Below are positions 1 to 64,000 of a stretch of 64,000 nt of DNA, piece by piece (the first letter of the stretch is position 1; each line of letters starts with the position of its first letter). The DNA lies in assembly GCA_002725995.1 (NCBI GenBank), contig PBRQ01000013.1, forward strand, positions 9,854-73,853, read 5' to 3'. The position numbers and the translations under genes are program-made. The notes under the pieces are model-generated. The model was not told the origin of the DNA and did no database searches. It worked only from the letters and a program-made list of their open reading frames with translations. The stretch comes from Gammaproteobacteria bacterium (lineage in GTDB: Bacteria > Pseudomonadota > Gammaproteobacteria > Pseudomonadales > Azotimanducaceae).

Positions 1-7
1 GGCCCTG

Positions 8-472
8 TCAGTCCTGACTTTCCCATAAATCTGCTGCTCGGATATCGCTGTCTCGGGTAGATAACCAGCGATTACCCTCATCTGTGGTCTCTTTTTTCCA
101 GAAGGTCGCCCTGGTCTTAAGGTAGTCAATAATAAACTCGCAGGCGTCAAAGGCATCGCCCCTGTGGTCGCTGGCGACGCCGACGAATACTATTTCATCA
201 CCAGGGTACAACTGGCCTATTCGGTGGATAACGGTTGCCGCTTTGACGTCCCACCGCGCTGCAGCATCATCGATGATGGCGCCAATCTGCTTTTCAGTCA
301 TGCCGGAATAGTGCTCAAGGTATAAACCCTGAACCGAGTCATCATCGTTTATATCGCGTACTACACCTACAAAAACCGAAATGCCGCCGATTTCGCGAGA
401 CGCCTTGCCTAACCCTTTGATTTCTTCGCCCGAATCAAAAGAAGCCTCCTGAACAGAAACACGTATACTCAT
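8..472 (-). CDS. moaE: Molybdopterin synthase catalytic subunit MoaE
   Basis: Large subunit of molybdopterin synthase, which inserts sulfur carried by the MoaD C-terminus into cyclic pyranopterin monophosphate to form molybdopterin in the cytosol. The 154 residues match the family length. Visible family motifs are VGVVRD (35-40), HYSGM (54-58) and WKKE (125-128), the last carrying the lysines used in catalysis in MoaE proteins. It is the last gene of a moaC-moaD-moaE run on the minus strand, with its ATG two bases past the moaD stop, so translational coupling with its small-subunit partner is likely. The stop codon lies just inside the window edge, so the gene is complete. Confidence 0.95.
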   Translation of the reverse strand: MSIRVSVQEASFDSGEEIKGLGKASREIGGISVFVGVVRDINDDDSVQGLYLEHYSGMTEKQIGAIIDDAAARWDVKAATVIHRIGQLYPGDEIVFVGVASDHRGDAFDACEFIIDYLKTRATFWKKETTDEGNRWLSTRDSDIRAADLWESQD

Positions 473-474
473 GG

Positions 475-735
475 TTAACCCCCGGTCACAGGCGGGAAAA
501 AGGCGACCTCATCCTTATCGACTACGGCTGCCTTTTGGTCGACCATCTGCTGGTTTACTGCAACCAGAATATTTTCCCGCATGAGCAGTTCCGACCAGCG
601 GGCACCCTTCTCTTGCGCCAGTTTATCGATCACTTCGCCCACGTCAGTTATGCCGGATGCGTCCATGCTTACGGAATCACTGCCGAGTTCTTCACACAGG
701 CTTGCAAAAAACACCACTTCAATCATTGTTCTCAA
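475..735 (-). CDS. moaD: Molybdopterin synthase sulfur carrier MoaD
   Basis: Small ubiquitin-fold sulfur carrier of molybdopterin synthase. The 86-residue product ends in PPVTGG; the terminal Gly-Gly is the site that is adenylated and thiocarboxylated in this family and then inserted into MoaE. The start could be the first ATG or the ATG three codons later (MIEVVFF), which would bring the length closer to the usual 81. It sits between moaC and moaE on the minus strand with short gaps, consistent with one transcript. Confidence 0.93.
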   Translation of the reverse strand: MRTMIEVVFFASLCEELGSDSVSMDASGITDVGEVIDKLAQEKGARWSELLMRENILVAVNQQMVDQKAAVVDKDEVAFFPPVTGG

Positions 736-771
736 TTCCGCTTTTACTGCTCAAGGCTTCCAATACATCGC

Positions 772-1266
772 TCAAGGCTGTTCCCTCTGCCAGCTACCGG
801 ATTTACCACCGGATTTAGTCAGAAGTTCAACATTGCCAATGCTCATACCCCGATCAACGCCTTTACACATATCGTAAATGGTTAGTGCGGCAACAGCGGC
901 AGCGGTCAGTGCCTCCATTTCTACGCCGGTTTGTCCGCTCAGTCTACACATGCTGCTTATGGCAACCTGGTTATTTTCGGGGTCAAGCTCGAAGGTGACA
1001 TCGACACCGGACAGCGACAGTGGGTGGCACATGGGTATCAGGTCTGAACAGCGCTTCGCAGCCTGAATACCTGCTATCTTGGCAACGGTTAAAACATCGC
1101 CCTTCTTGTGCTCTCCAGCTTCGATCAAGGAAAGGGTTGCAGGCAGCATCGAGACTGTAGCGCGGGCGGTGGCCTGCCTGGCAGTGTGCTGTTTCGCGCT
1201 AACATCCACCATCCTGGCATTCCCATCAGCATCAAGGTGGGTCAGCTCTTTCTTCTGTTCAGGCAT
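772..1266 (-). CDS. moaC: Cyclic pyranopterin monophosphate synthase MoaC
   Basis: MoaC works with MoaA (not in this window) to convert GTP to cyclic pyranopterin monophosphate, the first committed step of molybdenum cofactor synthesis. The ATG at 1264-1266 gives 164 residues ([12 protein letters not shown]), the usual family length; an in-frame extension to 1515 is open but has no MoaC character and would run into the divergent mnmA. Conserved segments are [20 protein letters not shown] and IYDMCKGVD, which include the active-site His, Glu and Asp region. A GAG-containing purine stretch precedes the start. It leads the moaCDE operon. Confidence 0.95.
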
Positions 1267-1515
1267 TTTCTCTCTCACTTCTTGGTTCAATCGTGGTCTA
1301 TCGGTATAGGTCTGTGGGGACCGAAACAACAGGAACCCGGCATTCAGAGAGCCGCTGTTCCAGTGTCGGCAATTGTACACCGGAAAGGCAAGTTTCTGTT
1401 GATGAGAACTGATCTGGTTGGTTCTACACGCCGATTCTGCCACAGGGATAATGCAGATAGTTGGCAACTGGCGTAAAATGCCGCTCTTCCCAGTACCCAG
1501 CAGGTATAACCCCAC

Positions 1516-2637
1516 ATGAACAAGGCGGTCAGAGACACCCGTGTCATTGTCGGCATATCGGGCGGTGTTGATTCATCCGTTGCCGCCCTCCTCCTGGCTC
1601 AAGAAGGATATCAGGTGGAAGGACTGTTCATGAAGAACTGGGAGGAAGATGATGCGAGCGAATACTGCACCGCTAGCAAGGATTTGCATGATGCAAAGCT
1701 AGTGTGTGAAAAACTGGACATAAAGCTGAACGAGGCGAATTTTGCTGCGGAATACTGGGAAAATGTATTCCAGAATTTCCTCGCTGAATATAAAGCCGGC
1801 AGGACGCCCAATCCAGATGTTTTATGCAATCGTGAAATCAAATTCAAGGTGTTCCTGGACTACGCGAGGTTGCTGGGTGGCGACTTGATCGCCACCGGTC
1901 ACTATGCGCGAATCACCAGGGAAGGTGGAACCGCGACGCTGCGCAAGGCAAGAGATGAGAACAAGGATCAGAGCTATTTCCTGCAGTCGGTCCCAGGCGA
2001 ACAGTTACGATCATGCCTGTTTCCAGTTGGTGAGTTACAGAAGTCTGATGTCAGAGACCTGGCGAGCAGTCATGGCCTCATCACCCACAATAAGAAGGAT
2101 TCAACTGGCATCTGCTTTATCGGAGAGCGTCGCTTCAAGGATTTTTTACAGCAATACCTTCCAGCCCGGCCCGGCCCGATTGAGTCACTAGACGGACAAT
2201 CATTCGGCCAGCACGATGGCCTCATGTATCACACACTGGGCCAGAGACAAGGCCTGGGAATAGGCGGCGTTAAAGGCGCGGGTGATGATCCATGGTATGT
2301 GGTCGCCAAAGACCTGGAGAAGAACCGATTGATTGTTGCTCAGGGAAATGAACACCCGGCACTTTTCACCAATAGTATGTTGTGCGAGCAAATCTTCTGG
2401 ATCAATGATGCGCCTGCACTACCCTACAGTGGTAAGCTTAAAACCCGATACAGACAACCGGACCAGGATTGTCTCCTCAGTTGCACAGATGAAGGCAAAT
2501 GGCTGGTTGAATTCGACACTCCCCAGAGGGCAGTAACGCCGGGGCAATGGGCGTGCTTTTACCGGGGGGACATTTGCCTTGGGGGCGGTATCATAACGTC
2601 TAACCTCGCTTCGATTGGGCAGCCCCATGAACCTTGA
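1516..2637 (+). CDS. mnmA: tRNA-specific 2-thiouridylase MnmA
   Basis: Catalyses ATP-dependent thiolation of U34 in tRNA-Lys, -Glu and -Gln, receiving sulfur through the Tus relay. The 373 residues match the family. The PP-loop SGGVDSS is at 15-21, the two catalytic cysteines are C104 (in NPDVLCN) and C199 (in DSTGIC), and the ATGHYAR segment is at 125-131. The stop overlaps the start of hflD, and purB follows: the mnmA-hflD-purB order is conserved in many gammaproteobacteria. The start is divergent from moaC across about 250 bases. Confidence 0.97.
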
Positions 2638-3211
2638 ACTCCATCATGCGGAACGGGCTCTGGCGCTTGCCGGGCTTGTACAGGCGGCTCACCTGGAAGC
2701 CAGTCTCAACAGCATCTTTATAACCGATCCCGGGAGAGCCTGCGATGTATATGGTGGTGAGTCAGGTGTCAGTTTGTGCATCAAACTGACAACTGACCTG
2801 GTTATACATTTCAACCTTCTGGGGCACACTGACCTGGTTCGCTATGCACTTCTGCTGTTGCAATTGGAAAGAAAGCTTGCCCGGCACCCTGACTGCCTAC
2901 AGGCACTTGGTACCGGGATCGACAACATTGATAAAATGCGCACGTTTAACCCGAATCAGCAGCCTATTAATGACGCAACTATTGAGGCAGAACTGGCGGC
3001 ACTTGATCGTGATACTCTTGGAGGCTTCGAGCCTCACATTGTGGTTCAGGGGCACCAGGGTCATTTGCAGAACTCGTGCAACGTCAACAGGATTAGGGCA
3101 TTGTTACTGGCTGGTATCCACTCGGCTGTACTATGGCATCAACTAGGTGGCCGCCGCTGGCACCTTACAGCTGCACGTAAGCCTCTCATCTCTGCACTCT
3201 CAAATATGTAG
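2627..3211 (+). CDS. hflD: HflD homolog
   Basis: Homolog of E. coli HflD (YcfC), a mostly helical peripheral inner-membrane protein named for its effect on phage lambda lysogenization through CII; its native cell function is not established. The ATG at 2627 ([17 protein letters not shown]) gives 194 residues and overlaps the mnmA stop by 11 bases; an ATG at 2615 is in frame but adds only four residues. The A-L-A-G-L-V-Q-A-A start and the [12 protein letters not shown] segment in the middle are typical of the family. Gene order mnmA-hflD-purB supports the call. Confidence 0.9.
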
Positions 3212-3256
3212 TAATATCAATATGTTAAATGGAGTATATAAAGTGATGGACAAACA

Positions 3257-4645
3257 ATGAGCCTTGAACTCTCACCCTTAACTTCTGTATCACCGATTGA
3301 CGGCCGCTATGCAGCCACTACGGCCCAGTTTCGAACTTCCGCAAGTGAATATGGCCTCATATATCACCGTGCCTTGGTAGAAGTTCGCTGGTTTCAGTTC
3401 CTTGCTGCTCATCCCGGCATCATTGAGTTGCCTCCCCTGCCGGATGCGAGTAGCGCAGTTGTTGAAGGCCTTGTTGCCAACTTCTCTATTGAAGATGCTC
3501 TGCGGGTCAAGGAACTTGAGAAAACGACCAATCACGACGTTAAGGCGATTGAGTACTTTGTAAAGGAAAAGTTTGCAGCCTCAGGTGATGCGCATCTCAT
3601 CAGACACGCTGAATTTGTTCACTTTGCCTGTACATCCGAAGACATAAATAATCTCTCCCACGGGCTAATACTGAAGGCGATCAGAGAGGAATTGCTGGAG
3701 CCGACGGTCGGGCAGATAATAGAGCAGATTTCAATCATGGCGCGACAATACGCTGCCATCCCAATGCTTTCGCGCACACATGGCCAGGTAGCCTCCCCCA
3801 CGACGATGGGCAAGGAGTTGGCCAATGTCGTTGCCAGAATGCGGCGACAGGCCGAGCAGATTAAGGAGGTCTCCATCCTCGGCAAGCTAAATGGTGCCGT
3901 CGGAAACTACAACGCCCATGTGGCAGCCTATCCGGACCTTAACTGGCTGGAACTCAGTGAGGAATTTGTTGTTTCTCTTGGTCTGACATGGAACTCGTAT
4001 ACAACACAGATAGAACCACACGACTACATAGCTGAACTGTTTCACGCGACGACACGCTTCAACACGATCCTGCTGGATTTTAATCGCGATATCTGGGCCT
4101 ACATATCCATTGCCTACTTCCGGCAGAGAAGAATTGAGGGTGAAACCGGCTCTTCAACGATGCCACACAAGGTAAATCCAATTGATTTCGAAAACTCAGA
4201 GGGCAATCTCGGAATAGCAAATGCAATACTTGGACACCTGGCTGAAAAATTGCCCATATCCAGGTGGCAGCGAGATCTGACCGATTCCACTGTATTGCGT
4301 AACCTTGGCAGTGGGTTTGCCTATTCAATGATTGCCTACCAGTCCTGTCTGAAGGGTATGTCTAAACTTGAACTGAATCAATCGGCGCTAGCAGATGACC
4401 TGGAGGGCAGTTGGGAGGTTCTTGCTGAGCCAATCCAAACAATAATGCGCAAGTATGGGATCGAAGAACCATACGAAAAACTAAAGGCTCTGACCCGTGG
4501 ACAAACACTAGGTCAGGCGCGAATCGAGTCAATGATAGAAGATCTTGACCTGCCTGATACAGCAAAGGCCCAGATCCGCTCTATCAGCCCGGCAAATTAC
4601 ATCGGTGCTGCCGAGGCGATCGTGGAAAAGCTTCTCACGGAATAA
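3257..4645 (+). CDS. purB: Adenylosuccinate lyase PurB
   Basis: Fumarase-superfamily lyase acting twice in purine synthesis: SAICAR to AICAR plus fumarate, and adenylosuccinate to AMP plus fumarate. The 462 residues fit the E. coli-type PurB (456). The superfamily signature GSSTMPHKVNP is at about 298-308 with its flexible serine loop, and the SRTHGQ motif carrying the catalytic histidine is present. Its ATG is the fourth-codon overlap of a tiny upstream frame (ATG 3246, stop 3258-3260); the GGAG at 3231-3234 is 11 bases from that ATG but 22 from purB, so purB may be translated by coupling. Confidence 0.97.
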   Translation: MSLELSPLTSVSPIDGRYAATTAQFRTSASEYGLIYHRALVEVRWFQFLAAHPGIIELPPLPDASSAVVEGLVANFSIEDALRVKELEKTTNHDVKAIEYFVKEKFAASGDAHLIRHAEFVHFACTSEDINNLSHGLILKAIREELLEPTVGQIIEQISIMARQYAAIPMLSRTHGQVASPTTMGKELANVVARMRRQAEQIKEVSILGKLNGAVGNYNAHVAAYPDLNWLELSEEFVVSLGLTWNSYTTQIEPHDYIAELFHATTRFNTILLDFNRDIWAYISIAYFRQRRIEGETGSSTMPHKVNPIDFENSEGNLGIANAILGHLAEKLPISRWQRDLTDSTVLRNLGSGFAYSMIAYQSCLKGMSKLELNQSALADDLEGSWEVLAEPIQTIMRKYGIEEPYEKLKALTRGQTLGQARIESMIEDLDLPDTAKAQIRSISPANYIGAAEAIVEKLLTE

Positions 4646-4649
4646 TGCC

Positions 4650-6131
4650 GTGAATGAAGAATTCTCACTCCGTCGATTCAATATCCGCGGAGCAGACTGG
4701 CCAAGCGAAGCCAGCACACTATCCAACATTCGTCATCTAGTGTTTGAGGTGGAACAGGGGGAGAGAAGTGAAGCAGACGGTACCGGCGAAACATGCGTGC
4801 ATTGGCTGGCTACGGACTCACAAGACACGCCGATAGGTACGATACGTCTGAAACAAGACGGTCAGATCGATCAGTTGGCAGTACTCGAAAATTTCAGAAG
4901 CGCCGGCGCAGGCAGAGCATTGCTCGAGCAGGCAATTGAAAAGGCAAGGTACTGGGGCCTGGAGCAGGTCGAACTCACTGCACCGGCAAATTTTCAGAAA
5001 TTCTATGAAGACGCGGGGTTTACTCCCCTCAGCGAAAAGTCTGAAGGCTCATTGTGCATGCAAATGGCTCAGGTCCTTCTTCCCCTGGATGACAAGGTCC
5101 TGCGACTGAAGGCAGCGCAGGCAAGTTCTAGGATTTCAGTAAAGCAGTTCGATACGGGCGAGGTCACATTTGATGAGATCGGAAAAATCATTAAAAAGGT
5201 TCGTGAGATCGTTTTCGTTCACGAGCTTGATCTGCCGAAATCGCTCATTGGCGATGGGAGTGATGGCGATGCGCTGCACTGGGTAGCCAGGGATGAGGCA
5301 GGTCAGGTGGTGGGTGTTATACGGATGTCACTTGCCGGAGACATATCACATCTGGCAGTTATGTCAGAGTATCGCAGCAAAGGAGTTGGCCTGTCGCTGC
5401 TGGAACTTGCGGTTGGTAAGGCTACTCGTTATGGATTGCCGGGGGTTAGACTGGAAGCAATGGCCGGGTTGGATAAATTCCTGGCCCGGGCAGGTTTTGA
5501 AAAGCAGGGTGAAACGTTTAGCAAGTTTGGTAAGGACTGCCGAGCTTACGCGAAGGCTACTGTCCTTGAGGATGTCCATGAACCGCTACAAAGGCCTGGA
5601 GTGGATGGCGATCACTACAGTGAATCTGAAATTGTTTATAAACTTGGTTCTGACAAGAGGCTTATCCTGTTACGGCGGGAAGAAGATTACAGAAATGTCA
5701 TTCTGGAAATGGCGAAACAGGCGACAACTTCCATTCGCATATATTCACCCGTACTCGAGCACAAACTCTTCGACAATGATGAATTGCGCAACATATTCTC
5801 GGCCCTGGCTCGGAGGAACAGATATACGCGTATCGATATTTTGTTATTTGACTCACATAGAGTGACAAGAAGCGGGCATGCGCTATTGGAAGTCAGCCGC
5901 AAGCTATCATCTTCAATAAAAATGAAAATTGTTCACCCGGAACTTCGCCAGCTTAATCATGAGTATATGCTGGTTGATGATGTGGGTATTGTTTATCGTC
6001 TGGACTACGAAGTTTATGACGGTTATGCGAATTTCTCTGACATAACTGAATGTAACAGACTTTGTAGGCAGTTTACCGCCACCTGGGAATCTGGTTTGAG
6101 TGATCCAAATTTAAGGCAGTTGCGGCTCTAA
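4650..6131 (+). CDS. Tandem GNAT acetyltransferase with C-terminal PLD-like domain
   Basis: The GTG at 4650, four bases after the purB stop, gives 493 residues. An ATG frame extending back into purB is a shadow. Two GNAT acyltransferase domains are visible: residues 1-145, with acetyl-CoA loop RSAGAG at 83-88, and 160-305, with RSKGVG at 242-247. Residues about 330-493 form a separate domain that reads like a degenerate phospholipase-D fold (IRIYSPVLEHKLF, RIDILLFDS, HEYMLVDD) without a full HKD motif. Substrate is unknown; it may be a protein or small-molecule acyltransferase. Position directly behind purB suggests cotranscription. The C-terminal domain assignment is inference. Confidence 0.75.
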   Translation: MNEEFSLRRFNIRGADWPSEASTLSNIRHLVFEVEQGERSEADGTGETCVHWLATDSQDTPIGTIRLKQDGQIDQLAVLENFRSAGAGRALLEQAIEKARYWGLEQVELTAPANFQKFYEDAGFTPLSEKSEGSLCMQMAQVLLPLDDKVLRLKAAQASSRISVKQFDTGEVTFDEIGKIIKKVREIVFVHELDLPKSLIGDGSDGDALHWVARDEAGQVVGVIRMSLAGDISHLAVMSEYRSKGVGLSLLELAVGKATRYGLPGVRLEAMAGLDKFLARAGFEKQGETFSKFGKDCRAYAKATVLEDVHEPLQRPGVDGDHYSESEIVYKLGSDKRLILLRREEDYRNVILEMAKQATTSIRIYSPVLEHKLFDNDELRNIFSALARRNRYTRIDILLFDSHRVTRSGHALLEVSRKLSSSIKMKIVHPELRQLNHEYMLVDDVGIVYRLDYEVYDGYANFSDITECNRLCRQFTATWESGLSDPNLRQLRL

Positions 6132-6310
6132 CAACCGAACCTGGCCCCCGCGACTAATTGTTGGGGCCTAATTAAAAAAGGTTTGCAAAATAAGGTTGAA
6201 TGGAGCGCTTGGAAGCCAGGGTGACAAAGACTGTTGACCAGTCAAATTTGACGACTCCCTAAAAGCAAGTAAAATCAGCAACCCTTAATGGTAACTAGTG
6301 GTCCTCAGGG

Positions 6311-6927
6311 TTGAATTCTATTCACCATCTTAAGATCGTTATCCTACTATTCGTTGTGCAATATGTGCCACATACGATAGCGGAAGTTTATATATACCAT
6401 GATTCTAATGGCGTGCGGATGATATCCGACTGGCCGATGAGGGGATATCAGCTCATCAATAAGCGTGATTCCCTCGAGAATGTCGGCCATATTCTTGCCG
6501 ATCGTTCTATTTCAACGGATGGGCCCGAAAATTTCAATCCTATATGCGAATGGCAAGTAACCGTTTTGGCATTGACCCTGCGTTGGTTGAGGCAGTGATT
6601 CAGGTCGAATCTGGGTTTGATCCAAACGCCATATCAACTAAAGGCGCCACCGGTCTTATGCAATTAATGGCAGGTACCGCAAACCAGTACCAGGTCAAGG
6701 ACCGTCACAACCCAAGAGAGAATATTAATGCAGGAGTGGGGCACCTCCGCAAGCTCATGGACAGGTTTAACGGTGATATACCCCTTGTCATTGCAGCCTA
6801 CAATGCGGGGGCCTCAACGGTTGAAAAGTACCAGGGAATACCACCCTACCCTGAAACAAAACGCTATGTTACGAAGGTCATGAATTTCCGCTCTAAATAC
6901 CGGCGACTACGCTATGGGGCGGAATAA
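6311..6927 (+). pseudogene. DUF4124-lytic transglycosylase, split by a frameshift
   Basis: Two overlapping frames together form one lytic transglycosylase. The first (TTG at 6311) has a signal peptide (about 1-24) and a DUF4124-like segment (EVYIYHDSNGVRMISDWP). The second (to 6927) holds the Slt catalytic domain: ALVEAVIQVESGFDPNA with the catalytic Glu, GLMQLM, INAGVGHL and VIAAYNAG. The frames join near 6537-6541 (FNP then YMRMASNRFG); adding one base there yields a continuous 205-residue protein, the usual size of these periplasmic murein hydrolases. This could be a recent pseudogene, a programmed shift (no slippery site seen) or a sequence error in a short C run. Confidence 0.8.
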
Positions 6928-6985
6928 TTCAGAACAGCGGTCGCTCGACTTAGTGCTGGTCTCTATATGGCTACGCCCTAACTGT

Positions 6986-7600
6986 CTATGCTTTAGTTTC
7001 ACCGGCAGCAGTATCGATAAGTGTCCGTAATTCATCAAACTCGCTGCATACTGAAAATTGTGGAAACTCAGTAACTACATTTTCCGGTGCTCGGAACAGG
7101 AACCCGGCATGTGCTTCCTTGAGCATGGTGGTATCATTATAGGAATCACCCGCTGCATAGACTTTGAAGTTGAGCTGCTTCAGGGATTCAACTGATTCGC
7201 GTTTGTGATCTTTCATTCGTAGCCGGTAGTTAGTCACTCGGTTGTCGATGGATACATCTAGGCGATGGCAAAATAGAGTCGGCCAGTCTAACTGGCGCAT
7301 TAAGGGTTTTGCGAATTCGTAGAAAGTGTCCGAGAGAATGATCACCTGATATTCCTGCCGGAGCTCATCAAGGAAATATTTTGCACCTACAACAGGTTCC
7401 ATCTCGCCAATGACCTGTTGAATATCATCTAGTTTCAGACCGTGCGTGTCCAATAAGGACAGCCTCTGCTTCATCAAATCGTCATATACAGGAATATCCC
7501 TGGTGGTTGCCTTTAGTTCATCAATACCAGTTTTTTCGGCAAACTGAATCCATATTTCTGGAACCAGAACGCCTTCAAGATCAAGACATACAACGTCCAT
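6986..7600 (-). CDS. thrH: Phosphoserine phosphatase / homoserine phosphotransferase ThrH
   Basis: HAD-superfamily enzyme like Pseudomonas ThrH, which dephosphorylates phosphoserine and can move the phosphate to homoserine, linking serine and threonine pathways. Its 204 residues match ThrH (205). The HAD motif I is the ThrH-type DLEGVLVPE (nucleophile D7, with E9 in place of the usual second Asp), motif II Ser lies in ILSDTF, motif III lysine in KDHKRES and motif IV in GDSYNDT. It follows cysB on the same strand; a cysB/thrH neighbourhood is also seen in Pseudomonas. Confidence 0.93.
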   Translation of the reverse strand: MDVVCLDLEGVLVPEIWIQFAEKTGIDELKATTRDIPVYDDLMKQRLSLLDTHGLKLDDIQQVIGEMEPVVGAKYFLDELRQEYQVIILSDTFYEFAKPLMRQLDWPTLFCHRLDVSIDNRVTNYRLRMKDHKRESVESLKQLNFKVYAAGDSYNDTTMLKEAHAGFLFRAPENVVTEFPQFSVCSEFDELRTLIDTAAGETKA

Positions 7601-7612
7601 CGTGGGGGGTCC

Positions 7613-8587
<975 letters not shown>

Positions 8588-8779
8588 TTATCCTCCTGTG
8601 TCACGGTGAGATAGCCATTACACCAATTCATCTCTAGTCATACCGTGGTTGTTAGATATACACAAATCGTATAAAAATAACCATAACTATTCAATTGAAG
8701 AATAGATATCATCGCATTCTACCGGCGATGTGAGCCTGCAAAGAACCCGTATATTATCCTGCATTCAGGCTTACCTGCA

Positions 8780-9688
8780 TCAGGTGCCCCTGTTTGCATT
8801 GCTAACACCATGCAGAACGTGACCGGACGGCACTACCTCGCTTGCAAGGCGGCAATGCTCAGACTGGTCATCAAAAAATATGTCCGCTTCATAGGCGCTG
8901 AGGAATTGTGCTTTACTCATCCCACCGAGAAAAAGAGACTCATCCAGGCGAATATTCCACGCCCTCAGAGTCTTGATGACACGCTCATGGGCCGGCGCTG
9001 AGCGAGCGGTAACCAGTGCCGTGCGAATCGGGCTTTCGTCCTTTGGAAATTCACTTTGAATCCTGTGAAGCTCCGCCAGGAAGGGCTTGAACGGGCCACC
9101 CGATAAAGGCGTATTTGCTGAATCCTGCTCACTCTGTGCGAACACGGCGAGTCCCTTCTCCTGGTACACCCGTTCCGCTTCATCGGAGAAAATCACCGCA
9201 TCACCGTCAAACGCAAACCTGAGTATTGAGCTCCTGTTTGGTGATGCAGCAGCAGGTAATATGATGGCTGCTGCCATACCGTTTTCCAGGGTCTCCGCTA
9301 CATCGGCGGGGTTGGCTGACAGGAACAGGTGGCACCCGAAGGGGCGCATATAGCGGCATGGCGCGCTGCCGCCGGTAAAAGCGGCCCTACTGATAGACAG
9401 GTCGTGATGCTGGATTGAATTAAAAACACGTAACCCTGTATCCGCACTGTTCCGGGACAAGAGAATAACCTCTACCCTGCCCGGCTCATCAAGGCGTTCA
9501 TTTAGCGCCAGCAACTTTCGAACCAGCGGTAAAGCCACGCCGGCATTCAACGGCTCATTTTCCCGAGTAATCTGGTACTGCGCGTATGATTCCACACCTT
9601 CGTCGCGAAATACCTGGTCGCTCTCTGACAAATCAAACAAGGCACTGCTTGATATTGCGACCACCAGCTTGGAATGGGTTACTGACAC
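8780..9688 (-). CDS. Cytosolic 5'-nucleotidase (NT5C1-like)
   Basis: Resembles the bacterial members of the 5'-nucleotidase family related to eukaryotic cN-I, which hydrolyse nucleoside 5'-monophosphates. The 302 residues contain a HAD-like core: LVVAISSSALFDL at the N-terminus (the family replaces the usual DxD aspartates in part), AFTGGSAPCRYMRPF, LRFAFDGDAVIFSDEAERVY with the catalytic DGD segment, and FLGGMSKAQFLSAYEADIFFDD near the C-terminus. There is no signal peptide. It is transcribed away from the VWA operon across a 99-base divergent promoter region. Confidence 0.88.
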   Translation of the reverse strand: MSVTHSKLVVAISSSALFDLSESDQVFRDEGVESYAQYQITRENEPLNAGVALPLVRKLLALNERLDEPGRVEVILLSRNSADTGLRVFNSIQHHDLSISRAAFTGGSAPCRYMRPFGCHLFLSANPADVAETLENGMAAAIILPAAASPNRSSILRFAFDGDAVIFSDEAERVYQEKGLAVFAQSEQDSANTPLSGGPFKPFLAELHRIQSEFPKDESPIRTALVTARSAPAHERVIKTLRAWNIRLDESLFLGGMSKAQFLSAYEADIFFDDQSEHCRLASEVVPSGHVLHGVSNANRGT

Positions 9689-9787
9689 GTTTCCTCCTGA
9701 AAAACAAACCTAGGCAATTGTCACCACATTCTGAATATGTATGATAGCTAAAACATTCATTCTATACCTCTAAATCTCGCGCTATCT

Positions 9788-10492
9788 ATGAGAAATAAAG
9801 ATCAATCGCCGGCCCACATAAGTCATGATGTCGATAATTTCCTCGCCAAGGTTGCTGTGGCACCTTTGCCAGTTGAAACGAAGGCAAAAGGTCGGCTCAT
9901 TTTTGCTATGGATGCCACTGCCAGCCGGGAACCGACATGGGACCGTGCCTGCCATTTGCAGGGTGAGATGTTCAAGGCAACCGATTCCCTTGGCGGTTTG
10001 ACGGTTCAGCTATGTTATTACCGCGGTTTCAATGAGTTCAATTCGAGTCTCTGGTGTGAACAATCCAGCCAACTACTTGCTGAGATGAGCGGAACAACCT
10101 GCCTGGGAGGCCATACTCAGATTAGAAAGGTTTTGGCACACCTTGAGGCTGAAAATTCCCGGCAAAAGGTTCAGGCGGCCGTGTTCGTTGGCGATGCTGT
10201 TGAAGAAAATGCAGATGACCTCTGTCAGCGAGCAGGGAAACTTGGCGTCCTTGGCGTACCACTTTTCATGTTTCATGAAGGAAGCAGTGCGGCTGCCGGT
10301 TCAGTATTCAGACAGATGGCACACCTTTCAGGAGGAGCATATGCGCCCTTTAACCCGGCCAGCGCAACTCAGTTGAGGGACCTCCTGGCAGCCGTGGCGA
10401 TATTCGCGGCCGGTGGGCACAGGGCTTTGCAGGATCTTTGTAAGAGCCATACGCCTGAGGTAAACCGCCTGCTACAGCAACTGAAGGAATAG
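9788..10492 (+). CDS. VWA-type domain protein
   Basis: A 234-residue protein with a von Willebrand factor A-like fold: after a 35-residue lead, GRLIFAMDATAS places a variant MIDAS metal site (DATAS at 42-46, against the usual DxSxS), followed by alternating beta strands and helices (VQLCYYRGF, QAAVFVGDAVEENADDL, VPLFMFHEG). No signal peptide or membrane segment is visible, so it is probably cytosolic. It starts a tight operon with a membrane J-domain protein (overlapping Shine-Dalgarno, 4 bases apart), an RDD protein and an acyl-CoA-dehydrogenase-like protein. I infer a role as a metal-dependent adaptor with the chaperone; the function is unknown. Confidence 0.8.
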   Translation: MRNKDQSPAHISHDVDNFLAKVAVAPLPVETKAKGRLIFAMDATASREPTWDRACHLQGEMFKATDSLGGLTVQLCYYRGFNEFNSSLWCEQSSQLLAEMSGTTCLGGHTQIRKVLAHLEAENSRQKVQAAVFVGDAVEENADDLCQRAGKLGVLGVPLFMFHEGSSAAAGSVFRQMAHLSGGAYAPFNPASATQLRDLLAAVAIFAAGGHRALQDLCKSHTPEVNRLLQQLKE

Positions 10493-10496
10493 TCTC

Positions 10497-11231
10497 CTGG
10501 CCCGCCTCATCATAATTTTAGTTGTCGCTATCGTTGTATACGCGACGCTGCGAGCACTACTCAAGAGTCAGCAATTGACCTCAAAGCAGTTTTCCCGCAT
10601 TTACCTGGCTACGCTGGCGGGGTTGGTCTTGCTGTTTCTTGGTGTCACGGGCCGATTGCACCCACTCTTTGCGGTGCTTGGTGCACTGCTCCCATTCGTC
10701 GCGAGAATCATCCCCTTGCTCACCAGAGGCATGCAGGCTTTTGGTCTATTCCAGCAATTCCGGAATCTGACGGGAGCCCAGAGTTCGACCGGACCCGACC
10801 AGTCGGAAATAAAAACTAGGTTTCTGCACGTAACACTCGTTCATGATTCGGGGATGATGGATGGCAAAGTGCTCGAAGGGTCTATGGGCGGCTCTATGCT
10901 GGCTAACCTGAACCTCCAGCAATTGCTTGTCCTGCTCGATGAATGCCGGGTTGACGCGGACTCGTTGAATGTCCTTCAGGCCTATCTCGATCGCGAACAT
11001 AAAGGTTGGCGCGGTAGTGACAACGGTGGTGGCACATCTTCTTCTGATAGTGGTGGGGAGTTGACAAAAGAACAGGCCTATGAGGTCCTAGGCCTCATGG
11101 ATGGGGCTTCAAAGGAGGAAATTGTTGATGCACATCGTAAGCTAATGCAAAGAATGCACCCTGATCGGGGTGGCTCGACTTACCTTGCCGCACGTATTAA
11201 TGAAGCTCGTAAGAGGCTACTGGGAAAATGA
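10497..11231 (+). CDS. Membrane-anchored J-domain (DnaJ-like) protein
   Basis: Co-chaperone with a C-terminal J domain (TKEQAYEVLGL to the end) holding the HPD motif at about 221-223, the part that stimulates DnaK ATPase. The frame remains open upstream of the first conventional start (TTG 10575) and encodes a clear hydrophobic helix (LIIILVVAIVVYATL); a CTG at 10497 lies eight bases after AAGGA (10484-10488), so I place the start there, giving 244 residues with two N-terminal membrane helices. The layout (membrane helices, a LNLQQLLVLLDEC segment, then J domain) recalls Pam18/Tim14-like bacterial proteins. The start codon is inference; the J domain is certain. Confidence 0.85.
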   Translation: MARLIIILVVAIVVYATLRALLKSQQLTSKQFSRIYLATLAGLVLLFLGVTGRLHPLFAVLGALLPFVARIIPLLTRGMQAFGLFQQFRNLTGAQSSTGPDQSEIKTRFLHVTLVHDSGMMDGKVLEGSMGGSMLANLNLQQLLVLLDECRVDADSLNVLQAYLDREHKGWRGSDNGGGTSSSDSGGELTKEQAYEVLGLMDGASKEEIVDAHRKLMQRMHPDRGGSTYLAARINEARKRLLGK

Positions 11232-11232
11232 A

Positions 11233-11715
11233 GTGAGCAATGTCCAATTCACAGGTTTCTGGGCAAGGTTCCTGGCATTCCTCATCGATAGCATTGCTGC
11301 AACGGTGCTGATTATTCCGCTCGTTGTTTTCATACTCGGAGAAACACGGCTTGAAGACTATGATCTGAAGAATACCGCCCAGGTGACGGAATTGATGAAC
11401 CGAATGGTGATCCAGTTTTCAGTTGAAACAATACTCATGGGCACTATATTTGTTCTCTTCTGGATTTTCAGGTCGGCAACTCCGGGAAAGATGCTTCTTG
11501 GCTGTAGTATTGTTGATGCCAAAACATATGGCAAAGCAGGCAGTCGACAAAATATTATTCGTTATATCGGCTATTTCGTCAGTTTAATTCCCCTTGGGCT
11601 AGGCTTCGTCTGGATTGCCTTTGATAACAAGAAGCAGGGCTTGCACGACAAAATGGCCGGCACAGTGGTTATCAAGGGTCGACCTCACGAGATCAATAAT
11701 GAAGCTGAACCTTAG
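11233..11715 (+). CDS. RDD family membrane protein
   Basis: Small integral membrane protein of the RDD family: 160 residues from the GTG at 11233, one base after the J-protein stop. The arginine/aspartate signature is visible as FWARFLAFLIDS in the first helix, with later helices near IIPLVVFIL, MGTIFVLFWIF and YFVSLIPLGLGFVWIAF, and the usual TPGKMLLG and QGLHDKMAGT segments. RDD proteins have been linked to small-molecule or ion transport, but this one's substrate is unknown. Its stop overlaps the next gene by 17 bases. Confidence 0.9.
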   Translation: MSNVQFTGFWARFLAFLIDSIAATVLIIPLVVFILGETRLEDYDLKNTAQVTELMNRMVIQFSVETILMGTIFVLFWIFRSATPGKMLLGCSIVDAKTYGKAGSRQNIIRYIGYFVSLIPLGLGFVWIAFDNKKQGLHDKMAGTVVIKGRPHEINNEAEP

Positions 11716-12766
11716 CCCGGACGAGGAAGACTTCCAGCGAGCGATTATCAAATTTGTCGACCAGGCATTCCCGCTGGCCGCAAGAGGGAACCCTTCGCCA
11801 GCAGATGAAGCACACTGGCACCAGGCCATTTCGAATGAAGGCTGGACAGCGGTGGAGTGGCCTTTAGAATTTGGTGGGCCGGGCTGGAGCCCGGTACAGA
11901 TATACCTCTGGTACCGGATCACCCTGCAGGCTAATTGTCCCCTTGCAGATTACTGTGGAACTCAGCTGGTCGGTCCCCTGTTGCAGCAATTTGGCGGTGG
12001 GTCTGATTATTCGCAACACCTGCGGGGAATCATCGAACATACCCATGTCTGGGGCAATGCAGTATTTTTTGATGCTTCCGCCACATTAGTGGCGACAGGT
12101 TCCAGCGAGAGCTTCCTTTTGACCGGGAAAACGCCCTGTTTTTCTACATCGGCAAAGTTCGACAGGGCACTGGTGCTTGCAGAAACCAGCGGTGGCTATT
12201 CCCTGTTCCTAGTCGACCTGAATTTGGCAGGGGTAACGAGAACGCAGGCAAAGTTTGCAGCGGACTTTTTCAGCCTGACACTTGATCAGGTTCGGGTCTC
12301 TGACCTCCTCGGTGAGAGAGACAAGGGCATCGATCAGCTGATTTCACTGATGAAGGGCCCAGAGAGTGTTTCTATGGTTGTTCACCTGCAGGTTGCCCTA
12401 TCAAACCTGAAGAAATCAGTAGTACTCAACGGCTTGCAGGCCAGTATGGAAAAAAAGCTGTCAGAACTGGAGATTGAGTTCAAGGCACTTGAGGCGACTG
12501 GCTTGCGTTCCATTTTGTCTGATTCAGCAGAGAAGCTACCGATTATCACTACCAGGGGACATTCGCTGGCAAGGAGAATCAGTGACACCTTCAGGGATGT
12601 AAAGGGGTACTACGCCTTGCCCGATGAAGTGGCTGTTGCGGGGGGCAATGAGCCCCCGTTAAGTGCACCCGACCTTGATGCCGGTTTCCGGCAGTTGGAG
12701 TATCTGCCTGGGCGCCCTCAGGGTTTCAGCGAGGATCTGCTCGCCAAAACACTGCTTGGCTTGTAG
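11699..12766 (+). CDS. Acyl-CoA dehydrogenase-like protein, degenerate
   Basis: A 355-residue member of the acyl-CoA dehydrogenase superfamily beginning MKLNLSPDEEDF. The N-terminal helical domain (GWTAVEWPLEFGGPGWSP) and middle beta domain (FLLTGKTPCFSTSAKFDRAL) are recognisable, but the C-terminal helical domain is short and lacks the usual RxxFG motif and a convincing catalytic glutamate. It may be a non-catalytic partner or bind another ligand. It overlaps the RDD gene by 17 bases and ends the four-gene VWA-J-RDD operon, an unusual place for a fatty-acid enzyme. Confidence 0.72.
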   Translation: MKLNLSPDEEDFQRAIIKFVDQAFPLAARGNPSPADEAHWHQAISNEGWTAVEWPLEFGGPGWSPVQIYLWYRITLQANCPLADYCGTQLVGPLLQQFGGGSDYSQHLRGIIEHTHVWGNAVFFDASATLVATGSSESFLLTGKTPCFSTSAKFDRALVLAETSGGYSLFLVDLNLAGVTRTQAKFAADFFSLTLDQVRVSDLLGERDKGIDQLISLMKGPESVSMVVHLQVALSNLKKSVVLNGLQASMEKKLSELEIEFKALEATGLRSILSDSAEKLPIITTRGHSLARRISDTFRDVKGYYALPDEVAVAGGNEPPLSAPDLDAGFRQLEYLPGRPQGFSEDLLAKTLLGL

Positions 12767-12828
12767 AGGATCACTATCCGTACTGCAAGTACTGTCTTCC
12801 AGGGGAAGGCCCTAAAGCCGGTTGGAAC

Positions 12829-12906
12829 TTGCAACCTGATTTACATTGGTGTGTGATGGGCTTCTGGTGGTCTGAAGGTTGCAATACACACTTTCTAAAC
12901 CACCAG
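12829..12906 (+). promoter_or_regulatory. Candidate structured leader of the aminotransferase gene
   Basis: The 166 bases between the acyl-CoA-dehydrogenase-like gene and the aminotransferase contain two perfect inverted repeats that interleave: TTGCAACCT (12829-12837) with AGGTTGCAA (12876-12884), and CTGGTGGT (12864-12871) with ACCACCAG (12899-12906). The left arm of the second lies in the loop of the first, so they can form either a pseudoknot or two exclusive hairpins, as in attenuators. No known riboswitch class was recognised. It ends 26 bases before the start codon. Confidence 0.35.
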
Positions 12907-12932
12907 CCTGACCCCTAAATGGATGTACCCAG

Positions 12933-14264
12933 ATGTCTAAAATTGATCACAACCTTATCCCGCAGGATCTTGATTCCTTTTGGATGCCGATGACCGCCAA
13001 TCGCAGTTTCAAAGAGAATCCACGCTTTATCGTTGGTGCCCGGGGAATGTATTACACGGACAGTAACGGGCAGGAACTAATGGATGCCTCGGCCGGGCTC
13101 TGGTGTGTCAATGCCGGTCACTATCGTCCAGAGATAAACCGTGCTATTGCGGAGCAGTTGGAAACGCTGGACTTTGCCCACAGTTTTAATAGTGGTCACC
13201 CCTACGCGTTCAACTATGCGAACAGGCTGGTCAAACACTTTCCCGCTTCAATGAATCACGTTTTTTTTACGAACTCAGGCTCCGAATCGGTTGATACCGC
13301 ACTCAAGATTGCACTCGCCTATCACAAGGCCCATGGCCAGGGCTCAAGGCATAGGCTGATTGGCCGAGAAAAGGCCTATCATGGTATGGGGTTTGGCGGT
13401 ATTTCTGTAGGTGGCCTGGTCAAGAACCGCAATGCATTTGGCGCCCTGCTGCCAGGAACCGATCACATAAGGCACACCCTTTATTTGGAGCGCAGTGCTT
13501 TTTCAAGGGGTTTACCGGAAGAGGGAGTTGAATATGCCGATGACCTGCAGAGGCTTGTTGACCTGCACGGTGCTGACACGATCGCAGCGGTCATCGTTGA
13601 GCCCGTAGGTGGTGCCGGTGGTGTGCTGCTCCCACCCGAAGGTTATCTGCAAAGGCTACGTGATATCTGTTCTGAAAATGGCATTCTGCTGATATTTGAT
13701 GAAGTTATCACCGGCTTCGGTCGCCTTGGTGCGAGCTGCGCGGCGCAACGGTTTGGTGTCACCCCTGATATGATCACGGCCGCAAAGGGGATTACTAATG
13801 CGACGGTTCCCATGGGAGCAGTATTTGTAAATGATACTATTTACGAGGCATTCATGGGTATGGATGAAAGTGGTATTGAATTGTCCCACGGTTATACCTA
13901 CTCTGGGCACCCTCTAGCATGTGCAGCAGGGATGGCCACGCTAGACATATACGAACAGGAGAATTTGTTTCCAAGGGCAGCGACACTAAATGACCATTGG
14001 ATGGATTCGGCTTTGGGGCTAAGCGGGCTTGAAAAAGTCATCGATATTCGTTGCTTTGCCCTGCTGGCAGCTATCGAGATCGAACCAAGAGCCGACGCGG
14101 CAATACAGCGTGGAACGGAGGCAGCAAAGATCTGCTATGAAAATGGGATCTGGGTAAGAAATATTGGCGATGTGCTTGTGCTGTCCCCTCCCCTCATCAT
14201 CACTGAAGCGGAAATCAGCCACATATTTGAGGTGATCGGCCAAGCCATCGAACAGACCGCCTAA
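12933..14264 (+). CDS. Class III omega-amino acid:pyruvate aminotransferase
   Basis: PLP-dependent aminotransferase moving the amino group of an omega-amino acid (such as beta-alanine) or an amine to pyruvate. The 443 residues begin with the family-typical DLDSFWMPMTANRSFK and contain DASAGLWCVNAGH, the phosphate-binding TNSGSESVDTALK, FDEVITGFGR and the Schiff-base lysine in ITAAKGIT (K285). These features fit the beta-alanine:pyruvate group (BauA-like), but substrate cannot be settled from sequence. An SDR follows 21 bases later behind GAAGGAG, so the pair is likely an operon for amine or amino-acid catabolism. Confidence 0.9.
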   Translation: MSKIDHNLIPQDLDSFWMPMTANRSFKENPRFIVGARGMYYTDSNGQELMDASAGLWCVNAGHYRPEINRAIAEQLETLDFAHSFNSGHPYAFNYANRLVKHFPASMNHVFFTNSGSESVDTALKIALAYHKAHGQGSRHRLIGREKAYHGMGFGGISVGGLVKNRNAFGALLPGTDHIRHTLYLERSAFSRGLPEEGVEYADDLQRLVDLHGADTIAAVIVEPVGGAGGVLLPPEGYLQRLRDICSENGILLIFDEVITGFGRLGASCAAQRFGVTPDMITAAKGITNATVPMGAVFVNDTIYEAFMGMDESGIELSHGYTYSGHPLACAAGMATLDIYEQENLFPRAATLNDHWMDSALGLSGLEKVIDIRCFALLAAIEIEPRADAAIQRGTEAAKICYENGIWVRNIGDVLVLSPPLIITEAEISHIFEVIGQAIEQTA

Positions 14265-14285
14265 TTGAATTGAGAAGGAGAAGTT

Positions 14286-15062
14286 ATGAATATCAAGGAC
14301 AAAATAGTCGTAATCACTGGTGGAGCCAGCGGTATAGGGCGCGCAATGGCGACACGCTTCATTAATGATGGCGCCAAACAGGTTGTCATTGCAGACGTAA
14401 ACGCTGACGGCCTTAATGAGGTTGCTGCACAGATCGGTGCCCGGGCGATTGCCACAGATGTTTCGGATGAAGCGGCGGTAAAAAGCCTCATCAAGACGAC
14501 CGAAGATGACTATGGGCAGATTGACCTGCTTTGTAACAATGCCGGCATTGGCTCGCCTGGGGGACCAGAAGTTGACAATGAATGCTGGGAGCAAATCTGG
14601 CAAATAAATGTCATGGCGCATGTTTATGCTGCACGAGCAGCCCTGCCGCATATGCTTTCAAGGCAGGATGGCTATATTTTGAATACGGCTTCGGCTGCCG
14701 GCTTGCTGTCGCAGGTGGGATCTGCACCCTACGCGGTGACCAAGCACGCTGCCGTAGGGTTCGCTGAGTGGCTTGCGTTAAGCTATGGCAAAAGGGGCTT
14801 AAAGGTCTCAGTTCTCTGCCCACAGGCGGTCAGAACGGCAATGACGGCTGACAATCAGGATGGTGTTGCATCCATTGACGGCATGATGGAGCCGGAGGTT
14901 CTCTGTGAATCCGTCGTCGAGGCGATCAATGCTGAACAGTTCCTGATCCTGCCTCACCAGGAGGTTCTTGGCTATATGCAAAAGAAAACTTCAAACTATG
15001 ACCGTTGGATTAGCGGCATGCAGCGTCTCCACGCGAAGTTTGGGGACGACAATTGGCCCTGA
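14286..15062 (+). CDS. SDR-family oxidoreductase
   Basis: Short-chain dehydrogenase/reductase of 258 residues. The NAD(P)-binding TGGASGIGRA motif is at about 11-20, the NNAG motif appears in LLCNNAGIG, and the catalytic Ser and YxxxK appear in NTASAAGL and YAVTKHA. The acidic residue after the second strand (VIADVNADG) suggests NAD(H) preference. AGAAGGAGAAGTT gives a strong ribosome site. It is cotranscribed with the aminotransferase and followed by a hairpin terminator. The substrate is unknown. Confidence 0.9.
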   Translation: MNIKDKIVVITGGASGIGRAMATRFINDGAKQVVIADVNADGLNEVAAQIGARAIATDVSDEAAVKSLIKTTEDDYGQIDLLCNNAGIGSPGGPEVDNECWEQIWQINVMAHVYAARAALPHMLSRQDGYILNTASAAGLLSQVGSAPYAVTKHAAVGFAEWLALSYGKRGLKVSVLCPQAVRTAMTADNQDGVASIDGMMEPEVLCESVVEAINAEQFLILPHQEVLGYMQKKTSNYDRWISGMQRLHAKFGDDNWP

Positions 15063-15122
15063 GGGAGTTAGAATAGATGTAGCGCTGATTTGAGTTCAGC
15101 TTGCGGGCGCTTAAAAAAAACT

Positions 15123-15156
15123 GCTAAAGAGATTAGACCTACTTTAGCGAGTTTTT
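15123..15156 (+). terminator. Rho-independent terminator after the SDR gene
   Basis: GCTAAAG (15123-15129) pairs with CTTTAGC (15142-15148) around a 12-base loop, followed by GAG and TTTTT (15152-15156). It lies 60 bases past the SDR stop and 150 bases before metA, separating the two units. Confidence 0.6.
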
Positions 15157-15309
15157 CTCCGTTTTCTAATAACGAGCAGGCTAGTGCCTTCGTAAGTGAT
15201 TGATTTGTATATCCAACGCTATTGCAGTGTTGCGATATTTGACCCAAATAATCTATTTACGAGCAGGAACTAGTTAGAGCTGAGTGGGTTTTTTTTCGAG
15301 GTAAGAATA

Positions 15310-16260
15310 ATGCCAATTACCATCCAAGACGGACTTCCTGCTACGGATGTATTGCAGCGCGAGAACATTTTTTGCATATCGAGCAGCCGGGCTGAGCATC
15401 AGGACATCCGTCCCATGCGAATACTGCTTCTCAACCTGATGCCGAAAAAAATAGAAACGGAGATCCACCTGCTGCGCATGCTCTCGAATACACCACTGCA
15501 GGTGCACATTGACCTAATGCGAATCGATGACAGGCCTTCAAAGAATACCCCTATTGAGCATATGGAGACTTTTTATAAGAACTTCGCTGCAATCAGGGAT
15601 TCCAAATTCGATGGCATGATCATCACGGGAGCGCCGCTTGGTCAGGTTGATTTTGCTGACGTCCACTTCATGGATGCCATGAAGGAAATCCTGGACTGGA
15701 GTACGGAAAACGTTACCTCAACCATGTTTTTATGCTGGGCAGCCCAGGCTGCCATTTATCACCTATATGGTGTGGAGAAACACGTCCTGCCGAAAAAAAT
15801 ATCCGGGGTTTACCCACATCGGCTGGTTAACCCCCTGTCCCCAATTATTCGTGGTTTCGATGATATTTTTGATGCACCTCACTCACGATACGCCGAGATC
15901 CGTAAAGGCGATATTGAGCAGGTTTCTGAACTGGAGATCATTGCGGATTCAGAAATCGCAGGGGCTTATATCTTTGTGCACAGGGAAGGTAAGCACGTTT
16001 TCGTTACCGGCCACTCGGAATATGAACCCCTGTGCCTCAAGGATGAATATGAGCGAGATTTAAGGGCAGGTTCTAGGCCTGATGTGCCTGAAAACTACTT
16101 CCCCGGGGATGATCCAGATGCCGATCCTATCGTTACCTGGAAAAGCCACGGCAATCTGCTATTTTCCAACTGGATTAATCACTACGTTTATCAACTTACC
16201 CCATTCGAAGAAGCTGAAATTGGTAATATTCGTACAAATTCTCCTATGCAAGGAAGATAA
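15310..16260 (+). CDS. metA: Homoserine O-succinyltransferase MetA
   Basis: Acylates homoserine in the first committed step of methionine synthesis. The 316 residues match the family (E. coli 309). The catalytic cysteine is C142 in FLCWAAQA, the His-Glu pair is in TGHSEYEP, and the conserved RPMRILLLNLMPKK occurs at the N-terminus. The residue reported to set acyl-donor choice, position 111, is Gly here (TGAPLGQV), which in characterised enzymes goes with succinyl-CoA, whereas Glu goes with acetyl-CoA. GAGGTAAGA precedes the ATG. The upstream 150 bases show no recognisable SAM riboswitch. Confidence 0.96.
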   Translation: MPITIQDGLPATDVLQRENIFCISSSRAEHQDIRPMRILLLNLMPKKIETEIHLLRMLSNTPLQVHIDLMRIDDRPSKNTPIEHMETFYKNFAAIRDSKFDGMIITGAPLGQVDFADVHFMDAMKEILDWSTENVTSTMFLCWAAQAAIYHLYGVEKHVLPKKISGVYPHRLVNPLSPIIRGFDDIFDAPHSRYAEIRKGDIEQVSELEIIADSEIAGAYIFVHREGKHVFVTGHSEYEPLCLKDEYERDLRAGSRPDVPENYFPGDDPDADPIVTWKSHGNLLFSNWINHYVYQLTPFEEAEIGNIRTNSPMQGR

Positions 16261-16325
16261 AAAGCCGGTCGATTATGTCCAGCTAGTAAATCGCTTGAGA
16301 GTTGTAATCACAGAAAAGATTTGCA

Positions 16326-17702
16326 ATGACTGATCAAAATAAGCCCCTGCTGGTAACTGGGACGGTTAGCGGTGGTCTACTGCGCCTGACTTTACCGATG
16401 ATTCTCGGGATATCCTCAAGCCTTCTCGCCGGGCTGGCCGAGACCTGGTACCTTGGCCAATTGGGCACTATTCCCCTTGCGGCCTATAGCTTTACCTTCC
16501 CCGTAACCGGCGCGCTGATGTCCTTGTCACTCGGTATCTCAATTGGTGTTTCTTCGGTTCTCGCAAGAACCGTAGGCAGTGGAGACAGTGATGATGTTCG
16601 GAGAATAGCGACCGATGGCATTAGCCTGGTGGCCATTGTAATGCTACTGGTGACCGTCATAGGCGAGCTAACGATAGAACCCTTGTTCAGGGCTCTCGGC
16701 GCAGACAGCTCGACATTGCCCCTCGTCAATGACTATATGCGTATCTATTACCTGTCCGTTATGTTCCTTGCGGTTCCTTCGGTCGGTGCCAATGCTCTGA
16801 GGGCTACCGGCGATGCAAGTATTTCAGGCACAATCATGGTGACTGGATCGCTGCTGCAAATCATCCTCGGGCCATTCTTCATTTTTGGGTTGTTTGGACT
16901 CCCAGCGCTAGGTATAACCGGTGCGGCCGTGGCTAACCTGATTGCTCGCCTGGTGTTGTTTGTCGTGACTATGTACATATTGGCATTCAAGGAACACCTG
17001 CTGGATTACCATGATATGCAGTTACAAAAGGTGATCAATTCATGGAAGCGGATCATGGCCGTTAGCATTCCAGCAACCGCGACCAACCTGATTGGCCCTA
17101 TTTCGATTGCAATTATCGTAAGCCTGCTGGCGAGCTACAGCCAGGAAACCGTGGCGGGCTTTGGTATCGCCAGCCGTATTGAAGGTCTGTTTGTTATTCC
17201 TTTGTTTGCCTTGTCAGCAAGCATTGGCCCCTTCGTGGGGCAAAATTGGGGAGCTGATTATCTGCAGCGCGCAAACCAGGCAATGCTCTTGTCGTTCAAA
17301 TACTCACTTGCCTGGGGGTTGTTTGTCGCTATTCTTTTGTATGTGTTTGGAACCAGCCTGGCGGGCCAGTTTGACGACAACCTGGAAGTGATCGAGGTCG
17401 CATCAACCTACCTGCTCATCGTCCCATTAAGCTACGGTACATGGGGTGTGCTAATGATGGCTTCCGCCATCTTTAACTCGTTGGGTAAACCAATATCTTC
17501 GACGATCATGTCTATTATCAGAATGTTTGTTGTTTATGTTCCCCTCGCCTACCTGGGAGAGTATCTGTTCGGTTTTCCGGGAATTTTTGCAGCCGCCTTT
17601 ACGGCTAATCTGCTGATGGGAATCATTGGGTTTGGCTGGAACAGGAAAACCTATCTGCCGCAAATTCAGCGGGCAGCGGACCCAGCTGCAGACGGTGACT
17701 AA
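16326..17702 (+). CDS. MATE-family efflux transporter
   Basis: Multidrug and toxic compound extrusion-type cation-coupled exporter in the inner membrane. The 458 residues hold about 12 hydrophobic helices in two similar halves; the first helix region reads RLTLPMILGISSSLLAGLAETWYLGQ-like and the second half starts near WKRIMAVSIPATATNLIGP. The ATG follows metA by 65 bases, so cotranscription is possible. Substrate cannot be inferred. Confidence 0.9.
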   Translation: MTDQNKPLLVTGTVSGGLLRLTLPMILGISSSLLAGLAETWYLGQLGTIPLAAYSFTFPVTGALMSLSLGISIGVSSVLARTVGSGDSDDVRRIATDGISLVAIVMLLVTVIGELTIEPLFRALGADSSTLPLVNDYMRIYYLSVMFLAVPSVGANALRATGDASISGTIMVTGSLLQIILGPFFIFGLFGLPALGITGAAVANLIARLVLFVVTMYILAFKEHLLDYHDMQLQKVINSWKRIMAVSIPATATNLIGPISIAIIVSLLASYSQETVAGFGIASRIEGLFVIPLFALSASIGPFVGQNWGADYLQRANQAMLLSFKYSLAWGLFVAILLYVFGTSLAGQFDDNLEVIEVASTYLLIVPLSYGTWGVLMMASAIFNSLGKPISSTIMSIIRMFVVYVPLAYLGEYLFGFPGIFAAAFTANLLMGIIGFGWNRKTYLPQIQRAADPAADGD

Positions 17703-17738
17703 ATGCCGCGGGGCTACTCCAAGCCTGACCATCTCTGT

Positions 17739-18968
17739 TCACGCCGAGTTATTCTCGCGCTGCCTGGTAAGCGGGAATACCAATGCCAGCCACAGGCATG
17801 CCACGACAAAGCCGATGGTAAGATAGTAGTTGCTCATGGCAATACCTGCCCTCTGTAACAATACGATCACGACGGATGAAATACCCTTGCCTGACCGGTA
17901 CCCGAAGACATCAATTACTTCCTTGGCCCGGTATCGCGCATCAAAGTTGAGGGGAATATAGAGGAGTTCTTTGGCGCCGCGGAATATTGAATAGTCAAAA
18001 GCCTTGAACAGAAAAAATGCCACACCAACCGTGACCAGGTTTGGCGAGATGAGAGCGGTGGAGATTGCCGCAATGTGTATCAAGGGCAGTACCATGTGCA
18101 CCCAGCGTAGGGCAAGGAATGACAGCAGGAGGGGAGAAACAACGAACTGCAGGAACAGGACGCAGGTATTTAGTGTTCCCCAGAACCTGCCTTGAAATGC
18201 AGTCTCCTCATCTGGCTTACCAACAAAATCAGATGACAGCAGCAACTGGAACTTAAAATCCAGAACCGCTGCTATCACCTGGGTAGAAAAAACAATGGCG
18301 AGCAGGCACGCCAGGGTAGGATTGGAACGAAACAGGTGCCACCCCATATAATGCTTGTCTCGTTCAGGCCCCGCTTCAGGCATGGCAGGCTGACCGTGAA
18401 TTACGTAGGTCAGATTTGACAGCATGGCAGCAGGGATCACAGAGATTGCGGCAAGCAGTATCATCGCCTCTGTACCCAACGATTCAGCAGAAAGGGCTAC
18501 CAAGGAGCCACCGACAGCTCCGCCAAGACCCGCTATGCCGGTAACGGGCCCATTTACTTTCTTAGCAGTCTCGGATGAGAGGGAGGAGTTGATATAGCTC
18601 CAGTACTGTTCTATCAGGAGGACTATGTACAGCTCCTTTACAAGAAATAGAACGGGTGTAATGAGCTTGCTGCCGGTCATTAATGCCAAGTAGCAGGCCA
18701 GGATGATGAGACCGGAACCGAGGGAGGTTACCAGCAGTGTTCGCCTCGGTCCCAGTTGGCTGAGTATCCAGCCATAGAGTGCGACTCCGGCGAAAACAAC
18801 AAAAGGCATTGCAGCCATGACCAATGGCAGATTTTCAGCACCGTATGCGGTCTTGAACAGTACGGTTGCCGCCGATCGGATAAGTTCATAGCCCGCCAGG
18901 GTGAACATCGCCGATACCGCCATCATGAAGGCTATTTTATACTCACCGGGTATTTTCATCGGCAACAT
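17739..18968 (-). CDS. Nucleotide-translocase-like (Npt1/Npt2, ATP:ADP antiporter type) carrier
   Basis: Polytopic membrane protein of about 409 residues from the ATG at 18968 (MLPMKIPGEYKIAF); longer starts up to 19100 would overlap the divergent serC-like gene. It has about 12 helices. The segment FRGAKELLYIPLNFDARYRAKEVIDVFGYRSGKGIS closely follows the conserved region of bacterial members of the ATP:ADP antiporter family, where KELLYIPL and the later VFG..GK are typical (quoted in pieces of the longer region). Free-living bacteria carry such relatives with unknown substrates, so nucleotide exchange is only inferred. It could also be annotated simply as MFS-like. Confidence 0.7.
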   Translation of the reverse strand: MLPMKIPGEYKIAFMMAVSAMFTLAGYELIRSAATVLFKTAYGAENLPLVMAAMPFVVFAGVALYGWILSQLGPRRTLLVTSLGSGLIILACYLALMTGSKLITPVLFLVKELYIVLLIEQYWSYINSSLSSETAKKVNGPVTGIAGLGGAVGGSLVALSAESLGTEAMILLAAISVIPAAMLSNLTYVIHGQPAMPEAGPERDKHYMGWHLFRSNPTLACLLAIVFSTQVIAAVLDFKFQLLLSSDFVGKPDEETAFQGRFWGTLNTCVLFLQFVVSPLLLSFLALRWVHMVLPLIHIAAISTALISPNLVTVGVAFFLFKAFDYSIFRGAKELLYIPLNFDARYRAKEVIDVFGYRSGKGISSVVIVLLQRAGIAMSNYYLTIGFVVACLWLALVFPLTRQRENNSA

Positions 18969-19082
18969 TTTCTTTAACGGCAAGAGATGATTGTAATTAG
19001 GCACATTTTCTTCGACTCTCAACTTGACATATAGCACCGAAATCCGCAAATTGCGCCTCTTTTGGAATCCTCTGGTATAAGC

Positions 19083-20231
19083 ATGAAAAAACCTCAGCAC
19101 AAACCGGCAAACCCATGTTTCTCATCGGGTCCCACCTCAAAACGACCCGGTTGGAAACTGTCAAATCTTGAGACAGAAAACCTTGGCCGCTCTCATCGTG
19201 CCAAGGGTGCAAAAGCGCGTTTGCAAAAGGTCATTGATGACAGCAAGGAATTACTCGGGATTCCTGAAGACTACCTGCTGGGGATAGTGCCTGCTTCCGA
19301 TACTGGTGCATTTGAGATGGCCATGTGGACGATGCTGGGTCAAAGGGGGGTCGATGTTTTAACCTGGGAGAGTTTTGGTTCGGGGTGGCTCACGGATATC
19401 AACAAACAACTGAAACTCCCTGACGTTCGGGCATTTTCTGCCGAGTATGGCGCCCTGCCTGACCTGGGTGAGGTGGACTCGGTCAGTCGCGATGTTATTT
19501 TCACCTGGAATGGCACGACCTCAGGTGTCAAGGTCGCCAATGGCGACTGGATTTCGTCTGACAGGCAGGGGTTGACGTTCTGTGATGCCACGTCCGCGAT
19601 ATTTGCGATGGACCTGCCCTGGCCCAAGCTGGATGTCGTCACCTGGTCCTGGCAGAAAGTCCTGGGTGGTGAAGCTGCCCATGGCATGCTTTGCCTGTCC
19701 CCGCAGGCCGTTGCCCGGCTAGAATCCTACACACCCGAATGGCCCCTGCCGAAGATATTCAGGCTGGTAAAGGCTGGTAAACTTAATCGGGGAATATTTG
19801 CGGGGTCAACAATCAATACACCATCAATGTTAGCCGTTGAAGACCAGTTGGATGCGCTGTCATGGGCGGAGGCCTCCGGGGGACTCGCCGGACTTATTGG
19901 TAGGAGTGAAGCAAATCTTAATAGAATCTCAACCTGGGTCAGCAAAACCGACTGGGTGGACTTCCTTGCTGAAAATCCTGCAACAGTCTCGAATACCTCC
20001 ATCTGCCTCAAGATTACAGATCCCTGGTTTACCGGCCAGGATGAGGATAGTCAAAGGGCAATTATTAAGAAGATTGTCACCAGTCTGGAGAATGAAGGTG
20101 TGGCATACGATATTGGTGGCTACCGGGATGCACCCCCGGGTATTCGAATATGGGGGGGAGGAACCATTGAGGCTGGTGACCTGGTAGCTCTGACCTCATG
20201 GCTTGACTGGGCCTGGTCGGAGGCAAGGTGA
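19083..20231 (+). CDS. serC: Phosphoserine aminotransferase, second (Methanosarcina/alphaproteobacterial) type
   Basis: PLP enzyme converting 3-phosphohydroxypyruvate and glutamate to phosphoserine. The ATG at 19083 ([18 protein letters not shown]) gives 382 residues and matches the N-terminus of the alternative PSAT group rather than the E. coli type. Supporting segments are [34 protein letters not shown] and the lysine-bearing [15 protein letters not shown]. It is divergent from the carrier gene, with the two starts about 114 bases apart. In gammaproteobacteria the E. coli-type SerC is usual, so this copy may be acquired or a replacement. Confidence 0.88.
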
Positions 20232-20305
20232 TAAAAGTGCCAATCCCTCAACCTTGAACAGGGCCGCTGTTGTTTCTGCGATCAGTGCTTGGCTGGAGCC
20301 TACGC

Positions 20306-21382
20306 ATGGAACTGATTGAACTCGGCTGGAATGATTTTTTCCAGCAGCAAATCAAGGAGCAGGAAGAATCGCTCCTTCCCGCTCGGGTCTACAGACAGGA
20401 TCTTGGCCGCTATCACCTATTTTCCAGCCAAGGGGAACTGACTGGGATTTTACCTGGGCGCGTTTTGCAGCATGCCTCCTCCAAGGCTCAACTCCCTACA
20501 GTAGGTGACTGGGTTCTGACTGCACCGGCCGATGAAAAGGATCTCAGTCCCGTTGTTATCGAGAGGACCCTCGATCGCCTCAGCAAATTCTCACGTAAAG
20601 AGGCGGGGGACAAAGTAGAGGAGCAGGTTGTCGCGGCCAATATCGATACCGTATTTATCGTCAGTGGTCTTGATGACAATTTCAATATCAACCGGCTTGA
20701 GCGTTACCTTTTCCTCACCCGGAGCAGTGGTGTAACTCCAGTAATCGTGTTAAATAAAGCTGACCTCTGCACCGATCTTGAAACAAGGGTGCTGGCACTG
20801 GAGTCAGTCGCCATGGGCACGTCGATACACACTGTTAGTGCGCAGGCGGGTGATGGTATGGATGAATTGCTTGACTACGTCCAGCCTGGGCAGACGGTGG
20901 CCTTGCTGGGGTCTTCCGGAGTGGGCAAGTCAACGATTATTAATGCCTTACTAGGCTACGCCCGTTTTGATACAGGCGATGTACGTGAGGACGACAGCAA
21001 AGGGCGCCACACCACTACTTTTCGAGAGATGTGCAAGCTTGCATCTGGCGGATTGATCATTGATACCCCGGGGATGCGCGAAATACAAATATGGACTGAT
21101 GAGTCTTCACTGGCGATAAGTTTTGCTGACATAGATGAATATGCCATCCAGTGTCGCTTCAGTGACTGTCAGCACAATTCCGAGCCCGATTGTGCTGTTC
21201 AGGCTGCGATATCAGGAGGAGAACTCGATTCCCTAAGGCTGGAGAGTTTTAGAAAATTCGATCGTGAACTAACCCATCTGGCGGAAAAACAGGATGCCGG
21301 GGCAAGGGCAGAGAACAAGAAAGAACGAAAGAAATTTGCGCGTACTATTAGGAACAGGCCTTCGAAACGTTCTACCCCATAA
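20306..21382 (+). CDS. rsgA: Ribosome small subunit-dependent GTPase RsgA
   Basis: Circularly permuted GTPase acting in late 30S subunit maturation. The ATG at 20306 (MELIELGWNDFFQ) follows GGAG and gives 358 residues. After an OB-fold domain (PARVYRQDLGRYHLF), the GTPase motifs appear in permuted order: NKAD (G4), SAQAGDG (G5), GSSGVGKST (G1 P-loop), TTTF (G2), DTPGMRE (G3). The zinc knuckle is CRFSDCQHNSEPDC. The lysine/arginine-rich tail is usual. It lies 74 bases after the serC-like gene on the same strand. Confidence 0.96.
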   Translation: MELIELGWNDFFQQQIKEQEESLLPARVYRQDLGRYHLFSSQGELTGILPGRVLQHASSKAQLPTVGDWVLTAPADEKDLSPVVIERTLDRLSKFSRKEAGDKVEEQVVAANIDTVFIVSGLDDNFNINRLERYLFLTRSSGVTPVIVLNKADLCTDLETRVLALESVAMGTSIHTVSAQAGDGMDELLDYVQPGQTVALLGSSGVGKSTIINALLGYARFDTGDVREDDSKGRHTTTFREMCKLASGGLIIDTPGMREIQIWTDESSLAISFADIDEYAIQCRFSDCQHNSEPDCAVQAAISGGELDSLRLESFRKFDRELTHLAEKQDAGARAENKKERKKFARTIRNRPSKRSTP

Positions 21383-21439
21383 CCGTTCCAAGTCAAAAAA
21401 AGAGGCCTTTGGGGCTCCCCTTTCTAATCCGAAAAGTCG

Positions 21440-22789
21440 TTACTCTCCTGCTAGCATCTTGCGCAGCTCTTTCTGCCTGCGTTTTTCACCATTAATGTAG
21501 CGGACATACTTTCTGACCTGCTTCGCCTTTTTCTTATCAGCTTTTGCAGAGGCACGGAATGCCTTGATGGCCTTGTCCCAGCGCTCAAGCTGCATGAGGG
21601 AAATACCATGCCAGAAATGTACATCACCAAGTTTCTTGAGCTTACCGATTTTGACTGCATCGCCATAAGCGGCGCTTGCCTCCTCGTGCCGGTCTTCATT
21701 AGCAAGCGCCTGTGCAAGGTGGTAGTGCAATTCAGCGTCTTCAGTAATTTTGGTCGCTGCACGCCAGGCGTCGATTGCCTTGCTCATTTCCTGAGCCATG
21801 GTGTAGGAAGTTGCTAATAGCTTAAGGTTCTTCTCGCTTCTTTCTACGACTTTACTCTTTAGCCCTTTTTCAAGAATAACCGACGATTCGTATGGTACCT
21901 CGGCATTTAGCATTCGCTGGGCTAACATAACTAATTCTGACTCTTTGGTCATCATCCCCTGCAAATAAACTGCGTGATAGGCAGAGAGTGCCTGATCGTC
22001 CATATTCTTTTCGTCATACATTCCTGCGATATGCATCCAGTACTGTTTCTTCGGATAGTTAACGATCAGTTTCTCGAGAACGCCGATGACGTTGTCGGAT
22101 TCCTCTAGCTCGTTATAAAGAACAACCTGTAAGTACCACCAGTTTTCCTTTATTTTTTTCTGGTTCTGCAATGCGATCTGCTCAACCAGTAGAGCATTCT
22201 TAAGCGCATCTCTGAACCTGTTTAACTGATAGTAGGCGGTTGACTTGATGAAAGTGACGCCGGCGTCAGGCTTTCCACGCAGGGTTTCCCATTTGTCCAT
22301 GAACTCAATGGATTTCAGGTATTGTTCCTGGGAGTAGTACAACTGGAATAGTGAGCGCAAAGCTGTCTGCTCCAGTGCCTCTGTGATGGCCCCCTGTAAC
22401 AGGACATTTTCATAGGATCTGATGGTATTGGGTACGTCTTCAACGGTGTAGTAGGCAAATGCAAGTGTGTTCCACACCTGGGCCAGTTCATAGCTGTTAA
22501 GACCGCGTCGGTCCTTGAGTTTCAGCAGCAAGGCGATTGCATCATGAGGCGTTCCCTTAGGCTCAGGGGCTGGCTCACCTTCTTCCCTTGGAGTAGACTC
22601 AGGGTCAATCATGATCTGGGCTTCAGCCAACCTTTTGTAGGTCGCCTCACGCATAGCGGGAACCCTGCGCGTTTTCTTTTTCTCTTCAGCAGCAGTAGCC
22701 ATACCGCCAAGTGAAATGTTGGCAGTCATATTGCTGACAATGAGAGGCGTTAGCCAGAGCAGGCAGGCTAGTGCAATCAGCTTTTTCAC
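21440..22789 (-). CDS. TPR protein of the TonB/ExbBD cluster
   Basis: Secreted, mostly helical 449-residue protein: signal peptide in the first 25-35 residues (MKKLIALACLLWLTPLIVS), a charged proline-rich stretch, then tetratricopeptide-like repeats (AQVWNTLAFAYYTVEDVPN, AELHYHLAQALANEDRHEE, VHFWHGISLMQLERWDKAI). It closes the DUF3450-ttpC-exbB-exbD-tonB run, 9 bases after tonB. Proteins of this kind accompany TonB2/TtpC-type systems in marine gammaproteobacteria; I infer a periplasmic scaffold or adaptor for the transducer complex. Confidence 0.85.
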   Translation of the reverse strand: MKKLIALACLLWLTPLIVSNMTANISLGGMATAAEEKKKTRRVPAMREATYKRLAEAQIMIDPESTPREEGEPAPEPKGTPHDAIALLLKLKDRRGLNSYELAQVWNTLAFAYYTVEDVPNTIRSYENVLLQGAITEALEQTALRSLFQLYYSQEQYLKSIEFMDKWETLRGKPDAGVTFIKSTAYYQLNRFRDALKNALLVEQIALQNQKKIKENWWYLQVVLYNELEESDNVIGVLEKLIVNYPKKQYWMHIAGMYDEKNMDDQALSAYHAVYLQGMMTKESELVMLAQRMLNAEVPYESSVILEKGLKSKVVERSEKNLKLLATSYTMAQEMSKAIDAWRAATKITEDAELHYHLAQALANEDRHEEASAAYGDAVKIGKLKKLGDVHFWHGISLMQLERWDKAIKAFRASAKADKKKAKQVRKYVRYINGEKRRQKELRKMLAGE

Positions 22790-22798
22790 AAAACTCTC

Positions 22799-23455
22799 CT
22801 AATCGTTAACTAGCTCGAACGTAATTTTGTTTTGTACACCGGCTGTTGGTACCGGATCACCATCTATAACCTTGGGCTTGTACTTGAATTTAAGCGCAGC
22901 CTTGACAGCAGAAGAATTAAAAACACTATTAGGGTTATCAACACATTGTCCCTCTTTACGGGCGTTTTGAATCCAGCCGCAGTTTTCCACAACATGAGCA
23001 TCTCTGACTGTACCCAGTTCAGTTACGGTGAATTCAACAATCACCCAACCCGTCATACCACGGGACAAGGCACGTCGCGGATACTGGGGCTGAACTTTCA
23101 CAATGGGAAGATAGTCTCCATCACTAATGCCAAAGCCACCACTGCCAATATTAATATTGACGTTGGTGTTTACATTTGCCATTGAAAAGCCCGCCTTATC
23201 AACAGCAACATTGAAATTCTGGGGCGGTACATCAGGGGGAGGTTCGTCGGGGGGAGGTGGTTTCTTCGGTTTTCGTTTTTTGGTCTCTACATCCTGATCC
23301 TGCTTGACACGAACAAAATCAATCAGGTTACCCAGGTCATCGTCGCTTAGGGCACTATCGGCACCCTGAATCAAAGCCTGCATGAGGTAAAACAGTGCAA
23401 GGGTAACGAATATACCAGCAATACTGGAAAGACCAAACCTGAGTGTACGTGGCAT
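22799..23455 (-). CDS. tonB: TonB-family energy transducer
   Basis: Carries proton-motive energy from ExbB/ExbD to outer-membrane receptors. The 218 residues contain one N-terminal membrane helix (SSIAGIFVTLALFYLMQAL), a short proline-rich periplasmic spacer (KPKKPPPPDEPPPDVPP) and a C-terminal TonB domain with YPRRALSRGMTGWVIVEFTV. The short spacer resembles TonB2-type proteins rather than E. coli TonB. It lies 8 bases after exbD and precedes the TPR gene. Confidence 0.93.
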   Translation of the reverse strand: MPRTLRFGLSSIAGIFVTLALFYLMQALIQGADSALSDDDLGNLIDFVRVKQDQDVETKKRKPKKPPPPDEPPPDVPPQNFNVAVDKAGFSMANVNTNVNINIGSGGFGISDGDYLPIVKVQPQYPRRALSRGMTGWVIVEFTVTELGTVRDAHVVENCGWIQNARKEGQCVDNPNSVFNSSAVKAALKFKYKPKVIDGDPVPTAGVQNKITFELVND

Positions 23456-23463
23456 GCGTATTC

Positions 23464-23862
23464 CTATTTATCTTCGGAGGCGATTGCTATCTGGGAGATC
23501 CCGATCGCCCTGGCCGAGTCCATGACAGCGAGTACCTTCTCTACCTTGGATTCACTGTCGGCCTGGATTACCAGACCACCTTTAGGATTTTCCACGTGTA
23601 GCCTCTCCATCATGGGGCGCACGTTTCTGATATCCACTTTTTTCTTGTCTATCCACACATTGCTGTCCGGGCCAATGGCGACAAGCAGGGAAACTGTTTT
23701 CTTCAGCTGCGCTGTCTCTGTATCGGGCCGGTTGATCTCGATACCCGTTTCTTTAATGAAGGTAGCCGTGACGATAAAGAAAATGAGCATGATAAAAACC
23801 ACATCCAGCATCGGTGTAAGGTCTGCTACTTTTTCTTCCTCTTCTGTCGCTTGTTTTCGCAT
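23464..23862 (-). CDS. exbD: Biopolymer transport protein ExbD
   Basis: Component of the ExbB-ExbD proton channel that energises TonB. The 132 residues have one membrane helix near the N-terminus (LTPMLDVVFIMLIFFIVTATF) with the conserved channel aspartate in PMLDV, and a periplasmic domain (VWIDKKKV, GLVIQADSESKVEKVLAVMD). The gap of 57 bases to exbB is longer than the other gaps of the cluster. Confidence 0.94.
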   Translation of the reverse strand: MRKQATEEEEKVADLTPMLDVVFIMLIFFIVTATFIKETGIEINRPDTETAQLKKTVSLLVAIGPDSNVWIDKKKVDIRNVRPMMERLHVENPKGGLVIQADSESKVEKVLAVMDSARAIGISQIAIASEDK

Positions 23863-23919
23863 TTCCTATTTCTCAGACTCGCTCTTGTGGTCAGATTTGC
23901 TCTTTTGTGAAAAGCCCCA

Positions 23920-24435
23920 TTAGTGATCCATCGTCAAGGTATCTTCCAGATACTCCGATTCAGTTGCCACCATAGAAGAGATGTATGTGTTTGCGAGCAC
24001 GCCTGACAAGGTAGCGACCATGCCGGACATGGTTGGTATTGTCGCCATGGAAACACCAGCCGCCATGGATCGCGCGTTGCCCCCTGAATAGGTCATCGCC
24101 TCGAATACCTGGACCATACCAGTCACAGTACCCAGCAAACCAAGTAGTGGCAGTAGTGAAATCAAGGTCTTAATAAATGACATGTTGGCATTTAGGCGGC
24201 CATTCACTTCGGAGATCATTCGCTCACGAATTCGGTGGGCATTCCACGATGTACGTTCTGCCCTGCTCTCCCAAAAGGTTAAAGCATTGCCTACGTCTCT
24301 TTTGTGCTCAGTGTAAATGAACCACAGCCTTTCAAAAATCAGTGCCCACATTACAAAGGTTGCAGCGGCGATCAGGAACAGGACGTTGCCACCCGCTTCA
24401 AAAAAGGTTCTTATCGCGATCAATATCCCTTCCAT
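23920..24435 (-). CDS. exbB: ExbB-type MotA/TolQ/ExbB proton channel protein
   Basis: A 171-residue ExbB2-like protein with three membrane helices: one near the N-terminus (VLFLIAAATFVMWALIF) and two in the conserved MotA/TolQ/ExbB core (TLISLLPLLGLLGTVTGM and GMVATLSGVLANTYI). It forms the channel with ExbD. It follows the TtpC-like gene by three bases, and the two ExbB-family proteins in one cluster are the mark of TtpC-type systems. Confidence 0.93.
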   Translation of the reverse strand: MEGILIAIRTFFEAGGNVLFLIAAATFVMWALIFERLWFIYTEHKRDVGNALTFWESRAERTSWNAHRIRERMISEVNGRLNANMSFIKTLISLLPLLGLLGTVTGMVQVFEAMTYSGGNARSMAAGVSMATIPTMSGMVATLSGVLANTYISSMVATESEYLEDTLTMDH

Positions 24436-24438
24436 GGG

Positions 24439-25809
24439 TTATTTACCCGCTTTTTCTGCGTGCTCTGCGATTAGCCCTGCACTCTGCTCATTGAGAATGT
24501 GCATAATTGAGGTGGCTCTGGTATGAACAATGGCATGAAGCAGTACCGTTGGTATTGCCACCGTAAGCCCAAGTACCGTTGTAACCAATGCCTGAGAAAT
24601 ACCGCCGGCCATGGTCTTGGGGTCGCCTGTTCCGAAGAGCGTGATAGCCTGGAAAGTCACGATCATACCAATAACCGTTCCCAGCAAGCCCAGCAGCGGT
24701 GCGACCATGGAAATGATCTTAATGAATGAAATCCTGGCATTAATAGATGGCTGTTCCTTCAGGATGGCCTCATCAAGCTTGAGCATCAACGTCTCTGAAT
24801 CAACATCACTGTTTTGATGATAGATAGACAGAACCCTTCCGAGGGGATTCTTGTCACTGGGAGAGCCGACATTTTTCGCCTGTGAATTCACTCTCGCACC
24901 AAGGATATTCAGCGTTATCAGGCGTTCAATGGATAACAGCAGCGCGACCATACCGAGGGTGATAATGACATAGCCCGGTGTTCCACCCTGCTGAACTCTT
25001 TCTTCAATGGTTGGAACGTTGACCTGCATTGCAAGTAACTGTCCACGCGTGGGGTCAAGTCCAAATGGCGTAAAACCAGCAGTTGACTCCTGGAGAGCGG
25101 ATGCTGATGCGATAAACCTGCCCGCAGGCTGCCGTGGTAATTCCTTGATGAGGCTTTTATCGATGTCATAGGTAACATACTCACCGTCACTGATCAGGTT
25201 GAATGTTCCAACCCTGACAACTTCCTGTTCGACTTCCTCACCGTCCAGCTTGATAACGTGACCGGTAAAACGGGTGATCTTTGCCGATTCAGTCATCTCA
25301 CGCTGCAGTTCGAACCACAGGCGTTCAATCTCCTCAATCGTTGCCAGCTTTGAGCTCTTACCCATGGACTGAGCAAAATTCCCTAACCACTCTCCCCGTC
25401 CCGGATACTCAGCACTGATAATGGAACTTTCGAACACGCCCTGGGTATCCCCACTTACCTGCTGCAGAACTCCAAATAGCTCCCTGAGTGATCCTAGACG
25501 TTTGGCAAGGATCTCCTGCTTCGCTGCTATGTCCTGTTCATTTTTCTCAAACTCGGCTTCCAGCCTTTCGCTGGTCGCTTCTTCCTTGCGCTGATCGCGT
25601 TTGGCATTGCTTAAAGCCTGCTGTTGCTTCGCTTTATCGGCGATGAACTGTCTTTCGCGTTGATCATTCTGTCTTGAGTTGACTACCTTGCCATCTTTCA
25701 CGAGTTGCAGTAGTTCAGCTAAGGTTTTGGCGGGGATCTCTTCTGCCGCGCGCACTTGCAGGGAAGAAATGAGGCTTAGGGCTAGTATGCAAATTGTAAT
25801 CTTTTTCAT
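24439..25809 (-). CDS. TtpC-like protein (ExbB-family with periplasmic/coiled-coil N-terminal extension)
   Basis: A 456-residue member of the MotA/TolQ/ExbB family with a signal peptide (to about residue 21, VRAAEE), a long N-terminal coiled-coil segment rich in Lys, Glu and Gln (residues about 35-110), and the ExbB-like core in the last 180 residues (MVAPLLGLLGTVIGMIVTF, TVLGLTVAIPTVLLHAIV). This matches TtpC of Vibrio TonB2 systems, required there for TonB2-dependent iron uptake. It lies 3 bases after the DUF3450 gene and 3 before exbB. Confidence 0.88.
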   Translation of the reverse strand: MKKITICILALSLISSLQVRAAEEIPAKTLAELLQLVKDGKVVNSRQNDQRERQFIADKAKQQQALSNAKRDQRKEEATSERLEAEFEKNEQDIAAKQEILAKRLGSLRELFGVLQQVSGDTQGVFESSIISAEYPGRGEWLGNFAQSMGKSSKLATIEEIERLWFELQREMTESAKITRFTGHVIKLDGEEVEQEVVRVGTFNLISDGEYVTYDIDKSLIKELPRQPAGRFIASASALQESTAGFTPFGLDPTRGQLLAMQVNVPTIEERVQQGGTPGYVIITLGMVALLLSIERLITLNILGARVNSQAKNVGSPSDKNPLGRVLSIYHQNSDVDSETLMLKLDEAILKEQPSINARISFIKIISMVAPLLGLLGTVIGMIVTFQAITLFGTGDPKTMAGGISQALVTTVLGLTVAIPTVLLHAIVHTRATSIMHILNEQSAGLIAEHAEKAGK

Positions 25810-25812
25810 TAT

Positions 25813-26589
25813 CTATTCTCCGGCTGCTGCGACTGGCAATCTAACCAGATCTGCCGTTTGGGTTTTCCGTGCGATCCTTATACCGTCACGAACACCAAGC
25901 CTGAATTCATCTCCGAGAATATTCCACTGGCGTGAATTATTATTCCAAACACCGGTCGTTTCACCATCTGGGGTCTGGAAAACCAGGGTTACTCTCCCCC
26001 ATTTCAGCATGTCCACCTGCCTGGACTTGCCATCCAGTTCGATCACGTCCGTATAGGCTTCAATGGTCGATCCATAGGTATTTTCGACCTGGTATGCCTG
26101 TAGTACCTGGCTGAACTTCTCAGCCACACTCACGTCTGCACGGTCAAGGGTTTCATGTAGAAACTCGAGCCGCTCAGTACGCTCTGCCATCAAAAACGGG
26201 ACATCCAGACTTACAAATTTGTCAAGATTATCAATCATGCGCTCAATAAGCGGGCCGATCTGCCGTTCGATAACGGTGACATTGTCGATTGATGAGTCCA
26301 GCTCTTTCAGCTCTAAATTCTGGTTCTTGATCAGTCTTCGCTGCTGCTTGTTATAGATCTTCAACCCATCTACAACCTTCATAACCTGCTTATACTGGCT
26401 CAGTAGGCTGCGAGTATCTTCGGTGACTTCATCGATCTTAGTCTGAGACTTTCGACCGGCTTCCGTAGTAACCGCTCTTACACCCAGGACTTCATCGAGG
26501 GACTGTGCTTGTAACTCACCGATGTGGATGATTGACGCGGTGCACAACGCCAATGTGGCGAGACCGAGCCGAATCTGACGCTCTTTCAT
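25813..26589 (-). CDS. DUF3450 family periplasmic protein
   Basis: First gene of the energy-transduction operon. The start at 26589 (MKERQIRLGLATLALCTASI) is preceded by AAAGG and gives 258 residues; an ATG at 26622 is in frame but would add 11 residues in front of a good signal peptide ending near LQAQS. The mature part is a long coiled coil (residues about 35-110) followed by a globular end (LKWGRVTLVFQTPDGETTGVW). DUF3450 proteins regularly precede ttpC-exbB-exbD-tonB; a periplasmic structural partner of TtpC is inferred. Confidence 0.87.
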   Translation of the reverse strand: MKERQIRLGLATLALCTASIIHIGELQAQSLDEVLGVRAVTTEAGRKSQTKIDEVTEDTRSLLSQYKQVMKVVDGLKIYNKQQRRLIKNQNLELKELDSSIDNVTVIERQIGPLIERMIDNLDKFVSLDVPFLMAERTERLEFLHETLDRADVSVAEKFSQVLQAYQVENTYGSTIEAYTDVIELDGKSRQVDMLKWGRVTLVFQTPDGETTGVWNNNSRQWNILGDEFRLGVRDGIRIARKTQTADLVRLPVAAAGE

Positions 26590-26842
26590 ACTGATACCTT
26601 TAGGAATTATTGCTCTCATCATTTTGACTCCAGTGCCCCTGAATTACCGATAAAAATGGATGAATAAGGGCTCACCAGATCACGGCGGACAGAATGTAGA
26701 AGCAGCAATGGTTTGTCAAGAGAACAATTCTATTCAGGAGTGAACGGGATGAGGTTTTAGGGTGGGCACACGGGCGCACTATATTGCGTGCTGGTCTGAT
26801 GTACAGCTTGCTGCCCGCTATGGTGCCACCAAACTGTCCAGA

Positions 26843-27568
26843 CTAGTCTATTCTAAATAGGACCTCTCGCCCCTTCTCACTGCTAAATGCAGCATCATCC
26901 CTCAGTTCTGATCCGACCGCGAGACCAGTTGTAACGGCGCTGCGGGACATGAGATTCTGATACCAGCCATGGAGGTTGGGAAAATCTTCCAGCTTCTGTC
27001 CTTGTCGCTCGTGCCTGTATATCCATGGCACACAGGCAATATCCGCAATACTGTACTCACCCGCCATGAATTCACAGTTCTGCAGATGCCTATCCATTAC
27101 GGCATACAGGCGGTGACACTCTTGTGTATAGCGGGTAATGGCATAGTCAATTTTCTCAGCGGCATAGATTCGAAAGTGATGCGCTTGTCCGCCCATGGGG
27201 CCAAGACCTCCTACCTGCCAGAACAACCACTGCAGGCATTGTGACCTGGACGGGGCATCCTCAGGAAGGAACTGGCCATACTTTTCCGCCAGGTATAAAA
27301 GTATGGCTCCGGACTCGAACAGGGTTACCGCATTCTTTCCAGGGTGAGGACTGTTTCCATGGTGGGGGTTGGAATCTTTGATAGCGGGAATCTTGTTGTT
27401 CGGTGATACGTTGGTGAATTCTTCTGAGTACTGCTCACCAGCAGCGATATCAATCGGAGTGACCCTGTAGGGCACCGCCAGCTCTTCCAACATGATAGTA
27501 ACCTTGAAACCGTTGGGCGTTGGCCAGTAGAACAGCTCAATTTCAGACGCTGGTGATGACAAAATCAT
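26843..27568 (-). CDS. Glutathione S-transferase (YfcG/YghU-like, Nu class)
   Basis: Thioredoxin-fold N-terminal domain followed by a helical domain; 241 residues from the ATG at 27568, which follows AAGGTGAG and overlaps the protease stop by 26 bases. The N-terminus ELFYWPTPNGFKVTIMLEE, with Asn after the proline-flanked Thr, and PNNKIPAIKD and LFESGAILLYLAEKYG are typical of YfcG/YghU enzymes, which reduce disulfides or peroxides with glutathione. It is cotranscribed downstream of the M16C protease. Confidence 0.9.
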   Translation of the reverse strand: MILSSPASEIELFYWPTPNGFKVTIMLEELAVPYRVTPIDIAAGEQYSEEFTNVSPNNKIPAIKDSNPHHGNSPHPGKNAVTLFESGAILLYLAEKYGQFLPEDAPSRSQCLQWLFWQVGGLGPMGGQAHHFRIYAAEKIDYAITRYTQECHRLYAVMDRHLQNCEFMAGEYSIADIACVPWIYRHERQGQKLEDFPNLHGWYQNLMSRSAVTTGLAVGSELRDDAAFSSEKGREVLFRID

Positions 27569-30458
27569 CCTCAATCTCACCTTGCCTAGCATCACTGGTC
27601 ACCACTGCCCGGCACCCCTCACCTTGCAGGTACTTCTCTGCTACCCGCTTGATATCATCCTCCCGCACTTTAACTATTCCTGATCTCAGCGCCTTCCTTT
27701 GTTCCGGACCTCTACCGTGGAGACCGTTGTGAAAGGCCAGTCTCGCCTCGCCCGCAGGGGATCCAGGCGAATCAATAGTACTGACGATTCCAAGGATGGC
27801 TTCTTCCACCATGGAAAAAGTTATGTTTTCAGTGCCTACCCAGACCACCGACTGCCTGAAGGCATCAAACGACTCAACAAGTCGTGGGTCCCTGTAGGAG
27901 TAAAAACGAAACAGGCCGTTGCCCGCGTCGTGCATGGCCCCACCGCCGTAGGCTCCCCCCTGCTCACGAATGGCCTGATGCAGGTAGCCATTACGCAAGA
28001 CGGCTGCCAGTACCGTTAGGGCCACGGAGTCCACGTGATCTTCTGCAACGGTTTTAAATACGCTGGCGCAGTAGTTGACCGCGGTGCTGGTCAGGAAAGC
28101 ATGATTTACCGGTTGCTGTTCGAAATCGGGTTGCAATGCCTCGCTTGTACCGTCACCTAGCTCCCAGATTGAGCCCAGTTCAGATACCAGGTATTCAATT
28201 TCACTGTCCTCCGCCACTATCAGAAACTGTTGTCTGGCGGCGCAAAATTTCTCCCGCAGGGATTCAAGATTGTTACAAAACTCCTTGAGTGCGGTGGCAT
28301 CGTCAAGCGAATCATCGAGCAACTTCAGTTTTTCAACACCTTGAAGACCGGTCAGGTGATGAGTAATCCATGGAACCGGCCTCAGGCAACTCCCCGCAGC
28401 CGTTAGCGCGTAGGTATGGCCACTCCCTGCGATATTGGCTGTTTTTCGTACCCGCATCTGCTTTACCAGGTCACGAATTCGATTATGCTCATCAAACCTT
28501 GCCGTTCTGATCGTTTCCCTCAGGAGCTCAATCATAGGAATGGCCTTCGCATTTAGCGTACGGCTACCTACCGTCAGGAATGCCTTGAATCGATCTGGGC
28601 TTTGGCGGTCAGGGCGGAAACTTGGATAGGCACTCACGCCACCCGTTGTTGCGTGCTGCAGCAACTGGGTCTGCAGGTAGTTTTGCTTTCCTGAGCCTAC
28701 TTCCGTGATGAGCTGAGAGTAAAGGTGTAACAGGTTCATCTCATCGGCGGAAAGGTCTGGGATTTCAGTAATAACCTGGTGATAGGCCAGACCATTGGTG
28801 CCGGCACTAAAACTGGTAATGTCCTTTCTAGCGTGGGAGTTGCCGACGGGAACATGGAGCGTATCTGGAATATCACTGAGCCCTACCTTTGGCAGGACAT
28901 CAACATCTTCCTCTTCCTCCTGCCTTTTATTAAGAGCAACTGCCCGATTGACTATTTCCTCTTTCTCGCCGCTGGATAATCCGGCGAGAATATCTTCAAG
29001 CCTTGCTTTCTCGTCACGCTCCCTTTGTTCACTTAAGTCAAGGTCGGGGTGCATGACCAGTCGAACCCGGTGCTGGTTACTCAAGAGTAATTCACTAATC
29101 AGCGTCCTGATGAAGGCTGGATCCTGAATTTCAGGCCTAAGTTTTTCAATTACCGGATTGAGGTCTAGCAGGTCAATTGGACTACCCCTGTGAATCGCTG
29201 CAGACATACATGAAAAAATGAGTTGCAGGCCATAGGGCATGCCATCACCACCCACTTCACGCTGTGATAATTCCAGCTGGTGCAACACGGCTTCGAGTCG
29301 TTCCGTGTGAACGCCCTCCTCCGCAACCTTCTCCAGCACGCCCAAAATAATGTTTTCAACCTCATCTGCATGCTCAGGGTCGCAGCCCTCAACACCACAC
29401 ATAAAACTCATTTCATGATTGGTTTCTTCCAACCCACTGAGTGGTGAGATGGCGGCAGCGAGTTCAAATTCCTCGAGCGCTTTCCTAAGCGGTGAGGCAC
29501 TTGTATCAAGCAAAGTGTCTGAAAGGATATTGCACTTGAGCAGCATTTCGAGGTCGGTATTCTGACCCAGCAGCCAGGCAACAACGATATGGGTCTTGCC
29601 GTCCGTAGGCGCCTGGTCCATCGCATACGCAGCACTCGCTTGTACCGGTGAAGAAAGTCTCTCTTCCGGGTCAACCCTGACTAGCGGGTAATCCGGTTGT
29701 TGGCCATCGCTGCTTCGGGTCCTTTGCAGAGACCCGTCTATGTACTCATGGATTTCTGATACCGGGATGTCGCCAAAGGTCATGAATACCGCATTGCTCG
29801 GGTTGTAGTGGGAACGATAGAAGCCAAGAAGCTGCTCGTACCCAAGGTCAGGAATACGGCGGGGGTCACCACCACTATTGTGGTGATATGTGACGGTTGG
29901 GAACAGGTGTTTATGCAGTTCTGAGTATAAGGCCGATATAGGTGAACTGCTGTCTCCCTTCATTTCGTTGTAAACAACTCCTCGATATACAAGAGGTGTT
30001 GAATCATCGGTCGGGTCTTCAAACTCAAGACGGTGACCTTCCTGCGCAAAATCCAGTGGATCCAGTCTTGAGAAAAAAACAGCATCAAGATAGATACCCA
30101 TCAGGTTGAAGAAGTCTTTCTTGTTTTGGCTGGCAAATGGGTATGCCGTATAGTCACTTGTGGTAAATGCATTCATGAATGTATTCAGGGAGCGTCTGAT
30201 CATCAGGAAAAAAGGGTCGCGAACTGGATACTGTTCGCTTCCGCATAGTGCCGTGTGCTCAAGTATGTGAGCTACTCCAGTCGAGTCCTCCGGTACAGTC
30301 CGCAATGCGACCATGAATACATTTTCACTATGATCCGTTTCCAGGTGGAAGTGGGATGCACCGGTCTCACTATGAGTGAACTCGTGAACATCCAGGCTGA
30401 GATTCTCAATCTGGCGGGACTGAAGCAGCTTGAAACCGTTGCTGGTTTCAGTATCCAT
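27543..30458 (-). CDS. M16C insulinase-family zinc metalloprotease (PreP-like)
   Basis: A 971-residue protease of the presequence-protease type. The start at 30458 ([13 protein letters not shown]) has a strong GGGAGGAG site; a longer frame to 30482 exists. The inverted zinc motif HILEH is at 64-68, with the further Glu ligand in [13 protein letters not shown]. Four M16 domains in one chain fit the length. No signal peptide, so probably cytosolic, degrading small unfolded peptides. It overlaps the end of the upstream symporter by 11 bases and the GST downstream, so the three genes are probably cotranscribed. Confidence 0.93.
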
Positions 30459-32133
30459 CAGGGTGCTCCTCCCTGAAGTCATTCCAGTAGTCAGCGATAA
30501 GGCTCTTCATCTCCCTGTGCAGCATTAAGCTCGCGAATAAATTTGGGATCGTCATAAATGCAATGGCGATGGCTGAGAGGAGCCATACAAGCGATGTATC
30601 GGCGACAGCGGCAATAAAAAAGCCAAATACATAGAGCACACGATATGGCAGAACTGATTTTACGCCGAAAAGGTAAGTCATGGCCCGGTCACCATAATAA
30701 GACCAGGCTACCGCGGTAGAAAATGCAAAGAGCACCAGCCCAATTGACACTATGAACTTGCCATAGTCGCCAAAAATGCCGCGGCTAAAAGCAATTGTGG
30801 TGAGTTCAACCGAATGAACCAGGGATTTGCCTTTTACTGTGACGTCGCTAGTGAGTTTGCCATTCTCGATTACCAGTTCGCCGGTAAACGCAGCGTCATC
30901 CTTATAGTAGCGAACGTCTTCTGCCAGTGAGCGGTTGTGCAGAATCGTAAAATCAGAATCAGCTGCGACACCGCCAATGACGCTAATACCGCCAGTGAAT
31001 ATCTGCACCGGACCTTCATCCGTTGAAAAGCTGAGGTGCCTAAAAAGATTCTCCCTGTCGGTGGGGTCAGTTTCGGAGTAATGCCCCTCAATGAACTCCA
31101 TATCAAAACCCTGGAAAACCGTCTGGTGTTTCTCCGTCCATACGCCCGATGACAGAATAACCAGCCCTGTGAGGGTGCAAATAACAATGGTGTCAATAAA
31201 GGGCTCGAGGATGGACACCATGCCTTCAGAAACTGGCTCATCGGCTTTTGCCGCGGCATGCGCGATTGGAGCGCTTCCCTGGCCGGCTTCGTTGGAAAAC
31301 AGGCCGCGATTCACTCCCCGGTTGAAAGCATAGGCAAAACTTGCACCCAGAAAACCACCGGCAGCCGCAGAGCCGGTGAAGGCATCGCTGATCACTGCAA
31401 TGAGTGATGGCCAAACCTGGTCGAGGTTGGCGAAGATGACCCCTAGGGCTCCCACGATATAAATGACAGCCATCGTGGGCACTAATTTTTCAGCGACCTG
31501 GATGATCCTTCGGATGCCGCCGACAATGACAAGCCCGAGGATTATTGCCAATACGAGGCCGGTGATCCATTCAGGGATGCCAAAGGTCGAGTTTATGCCT
31601 GATGCAATATTGTTGCTCTGCGGCAGGCTGCCGGTTCCAAAGCTGCTAATAACAGTAGCCACAGCAAAAAACACGGCCAGCCACTTCATATTGAGGCGGC
31701 GTTCCATTACATACATGGGGCCTCCAACAATAAACCCGTCTTCATCTTCGGCTCGGTACTTGTGGGAAAGGGTCACCTCGACAAATTTCGTCGTCATACC
31801 GAAAAAGGCCGTCATCCACATCCAAAAAAGTGCGGCGGGTCCACCCAGGTACAGGGCGAGACCAACTCCACCGATATTCCCGGTACCTACGGTGCCCGAA
31901 ATAGCAGTTGCCAGTGCCTGAAAATGGGTCGCATCACCCTTGGAGTCCGGGTTGTCATACTTGCCGCTTACTATTCTCCAGGCGTGTCTGAAGAAACGAA
32001 TCTGAGGAAACTTCAGGTAGAAGGTAAAGAAAATACCCGTGCCAAGCAGCAAAAATGGAAAGTACTGCGCGGACCCAAGCAGGGAATCCAGCAGGTTTAA
32101 TAGCCTGGTCAGGCTAGCTATTAGGTCACTCAA
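30448..32133 (-). CDS. Alanine/glycine:cation symporter (AGCS family)
   Basis: Sodium- or proton-coupled uptake of alanine, glycine or related amino acids. The family signatures are clear: [20 protein letters not shown] (78-97), [18 protein letters not shown] (279-296) and the late [12 protein letters not shown]. At 561 residues it is about 100 longer than usual because of a hydrophilic insertion at about 335-440, between the helix [15 protein letters not shown] and the next conserved TTIAFSRG, predicted to lie outside the membrane. The insertion contains repeated beta-like stretches ([34 protein letters not shown]). Confidence 0.92.
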
Positions 32134-32200
32134 AAATCAATCTCCCTCTGGTTCATGGTGTTTTCAGTGGTTCTGCTGTCGAATACCAGCCGAACAATAC

Positions 32201-33556
32201 TCAACTGGCGGGTTCACGCATGGTGACAAACTCTTCCGCCGTGGTCGGATGAATTCCGACGGTCGAGTCCAGGATGGACTTTGTTACCCCGGCTTTAAAG
32301 GCAACTGCCAGGCCCTGGATAATTTCACCCGCTTCAGCCCCCACCATGTGAGCACCAACAAGCCTGTCGGATGCCTTGTCTACAATAATTTTCATCATGT
32401 ATTGCTCATCACTGCCGCTCAGGGTGTGCTTCAGGGGCCGAAAAGTGGAACGATATATTTTAATCTCGCCGTAGACCTTCCTAGCTTCATCTTCGGTCAT
32501 GCCAACCGTGCCAATATTCGGTTGACAGAAAACGGCGGTAGCGATGCCGTCATAGTCCATTACCTTAGGATCATTGTTAAATTGCGTTGATGCAAAGGCC
32601 ATCGCCTCAGCAATGGCGACGGGTGTCAACTGGATCTTGTCGGTCACGTCACCCAGCGCGAATATGTTTGGCTCGGAAGTTCTGAATTCTTCGTCAACGA
32701 TAATGGCCCCATTGTCACGGCAATCGACGTTAACGTTCTCTAGGCCAATATCAATGACCGCCGGGTGACGGCCAGTTGCATACAAGACAAGGTTCGTTTC
32801 CATTTGCGACCCATCGGTAAAATGAACAATGAGAAGGTCATCGGCTTGTTTTTCAATACTTTCGACATGGCTGTCAAAGTGCAGGTGCACCCCTTTTTTA
32901 TTTAGTTCATCCCTCACTACTTCCCTTACATCCTGGTCGAACTTCCGAAGAAAGAGTGGTCCCCGGTAGGACAGATGGCTCTCCACGCCCAGCCCCTGAA
33001 AGATACCGGCAAACTCAACGGCGATATAACCGCCGCCTACGACCAGGGATTTTTCAGGCAGGGTCTGCAGGAAAAAGCCCTCGTTTGAAGTTATCACGTG
33101 TTCGCTGCCAGGAAACTCAGGAACTGACGGCCAGCTACCGGTGGCAATGAGTATTTTCTCTATAGATATCACCTGATCATTAATTGATACATGGTGTGCA
33201 TCGACTATCCGCGCTCTACCGTCATAGTGCTTCACACCTGCCCTGTCCAGCAGTTCCTGGTAAACGCCGTTCAGCCGTTTAATTTCCTGGTTCTTGTTGT
33301 CGAGCAGTACCTGCCAGTCAAAGGATGGTTCAGCTGGCCCCCAGCCAAACCCTTGTGCATGGTGGTATTCTTCCGGGAAATGGGAGGCGTAGACAAATAG
33401 TTTTTTAGGTATGCATCCAACATTAACGCAGGTTCCTCCCATGTATTTGTCCTCAGCAGTTGCTACCCGGGCACCATACTGGGCACTCATGCGAGCAGCC
33501 CTGACGCCACCAGAGCCGACACCTATGACAAACAGATCAAAATCATACTCAGTCAT
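32201..33556 (-). CDS. gorA: Glutathione-disulfide reductase
   Basis: FAD- and NADPH-dependent reductase of oxidised glutathione. The 451 residues match Gor. The redox disulfide is C43/C48 in GGTCVNVGCIPKK, the FAD-binding GVGSGGVRAAR is at 12-22, the second nucleotide-binding motif is VVGGGYIAVEFAGIF, and the C-terminal HPTTAEEFVT carries the catalytic His-Glu pair. The arginine contacts of NADPH-type enzymes appear in SYRGPLFLRKFD. It is a single gene, divergent from the DOMON-like gene across 95 bases. Confidence 0.96.
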   Translation of the reverse strand: MTEYDFDLFVIGVGSGGVRAARMSAQYGARVATAEDKYMGGTCVNVGCIPKKLFVYASHFPEEYHHAQGFGWGPAEPSFDWQVLLDNKNQEIKRLNGVYQELLDRAGVKHYDGRARIVDAHHVSINDQVISIEKILIATGSWPSVPEFPGSEHVITSNEGFFLQTLPEKSLVVGGGYIAVEFAGIFQGLGVESHLSYRGPLFLRKFDQDVREVVRDELNKKGVHLHFDSHVESIEKQADDLLIVHFTDGSQMETNLVLYATGRHPAVIDIGLENVNVDCRDNGAIIVDEEFRTSEPNIFALGDVTDKIQLTPVAIAEAMAFASTQFNNDPKVMDYDGIATAVFCQPNIGTVGMTEDEARKVYGEIKIYRSTFRPLKHTLSGSDEQYMMKIIVDKASDRLVGAHMVGAEAGEIIQGLAVAFKAGVTKSILDSTVGIHPTTAEEFVTMREPAS

Positions 33557-33651
33557 TACTTAACCTAGACGCTGCCGAAGGAAATCCGGCACACTTGTAG
33601 CATACAGTTTATTTGTTTTTTGAGCAGGTAGTACAGAATCAGTAGAGAAAA

Positions 33652-34176
33652 ATGCAGTTTGAATTGAAACCTTTCAGCAGCAATAACCTAGTTTTGTCAC
33701 TTGCTGGAGAATTTTCGCTGAACGAGGATATGATCGAAGTCAGCTATGAAGTCGAAGGTCACCTGGACGAAATCTGCTGGCCGGAGAAGTGCAATTCGCT
33801 CGAAAGAGCCACTGGTCTGTGGGAGAGCACCTGTTTGGAGTTCTTTCTCGGCCCGGCCGGGCAAAAAGACTATCTTGAGTTCAATATTTCACCAGAGGGG
33901 AAATGGAACTGCTTTAGCTTTTTGGATGAACGAACAGGTATGAGCGAGAGTGATGGTCTAGTCCTTCGTGAACTCCGATCGAATAAAGGCGCCAGAACTG
34001 CTTCACTTGAGGCACGTATAGCTGCGGTGGGGCTGCGAGCACAATCGCTGCAGGTTGGAATTTCAGCTGTTATCAGGTACAAAACAGGAGTCCTTCACTA
34101 TGCGTTGTCACATGGTACGAAGGCTGATTTCCATGACAGGAGACATCATCCGCTTGTACATCGAGGCGACCTGTAG
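33652..34176 (+). CDS. DOMON-like domain protein
   Basis: A 174-residue protein resembling the DOMON-like group that carbohydrate-binding-fold surveys place near cell-wall genes. It is largely beta strands (NNLVLSLAGEFSL, MIEVSYEVEG, LWESTCLEFFLGPA, YLEFNISPEGKWNCF). No signal peptide. It is followed 36 bases later by a NamZ-type gene, and the same pairing is known elsewhere, so a role in murein-fragment recycling is inferred rather than shown. Confidence 0.75.
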   Translation: MQFELKPFSSNNLVLSLAGEFSLNEDMIEVSYEVEGHLDEICWPEKCNSLERATGLWESTCLEFFLGPAGQKDYLEFNISPEGKWNCFSFLDERTGMSESDGLVLRELRSNKGARTASLEARIAAVGLRAQSLQVGISAVIRYKTGVLHYALSHGTKADFHDRRHHPLVHRGDL

Positions 34177-34212
34177 TCTCATTCATACCGTATCAGGAAT
34201 ATCCACCACATT

Positions 34213-35418
34213 ATGAGCTTTCAATTTGGAATAGACCGGCTGCTGGGATCCCCAGGACTACTTGCTGAACTCCAGCAAAAAAAGTTTGCGTTGATAGCGC
34301 ACCCTGCCTCTGTCACCTCAGACAATCAACATACCCTGGATGCGCTGATCGAAGGTGGCTGTACCGTCGATCGTGCTTTTGGTCCACAACATGGTATGCG
34401 TGGGGACAAGCAGGACAATATGATCGAGTCCAGTGACTATATTGATCCTGTTCATCAGGTCCCGGTCATAAGTTTATATGGTGAACACCGCTTTCCAACA
34501 CCTGAAATGCTTGTGGACTTGGATGTCGTTCTCTACGACCTGCAGGATATCGGCTGTCGAATCTATACCTACATCTCGACCTTGAAGTACTTTGTTGAAG
34601 CCTGTGGCGAAGCGGGCGTTGAACTGTGGGTCTTAGACCGGCCAAATCCCGCTGGAAGGCCCATCGATGGGCTCTATTTGCAGCCGGGTGAAGAAAGTTT
34701 TGTTGGTTGCGCCGCCTTGCCGACACGCCACGGTTTGACGGTTGCAGAGCTGGCGGGCTGGTTCAATGCAAAGCTGGCTACCGGAGTCAACCTTCGTATC
34801 ATCGATATGCAGGATTACATGCCCGATGAGGCCCCGGGCTTTGGATGGCCGGGTGGTACCAGGCCCTGGATTAATCCAAGCCCTAATGCGGCAAGCCAGA
34901 ATATGAGTCGCTGTTTTGCTGGCACCGTGCTACTTGAAGGAACGACCTTGTCCGAGGGGCGCGGCACCACAGTACCACTGGAGGTTATTGGGGCGCCGGA
35001 TTTCCCCCTGGAGGATGTCTTGTCTCAGGTTCGCTCCACTGCCCCGGATTGGCTTGATGGCGCCTACCTTCGCCCATGCTTCTTTGAACCAACCTTTCAC
35101 AAACACAAGGGAGAAATGTGTAAGGGTATTCAGATTCACACTGACTACGCCGGATATGATCACGGTGCCTTTAAGCCCTTTCGCCTGATCGCAGGCCTAC
35201 TCAAAAGCCTCAGGCAGTGTGTGCCTGAGTATGACCTCTGGCGACGTCACGAGTACGAATATGAGCCTGATCGAATTCCCATCGATGTTATTAATGGCGG
35301 ACCCGGACTGCGCAACTGGGTAGATGATGATAAGCAGAATTACGCCGACCTGGGGTCCGAGTTGCGCGATGTCGAAAGTCGTTGGGCCATTGAGCGGCAA
35401 GCGTTTCTCCGCTACTGA
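34213..35418 (+). CDS. Exo-beta-N-acetylmuramidase NamZ-like (DUF1343)
   Basis: DUF1343 protein related to NamZ, the glycosidase that releases N-acetylmuramic acid from the non-reducing end of peptidoglycan fragments. The 401 residues include LIAHPASVT, FGPQHGMRGDKQDNM, DVVLYDLQDIGCRIYTYI and ELWVLDRPNPAGRPIDG, all strongly conserved in the family; the Asp and Glu region DLQDIG holds the proposed active site. No signal peptide is evident, suggesting cytosolic recycling rather than secreted lysis. Confidence 0.88.
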   Translation: MSFQFGIDRLLGSPGLLAELQQKKFALIAHPASVTSDNQHTLDALIEGGCTVDRAFGPQHGMRGDKQDNMIESSDYIDPVHQVPVISLYGEHRFPTPEMLVDLDVVLYDLQDIGCRIYTYISTLKYFVEACGEAGVELWVLDRPNPAGRPIDGLYLQPGEESFVGCAALPTRHGLTVAELAGWFNAKLATGVNLRIIDMQDYMPDEAPGFGWPGGTRPWINPSPNAASQNMSRCFAGTVLLEGTTLSEGRGTTVPLEVIGAPDFPLEDVLSQVRSTAPDWLDGAYLRPCFFEPTFHKHKGEMCKGIQIHTDYAGYDHGAFKPFRLIAGLLKSLRQCVPEYDLWRRHEYEYEPDRIPIDVINGGPGLRNWVDDDKQNYADLGSELRDVESRWAIERQAFLRY

Positions 35419-35490
35419 TCATCCACTAGCAATAAATATCCTGGCCACAACATGCTAGAATCCAGCCGTTTTTTACCGAGTGAGACTAAG

Positions 35491-36597
35491 ATGACCGATG
35501 CCTACAAAATTGCCATTCTCGAAGGAGACGCTATTGGACCAGAGATTGTGGCCCAGGCGGTTCGGGTCTTTTCTACAGTCTCAGCCCGATCCGAAGCTGA
35601 GTTTGAATTGATCAATGCGCCTTTCGGCGCAGGAGCCTATTTCGAGCATGGCAAGGCATTCCCGGACGAAACCAAAGCAATCTGTGACGGTGCTGATGCC
35701 ATTCTTAAGGGGCCTGTTGGTCTCAGCCATGAAGAATCCAAAAAAATTCCGGTTGAGGAGCAGGCAGAGCGAGGGGCGATTCTCCCACTGCGAGCCCGTT
35801 ATAATACATTTGCCAATTTTCGGCCAATATTTCTCAGCGAAAACATGGCACATTTTTCACCCCTTAAGCCAGAGGTTATTGAGGGTGGTATAGACATCCT
35901 GCTTATCAGAGAACTGGTTGGCGGCCTTTATTTTGGCAGCAAGAAGCGCGGCGTTAACGAGGCTGGGCTTCGTTATGTTCATGAAACCCTGGAGTACGAC
36001 GAGAACCAGATTCGCCAGGTTCTTGAGGTCGCCTTCGATCAGGCAAGACTTCGCAAGAAGCGACTGCACAATATACATAAGAGCAATGTACTGATGTCCA
36101 GCGTATTCTGGAATGAAGTCCTCGATGAGGTGCACCAGCAATATCAGGATGTTGAGGTGGTGCACCTGCTGGTTGACGCTGCAGCAACGGCCCTGTGCCT
36201 GAACCCGGGACAATTCGATGTCATGGTTATGGAAAATATGTTTGGCGACATTCTGAGTGATCAGGGCGGTGGCATTCTGGGTTCTCTTGGGCTGATGCCA
36301 TCTGCCTGTATCGGTCCCGAAAAGGCATACTACGAACCCTCCCATGGCTCTGCACCGGATATCGCGGGAAAGGACATTGCGAATCCGTATTCCATGATTG
36401 GCTCCGTTGCCATGATGCTGGAAATGAGTTTTTCCATGCAAAAAGAAGCCGACGCAGTCTGGAGCGCCATGAGAAGCGTGTTTGAGGGTGGCTACTCCAC
36501 CGCTGACCTTTCAGCCGCAGGGGACAGCATCAAAATAGTTTCGACAATAGAATTCGGGGACCTAGTCATAAAGGAACTCGATACCCTGCTAGCATGA
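35491..36597 (+). CDS. 3-isopropylmalate dehydrogenase-like (LeuB family)
   Basis: Beta-decarboxylating dehydrogenase of the isocitrate/isopropylmalate family, 368 residues from the ATG at 35491 (MTDAYKIAILEGDAIGPE); an upstream in-frame ATG at 35452 is less likely. The substrate region LRARYNTFANFRPI, the LIRELVGGLYFG segment and ENMFGDILSDQGGGILGSLGLMPSACIG are LeuB-like. No leuA, leuC or leuD gene lies nearby, so it may be the leucine enzyme outside its operon or a paralogue for another 2-hydroxy acid. Confidence 0.85.
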   Translation: MTDAYKIAILEGDAIGPEIVAQAVRVFSTVSARSEAEFELINAPFGAGAYFEHGKAFPDETKAICDGADAILKGPVGLSHEESKKIPVEEQAERGAILPLRARYNTFANFRPIFLSENMAHFSPLKPEVIEGGIDILLIRELVGGLYFGSKKRGVNEAGLRYVHETLEYDENQIRQVLEVAFDQARLRKKRLHNIHKSNVLMSSVFWNEVLDEVHQQYQDVEVVHLLVDAAATALCLNPGQFDVMVMENMFGDILSDQGGGILGSLGLMPSACIGPEKAYYEPSHGSAPDIAGKDIANPYSMIGSVAMMLEMSFSMQKEADAVWSAMRSVFEGGYSTADLSAAGDSIKIVSTIEFGDLVIKELDTLLA

Positions 36598-36620
36598 GTA
36601 TTTAGGCAGGACCGATTTTC

Positions 36621-37226
36621 TCAAATCCTGAGGTTACGCTGTTCATACTGCTTAAATGCAGTCACTTCCCGCTTGATTTTCTCATACATTGCCGCCGCGT
36701 CTATCGTCTGCTTGAACTGGACGCGTCGGGAAAACATGGTTACCGGAAAGACAAAATTTTTCGTCTCCCGCCAGCCGAGCGCCTTGTTGGTTCCAAATTC
36801 ATCTTTGTAGCTAATCCAGTGTAGACCCAGTTCCCTGACCAGAATATCACCGAAGATAACGCCCAGTGCCTGCCATTGTTTTACCTCTCCCTTCCCTATC
36901 ATCCGACGATCAACCAGTTGCTGAATTGTTTCGAGGTCGGCTGTACTTTGATTGATGCGCAATATTCCAAGCCTCCTCGCAACTAGATCTTTCATCTCCT
37001 TTCGTTGTGAATCAAGGGTAAATCTCTGGCCGAATGAGAGGTCCTCAACCGTGGCGGGTATTTCGTCGCGTTCAAACTGATAGCCAGGTAGTTCTTCCGG
37101 CGTGAGCTCCGTCACAGGGATACCATCGTCTGCACCATATGCCATAGGTGCCGTGCAGCCGACAGCTAAAAACATGGCCCATGCCCTGAAGCGTTCACGC
37201 CCAAATTGTCTAATGATCCTGTTCAT
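36621..37226 (-). CDS. Secreted DUF3806-like protein
   Basis: A 201-residue protein with a signal peptide (to about residue 31, MAYGADD) and a mixed helical region. The stretch WQALGVIFGDILVRELGLHWISYKDEFG (read in parts) resembles the DUF3806 domain, a small fold of unknown role. The promoter would be shared with the divergent CinA-like/NMNAT gene (29 bases between starts). Function unknown; probably periplasmic. Confidence 0.6.
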   Translation of the reverse strand: MNRIIRQFGRERFRAWAMFLAVGCTAPMAYGADDGIPVTELTPEELPGYQFERDEIPATVEDLSFGQRFTLDSQRKEMKDLVARRLGILRINQSTADLETIQQLVDRRMIGKGEVKQWQALGVIFGDILVRELGLHWISYKDEFGTNKALGWRETKNFVFPVTMFSRRVQFKQTIDAAAMYEKIKREVTAFKQYEQRNLRI

Positions 37227-37255
37227 TTGCTAAGCTAGGCCCCCTTGAGTCGGAA

Positions 37256-38386
37256 GTGGCGTTCCTATATTTGGACAAAACACCGTTGGACAAACATTTC
37301 ATTCAACAGATCCATGATGCAGATGGCAAGATTATACTCGCCATTACCGGTGGTGGTGCGTCCAGTGTGACAAAACTACTTGCCGTACCTGGGGCTTCAA
37401 GCACAGTGCTGTCAGCCTTTATCCCTTACCACGATGAAGAACTCGCTACATATCTGGGGGGAAAGCCTGAAACAGCCTGCAGCAGTAGAACGGCGCGAGC
37501 AATGGCCATGGTGGCATGGCAGCGGGCTCAACAACTGGAACTTGAGGTCCCTGTGTTTGGTGTCGGCTGCACTGCGGCACTGGCTACTAACCGGGACCGG
37601 CGTGGAGCAGATCGTTGTTTCATTGCAATTCAGTCTGTGGAACTGACAGCCGAAATTGCTGTTATCTTCGATAAGTCTGGCAGAAGCCGGGAGGAGGAAG
37701 AGCATTTGTGCAGTACGCTTATCCTGGGGTTTATCGCAGAAATACTCGGTATTGAGGTTGAATACCCTGCTGAACTGCGGGACACGGATACGATCACGCG
37801 CAACAAAAAAATCGCTGAGCCTGCGTGGCAAGATATTTACAGCGGCCTGGCGAGCGTTGCTCCCAGTGGCATCATACCGGAGCTGATTTTCCCTGGTGCG
37901 TTTAACCCGATGCACCAGGGTCACCGGCAAATGGTTGAGTACGCTCAAAAACAGTTGGCTAAACCCGTGACCCTGGAGATATCCGTCACCAATGTAGAAA
38001 AGCCCCCCCTCGACTTCATCGAGTTACAATCCCGATGTGAGGCATTGCAGGATTGCCCAATGGTGTTTTCCAATGCACCGACTTTTGTTGAGAAATGCCG
38101 GTTATTTTCTGGAGCAATATTCCTAGTTGGTATTGACACTCTCGTGCGAATAGCAGCGCCGAAATACTATGGCTTAAGCGAAGAGAAACGAGACCAGGCT
38201 TTGCAGGAAATAAGCAGTCTGGGCAACCAGTTTTTAGTCTTTGGCAGGCAGACAGCCAAAGGTTTTGAGACCCTCGATGATCAGGATATTCCCAGGGTAC
38301 TGGCGGAGCTATGCATCGGTGTCAATGAGGATGATTTCAGGGAAGACATTTCGTCGACGGATATTCGTGCAGGTGAAAGTGACTGA
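37256..38386 (+). CDS. CinA-like / nucleotidylyltransferase fusion
   Basis: A 376-residue two-domain protein starting at GTG 37256. Residues 15-170 follow the CinA C-terminal fold (LAITGGGAS, LAVPGASSTVLSAFIPYHD, CSSRTARAMAM), but the serine of the usual ESCTGG amidase motif is replaced (AITGGG). Residues 208-376 form an NMN/NaMN-adenylyltransferase-like domain with the nucleotide motif FPGAFNPMHQGH (212-223) and ISSTDIR (365-371). Similar fusions occur in other bacteria and eukaryotes without a proven function. A step in NAD or another nucleotide cofactor pathway is inferred. Confidence 0.78.
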   Translation: MAFLYLDKTPLDKHFIQQIHDADGKIILAITGGGASSVTKLLAVPGASSTVLSAFIPYHDEELATYLGGKPETACSSRTARAMAMVAWQRAQQLELEVPVFGVGCTAALATNRDRRGADRCFIAIQSVELTAEIAVIFDKSGRSREEEEHLCSTLILGFIAEILGIEVEYPAELRDTDTITRNKKIAEPAWQDIYSGLASVAPSGIIPELIFPGAFNPMHQGHRQMVEYAQKQLAKPVTLEISVTNVEKPPLDFIELQSRCEALQDCPMVFSNAPTFVEKCRLFSGAIFLVGIDTLVRIAAPKYYGLSEEKRDQALQEISSLGNQFLVFGRQTAKGFETLDDQDIPRVLAELCIGVNEDDFREDISSTDIRAGESD

Positions 38387-38548
38387 ACCTGACCAGACAT
38401 TAGTTCGACGAATTTCAGTAGCTAGGCTTTCCCATCCGCTATGTATCCAGCGACTATAGTAAATGTCACAAGCGGTCTGGTAGGCTGGTTAAAAATAGCA
38501 AATTCCTGCTAGGCCCATTGTCAGTTCTTTTCCCACAAAACAGGACGA

Positions 38549-38576
38549 TGCTATACTTTTGCCAACTGAATCTAGG
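38549..38576 (+). promoter_or_regulatory. Candidate extended -10 promoter and ribosome site of the frnE-like gene
   Basis: TGCTATACT (38549-38557) is an extended -10 element; AGG (38574-38576) lies eight bases before the ATG at 38585. Both are in the expected positions relative to the gene, suggesting that expression signals remain intact although the reading frame contains a TGA. No convincing -35 box was found. Confidence 0.35.
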
Positions 38577-38584
38577 CAATACGC

Positions 38585-39211
38585 ATGAGTGAACCAATAC
38601 TGTTAGAGATATTTTCTGACTACGTCTGACCCTGGTGTTATCTCAGTACAGTTAGTATTGAAAAGCTCAAGCAGGAACATAATGTAGAGACCCGCTGGAT
38701 TCATTTTCCGCTGCACCCCGAGACTCCCGAGGAGGGCCAGTCAATAGAGGATATGTTCAGGCACAGAGCTGATGTAGATATATCTGCCATGCGTGAGAAT
38801 ATGCGCTCCCGTATGGAAGAGGCCGGGCTGCCCTATGGCAACCGCGGCATGATTTACAACAGCCGCTTGGCCCAGGAACTGGGAGTCTGGGCTGACACCC
38901 AGCAGAGTACTGATGATATTCATGACCTTTTATTCAGGGCTTACTTTGTCGAGAACCAGAATATCAGTGATGTCGAGGTCCTGCTAAAACTGGCTGGTAA
39001 AGCGGGTCTGGATCAGGTGGAAGCAAGGAAAGTTCTGCAAGAAAGGACATTCAGCCCCCGGCTTGACGAGGATTGGGCGCGCTCGCGGCAGGCCGGCATA
39101 ATGAGTGTACCAACATTTTCAAGTCGTGAACTATATGTCGTCGGTTGTCAGCCCTACGAACTCCTGGAGCGCTTCGTGAACCACCTGAATGAACTAAGCG
39201 CAGGGAACTAG
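38585..39211 (+). CDS. FrnE/DsbA-family oxidoreductase with in-frame TGA (candidate selenoprotein)
   Basis: Read through one TGA (38627-38629), the frame encodes 208 residues, the size of FrnE-type DsbA-family thiol oxidoreductases. The N-terminus MSEPILLEIFSDYV-U-PWCYLS has TGA exactly at the first cysteine of the CPWC redox motif (residue 15), and the rest is intact: FPLHPETPEEG, FRAYFVENQNISD, and the cis-proline region GIMSVPTF. The only other candidate start after the TGA (38753) would delete the active site. A SECIS-like hairpin follows the TGA. Selenocysteine is therefore the favoured reading; a nonsense mutation is the alternative, and no selABCD gene is in the window. It is convergent with a frameshifted gene, overlapping by four bases. 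Confidence 0.75.
38643..38661 (+). promoter_or_regulatory. Candidate bacterial SECIS hairpin
   Basis: TCAGTAC (38643-38649) pairs with GTATTGA (38655-38661), seven pairs including one G-U, closing a five-base loop AGTTA with G as its second base. The loop starts 21 bases after the TGA at 38627-38629 (20 bases between). A stem of at least four pairs, a small loop with G among its first two bases, and 16-37 bases of spacing are the features known for bacterial SECIS elements read by SelB. The hairpin lies inside the coding region, as expected in bacteria. Confidence 0.55.
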
Positions 39212-40606
39212 AGGTAAGGAACAAGAGTTAGGACCTGCTCCTTCGGCTTAGTGTGTGTCACCAGCGCCCGTGTAGAACCCGTTGTGTCTAGAAATTGATT
39301 CTCGCACCAGTCGTCGCCTTCAATCATCTGCGTCGGTGCATCCCATCCATTTAAAACCGGCGCCACTTCATCAGCCACTTCTGGCAAGAGTTCCTCCAGG
39401 GCGAAAATTGAACGCGCGGCGACTGCAGGATCCGCTACCCTATGTCACAATAAAGTCACCACAAGCTTTTGTCGCAGGCATGCTGGTGATAGCGATATCT
39501 CGATCGACGCCAAAACTAAACAGCATCATGGCTTCCTCGAAGGCCATGGCAAGGTCCTCTCCCTGGCTTGAGTAGTTGTAGTAATCGCTGGCATAGTCAG
39601 TCGAGAATTCAGCTTCAACAATTACGGGCAGTATTTGTCTTTGAGAAGCATCGGCTGTGTTGCCATGAAACGAGACGGCAGCCAGTTCACGCATCAGGTC
39701 AGAGGCGAGACTGAACTGACTAGACAGGCGGGAAGATGCAGTGGCCCCACCTATAGTTGCACCAATCGGAACCGTGGGGTCAAGAGAATCTTGGCGAGAG
39801 AAAGGGAAAAAATCATTTGCGTGAGCCAACTCATGATACAAGAGTGCAGCAACCGGATACTTCATGTCCTCAATAGATCTAGGCGCTTCATCTGGCTGGA
39901 CTGATACGACTTCATTCTCTTTAACGTAACGCCACGGGATCACAAACTGTAAATCCAACCCGTATGCGCTGCGATGGTCGGGCTCAGTATCCGTATCGTC
40001 TTTTTCAAGCTCGTTTAGCCACATAAACCCAGGATCGAGATATATGGTACCGGTTTGAGTCATATAGAAGGACGGGCGTACATCGTGAGAGGTAATGATG
40101 GCAGTCAACCCCCCGGGTGAGGAGCAACAGTTCTGCAGGCATCAGTTCAAGCAGTTCCCTGAACCTTGAGCCCATCCAGTCATAAGATACAAGGACACGC
40201 AACATGATGTCGTCTACCGTGGGGGCAGATGTTTCCATTCCCAGCAGGGGAAAAGTATTGAGGTTGCATTCCTGACTGCTGCGGGGCATAACGGTGCAGT
40301 GGAGTATTATTTGCTCCATGGGATTTCCTGGAACCAGTGCCTTAACCGATTTTCGCATCCCTGGCAGGTCAAAAATGAATGCCGCCCATTGTTGGGTGTA
40401 TTGCGGCTAAACTCCTCCGTTGGTTCAGCTGCTTCGGGGGCCGGCTCACTTGCTTCCGGAGCAGGCTCAGTTGTGTCATCAGTTGCGGGAGCCGGATCAT
40501 CCGCCGCCGGTGAAATAGATGTCGGGGCGGGCGCAGAGCCACCGCCACCACCACAGGAAGCGGTAAGCATCAGGAGAATGCAGGCAAAAACCCTAGCGAG
40601 AGTCAT
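39208..40606 (-). pseudogene. HELAH metallopeptidase-like lipoprotein with three frameshifts
   Basis: Four pieces in three frames form one protein. It begins at 40606 with a lipoprotein signal (LMLTASC then a glycine run) and an Ala/Glu/Pro-rich linker, continues as FDLPGMRKSVKALVPG, then through DVRPSFYMTQTGTIYLDPGF and the zinc-type motif LLYHELAHANDFF, and ends as VADPAVAARSIFALEEL to TLVPYL before the stop at 39208. Breaks are near 40385 (one G missing in a GGG), at the C6 run 40109-40114 (one base too many on the minus-strand G6), and near 39438-39442. Correcting them gives exactly 466 codons. It is a pseudogene or an error cluster. Confidence 0.75.
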
Positions 40607-42773
40607 TGTCCGATAGCTCCAGCACAAACGCATACTCCAGTGCATCCTGCCAGTGTCGTTCATACCGACCAGAAGCCCCGCTATGTCCACTGTCCATGCT
40701 GATACTAATTAGCAACAGGTTGTCATCCAGCTTAAGTCTGCGCAGTCTTGAAACCCATTTTACGGGTTCAAAATACTGAACCTGGGAGTCATTTAGGCCA
40801 GTGGTCACCAGCATATTTGGGTACTTCTGCGCCTTCACCTGGTCATAGGGCGAGTAGGACAACATATATTGGTAAAACTGCTTGTCTTTGGGGTTACCCC
40901 ACTCAGTAAACTCACCAGATGTAAGTGGTATTGACTCATCGAGCATGGTAGTAACAACATCGACAAACGGGACATCAGCAACAATACCCTGATACAGGCC
41001 TGGCGCTTCGTTGGCGATGACACCCATGATTAGCCCGCCAGCGGATCCTCCTGCAGCAAATACCTTATCAGCGCTTGCGTATCCTTCCGCAATCAGGAAT
41101 CGAGTGCCATCGATGAAATCAAAAAAGCTGTTCTTTTTGTTGAGAAGTTTTCCATCCTCATACCACTGGCGGCCGAGTTCGGAACCGCCACGTACGTGCA
41201 CTATGGCGTATACAAACCCCCTGTCCAGCAGTGATAACCGCTTCGATAAAAAGGAAGGATTCATGGAGTATCCATATGCACCATAGGCGTACAGGTAGAT
41301 CGGATTCGTTCCCTTCCTGTACAGGTCACGGCGATACACAAGCGAAACCGGCACCTGGGTGCCATCCCTGGCGCTGAACATTCGTCGCTCAGTCCGGTAA
41401 AGGCTTCGATCAAAACCGCCCAGCACTTTTTCTTCCTTTAGAAGGATAGACTCTCCGGTTTCCATATCCAGTTCAAAATCAGATAGAGGCGTGGTGAGGC
41501 TGGAATAGACATATCGCAATTTGCTCGAGCTGACTTCCGGGTTGGAATGCAAATAAACGGTGTAGGCAGATTCTGAAAAGGTGATCACCCTCTCCGCTTC
41601 ATCATAGAGCTTAATAATTCGGAGTTGTGGCAGGCCATTGCTCTGCTCAACTGCCACGAGGTAGTCGTTGAATACTTCAAAATCCCGCAGAAGTATCCCC
41701 GGGCGATGCGCAATGACCTCCTGCCACATGGCTTTGTCGCCAAGTTCGCTGTCTTTTACCTTCATCAGGCGAAAGTTGTCAGCCTGCCAGTTGGTACGGA
41801 TGTAAAACATGTCATCGATATGGCGCAGTTTATATTCATGACTATCTTCCCTGGGGAGGAAGGTCTTCGGTGAAGAGCTCGTGTTGTTAGCGTCAATTAG
41901 CCTGATTTCAGTGGCCTCGATGCTTTCTATTGAAATAACAATGAATTTTTGCGATCTGGTCACATAGACGGAGGTAGAAAATGCGTCATCCAACTCTTCA
42001 TAAACCTGCACATCATCGCTGCGGGATGAGCCTATTTCATGTCTATAGACACGGTATGGCAGTAGTGTCTCAGGGTTCTTGTCAACATAGAAAACGGTTC
42101 GATTGTCTGCAGCCCAGGCAATAGATGGGGCAACCTTAGGAATTTCATCTTTGAGCCTCTCGCCAGTGGTTAGGTCCTTAAACCTGATGGTGTATTCCCT
42201 TCGGCTCACGACATCTTCAGCAAATGCAAGAAGCCCCTCTCCGGGGCTGACACTCCAATTGCCAATATGATAAAACTCATGCCCCTTTGACATATTGTTG
42301 GCATCCAGAAGAACTTCCTCGTCCTTTGGATTATCCGCGGGCGACCTGATATACAAGGGGTATTCGCCGCCCTCATGGAACTCCCTCAGGTAAAGATAGT
42401 TGCCTTTCTTGACGGGCACGGTGCGATCGTTGGCAACCAGGCGGCCTGAAATTTCAACGAATAAGTCATGCTGCAATTTTTCGGAACCGGCCATGACTGC
42501 ACTAGTGTAAGCGTTTTCTTCGGCGAGAAGGTTGAGTACGTCCGGGTCTTTCCTCGTGTCATCCCGGATCCAATAGTATTCATCTATTCGATCAATCCCA
42601 TGGATCGATACCCTTTTTTCGTGTTGTTGTGCGACGGGAGGTGAAATGTCGTTCACCTTATTGTCAGGCACACTACACCCCGAAAGCAGCAATGACAGAA
42701 TCAATACTGAACGGCGCAGTAAATATCGCAATTCCGGTAATACATGCATGTCTGAGGGCATTACCTCAAACAT
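40593..42773 (-). CDS. S9 family oligopeptidase (oligopeptidase B-like), lipoprotein
   Basis: Prolyl-oligopeptidase-family serine peptidase of up to 726 residues: a lipobox near the N-terminus (LILSLLLSGC, Cys 33 from the outer start) suggests envelope anchoring; starts at 42761 or 42749 would give a more usual signal length. A seven-bladed propeller (about 75-440) precedes the hydrolase domain. The nucleophile is in GGSAGGLIMG (about residue 576), the Asp region is in TGLNDSQVQYFEP and the His is in DSGHSGASGRYE (about 698). It cleaves short peptides, commonly after basic residues. Its stop overlaps the start of the frameshifted lipoprotein by 14 bases. Confidence 0.92.
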   Translation of the reverse strand: MFEVMPSDMHVLPELRYLLRRSVLILSLLLSGCSVPDNKVNDISPPVAQQHEKRVSIHGIDRIDEYYWIRDDTRKDPDVLNLLAEENAYTSAVMAGSEKLQHDLFVEISGRLVANDRTVPVKKGNYLYLREFHEGGEYPLYIRSPADNPKDEEVLLDANNMSKGHEFYHIGNWSVSPGEGLLAFAEDVVSRREYTIRFKDLTTGERLKDEIPKVAPSIAWAADNRTVFYVDKNPETLLPYRVYRHEIGSSRSDDVQVYEELDDAFSTSVYVTRSQKFIVISIESIEATEIRLIDANNTSSSPKTFLPREDSHEYKLRHIDDMFYIRTNWQADNFRLMKVKDSELGDKAMWQEVIAHRPGILLRDFEVFNDYLVAVEQSNGLPQLRIIKLYDEAERVITFSESAYTVYLHSNPEVSSSKLRYVYSSLTTPLSDFELDMETGESILLKEEKVLGGFDRSLYRTERRMFSARDGTQVPVSLVYRRDLYRKGTNPIYLYAYGAYGYSMNPSFLSKRLSLLDRGFVYAIVHVRGGSELGRQWYEDGKLLNKKNSFFDFIDGTRFLIAEGYASADKVFAAGGSAGGLIMGVIANEAPGLYQGIVADVPFVDVVTTMLDESIPLTSGEFTEWGNPKDKQFYQYMLSYSPYDQVKAQKYPNMLVTTGLNDSQVQYFEPVKWVSRLRRLKLDDNLLLISISMDSGHSGASGRYERHWQDALEYAFVLELSDNDSR

Positions 42774-42820
42774 GTTGATCAGTTGTACATTTCAAGTTTG
42801 CGTAGCACGATAGCGAGCCG

Positions 42821-43426
42821 CTATTGTTCCGTGTTGTTCGACATAGGAAAGCGTTCCGTAATCAGCATCAATGGTGCCTGATCAGCAATGATGCGATAGG
42901 TGCGGGTCAGAAAATTCCCATCACACTTGCTGGAAATGGCATCAGGCGTCGCCTCAGGCTTCTCGACCCCCCACCACAAGCACTCCCTGCGGGATTCGAT
43001 TTCGCTATCTAGCAGGATTTTGCCCAGGCCTCCGGATGCAGCCTCGACACCTTGATACATTGAATCGTTCAGTCGACCCACAAGAATTATTGCTCTTGCA
43101 TAGGCATACAAATTTTCGGAATGCTCTCCAATCAGCGCCACCTCACGATGAATTACCCGATCACCTGCGGTAGCCGCCAACCATTCATGATCTATATCCA
43201 AACCACCAGTCTCCTGGTTCAAACGGTCAACCAGGATGGGTTCATAAGCATAGGCTTCCAGAAATTTTGTGACGGTCCCATCAGTAACCAGCAGCGCACG
43301 CTGAAACGGCGTCAGGGAGTAAGTATCAACCTGAAGAAAGTCAGGGGGCCGATTGTCCTGGGCAACGAATACGCTATCGACAGGATCAAAAGCAGCGATT
43401 GGCCCAAGTGCTTGTTGTGTATTCAT
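42821..43426 (-). CDS. Chorismate pyruvate-lyase-like protein
   Basis: A 201-residue protein resembling the DUF98/chorismate-lyase-fold family, in which a buried ligand pocket holds an aromatic acid. The stretch LTPFQRALLVTDGTVTKFLE is typical of this family, followed by LDIDHEWL and REVALIG. It has no UbiC-like ubiquinone genes around it. The substrate is unknown; chorismate lyase activity is only one possibility. Confidence 0.7.
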   Translation of the reverse strand: MNTQQALGPIAAFDPVDSVFVAQDNRPPDFLQVDTYSLTPFQRALLVTDGTVTKFLEAYAYEPILVDRLNQETGGLDIDHEWLAATAGDRVIHREVALIGEHSENLYAYARAIILVGRLNDSMYQGVEAASGGLGKILLDSEIESRRECLWWGVEKPEATPDAISSKCDGNFLTRTYRIIADQAPLMLITERFPMSNNTEQ

Positions 43427-43579
43427 CTCGTGATATTGAATTCGGAATGGTGAAGCGGGAAAACCGGTGGCAGTATATCAGAAGTTGGTACTTCCAATAG
43501 CTCCAACACCGAATCCTACCATTTGCCACCATAGAAGTGTTTCGGGATGATTATTCCGGGGAACAGCAGGCCCCTGTCG

Positions 43580-44728
43580 CTAGGCCGTCGCTGTCTTGGC
43601 TTCCTCCGGGTAGAGTGGCATTTCCATCGCTGACCAGTCTATATCTCCATCCGTTGGGAAGTCTTCAAATTCAAGTATTCCCATCTCTTCAAACTTGGGT
43701 CGGATCTCGTCAGTCAGTAGTCCTATTTGCTTCAGGTTCGGCATGATTCTGGTAAAGAGAAAGTTAAGGAAATCTGAGTTCAACCCTGCCGCGAGCACAT
43801 GGTCACGAGCAGCGTCTGGGTCCCAGCCAAAGTGGCGATATACGTCATTCTGGACCAGCCTGTCCCTTGCTACTATGCACGCCTCATAGGCGAATTCAGC
43901 GCGTTTATTTTTCCCTTCTGGGGTGAGCGACTTCACATGCTCTTCAAGGTAATTAACGCCAAAGGAAACATGCCGAGCTTCATCGCGAATAATTAACTCC
44001 AGGCCCTCTTTGAGAACCTCATGATCAGTTTCACTTCTCGCCGTATTGAAAGCGGCAAGTGCCAGACCTTCAATAACAATCTGCATGCCGATGAATTTCA
44101 GATCCCAGCGCGGGTCCGTCAAAATCTTGTCCAGCAATGACTTCAGCCCACGTGATACGGGGTAGGTGAAACCAATCTTCTTCTGCAGGAACTTGTTAAA
44201 GAACTCAACATGGCGCGCTTCGTCGAATGTCTGTGAAGCAGCATAGAGTTTTGCGTTGAAAGTCGGTGCGCATGAACAAAGCTGAGAGGCGACCAGGAGA
44301 GCGCCCTGCTCACCGTGAAGGAACTGACTTAGGGACCAGGCGTTGTCGTGCTGAAAAAACTCCAGTTTTTTGGTGGTAGTCATCTCGTCAAAGGGGCCAA
44401 ATCCATTCCAGGGGTTTTCGTCGAGAAACTGTTCCTGCGCTTCCTTCTGTTCTGTCGTCAGTGCCGGACGTTTATCCCAATCTGGAGTTCGCGACCAGTC
44501 GATATCCATTTCCGAATTCCAGTTCAACTTTTTGCCAAGTTCGTAGAGCCGTTTGATTCGATTGTCGGCGACGGTGTAGTCCCAGTTATAGGCGCCCGTC
44601 AAAGGTGTGTTGAAGATTTCAGCGACATGTTCGATATCTTCACGCGTATATTTCTCCGCCTTGTCATATTCTGAATCATCAAAACGAACGATATTTCTCG
44701 GTGTTCCATCTAGAATCTTAATCGACAT
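43580..44728 (-). CDS. Ferritin-like diiron protein
   Basis: A 382-residue helical protein of the ferritin-like/ribonucleotide-reductase-like group. Four diiron ligand motifs are visible: Glu in FLHGEQGALLV, EARH in FDEARHVEFF, Glu in VIEGLALAAF and the second EARH in RDEARHVSFG. The strict pair of DEARH motifs suggests an active diiron oxygenase or desaturase rather than storage ferritin; the substrate is unknown. It stands alone on the minus strand with gaps of about 150 and 356 bases on either side. Confidence 0.8.
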   Translation of the reverse strand: MSIKILDGTPRNIVRFDDSEYDKAEKYTREDIEHVAEIFNTPLTGAYNWDYTVADNRIKRLYELGKKLNWNSEMDIDWSRTPDWDKRPALTTEQKEAQEQFLDENPWNGFGPFDEMTTTKKLEFFQHDNAWSLSQFLHGEQGALLVASQLCSCAPTFNAKLYAASQTFDEARHVEFFNKFLQKKIGFTYPVSRGLKSLLDKILTDPRWDLKFIGMQIVIEGLALAAFNTARSETDHEVLKEGLELIIRDEARHVSFGVNYLEEHVKSLTPEGKNKRAEFAYEACIVARDRLVQNDVYRHFGWDPDAARDHVLAAGLNSDFLNFLFTRIMPNLKQIGLLTDEIRPKFEEMGILEFEDFPTDGDIDWSAMEMPLYPEEAKTATA

Positions 44729-45084
44729 ATTGGTTACCTCTTACCCCTTCACTAATTCGAATTCACGAGCAGACTAACAAGTTAGCAAAGCCTGCCCAGC
44801 GCTGGTCGGTTCCATTTTTGATAATTTCATATGCTACTGATAGCAAAACAAATTGCAGGCAGTATTGCTATGATAGCTCAACCCAATGGATGGCTTGAGA
44901 TAGGAAAGATGACTTCTTTTCAGGCGTATCGACCTACTCGGCGCGAACATAACACATAGTTTCCATAATGAAAGAGAGAAACACCGCTGGCGCGAAATCT
45001 GTTGCTATATTGGAAATCTTAGCCTAAGAACTCTAGTATTTTGATGCCCAGCCTGCCCAGCTTTTAAGTCCCGAGCTTGAAAAA
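44729..45084. other. Non-coding stretch between the diiron gene and an LLM oxidoreductase
   Basis: These 356 bases contain the promoter region of the minus-strand diiron gene and probably the trailer of no other gene. A 29-codon plus-strand frame (44870-44959) has no coding character. I see a seven-base inverted repeat (ATAGCAA 44840-44846 with TTGCTAT 44865-44871) and an 11-base direct repeat GCCTGCCCAGC (44790-44800, 45051-45061), both possibly chance. Confidence 0.4.
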
Positions 45085-46089
45085 CTAAAGCAGTTCCTCT
45101 GCAAGAAAACGTACAGCTTCAGTGTCTGACGAGTTGACATTCAACATGGTGATGGGGCTTTCTTTCCATGCCATCAATCGTTCCTGGATTCGCCCCCTTG
45201 GACCACACAGTGAAATCTCATCGACGAGTTGGTCCGGCACTGCTGCAATAGCCTCATCCCTCTTGCCAGCCAGGAACAGTTCCTGAATCTTGTTTGCTTC
45301 TGCTTCAAAACCCATACGGCTGACATGATCTTTATGAACATTGTATGACTTCGCACCCATACCGCCGACGTAGAAGCCAACCTGTTGCTTGACCTGCGCT
45401 AAAGCGCTATCAAGGTCATCATTAATAACCACAGGGACGGCTGCTGTAATCTCAAAGTCAGGTGCCATGTTCTGCAGCGCTGCTTTGTATTGTTCCCTCA
45501 TGCGGTAGGGTGAGATAAACATGGGAATCCAGCCTTCAAAAAGTTCCGCACCTAGCGCTACATTCTTTGGCCCCTCTGCACCAAGGTAGAGGGGGATGTG
45601 ATCACGAACCGGATGCATCATCAGCCGCAAAGGTTTGCCCAGACCAGTACCCCCTGGGTAAGGTAATTGGTAGTGGTCGCCTTCGAAAACCACAGGCTCC
45701 TGACGCGAAACTATTTTGCGGAATATTTGTACCCACTCGCGCGTTCGGGCCAGCGGTTTAGGATAAGGTTGACCATACCAACCCTCTACTACCTGGGGAC
45801 CTGATACGCCAATACCAAGGATCAAACGCCCGTTGGAAAGGTGATCAAGAGAAACCGCTTGCATGGCCGCGCTCGCAGGTGTCCGTGCCGAAATCTGCAT
45901 GATGGATGTGCCGAGATTGATCCGTGAGGTGTGCGCACCAATCCAGGTAAGTGGTGTAAAACAATCGGTACCATAAATCTCTGCACACCAGATTGTGTCG
46001 TATCCCAGCGCTTCAGTTTCCTGTGCCAGTTCAATGATTTTGGCACCACCCGGGGCGTTCATATGACCAACTATCAATCCCAGCTTCAT
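45085..46089 (-). CDS. LLM class flavin-dependent oxidoreductase
   Basis: Luciferase-like monooxygenase fold (TIM barrel) of 334 residues using reduced flavin or F420. It starts MKLGLIVGHMNAPGG and contains the family segments GYDTIWCAEIYGTDCFTPL, INLGTSIMQISARTPASAAM and LSNGRLILGIGVSGPQV. The substrate is unknown. A second, distinct LLM gene lies 456 bases away on the opposite strand. Confidence 0.87.
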   Translation of the reverse strand: MKLGLIVGHMNAPGGAKIIELAQETEALGYDTIWCAEIYGTDCFTPLTWIGAHTSRINLGTSIMQISARTPASAAMQAVSLDHLSNGRLILGIGVSGPQVVEGWYGQPYPKPLARTREWVQIFRKIVSRQEPVVFEGDHYQLPYPGGTGLGKPLRLMMHPVRDHIPLYLGAEGPKNVALGAELFEGWIPMFISPYRMREQYKAALQNMAPDFEITAAVPVVINDDLDSALAQVKQQVGFYVGGMGAKSYNVHKDHVSRMGFEAEANKIQELFLAGKRDEAIAAVPDQLVDEISLCGPRGRIQERLMAWKESPITMLNVNSSDTEAVRFLAEELL

Positions 46090-46267
46090 TATCTTTGTGC
46101 TCAGTTAGAAAAGGAGCAGCATACACCTGTCGATTCGTGTTGGGGAACCACACCCGACGTGTGCCAACGTGAGCAATTTCTTTCACACTGAAATGATGGG
46201 CTAGTGCCTTTCATCACGTTGCCATTTTTGCCAATGATGGTAATCCGATCGCTGATATCATCCTGGT

Positions 46268-46447
46268 CTAAAAGCTCGCGAGACGGTTCATCTCCAGTTC
46301 CTGAAACAACAGGGTTTTCCTTGATTCATTCAGCAGGCGCAGTTGTTCGGTAAGGATGGCATTGTCATTGGCAATAGCGGTGAGGATCTCGATCTGTTGA
46401 TCGATATCGGCAATCAATTTGTCGAGGGTGATTTCCTGGCTGATCAT
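46268..46447 (-). CDS. Small coiled-coil-like protein
   Basis: A 59-residue frame from the ATG at 46447 (MISQEITLDKLIADIDQQ). It is leucine- and isoleucine-rich with heptad-like spacing (LIADIDQQIEILTAIANDN, LTEQLRLLNESRKTLLF), suggesting a single amphipathic helix pair. The frame extends upstream into the opposite-strand LLM gene, but that part is a shadow. It lies between two LLM genes. No family was recognised, and its reality rests on composition only. Confidence 0.5.
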   Translation of the reverse strand: MISQEITLDKLIADIDQQIEILTAIANDNAILTEQLRLLNESRKTLLFQELEMNRLASF

Positions 46448-46544
46448 GTTACATGTTATAAGGCTACAGCATAAACTGTCACCCATCACTTTAGATTTGC
46501 AGGCAGATAAATGATGATAGCGGTAAACCTGAAGAGGAATTGAA

Positions 46545-47594
46545 ATGAAATTAACTACAGGCATTGGCGGCTGGCCAGGAGATGCGCCGGGGCAGGCACA
46601 GGAGGCGGAAGCTAATGGCTTCGATATGGTGAGCTGCGGCGAGATCGCACACGACTCCATTTTGACCATGGCACTGGCAGGCAGCCAGACTAAAAAAATT
46701 GAACTCATGACCTCGGTGACCATAGCCTTTCCACGCAGCCCGATGGTTCTCGCCATGGAAGCCTGGGATATTCAGCAGTTGTCAGCAGGACGATTCAATA
46801 TCGGCCTTGGCTCCCAGGTGAAAGGGCATAATGAAAGACGCTTTGGCGGTAGTTGGAGTGCCGCAGCACCACGGATGAAGGAATACATTCAGATGATGAA
46901 GGCCATCTGGGATACCTGGCAGGATGGCAAGACAGCTGATTTCATTGGCAAGGAGTACCGCTACACCTTAATGACGCCGAATTTCAACCCGGGTCCAATA
47001 GAATTTCCTCGACCGAAAATATTTCTTGCGGTAGTGGGACCAGCCATGGCGAGAGTCGCCGGTGAAGTAGCAGATGGCATTCTGCCCCACGGAGGCATTA
47101 TGACCGACCGGTACATGCGCGAAACCATGCTGCCCAACATTAAGATTGGCCTTGAACGTTCCGGCAGAACATGGGCGGACATTGATATCGGCTTGAGTGG
47201 ATATCTTGCCCTTGGTGACAGTGATGAAGAAATTGCGACCAGCCTGGACAAGTATCGCGAGCCCCTGTCCTTTTATGGATCCACACGAAGTTATCACCAC
47301 GTTTTGCGCATGCACGATCTCGAGGACCTTGGATTGCGACTGCACAAACTGTCACTGGATGGCAGGTGGCAGGAAATGCGTGACATCATCACCGAGGATG
47401 ACCTGCTCAAGCTGACCGAAACCTGCAGCTATGATGACTTTCCAGAATTTGTTCAGCAAAAACGTGAGTACGCATCGCATATGGGTTTCGGGATGCCCAC
47501 AAAAAATGAAGCGCAAAAAGAGCGGGCAAAAGAGATTATGACAAAGCTTCAGGCGGTTAAAACAACCGGTGTTCCAAGCGGGATGGAACTCTAA
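46545..47594 (+). CDS. LLM class flavin-dependent oxidoreductase
   Basis: A 349-residue luciferase-like monooxygenase starting MKLTTGIGGWPGDAPGQA, close to the group annotated as TIGR03617-type F420-related oxidoreductases. Typical segments are ANGFDMVSCGEIAHDSILTM, IELMTSVTIAFPRSPMVLAM and GRFNIGLGSQVKGHNERRFGG. AAGAGGAATTG gives a good ribosome site. The organism group is not known for F420, so FMN is the likely cofactor. Confidence 0.88.
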   Translation: MKLTTGIGGWPGDAPGQAQEAEANGFDMVSCGEIAHDSILTMALAGSQTKKIELMTSVTIAFPRSPMVLAMEAWDIQQLSAGRFNIGLGSQVKGHNERRFGGSWSAAAPRMKEYIQMMKAIWDTWQDGKTADFIGKEYRYTLMTPNFNPGPIEFPRPKIFLAVVGPAMARVAGEVADGILPHGGIMTDRYMRETMLPNIKIGLERSGRTWADIDIGLSGYLALGDSDEEIATSLDKYREPLSFYGSTRSYHHVLRMHDLEDLGLRLHKLSLDGRWQEMRDIITEDDLLKLTETCSYDDFPEFVQQKREYASHMGFGMPTKNEAQKERAKEIMTKLQAVKTTGVPSGMEL

Positions 47595-47609
47595 ACAGGC
47601 GCCGTGATA

Positions 47610-49610
47610 TTAGTCTTCATACCTTTCGTCTAGTAGCGGCTGGAGTACTTCAATAAGCTCGCCCAGATGTGCTTCATAGTGCCGCCATAGATCCACGGAG
47701 CTTGAGTATATGGGCTGGCGCACCTGTTCAGAACTTGCTGTTTTGATGGCGCGCTCAGTCTCATGGAAGTTCAAGCAGGCATCCTCCATGGGAAGTTCGC
47801 AATAGTCGAGTAAACGGCTCACCTGGGATTCGAGATCGGCGACAACGTCCTCATAGTCAACATCCAGAACCTCGCCGGGCAACACCGCGTGCCAGTGATC
47901 CATCAGGCGCTGGTACTGGATGTAATATTCTCCAAGCTCTTCAAGGTCGTAGCTAAATGGCTGACCACTGGCAAACAGCTGCTTGTAGCTACCAAAACAA
48001 CTATCCATTGGATGCCTGCGGGCATTAATAATTTTTGCATTCGGTAAAATTAGATGCAGCAATCCAACATAGATAAAATTGTTGGGGTTCTTGTCTATAA
48101 ACCGGTTGGCATCGGTTCGGTACTTCTGCGTGCGTTCCAGGTACTGGTTGCCAATCCGCGACCAGCCTTGAACGCCAAGATCTTTGAAAACTTCCGGGAA
48201 GCGGCCACGACGCGAAATGTTTTGAGCTGCAGTTCTTACAACCAGAGGGAGATCAGAAAGTTCGTGGGTGCCCTCGACCTGGCTGTGACTTGCAAGGATC
48301 TGTTCAATCAGTGTTGAGCCGGACCGCGGCAACCCTATAACAAATATTGGGGAGACGTCGCTGACTCCGTTGCCTTGTTTCTTAGCAATAAACTCTTGGT
48401 TGAATGTTTCCACCAGCGAGTCCGTAGTGGTTTCTGTATTAACTGGGTCATAGTTCTCGGATTCCCGCCGCAATTCGCAACAGCGCTGAAAATACTCAAA
48501 TGCCTGGTCGTAATTTTTTCGTCCTTCAAACTCAAGTCCCAGTGAATTGCACAACTGAACTCTGGACAGGTCATCGAGATCGTCCCGTTCAAGTAATGTC
48601 TTCATGGCGCTGACCTCACCATCCTCAAAACGAAAGGTCTTCATGTTGGCCAGGTTCCAGTAGGCGTCAGCATTGCCAGGGTTGGCGGCAATATTCTGCC
48701 TGTGGGTTGCTATAGCATCTTCATTTCTGCCAATTGTTTTGAACTGGTGCGCCATACCGGAAAAGGCAGCCGGGTGGGAGGGCGTAATTTTCAGTGCCTT
48801 TTGATAGCTTTGAATGGACTCCTGGTCTAGACCTGCTTTCGCCTGGATTGCCGCCATGGCAATGTGCGACTCAGCTACCCTCGGTGTCAACTCCAGCAAC
48901 CGTTCTGTACTCATCATGGCAGCGCCATATTCGTCCAGTTCACGCTGGACATTAGAAAGGTCCATCCAGACCCGCGCGTAATCGGGGGTCAGGGAAACGG
49001 CCCTCTGTAGAAAGACTTCGGCTTCCCTGAACTTCTTGTGTTTTACCGCAACAGCGGCGAGCAGGCGTATGGCTTCCACATGGTCAGGATCCTGCTTCAG
49101 GATGTCGCGATAGATATCTTCAGCCTTATTGGGTTCTCCATTACGCTCGAATTCAGCCGCCTCACTAATTCGATCTGCAGATGCCATTTCCTTGCGTCGT
49201 GGCCGGGCCTGCCGTGTACCCGGATTTTGAACATTGGCAAGTGAGCTGGTGCGATCAATTTTGTCAGACAAAACAATGCGCTTCGGATCCAGCTTAACTG
49301 CATCCTTGTAGGCGTTAATGGCCCCTTCATAGTCACCACGCAGCAAGAGCAAATCACCATAAGTCTCATTGGCAAGAGAAAATTCGGGAAACCCCTTGTA
49401 AACTTTCTTTATACAGACGGCCGCTTCCTCAATACGCTCGAGGGCAATCAGGGCTCGGCCTGCCAGGCAAAGAATATTAGGATCATCTGGATATTTGCCG
49501 AGCCCTTCAAGACAGACCCGGGCAGTAGCAGCCGCGTCGCCGGCTTTCATATAGTCTGACGCACGAGCAACGATTTCCTCTTGAGGTTGCATTCCTGATT
49601 GTAGCCGCAT
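47610..49610 (-). CDS. TPR-sulfotransferase
   Basis: A 666-residue fusion: about ten tetratricopeptide repeats in the first 380 residues (PDDPNILCLAGRALIALERIE, PDYARVWMDLSNVQRELDEYG) and a C-terminal PAPS-dependent sulfotransferase. The 5'-phosphosulfate loop is in IGLPRSGSTLIEQILASHS, and the 3'-phosphate region is in INARRHPMDSCFGSYKQLF. Such proteins are abundant in marine bacteria, with unknown acceptors (glycans, lipids or peptides). ATG 49592 is an alternative start. Confidence 0.9.
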   Translation of the reverse strand: MRLQSGMQPQEEIVARASDYMKAGDAAATARVCLEGLGKYPDDPNILCLAGRALIALERIEEAAVCIKKVYKGFPEFSLANETYGDLLLLRGDYEGAINAYKDAVKLDPKRIVLSDKIDRTSSLANVQNPGTRQARPRRKEMASADRISEAAEFERNGEPNKAEDIYRDILKQDPDHVEAIRLLAAVAVKHKKFREAEVFLQRAVSLTPDYARVWMDLSNVQRELDEYGAAMMSTERLLELTPRVAESHIAMAAIQAKAGLDQESIQSYQKALKITPSHPAAFSGMAHQFKTIGRNEDAIATHRQNIAANPGNADAYWNLANMKTFRFEDGEVSAMKTLLERDDLDDLSRVQLCNSLGLEFEGRKNYDQAFEYFQRCCELRRESENYDPVNTETTTDSLVETFNQEFIAKKQGNGVSDVSPIFVIGLPRSGSTLIEQILASHSQVEGTHELSDLPLVVRTAAQNISRRGRFPEVFKDLGVQGWSRIGNQYLERTQKYRTDANRFIDKNPNNFIYVGLLHLILPNAKIINARRHPMDSCFGSYKQLFASGQPFSYDLEELGEYYIQYQRLMDHWHAVLPGEVLDVDYEDVVADLESQVSRLLDYCELPMEDACLNFHETERAIKTASSEQVRQPIYSSSVDLWRHYEAHLGELIEVLQPLLDERYED

Positions 49611-49746
49611 GTTAAATTTGAGCGGCGATAATAGACCAACTTGGGCTGAAGATTCCAGAAGGGATGGGAGCAGGCTCTTATATCATCTTGTGATGTCCCA
49701 GTTAACGAACTATTCTCGGAACCCATTCTATTGTGGATGATGATCA

Positions 49747-50625
49747 TTGAGTAACTTCTACCAGGCCTGCGTCTCAAAAGAGCTTGTACTGACCGCAGAG
49801 CTCCCATTGAAGCCAGATGCCAGTGCTTCCACCGTGATTACTGATGCAAAATCCCTGTTGACGCATGTGGACAGTATTTTGCTCACTGACAATCAGTATG
49901 GGCAGGTGCACATGTCAACAATGGCAGCGGCAGGCTTCTTGATTGACGCCGGACTGGACCCGATTGTGCAACTATCCTGTCGCAATCGAAACCGCATCGC
50001 ACTGCTCGGCGACCTGCTGGGTCTTCGGGCCATGGGTGTCAACAGTCTCATGTTGATCCAGGGCACCAAGGTACCCAAAAATTTTCAGCCCCGACCCGCC
50101 GCTGTTATTGATATGAAGCCTCGGGAACTGATCGCTACCGCAAAGCTTATCAACGAAGACGAGGGACTGGGTCGCCATGAGTTTCTTATTGTTGCCTCTG
50201 GCACGATTCATGACCGGAAAGCCGTACCACAGCAGGAAGAGCTTCTGGCAAAGGCCAATGCTGGTGCGCGGCTCATCATCACGCAGATCTGCTTTGATAT
50301 CGAGCTCCTGAAACGCTACATCGGTGACCTGGTACGCAGGAAACTGACTCACAGGTTGCAGATATTCGTCAGTCTGGCTACACCACCTTCTGCAGCCAAA
50401 GCTGCATTTCTTAGAGATAACCGCCGCCGGGCCTTGGTCCCTGACGCTATTATCAGGAGGCTTGAACAGTCAGTGGACGCCGAAGCGGAAGGTGTTGCCA
50501 TCGCCAGTGAACTGATTCAACAATATGCCGAGATCCCTGGGGTCACCGGTATCAACCTGGTGCCAGTAGATTCACTTGAGACCGCTAAATCTGCTATCGA
50601 GCTTAGTGGTGTACTGGGCAATTAG
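49747..50625 (+). CDS. Methylenetetrahydrofolate reductase-like protein
   Basis: A 292-residue TIM-barrel protein of the MTHFR family from a TTG start. The beginning LVLTAELPLKPDASASTV corresponds to the MetF start, and the flavin/folate segments are VDSILLTDNQYGQVHMS, VQLSCRNRNRIALLGDLLG and GARLIITQICFDIELL. It diverges from MetF in several positions and is not next to met genes, so it may use another pterin, as in C1 or O-demethylation pathways. Divergent from the TPR-sulfotransferase. Confidence 0.83.
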   Translation: MSNFYQACVSKELVLTAELPLKPDASASTVITDAKSLLTHVDSILLTDNQYGQVHMSTMAAAGFLIDAGLDPIVQLSCRNRNRIALLGDLLGLRAMGVNSLMLIQGTKVPKNFQPRPAAVIDMKPRELIATAKLINEDEGLGRHEFLIVASGTIHDRKAVPQQEELLAKANAGARLIITQICFDIELLKRYIGDLVRRKLTHRLQIFVSLATPPSAAKAAFLRDNRRRALVPDAIIRRLEQSVDAEAEGVAIASELIQQYAEIPGVTGINLVPVDSLETAKSAIELSGVLGN

Positions 50626-50830
50626 TGGGGGCGTCGAGCCGGGTACGCCTGGTGGGGCATACCGAGTGGATATGCGTGAAGATATATGGTTCCCAACCTA
50701 TAGGCGAGGTAGAGCAACAGTTGCAAAATTGAAAGATTACCCCTATAAATAATGGCCTGTTCGCCCGATGAGTTGGCGGGCGTTTAACAGATAATAATAG
50801 CCGGTGATTTATCCTTGGGGGGATTCAAGA

Positions 50831-53392
50831 ATGCGTCAAAATCCGAAATTTGTGTTGACACCGCTTGCTGCTGGAATAGCCACAGCATTAGCACCCGCGC
50901 CAACTATTGCCGCGAGCGAAGTTGCACTTGAAGAGATTGTGGTTACGGCGCGAAAACGTAGTGAATCGGTTCAGGACGTCCCGGTCAGCATCCAGGCAAT
51001 ATCAGAAGAAAGCCTGAAGGACATGAACGCCAAGGGCCTGATGGACTACTCCCGATTTGTGCCTTCGGTTAGTGTTGTCGGCTATGGTAATGGTTCATCA
51101 ACCATTGTATTCCGTGGTGCAACAATCACCGGTGGTGGCTATGTCGCGCAATCGACTTCTTCGATGTACCTGGATGAAATTTCAGTAACTGCAACCGGCG
51201 ATCAGCCTTCGGTTCGCATGGTGGACATTGAGCGGGTAGAAGCATTATCAGGTCCGCAGGGAACCATCTATGGCTCCGACGCCCAGGCTGGCACCATGCG
51301 GGTCATCACCAATAAACCGGTAATGAATGAATTTGAAGCTGTTATTGATGGCAGCATGCGCAACGGCTCGGAAGGTGAAGGCAGCTATGACGGCTCGGTG
51401 GTACTAAACCTACCTATCGTGGAAGACAAGCTGGCGATTCGTCTGGTTGGTTTCAGCGCAAAAGACGGCGGATATATCGACAATGTGCTGGGCAATACAC
51501 CAGATGGCAATGTTCTGGCCGAAGCTGGAGGCCTAATCTTACCTTCAGGGTTTGGAACACTGGACAACGCCGAGTATGTGGATAATGATACGAATGATTC
51601 CAAGATCACGGGATGGCGAGCCTCCGTACGCTGGGAAATCAACGACAACTGGTCAGCCACGCTGACTGCCCTGAGTCAGAATACAGAGAACGGTGCCTGG
51701 GATAGTTATGATCCGTATCTTGGCGATCTGGAGATTGTGACATTTTATGACGACTGGCGCGATGATGAATACGACCTCTATTCCCTGACCATCGAAGCAG
51801 ATCTGGGTTTTGCACAACTAGTTTCAGCAACTTCCTATTTTGAGCGAGATATCAAGTCGGTCACTGACCTTACGGTGTATCATCACTACTGGAGCGGCAG
51901 GTATTGTTTTGCAAACGAAGTTTATAACGGTGCCTACTATGCAGCCTATGGCTACTTCATGTTATCTCCGACTGAATCGCTAATAGCAGGTGCCTATTGT
52001 CTGGCACCCACGGTAGATGGTGATTACCTGGCAGCCTATGATTCTAAAGCCCAGTATGACCGCTTCACCCAGGAGATTCGTCTGTCATCCCAGGGGGATA
52101 CATTTGACTGGCTGGTAGGATTGTTTTACGAAGAGAGCAACAACGACTGGCAGGATAGCCCATTTGGCTTTCCAACCTCTAACACATTTGAAGAATCCAT
52201 CGCTCTACAATGGTTCAGGGCACCGCCTCCCTGGGCTCAGGGAGCACCTGACTTTTTCATTCCTTACACAGGCACAGATGCCGATGCGGATGGACCCTGG
52301 AATTCCCGTAGTCACACTGAATGGGAACAGAAGGCAATCTTTGGTGAGGTTGTCTGGCACGTAAGCACTAAGCTCGACCTAACTCTTGGTGGGCGCTATT
52401 TCGACCGTTCAAATGTCAACGAATACTTCGTGATGCGACCCAACAACAGCCCAATGGGAGAGTATCTGGACGCTGATGGCAATACGGTGATCCCGAAACA
52501 TTCGGGTGAAGAGACTGAGTTTGTACCAAAAATTGCCGCAAGCTATCACATTACTGATGACACCATGGTCTATGGTCTATGGACTCAAGGTTTTCGCCCG
52601 GGTGGCACTAACCGCCAGCGTGGTCAACCATTTCTGCCAGCACATTACGACGCCGATAAGCTGACCAACTTTGAACTGGGAGTTAAGTCAACATTCCTCG
52701 ACGGCCGAGCTCGCGCGAACATAAGCGCCTTCCATATGGACTGGGAGGATTTTCAGCTTGAAATCGTCGATCCATCGACAAGAGATTGCGATGAGCCCGG
52801 CACGTCCATTCCCGCCGTCTGTGGGCAACCCTGGCAAAATGTGGTTGCCAATGCAGGAGATGCACATATTACTGGTGTTTCACTTGAATTCGATCTGGCC
52901 GTTTCAGAGAACTTTACGGTCGGTATGAATGCCCAGTGGCTGGAACCCCAGACCGACACAGATCTTGATCTGGATGGCGATGGTATTTTGGATGTTGTGA
53001 AAGACACCAAATTGCCTATAACGCCAGACTGGAAGAGCTCTGCGTGGGCGACCTACCGCTGGCCGGTGAATTCACTTTCTGCCGAGGGCTATGCACGGTT
53101 GCAGTGGTCGTATCAATCCGACAGCAAGAACACGCTGTATCCGTCAGGATATGATCCTGCTAATCCGCTGATTATGAACGATGCTTATAAGGTCGGTGAT
53201 CTTAGTATCGGTGTGCAGGCCGCTACCTGGGAGGCCAGCATCTTCGTCAACAACCTGTCTGATGAGCGGCAGCACTACAATCACTGGGGGACCATGTTCG
53301 GTGGTGCCAGCTATGCAGGGAGACCCACTGCCCTGCGCTCAACCGGTAGACCAAGGGAAATTGGAATACGGGTAATCAAACACTTCAACTGA
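50831..53392 (+). CDS. TonB-dependent outer-membrane receptor
   Basis: Outer-membrane beta-barrel importer of 853 residues. The ATG at 50831 (MRQNPKFVLTPLAAGIATAL) follows a GGGGGGA ribosome site; a GTG 27 bases earlier is unlikely. After the signal peptide there is a TonB-box-like EEIVVTARKRSESVQDVPVS, the plug domain (FVPSVSVVGYGNG to GTIYGSDAQAGTMR), then a barrel ending in an aromatic residue (VIKHFN). It belongs to the large group of plug-type receptors for unknown substrates (no siderophore markers). A strong terminator follows; no periplasmic partner gene is adjacent. Confidence 0.94.
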   Translation: MRQNPKFVLTPLAAGIATALAPAPTIAASEVALEEIVVTARKRSESVQDVPVSIQAISEESLKDMNAKGLMDYSRFVPSVSVVGYGNGSSTIVFRGATITGGGYVAQSTSSMYLDEISVTATGDQPSVRMVDIERVEALSGPQGTIYGSDAQAGTMRVITNKPVMNEFEAVIDGSMRNGSEGEGSYDGSVVLNLPIVEDKLAIRLVGFSAKDGGYIDNVLGNTPDGNVLAEAGGLILPSGFGTLDNAEYVDNDTNDSKITGWRASVRWEINDNWSATLTALSQNTENGAWDSYDPYLGDLEIVTFYDDWRDDEYDLYSLTIEADLGFAQLVSATSYFERDIKSVTDLTVYHHYWSGRYCFANEVYNGAYYAAYGYFMLSPTESLIAGAYCLAPTVDGDYLAAYDSKAQYDRFTQEIRLSSQGDTFDWLVGLFYEESNNDWQDSPFGFPTSNTFEESIALQWFRAPPPWAQGAPDFFIPYTGTDADADGPWNSRSHTEWEQKAIFGEVVWHVSTKLDLTLGGRYFDRSNVNEYFVMRPNNSPMGEYLDADGNTVIPKHSGEETEFVPKIAASYHITDDTMVYGLWTQGFRPGGTNRQRGQPFLPAHYDADKLTNFELGVKSTFLDGRARANISAFHMDWEDFQLEIVDPSTRDCDEPGTSIPAVCGQPWQNVVANAGDAHITGVSLEFDLAVSENFTVGMNAQWLEPQTDTDLDLDGDGILDVVKDTKLPITPDWKSSAWATYRWPVNSLSAEGYARLQWSYQSDSKNTLYPSGYDPANPLIMNDAYKVGDLSIGVQAATWEASIFVNNLSDERQHYNHWGTMFGGASYAGRPTALRSTGRPREIGIRVIKHFN

Positions 53393-53414
53393 TGAACGAG
53401 TCTTTAAGCTGAGT

Positions 53415-53443
53415 AAAAAAGACCGGCTAAGCCGGTTTTTTTT
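53415..53443. terminator. Bidirectional Rho-independent terminator
   Basis: ACCGGC (53422-53427) pairs with GCCGGT (53431-53436) around TAA, with T8 after it (53436-53443) and A6 before it (53415-53420). The arrangement can stop transcripts from both the receptor gene (plus) and the beta-propeller gene (minus), which converge here. Confidence 0.85.
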
Positions 53444-53473
53444 ACCTGAAGTTATAGCCGGTTCAGGTGCCAA

Positions 53474-54412
53474 TCAGTCATAGGGCCATACTTCGAGGCC
53501 ATGAATGGCATTGCGTATATCCATGGTCAGGTTTACGGAGGCAACGGTCTGGTCATTTTCAAGATCATAGAGAGTAATCGTCGAGGGTGATGAGCCGCCT
53601 ACGAGAAATCTATCGCCATGAGCACATAATCCACGACCAAAGGCCTGGCGGGCAATCTTTGAGTCATCAATGCCGGCAAATTGAATGTCATCCTCCTGGT
53701 ATCGGCGGATGGCAAATGCTGTTTGCAAACCGTCACGTGCGGCAAAACGAACACAGTCAGCATTGGTATCATTGAATAGCACACCCCCTCTAAAAGGGCG
53801 GGCATTATGAGCCCCTGAGGGTAGATTGCAGACAGCCTTTACCTTGTTATTGTGACGGATATGCAGCAGCGCCTCAGTTCGCAGTCCACTCAGGAAAATG
53901 CCTGAATCATCGACATGCACCATATTGATATGATGGTCATTATTAGCCCTGGGCCCTGTTTCCTGGCGAGGGTCAAAGGTGAACCCACTCCACTCCCCGC
54001 GCTGTTTCTGCAGATGAAAACCCCAGGTAAATGCCTGACTTTCAAGATCAAAGGCCAACAGGCTATCGAAGCCCGTTGAGGTCAGGAAGATATTTCCACC
54101 CTTAATGATTATTTCGTGACAATGTTTGAGGTAAGGGTTGCGCCAGGAGTTCTGTTTCACAAACTCCCGGTTATAGCAGAATAGTTCATCAGAAGCAGCG
54201 ACATAGATGTCGTCCCCATCAAATGCGATACCACGAAGCCCGCGGTCGGCACCTCGTCCTGAAAAATCGATATCCCCGGTATTCCAGTCAAGGAGCTGGT
54301 CCGCAGTCTGATTTTCAAAATCAACGGTGAATATGCCACCATGGCTTTCACCCTGCTGGCTTCCACGAACCACGGAGGTGGCGATCACCTTGGGTAGCTT
54401 TATATCTGACAT
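53474..54412 (-). CDS. Beta-propeller-like protein of unknown function
   Basis: A 312-residue protein from the ATG at 54412 (MSDIKLPKVIATSVVRGSQ). Repeated short beta units (RGIAFDGDDIYVAASDELFCY, IIKGGNIFLTSTGFDSLLAFD, MVHVDDSGIFLSGLRTEALL, LCAHGDRFLVGGSSPSTITLYD) suggest a six- or seven-bladed propeller. No signal peptide. It is the last gene of a likely operon with an enoyl-CoA hydratase and a 156-residue membrane-anchored protein; it could be a quinoprotein-like or carbohydrate-type enzyme, but no catalytic motif was recognised. Confidence 0.6.
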   Translation of the reverse strand: MSDIKLPKVIATSVVRGSQQGESHGGIFTVDFENQTADQLLDWNTGDIDFSGRGADRGLRGIAFDGDDIYVAASDELFCYNREFVKQNSWRNPYLKHCHEIIIKGGNIFLTSTGFDSLLAFDLESQAFTWGFHLQKQRGEWSGFTFDPRQETGPRANNDHHINMVHVDDSGIFLSGLRTEALLHIRHNNKVKAVCNLPSGAHNARPFRGGVLFNDTNADCVRFAARDGLQTAFAIRRYQEDDIQFAGIDDSKIARQAFGRGLCAHGDRFLVGGSSPSTITLYDLENDQTVASVNLTMDIRNAIHGLEVWPYD

Positions 54413-54449
54413 CTGTAACTCGGCTTTCTCGAATGTAGGTAGAAGTGAG

Positions 54450-54920
54450 CTATTCTCTGGATAACCTGAACACTGCGACCGTGCCCTTTGCTTCCTCCAG
54501 GGATGGGAATCCATCGATGATATCCGGGTAGTCAGCCCGGTATTTATCGATGTAGGCCTGGAGTATCAGTTCGAAATCCTGTGTCGTTTCACTGGCCTGC
54601 AGGGCATAGGTTTCATCGCCCATTCGCACCAGCGCCGTCCCACCCTGACTCAGCATGGAGACCCAACCACTATCCTTGGCGCCCACCACGTGGAGATCAC
54701 CTTCGACCTGGACAACCCAGATGATGACAACCCGGGGTAACAGTCCACTGCTTGCTTTGAGCCTGACCTCGTGGATTGAAGAAGTATCACCCCAATTCTC
54801 TGGAACATCGGTTACAGTTCCACCGATAAAGAAACCTGGCATCGGACCTATAGGTAAAAGCCATATAAGCAAGGCAAGGGACAACAGCAGAATAGGTAGA
54901 ACGATCTTTAGTATTTTCAT
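54450..54920 (-). CDS. Hypothetical membrane-anchored protein
   Basis: A 156-residue protein with one N-terminal hydrophobic segment (IVLPILLLSLALLIWLLPIG), then a beta-rich part (EVRLKASSGLLPRVVIIWV, GDLHVVGAKDSGWVSMLS, ALVRMGDETYALQAS) that recalls split-barrel flavin- or F420-binding folds. Its ATG overlaps the TGA of the enoyl-CoA hydratase by one base (TGATG), so the genes are translationally coupled. Function unknown. Confidence 0.6.
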   Translation of the reverse strand: MKILKIVLPILLLSLALLIWLLPIGPMPGFFIGGTVTDVPENWGDTSSIHEVRLKASSGLLPRVVIIWVVQVEGDLHVVGAKDSGWVSMLSQGGTALVRMGDETYALQASETTQDFELILQAYIDKYRADYPDIIDGFPSLEEAKGTVAVFRLSRE

Positions 54921-55756
54921 CAGCTCACCTCTATCTTTTTGAAACCGGGGCTTCGTTTTTCCATAAAGGAGCGAACCCCCTCTTTGAAGTCATCTCTTTG
55001 CAGGCTCTCTGCCATCAGTTTATTGCTGTCGTGCATCGCATCACCCAGGTTCATGTTCATGTGCCGATAGACCTGTTGTTTCATGACCATCATGGAGACA
55101 GGCGCACTGGTATCTGCCAGTTCCTGAATATAGGCTTTGGTCTGATCAAGCAGTTCATCATCGGCAAAGATGCGCTCCACGAGGCCAAATTCCTTTGCTT
55201 CCTCGGCTAACAATCTGCGAGAACTCCATAGCAGGTCCAGCGCCCGCGCAGGACCAACGATGCGTGGCAGTATCCAACTCTGACCATGTTCTGCGATCAA
55301 GCCTCGCTGTGAGAAAGCAGTAACAAATTTCGCATTCTCAGAGGCAAAGCGCATATCGCATAACAAGGCGATAGACATGCCGAGACCAGCGCATGCGCCA
55401 TTAACAGCAACTATGATTGGCTTGCGAATTGACATGATGTAGGTAAATGCAACTTCAAAGTCAGGTCCCATGGACTTATCGCCGGGGTCTGCATCCATCT
55501 TTTTCTGCTCAGCAGCGGCATTCCCACCTCCACCTGAGGCCGTTGCATCAAGTGCATTCATGTCCATTCCGGCACAGAAACCCCGGCCTGCCCCGGTAAG
55601 GATAATACCGACAACGGACTTATCTTGCTCCGCCGCCGCAAGCGCATGTTTCAGCTCCTCAATCATAGTACCAGTCAAGGCGTTGAGCGCATCTGGCCTG
55701 TTCAGCGTAATGACGGCGGAAGGACCGTCCACCTCATACATAATTTGTTCGTACAT
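54920..55756 (-). CDS. Enoyl-CoA hydratase/isomerase family protein
   Basis: Crotonase-superfamily protein of 278 residues starting MYEQIMYEVDGPSAVITLNRP. The oxyanion-hole segments are GRGFCAGMDMNAL and INGACAGLGMSIALLCDMRF-like (the second reading AVNGACAGLGMSIALLCD). The catalytic acidic residues, near FSQRGLIAEHGQSW, suggest hydratase or a related acyl-CoA activity. The chain carries a glycine- and alanine-rich insertion (ATASGGGGNAAAEQKK). It heads an operon with a hypothetical and a propeller protein. Confidence 0.87.
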   Translation of the reverse strand: MYEQIMYEVDGPSAVITLNRPDALNALTGTMIEELKHALAAAEQDKSVVGIILTGAGRGFCAGMDMNALDATASGGGGNAAAEQKKMDADPGDKSMGPDFEVAFTYIMSIRKPIIVAVNGACAGLGMSIALLCDMRFASENAKFVTAFSQRGLIAEHGQSWILPRIVGPARALDLLWSSRRLLAEEAKEFGLVERIFADDELLDQTKAYIQELADTSAPVSMMVMKQQVYRHMNMNLGDAMHDSNKLMAESLQRDDFKEGVRSFMEKRSPGFKKIEVS

Positions 55757-55849
55757 CCGTTGATTCCCCTTCTCTTTTATAAGGCCTGCTTTACTCAGAC
55801 TTTACGCGAATTTCTTCCAGCAGACGAATTAAGCAAAAGGAAATACGGC

Positions 55850-55882
55850 AAAGGTCCGCAGTACAAGACACTGTGGGCCTTT
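55850..55882 (+). other. Long plus-strand hairpin between two minus-strand genes
   Basis: AAAGGTCCGCAG (55850-55861) pairs with CTGTGGGCCTTT (55871-55882), 12 pairs including two G-U, around a nine-base loop. On the minus strand those two become C-A mismatches, so only plus-strand RNA forms the full stem. Both flanking genes (enoyl-CoA hydratase, alanine dehydrogenase) run on the minus strand. Confidence 0.35.
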
Positions 55883-55907
55883 ACTTGATTGGTCAAACAA
55901 GGCGAGT

Positions 55908-57026
55908 TTATGCCGCGAGGATACCCTCGGGGTCGATATAGCTCATGTGATGGGCCTCACCGACAAACTCGTTGGTGATCTGTCCACCGTAGACATTTAG
56001 GCCACGCAACAGGTGTACATTGGACTTCAGAGCATCTTTGACGCCCTTGTCAGCGAGTTCAAGGACATAGGGCAAGGTCGCATTGTTCAGAGCTGCAGCT
56101 GAAGTCCTGGCTACTGCACCGGGCATGTTGGCTACACAGTAGTGCACAATATCATCCCGGATATAGGTAGGATCATCGTGAGTCGTCGCATGGGAGGTCT
56201 CAAAACAGCCCCCCTGGTCAATGGCAACGTCAACCACGACCGTGCCAGTGCTCATTTCACGAACCATATCAGCGGTAACGAGTTTCGGTGCGGAAGCACC
56301 GGGAATCAGCACTGAGCCTATGATCAGATCAGCATTCATGACACTGCCGATTATGGCGTCCTGGGTTGAGTAAAGAGTCTGCACTCGGTTGCCGTAGAGG
56401 TGGTCGATGTTTCGAAGCACATCAACGCTGCGGTCTATGATGGTAACCCTGGCGCCCATACCCACTGCCATCTGTGCGGCATTCTGCCCAACCACACCGC
56501 CGCCTAGAATAACGACATGCCCCTGCATAACGCCCGGCACACCGCCCAGGAGGATACCCTTGCCACCATGGGATTTTTCCATGCACATGGCACCTGCCTG
56601 GATTGACATTCGGCCCGCCACCTCTGACATTGGAGCCAGCAGGGGTAAACGGCCCATTGCATCCGTCACTGTCTCATAGGCGATACAGGTTGATCCGCTA
56701 TCTACCAGGTCCTTAGTCTGATCAAGGTCCGGTGCCAAGTGCAGATAGGTGAAAAGTGTCTGGTTTTCACGCAGCATTGCCCGCTCGATTGCCTGGGGTT
56801 CCTTTACCTTGACGATCATTTCTGCAGTATCAAAGACTGTCTCTACATCCGCCGCAATTTTCGCGCCGGCCTCCATATAGTCCGCATCATGAAAGCCAAT
56901 ACCTGTACCGGCGTCGGTTTCCATGAGAACTTTATGTCCATGGTGAACAAGCTCCCCGACGGCTGCTGGTACAAGTCCGACTCGATATTCATGATTTTTT
57001 ATTTCTTTGGGCACTCCGATGAGCAT
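55908..57026 (-). CDS. ald: Alanine dehydrogenase
   Basis: NAD-dependent interconversion of alanine and pyruvate plus ammonia; 372 residues match the family. It begins with [20 protein letters not shown], the catalytic Lys-containing [12 protein letters not shown] and His region [10 protein letters not shown] are present, and the NAD-binding motif is [20 protein letters not shown] divergent Lrp-type regulator starts 121 bases away, the classical arrangement for alanine-responsive control. Confidence 0.95.
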
Positions 57027-57146
57027 GGCGCAGTCCTTCTAATAATTGATGCTGCCAGTATATTTATCGGCATATAGTGTTTCACACTTATTTAGCTTGT
57101 ATATGTAGTAGAATAACCTGCAATAGTAGTTATATAAGGAATATAT

Positions 57147-57632
57147 ATGAAGAATAATGGGAATTTAGAGTATAAAACACTGGATAGAATTGACCTCAAG
57201 ATCCTCAGGGCGCTACAGCAGGATGGTCGCTTATCGAACACCGCTCTTGCAGAGGAGGTTGGGCTCAGTGCAACGCCTTGCTCCGAGCGCGTTAAATCAC
57301 TTGAAAGGCAAGATTTCATTGAACTCTACACTGCAAAACTGAATCCTCACCTGCTGCAATTGGAACTGCTTGTATTTGTGGAGATTTCTCTTATTCGTAC
57401 ATCACCCGATGTTTTTGCCGATTTTCGTGACGCCGTTATCAAGCTTCCTCAAATTCTTGAATGCCACCTTGTATCCGGTAACTTTGACTACCTGATCAAG
57501 GCGAGAGTCGCTGATATAGCGGCCTACAGGCAATTCCTCGGTGAGACTCTGCTGCTGCTGCCAGGGGTGAGCGAATCGAGAACCTATGTTGTGATGGAAG
57601 AACTTAAGGAAGGTCAGGCGCTGCCCATCTAG
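57147..57632 (+). CDS. Lrp/AsnC family transcriptional regulator
   Basis: A 161-residue regulator with an N-terminal helix-turn-helix (LDRIDLKILRALQQDGRLS, ALAEEVGLSATPCSERVKSL) and a C-terminal RAM effector domain (LLVFVEISL, VSGNFDYLIKARVADIAAY). Such proteins bind amino acids, often leucine or alanine. Its divergent position next to ald suggests it regulates alanine catabolism. The intergenic region is AT-rich. Confidence 0.93.
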   Translation: MKNNGNLEYKTLDRIDLKILRALQQDGRLSNTALAEEVGLSATPCSERVKSLERQDFIELYTAKLNPHLLQLELLVFVEISLIRTSPDVFADFRDAVIKLPQILECHLVSGNFDYLIKARVADIAAYRQFLGETLLLLPGVSESRTYVVMEELKEGQALPI

Positions 57633-57718
57633 CTCCATAGCACCTTAACTGGGCCCAAGGAAGACAAAAAACGCTGCCTTCTTGACCTGACCACACATAT
57701 ATGGATATATTTTTAGTA

Positions 57719-57734
57719 CTGTATATATGTACAC
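57719..57734 (+). promoter_or_regulatory. LexA (SOS)-type box before imuA
   Basis: CTGTATATATGTACAC is one base off the CTG-N10-CAG consensus and has the AT-rich centre of a gammaproteobacterial SOS box. It lies immediately before the imuA start at 57739, suggesting SOS induction of imuA-imuB. Confidence 0.75.
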
Positions 57735-57738
57735 CATA

Positions 57739-58494
57739 ATGTCACACCATTCAAAAACGCCGCGACTAGAAGAACTATTGCCGGAAGCACTTTTACCAGA
57801 AGAGCTTTTACCAAAAGAGCTTGTACATGACAAGCTTTGGCAACGCGCAGGCCTATGGCGGGCGTCGAGTATCAACAGTAGCTTCACAAAGGGGGTGCCA
57901 ACGGGATTTAAAATACTGGATGAGCATCTGCCGGGGCAAGGCTGGCCGGCGGATGGCGTCACGGAACTGTTGCATGAGCAGTATGGCATCGGTGAGTTGA
58001 GGCTGCTGGCCCCTGCCCTCGCCCGCCTGAGCCAGGAGCAAAACCGCTGGTTGCTATGGGTTTCCCCACCCTACATTCCCTATCCACCCGCCTTACTCAA
58101 TGCGGGCATTAACCTGACTTCGGTTCTGATCGTAAAACCAAAAACCCTGGCGGATACCCTGTGGGTACTCGAAAAAGCACTGACATCAAAAAGCTGCAGC
58201 GCCGTGCTGGCATGGCCAGGCGACATCAATGCAAAACAGATCAGACGATTGCAGGTCGCAAGTAAGAAAGGAAGTAGTTGGAGTATCCTGTTCCGCCCCA
58301 GGAGCGCGGCACAGCATGCGTCGCCGGCTGAATTACGGATACAGCTTTATGCCACACCATCTTCTCATACACATACATCTATCAATCTCAAAATACTTAA
58401 ACGCCGTGGTGGTTGGGCAAGTGAGGTCATTAAATTGCACTTCAGCGATAGTTTGAACCGGGTAACTCCCGACTTTCAGGTGTCTTTTAAATAG
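57739..58494 (+). CDS. imuA: Translesion synthesis accessory protein ImuA
   Basis: RecA/SulA-related accessory factor of the ImuA-ImuB-DnaE2 mutasome. The start at 57739 (MSHHSKTPRLEELLPE) is chosen because the in-frame ATG at 57727 lies inside the LexA box; it gives 251 residues. The N-terminus has short LPEALLPEELLPKEL repeats. The core shows PTGFKILDEHLPGQGWPADG, ELLHEQYGIGELRLLAP and WLLWVSPPYIPYPPAL. imuB follows on the same strand. Confidence 0.88.
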   Translation: MSHHSKTPRLEELLPEALLPEELLPKELVHDKLWQRAGLWRASSINSSFTKGVPTGFKILDEHLPGQGWPADGVTELLHEQYGIGELRLLAPALARLSQEQNRWLLWVSPPYIPYPPALLNAGINLTSVLIVKPKTLADTLWVLEKALTSKSCSAVLAWPGDINAKQIRRLQVASKKGSSWSILFRPRSAAQHASPAELRIQLYATPSSHTHTSINLKILKRRGGWASEVIKLHFSDSLNRVTPDFQVSFK

Positions 58495-58558
58495 CAGCTG
58501 CGGGCTTTTTACGAAGAGCCGCCACGGGTGCTTAAAGAACCGGGGTTTTATCAAATTG

Positions 58559-60052
58559 ATGGCAGGTCCTATGGACTCAAGCTCCTCTGAGGTTATGGTC
58601 AAGAAAGGCTCCGGTCTCTGGCTATGCCTGTATTTCAAGCAATTGCCCGTGGAGATATTCTGCCGCGGCGGGCCAGCTACAGGTACGCCAGTTGTGGTCA
58701 CTGCCCGGCAACGCATTCTCTACAGCAACCAGGCAGCAGAGGATGTCGGTATCCGCATCGGCAGCAGCATGAATACTGCTTACATCTTGAGTAGCGAAAT
58801 AGTCAGTTTCGAGCGAAATGAGGAAAAAGAATTCTCTGTGCTTTCTCACCTGGCCCAATGGGCATACCAGTTTGCGCCGGGTGTTTCGATAAAGGCACCG
58901 CACAGTCTGGTGCTTGATATCAAAGGTTGCCTGAAACTGTTTGATGGCCTGGAAAACCTGAAGTCACAAATACGAGAGAAGCTACCTGAGTTGGGATATA
59001 CGGCAAACATCGGGGTCTACTCTACCCCCCTCGCAGCGCTTTCTTTTGCGGAAGGTTCTGCAGAAGCCCAAGGCAGTCAGACGCTGCAGTCACTACCCAT
59101 CACTTGCCTGCGAGCAGACGAAAAGATTATTGAGTCCCTGGGGCAATCAGGTATCCGCGATATCGGTGGGTTGCTTGAATTGCCCATGGATGGCCTAAGC
59201 TGTCGTTACGGCATCTTTTTTGCTGATTACCTGCAACGCCTTATTGGTGAAAAACCGGACCCGCAAAAATTCATCAGTGAAGTTCCCCGCTTCTTCAGCG
59301 ATATAACATTTCTGTCTGATGTCACTGACATTCAGTCGCTGATGTTTCCGGTGAAACGGCTATTATCTGAGTTGTGCGAGTTCCTGCTGGCACGCCAACT
59401 CTGCATCAACCAGATGACATTTAAACTTTCCCATCAAAATCATGAGCCGAGGAGTTTCAACATCTACCTTGCTGATCCGGAAAATGATGCTGCGATGTTT
59501 CTCATGCTGACTCAACTGCAATTGAACAAGGTCACGAATATGCCTGAGGTTGATAATCTCTGCCTTATCGCCAACACATTCTATCCGGCAGATTCTATTT
59601 CTGGTGATCTGTTCCACGGCGCCCATCTTCACGGACATGTTCGCAGCAAAACTGACAGTTCCAATCGCCTGCTTAACATGTTTCGTGCACGACTGGGGCC
59701 GCAGAGCTGTTTTGGTTTGTCTCTGGCAAATGATCATCGTCCCGAAAGGGCATGGAGATCCGTTCGCCTGAACAAGAAAAACTACTGGTTTCCTGACGAC
59801 GAAAGAGAGGCAAACCCAAGGCCATTGTATTTACTCAATGTGCCACAGAAACTCAAAACGGCTGACGATCTACCCTATCTTGGCGGGCAACTTGAGTTAA
59901 TCCGAGGGCCGGAAAGAATTGACTTCGGCTGGTGGGATGGAAACGATTCTGCACGAGATTATTACATCGGCCGACATCAGTGCGGCGCACTCTATTGGAT
60001 TTTTTTTGAAGCTGACGGTAACAACTGGTATTTGCACGGCATTTTTTCCTGA
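58559..60052 (+). CDS. imuB: Y-family polymerase-like protein ImuB
   Basis: Catalytically inactive Y-family homolog that bridges the mutasome to the beta clamp. From the ATG at 58559 it is 497 residues; the true start could be 58571 or 58595, since the conserved LWLCLYFKQLPVEIF begins about 20 residues in. Polymerase-like parts include VVVTARQRILYSNQAAEDVG and LVLDIKGCLKLFDGLENL; DIKGC replaces the DIDxxF acidic site of active polymerases. The helix-hairpin-helix ESLGQSGIRDIGGLLEL follows. The expected dnaE2 is not next. Confidence 0.88.
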   Translation: MAGPMDSSSSEVMVKKGSGLWLCLYFKQLPVEIFCRGGPATGTPVVVTARQRILYSNQAAEDVGIRIGSSMNTAYILSSEIVSFERNEEKEFSVLSHLAQWAYQFAPGVSIKAPHSLVLDIKGCLKLFDGLENLKSQIREKLPELGYTANIGVYSTPLAALSFAEGSAEAQGSQTLQSLPITCLRADEKIIESLGQSGIRDIGGLLELPMDGLSCRYGIFFADYLQRLIGEKPDPQKFISEVPRFFSDITFLSDVTDIQSLMFPVKRLLSELCEFLLARQLCINQMTFKLSHQNHEPRSFNIYLADPENDAAMFLMLTQLQLNKVTNMPEVDNLCLIANTFYPADSISGDLFHGAHLHGHVRSKTDSSNRLLNMFRARLGPQSCFGLSLANDHRPERAWRSVRLNKKNYWFPDDEREANPRPLYLLNVPQKLKTADDLPYLGGQLELIRGPERIDFGWWDGNDSARDYYIGRHQCGALYWIFFEADGNNWYLHGIFS

Positions 60053-60182
60053 CGGTCGGCTCAGCGTTTCTGAAGAGTTCTGTTCAGACAGGAAACGAGA
60101 CCTCCCCTGGGTCCTTATTTAGATTTGCTATTGAATTACGGCTACTGCAGCCTTTGTAGGACGAAAAGACTAGACTCACTGG

Positions 60183-60956
60183 ATGGACAGCCAACCTAAA
60201 GACAATGCCAAGTACCTGGAAAAAAAACGGCAGTACGACAGTATGATCACCCTTTACGGGCGGAAACCCGTATTGGAGGTACTGCGGGGCTCCAATACTG
60301 AAATACACAGACTACATCTGGCGACTTCTAATAAAACAGCGCCAATCATAGATGAAATCAAGGCACTGGCGGACACCAAAAATATTGAAATCAAATACCA
60401 CGACCGGGCAGCACTTTCACGAATATCAAAAAATGCAAAGCAGGATCAGGGCGTGGCTGCAGATATCATTGCACCCAATTACAGGCCCCTTAGCAAATTT
60501 TCGCCAGCCCCCGGGGGTGTGCTTCTGCTGTTGGACCGAATTACCAACCCGCAGAACCTCGGCATGATTATTCGCTCGGTCGCTGCATCCCCCATATCTG
60601 GACTTGTCCTACCTAAATCCGGTTGCGCGAGGATCAGCCCATTGGTCATCAAGGCGAGTGCGGGAGCTTTGTTTAAGGCAACTATTTATCACTGCGAGGA
60701 CACAATCTCAGCCATTCAGGAACTCAAAAACAGGGGAATGACAATTTATGGGCTGGACGCCGATGGAGACATACCCCTGGCGGAACTCAACAATAACCAG
60801 CCGCAGGCGCTGGTACTAGGTAATGAAACAGATGGACTAGCCGGAGATGTTATAGACGCCTGCGATCAACTTGTTATGATCCCCCTGGCAAATCAGGTGG
60901 AATCTCTCAATGTGGTCGCAGCAGCAACACTGGTGGTTTTCCGGGGCCTTGTTTAA
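60183..60956 (+). CDS. TrmH/SpoU-family RNA 2'-O-methyltransferase
   Basis: SAM-dependent RNA methyltransferase of the knotted SPOUT class, 257 residues, resembling RlmB (23S rRNA Gm2251) and similar enzymes. An N-terminal substrate-binding part (ITLYGRKPVLEVLRGSN) is followed by motif 1 LDRITNPQNLGMIIRSVAA, motif 2 LVLGNETDGLAG and motif 3 IPLANQVESLNVVAAATLV. The exact target nucleotide cannot be called. Confidence 0.9.
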   Translation: MDSQPKDNAKYLEKKRQYDSMITLYGRKPVLEVLRGSNTEIHRLHLATSNKTAPIIDEIKALADTKNIEIKYHDRAALSRISKNAKQDQGVAADIIAPNYRPLSKFSPAPGGVLLLLDRITNPQNLGMIIRSVAASPISGLVLPKSGCARISPLVIKASAGALFKATIYHCEDTISAIQELKNRGMTIYGLDADGDIPLAELNNNQPQALVLGNETDGLAGDVIDACDQLVMIPLANQVESLNVVAAATLVVFRGLV

Positions 60957-61048
60957 CGTGAATTCGATCGGGGCTGGTATACCAAGCCATTTTCAATTAT
61001 TGTTGCGCCAATTTTGCTATCGCGATATCCGCCGACAATAAGCTATTC

Positions 61049-62386
61049 ATGAAATATATCCTTGCAGTCTTTACCCTGCTTACATTTCTCTTCCTTTCCG
61101 GCTGTGGCAGTGAAGATGGGTTTACCAGAGAGCCACCTCCCGCTGGCATATTACAAGTGCTCAACGTGATCCCGGATTCTCCGGAGCTGATCGTAAATTA
61201 TGAGAACCAGAACGTTGGGTTTATTGATTTCGGCAAATCTACAGGGCTCATCGAGGTTTTACCCCTGGTGACCCGATCACTGCGCATTACCACGAATGAA
61301 AATCAGACAGAGACGCTGCTGGTGAGCGGTGATGTTCGTATTCCCGTCGATAATCTCTTGACGGTGGTAATCGCTGGCACCATGACAAGCCCTGAACTGA
61401 TACTCATTGAGGATGTACCACCTGAATATGCTGATGACGGGACCATTTCAAAATTGCGATTCATTCATGCAGCGACCTCAGTTCAGACCAGTGTTGATTT
61501 TCACCTGACTGAAAATGACGCCCCTGCAGGTGAACCAACTGCATCCGTACCGATAAACTCGGTGACAGAACTCATCAGTATCGAAGCATCAGAAACCGTG
61601 CGCCTGAGAGCATTTGATACGACTGGAGATGCCCTGTGGGACTCAGGCAGTTTCTTGCTCTCCGCCTCAACCAGTCAAATGTTTGTATTACTGGACTATT
61701 TTGGCCCCGGTGATAGCAAGGTGCGCGCTGTTTCCATGACCTCGTCAGCTGCCGAAAACTTTCCTAACGAAGTGATAACCAGCTCGTCTCGGTATGCCAA
61801 CATGATATCTGACCGAACCGCCGTTGATTTTTACCTTGGTGGGACCCTGATGGCCGAGGATATGCTGTTTGGTGATGTTGATACCTACCAAAACCTTGTA
61901 GCCGGTGAATATGACATTATGGTCACGACCGCTAACGATATAAACGATGTCATTGCTGAGACGACATTCACCGCCGAAAGTGGCCAGTTCCATTCGATTA
62001 TCGCAACGGGTGTTGGTGACTCCAATGCGGTTTTAGGTATTCAAGATGATCTCAGGCGTGGTTCAAGCAGGGCGAGGGTTGCCTTTACCAATACGTCACC
62101 TGCAGTCGGGAACGTTGATCTCTATATGCTGACAACTGGTCAATCTGTCGATGATCAACGTGCCCATATTTTATCATTGGTCTCGCCCGGGAGCAGTGAC
62201 GTCAGGGTGAGTGAAGGGACGTACGACCTCGTATTGACCACGGCTGGCACCAACACTATCGTCTTTGGCCCGGAACAGATTAGCGTCAACAACAATAGCC
62301 TGTATCGAATCTATTTCACTGACTCCGCCGGTGGTGGAGAGCCTGTTCTAACCTTGCCGGGCGATGAATTCAGCGCCGACCTATAA
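61049..62386 (+). CDS. DUF4397 lipoprotein
   Basis: A 445-residue envelope lipoprotein with a lipobox ending at C19 (FLFLSGC) and no Asp at +2, so probably sorted outward. The rest is made of repeated beta units of the DUF4397 type (LRFIHAATSVQTSVDFHL, ANMISDRTAVDFYLGGTLM, VAFTNTSPAVGNVDLYML), about three or four copies of a fold used in bacterial surface proteins. The ligand is unknown. It stands alone between the methyltransferase and CoA transferase genes. Confidence 0.85.
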   Translation: MKYILAVFTLLTFLFLSGCGSEDGFTREPPPAGILQVLNVIPDSPELIVNYENQNVGFIDFGKSTGLIEVLPLVTRSLRITTNENQTETLLVSGDVRIPVDNLLTVVIAGTMTSPELILIEDVPPEYADDGTISKLRFIHAATSVQTSVDFHLTENDAPAGEPTASVPINSVTELISIEASETVRLRAFDTTGDALWDSGSFLLSASTSQMFVLLDYFGPGDSKVRAVSMTSSAAENFPNEVITSSSRYANMISDRTAVDFYLGGTLMAEDMLFGDVDTYQNLVAGEYDIMVTTANDINDVIAETTFTAESGQFHSIIATGVGDSNAVLGIQDDLRRGSSRARVAFTNTSPAVGNVDLYMLTTGQSVDDQRAHILSLVSPGSSDVRVSEGTYDLVLTTAGTNTIVFGPEQISVNNNSLYRIYFTDSAGGGEPVLTLPGDEFSADL

Positions 62387-62464
62387 CGCCTAGACGATCC
62401 AGGTCCGAACTTTCCAAAGCGTGGGGCCTCCCCTATTATGCGCACTATTGATCGTGGAGTTCCC

Positions 62465-63676
62465 GTGGCAACACCCCTTGGAGATATCACTGTAATTGAA
62501 CTCGACAGCTGGATGGCTGCGCCCAGTACGGGTGCTATTCTGGCTGACCTGGGTGCCAGAGTCATCAAAGTTGAGCCCCCCGGCGGTGACCCCATGCGAT
62601 ATACAAGCCGGAAACCAAAATCTGATCATGATTTCCAGGATTACGATTTTCAGTTTGACGTTGATAATCGTGGTAAGGAGTCAATCCAGATTGATCTCAA
62701 CAAACCCGGTGGCATAGAGCTATTGCAAAAATTATGCACTGCTGCTGACGTATTCATGTGCAATCTGCTTAAGTCCAGGCAGGAGAAATATGCGCTGGAG
62801 CCCGCCAAACTGCTGAAGTTAAATCCACGGCTGGTTCATGCCACCCTGACAGGTTATGGGACGACGGGACCAGATGCATGGCGTCCAGGCTATGATGTAA
62901 CGGCTTTCTTTGGCCGCTCGGGGCTCTATGACGCTATGCGTGAAGGTGCAGACGGGTTGGTGCCTCAGGCCCGGCCCGCACAGGGTGATCATGTCACCGG
63001 CCTGGCATTTGTCAGTGCGATACTTGCCGCCTTGCGCCTTGCCGAGAAAACAGGCGAAGGCCAGGTGGTTGAAACTTCCCTGTATGAAAGTGCGGTCTGG
63101 ACTCAGGCGACCGACTATTCAGTAACTGCCGTTGACCATGAGCCGGTCAGAAAGAGAGCCAGGCACGAAATGCTTGCGCCAACTTCAAACCGATATCCCT
63201 GCGGGGACGGCCGATGGGTTGTTTTCAATATGCCTGAAGCAAAATCCTGGCCGCCTTTCTGCAAGGCCCTTGGGCTCGAGCGCTGGCTTGAAGATGAGCG
63301 TTTCATTGATGCCAGCAGCCGTTACCGTCACATGGAAGAGCTCACGGCCGGCGTTGATGATGCCCTACAGAGTAAAGGTCGTGATGAATGGGGCGTCATC
63401 TTTGATAAAGCGGGGTTGATATGGGGTCCAGTACTGGGTCTTCATGAGGTGCCCGATGACGAACAGGCCAAAGCCATTAACCTGTTCCCGGTGCTCGAGG
63501 ATGAGGCTATTGGCGAATACGCGACGGTCGGTATACCCATGCGGTTTGCGAATGCAGACGTGGGGCCAAAATCTAGATCACCACAATTGGGTGAACATAC
63601 AAGTGAAGTATTGAGCTCGTTCGGCCTTACGGATGAGGAAATTTCTGATCTTCGTGAACAGCAGGTTGTGATCTAA
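62465..63676 (+). CDS. CaiB/BaiF family (class III) CoA transferase
   Basis: Transfers CoA between a carboxylic acid and an acyl-CoA through an aspartyl intermediate. The GTG at 62465 (VATPLGDITVIELDSWMAAP) follows GGAG at 62456-62459 and gives 403 residues; the ATG at 62438 gives a longer N-terminus. Family segments include GAILADLGARVIKVEPPGGD, VDNRGKESIQIDL and the catalytic Asp in GDHVTGL (residue 175). The substrate is unknown; carnitine, bile-acid-like or fatty-acid CoA chemistry is typical of the family. Confidence 0.9.
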   Translation: MATPLGDITVIELDSWMAAPSTGAILADLGARVIKVEPPGGDPMRYTSRKPKSDHDFQDYDFQFDVDNRGKESIQIDLNKPGGIELLQKLCTAADVFMCNLLKSRQEKYALEPAKLLKLNPRLVHATLTGYGTTGPDAWRPGYDVTAFFGRSGLYDAMREGADGLVPQARPAQGDHVTGLAFVSAILAALRLAEKTGEGQVVETSLYESAVWTQATDYSVTAVDHEPVRKRARHEMLAPTSNRYPCGDGRWVVFNMPEAKSWPPFCKALGLERWLEDERFIDASSRYRHMEELTAGVDDALQSKGRDEWGVIFDKAGLIWGPVLGLHEVPDDEQAKAINLFPVLEDEAIGEYATVGIPMRFANADVGPKSRSPQLGEHTSEVLSSFGLTDEEISDLREQQVVI

Positions 63677-63797
63677 ATTTGATCAAAAAAACCATATATA
63701 ACACGTTGTATATCAATCGATTACCGCTCATTATTAATATTTTACATTCACTCTGAAATCGCTGAACTCTGCTGTTTACAACTGGCTAAATAAAGCT

Positions 63798-64000
63798 ATG
63801 AACAATTTGTCAGTGATCATAATGTTCGTTTTTGGTACCTGTTTAGCTGGTGAGTCGTTTACATCGGGTGTATTCAAGTATATCGATGAAAACGGACAGA
63901 CAACCTTCGCATTTGCTCTCTGTGTCAGTAAGAAGGTCACGGTCAAAAAAGAGCAGGATGCTGGACCAACCGTCGAGGAACAGATGGCGTCGCTTGACGC
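63798..64000 (+). CDS. DUF4124-like secreted protein, 3' end beyond the window
   Basis: An ATG at 63798 opens a frame that runs off the right edge (68 codons seen). A signal peptide (MNNLSVIIMFVFGTCLAGE) leads to GVFKYIDENGQTTFAF, which has the DUF4124 beta-hairpin pattern. The ribosome site is weak. The remainder of the product is unknown. Confidence 0.55.
   Translation, partial: MNNLSVIIMFVFGTCLAGESFTSGVFKYIDENGQTTFAFALCVSKKVTVKKEQDAGPTVEEQMASLD

Follow-up and report, generated by a model that had tools for sequence, protein, structure and literature searches.

In a 64,000-nucleotide stretch of gammaproteobacterial DNA (the window), we identified a gene that is very probably a bacterial selenoprotein gene, with the UGA at codon 15 read as selenocysteine (Sec) in an FrnE-type thiol:disulfide oxidoreductase of the DsbA fold. 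Its frame runs from an ATG at 38585 to a TAG at 39209–39211 and specifies 208 residues when the TGA, the sole internal stop, is counted as a residue. A sequence-only reading of the same DNA had described a frame that was otherwise open from ATG to TAG over 208 codons, with one in-frame TGA at the first Cys of CPWC, and had proposed a Sec-containing thiol oxidoreductase. No second stop was found, tblastn alignment confirmed the position of the TGA, and the proposal is supported by a conserved TGA, a covarying hairpin, the presence of selA, selB and selC, and purifying selection. The gene comprises the following features:

38585..39211 (+): probable selenoprotein gene for an FrnE/DsbA-type thiol oxidoreductase, 208 residues, UPWC active site (homology, PF01323, predicted model).
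38627..38629 (+): in-frame TGA, residue 15, probably read as selenocysteine where homologues have the first Cys of CPWC (homologue alignment).
38636..38638 (+): TGT codon of Cys18, the partner of residue 15 in UPWC (Cys in 108/108 alignment rows).
38643..38661 (+): SECIS-like hairpin within the coding sequence, 7-bp stem 38643–38649/38655–38661 (pairing conservation, covariation).
38650–38654 (+): hairpin loop AGUUA, starting 20 nt after the UGA.
39110..39112 (+): codon of Pro176, within a VPT motif corresponding to the thioredoxin-fold cis-Pro loop (Pro in 108/108 rows; the cis state is presumed from the family).

The protein contains a DSBA-like thioredoxin domain (PF01323, E = 9e-27 in Pfam), and the one NCBIfam match is weak, at 39 bits where the cut-off is 190. 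Its best sequence match in the PDB is FrnE from D. radiodurans (E = 5e-21). A predicted model generated from 20 sequences (pLDDT 93) is also closest to D. radiodurans FrnE (Z 27.3, 207 residues aligned, rmsd 1.9); FrnE matches overall scored Z 26–27, followed by SCO1869 (25.1) and 2in3 (21.4), with kappa GST and HCCA isomerases lower at about 20 and proteins named DsbA at about 14–16. By both sequence match and model, the protein groups with FrnE and is closer to it than to periplasmic DsbA, HCCA isomerase or kappa GST. Residue 15 is located just ahead of the first helix (16–32) in the model and, besides this position, the only Cys residues of the protein are 18 and 188. A scan of the window for in-frame TGA codons with a redox-like neighbour yielded 79 candidates, this gene included.

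We propose that SelB and Sec-tRNA(UCA) would decode the codon-15 UGA as selenocysteine, with the hairpin just 3′ of the UGA in the mRNA directing insertion. The product would carry a Sec-Pro-Trp-Cys active site, in which Sec15, where the active-site helix begins, would act as the attacking nucleophile and Cys18 would resolve the mixed selenenylsulfide. Actual insertion of Sec at residue 15 is inferred, as are the catalytic roles of Sec15 and Cys18, the reaction direction and the substrates. The enzyme is probably cytoplasmic, with no signal peptide visible by eye, and by analogy with D. radiodurans FrnE one might guess at a role in thiol and metal stress.

The TGA is shared by relatives. Using tblastn, we aligned 111 loci (31 from whole genomes and 80 from genome_contigs), in which the codon is TGA in 21 (19 once two duplicate pairs are collapsed), TGC or TGT in 89 and AGC in 1, a distant paralogue from the genome studied here. 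Among 58 genomes, the one studied here included, 39 gave matches at E = 0.001; the codon is TGA at all 19 places with E < 1e-50, in 18 genomes, and the weaker matches are paralogues that are mostly stop-free, three of them listing a TGA. Across 206 genomes of the family, searched at E ≤ 1e-26, the gene was found in 53 genomes at 55 places, one of which is a fragment ending short of the codon. The remaining 54 were all read, giving TGA at 53 and TGC at 1. This single Cys version, the only one found in the family (L227, G457:C5:59052-59672), lies in a genome that still has selB. Relatives carry TGA rather than Cys at this codon. The sequence-only reading had named a Cys codon in homologues of the same species, with other lesions in this copy, as evidence that would count against it; no Cys version was found in the genus, where all four other genomes searched have TGA. 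A further stop was seen, in a listing or alignment, in two family copies, G023:C242 and L220.

In a class sample drawn from a larger group, 0 of 368 other genomes matched at E = 1e-40 among the matches listed, and a plasmid collection gave matches only under 60% identity. A scan of named genomes, in which 80 of 117 loci were kept, returned 3 TGA rows (two labelled Gammaproteobacteria bacterium, which duplicate congeners, and one Pseudomonadales bin) and 77 Cys rows, which are largely alphaproteobacterial, with gammaproteobacterial, desulfobacterial and Chloroflexota members; since the six scan patterns included DYVCPWCY, favouring Cys copies, the Cys rows cannot be taken as frequencies. On a quick tree built from 73 rows, two Sec/Cys changes are required, with the deep forks poorly supported.

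We compared the hairpin with a bSECIS model that describes a loop of 3–9 nt, a stem of 4–16 bp, a distance of 16–37 nt from the UGA and a G within the first two loop bases (PMC13188914). The geometry agrees with these terms throughout (5-nt loop, 7 bp, 20 nt, G as the second loop base). According to the model, most SECIS elements form an N1-N2 loop pair (PMC13188914); here it is unformed, the two bases being A-A. Taken by itself, the folding energy does not stand out (z = −0.46 for the 60-nt fold and −0.83 for 38 nt); the 38-nt hairpin, at −6.3 kcal/mol, falls short of the model limit of −7.5, and the 60-nt fold gives −11.7.

The hairpin is conserved. Across the 53 TGA copies (50 distinct), 99.4% of cells are paired, falling to 26–42% when the partner is slid by 1 to 3 positions. 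The 6-bp core stem is complete in 52 of the 53, compared with 0.56 on average and at most 4 of 53 in a null of 2,000 synonymous recodings encoding the same peptides. At two stem pairs both bases have changed (A-U to U-A and G-C, and U-A to C-G), amounting to six and two cells, where cells count sequences and not events. The covariation score of the stem was reached by 0 of 500 shuffles; further pair types in the stem were not above shuffles (198 of 500). Of 66 Cys homologues that are 40% or more identical, 1 has the complete core stem, and the family's single Cys copy keeps 1 of the 6 stem pairs. In addition, the stem codons are nearly invariant in 19 TGA copies, with a normalised codon entropy of 0.15 (5 codons) versus 0.82 (105 codons; Mann-Whitney p = 3e-4).

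Purifying selection acts on codons 35–208, for which dN/dS is 0.096/0.567 against the nearest relative, and 0.171/1.342 and 0.174/1.416 against two further congeners; dS was saturated in four further comparisons. These results bear on two rejected alternatives, each of which we regard as very improbable. The first is that the gene is a pseudogene, its TGA being a nonsense mutation or a sequencing error in a Cys-type frnE. A fresh lesion does look like a single in-frame stop, the genome is a draft of 102 contigs, and a relative provides a comparable case, a paralogue with TGA at the Trp of CPWC. Against this, the same codon is TGA in 53 of the 54 covering places, a sharing that already refutes a lesion, selection has preserved the remainder of the frame and the hairpin behind the TGA has been maintained. 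The second, no more probable than the first, holds that the UGA is a true stop and that translation starts internally to give a shorter protein, such as the 152-residue frame beginning at 38753. Such a frame with an ATG exists, yet homologues show protein-level conservation of the stretch from the UGA to 38753, including PWCYL and FPLHPETP, 89 aligned loci carry Cys at the TGA position, and a product missing strand 1 and the first helix would have no active site.

Returning to decoding of the UGA as Sec, we searched for the machinery in the genome itself, a 3.24-Mb draft that is 87% complete with 2% contamination. The genes selB (E = 9e-134) and selA (E = 3e-178) are adjacent on contig C11, and the SelB shares 91% identity with its counterpart in the nearest congener. 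Contig C28 starts inside a tRNA-Sec gene, of which 79 of about 94 nt are present; these 79 nt are identical to the nearest congener's gene and have CTTCAAA around the anticodon, and the flanking sequence is common to the tRNA-Sec contigs of four congeners. Absence of tRNA-Sec was considered on first seeing seven sub-threshold matches and was rejected: six are ordinary tRNAs according to ARAGORN, and the seventh, at the end of C28, is the truncated gene. Sub-threshold matches of this kind also arise in 14 of 14 control genomes. In some Gammaproteobacteria, selC lies inside or beside selB (PMC13188914), an arrangement that was looked for here and not found. Of the sel genes named in the sequence-only reading as a check, selA, selB and selC (cut by the contig end) are present, whereas a selD search of the bin (87% complete) found none, its one match scoring 54.7 bits against a cut-off of 125. 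All 4 of 4 congeners have a selD that passes this threshold, which in one of them contains an in-frame TGA, and selB was found in 3 of 4.

More widely, selB passes in 36, tRNA-Sec in 37 and selD in 44 of the 58 genomes, and a selB match is present in 163 of the 206 family genomes (161 over the cut-off). In the family, selB is no commoner in genomes with the TGA gene (42/52) than in those without the gene (120/153; Fisher p = 0.84), and it was not found in 10 TGA genomes, congener G002 among them. As selB is as common without the gene as with it, the co-occurrence shows only that this lineage decodes Sec. Genome-wide reassignment of UGA to another amino acid such as Trp, although in principle compatible with an in-frame UGA in a conserved gene, is the least credible alternative and can practically be set aside, given that the neighbouring gene (37256–38386) terminates with TGA, Trp17 beside the site is encoded by TGG, homologues have Cys and not Trp at the codon, and selA, selB and tRNA-Sec are in the genome.

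Some further observations concern the sel genes themselves. A second selA is present in the same genome (G000) on contig C49 (L020, 6931–8409; E = 6e-160), adjoining genes read as mreC/rodA/rng/nuoB-like in sequence of 54.6% GC versus 50.6%; C49 is perhaps a contaminant contig, or otherwise carries a second Sec synthase. A selD with one in-frame TGA was seen at L108 (G003), L109 (G022), L110 (G015) and L111 (G006), and in many other relatives SelD lies within a frame of about 720–780 residues, possibly a fusion to another domain.

The family also contains paralogues of the gene. Two distant DsbA-like loci, L245 (G004:C72:22463-23050) and L246 (G031:C18:19352-19933), have TGA at the first Cys (UPWC) and are 27 and 23% identical to the Sec-FrnE protein, respectively, so that the family seems to hold two Sec-DsbA subfamilies. 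The paralogue with TGA at the Trp of CPWC (L244, G039:C20:3672-4292) is a Cys-type FrnE-like gene, and its TGA is more likely a lesion or a sequencing error than Sec. In the genome studied here, a DSBA-domain paralogue (L024, G000:C48:4630-5148) has Ser at the catalytic Cys position; we take its SPWT motif to resemble that of 2-hydroxychromene-2-carboxylate isomerases.

The Sec gene follows, in order, genes for a pyridine nucleotide-disulphide oxidoreductase, a NamZ muramidase, Iso_dh, DUF3806 and a cytidylyltransferase-like protein. This six-gene order, with the Sec gene last, is also present in G001, G004 and G033, is partly kept in G003 and G006, whose contigs are shorter, and was not found in 18 kb around the G014 copy; in other members the inspection covered about 1.5 kb to either side. 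By our own reading, the first of these genes encodes a glutathione reductase, and the neighbourhood offers a weak lead towards a link with the glutathione system. Elsewhere in the window, a SAM-II riboswitch (SAM_alpha, RF00521; 15072–15148 (+), 44.9 bits against a gathering threshold of 36) lies upstream of a homoserine O-succinyltransferase gene (ORF 15310–16260) in this gammaproteobacterial genome.

Residue 188 varies among the 53 TGA copies, in which it is Cys (20), Ala (16), one of six other residues (16) or a gap (1), and Cys is found there in 0 of 89 Cys homologues. The position lies just before the C-terminal helix. In D. radiodurans FrnE, a C-terminal CXXXXC is thought to serve regeneration (PMC8945050), a motif that this protein lacks. 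The motif is found in many but not all FrnE proteins and is also absent from the name-giving FrnE of S. roseofulvus; it is therefore not defining for the group. One could speculate that the family, having kept Sec-FrnE nearly always (53/54) with its own covarying SECIS, uses Cys188 as a second resolving thiol replacing the CXXXXC, an idea we consider doubtful. Against it, Cys188 is also present in the one Cys copy of the family, and its distribution may thus reflect lineage instead of Sec.

If the UGA is taken as a stop, a 152-residue frame without the active site is left, and the enzyme is thus easily missed. Within one enzyme family, the 53 TGA copies can be compared cleanly, Sec against Cys, with their Cys homologues and with a Cys copy whose genome still has selB, with the covariation of the SECIS directly visible in the family copies. 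The finding opens no new kind of biology. Whether Sec-FrnE had already been described, which the sequence-only reading could not tell for this lineage, can be answered: it has, in bacteria, algae and marine invertebrates, also under the name Sec-DsbA. A DsbA-like UXXC family of nine sequences under COG2761 was predicted as bacterial selenoproteins in 2005 (PMC1088965), a ‘DsbA 1’ selenoprotein family was later given 63 sequences (PMC2398784), and Sec-DsbA-like proteins were reported in 41 organisms (PMC5029168), with reviews also listing a bacterial Sec-DsbA-like family (PMC9312934, PMC13188914). COG2761 is the COG of D. radiodurans frnE, DR0659 (PMC1978522). In eukaryotes, a Sec-containing FrnE has been named for Mamiellophyceae algae (PMC6627142), SelenoDB 2.0 calls the family FrnE (DsbA) (PMC3965025), and Sec-DsbA is known from sea squirts, amphioxus and other marine invertebrates, the sea squirt protein having Sec in place of the upstream Cys of CXXC (PMC2874816, PMC3473315). 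In the bacterial selenoprotein papers examined for it, the name FrnE does not occur, and a literature search covering listings and selected passages found no paper naming Sec-FrnE of this gammaproteobacterial lineage. Because Sec-DsbA-like/FrnE proteins are already in print, the gene is a well-supported addition to a known kind rather than a new kind, by which an uncultured gammaproteobacterium joins the bacteria, algae and marine animals that have such proteins.

Among known systems, the bacterial DsbA-like UxxC family (PF01323/COG2761) likewise consists of DSBA-domain proteins whose UxxC opens with Sec, and the published COG2761 selenoproteins are, by their description, likely the same subgroup. 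D. radiodurans FrnE (DR_0659; PDB 5cnw, 5coh and others) has the same CPWC position but with Cys instead of Sec. The algal and invertebrate Sec-FrnE (DsbA) proteins share the family name and are likened by description alone; they are eukaryotic, with the SECIS in the 3′ UTR, whereas the hairpin here is within the coding sequence. Bacterial Sec decoding (SelA, SelB, tRNA-Sec and an in-frame SECIS) involves the same genes and a hairpin directly behind the UGA. Many bacterial SECIS elements are unlike those of E. coli (PMC13188914), and the hairpin described here has a sequence of its own.
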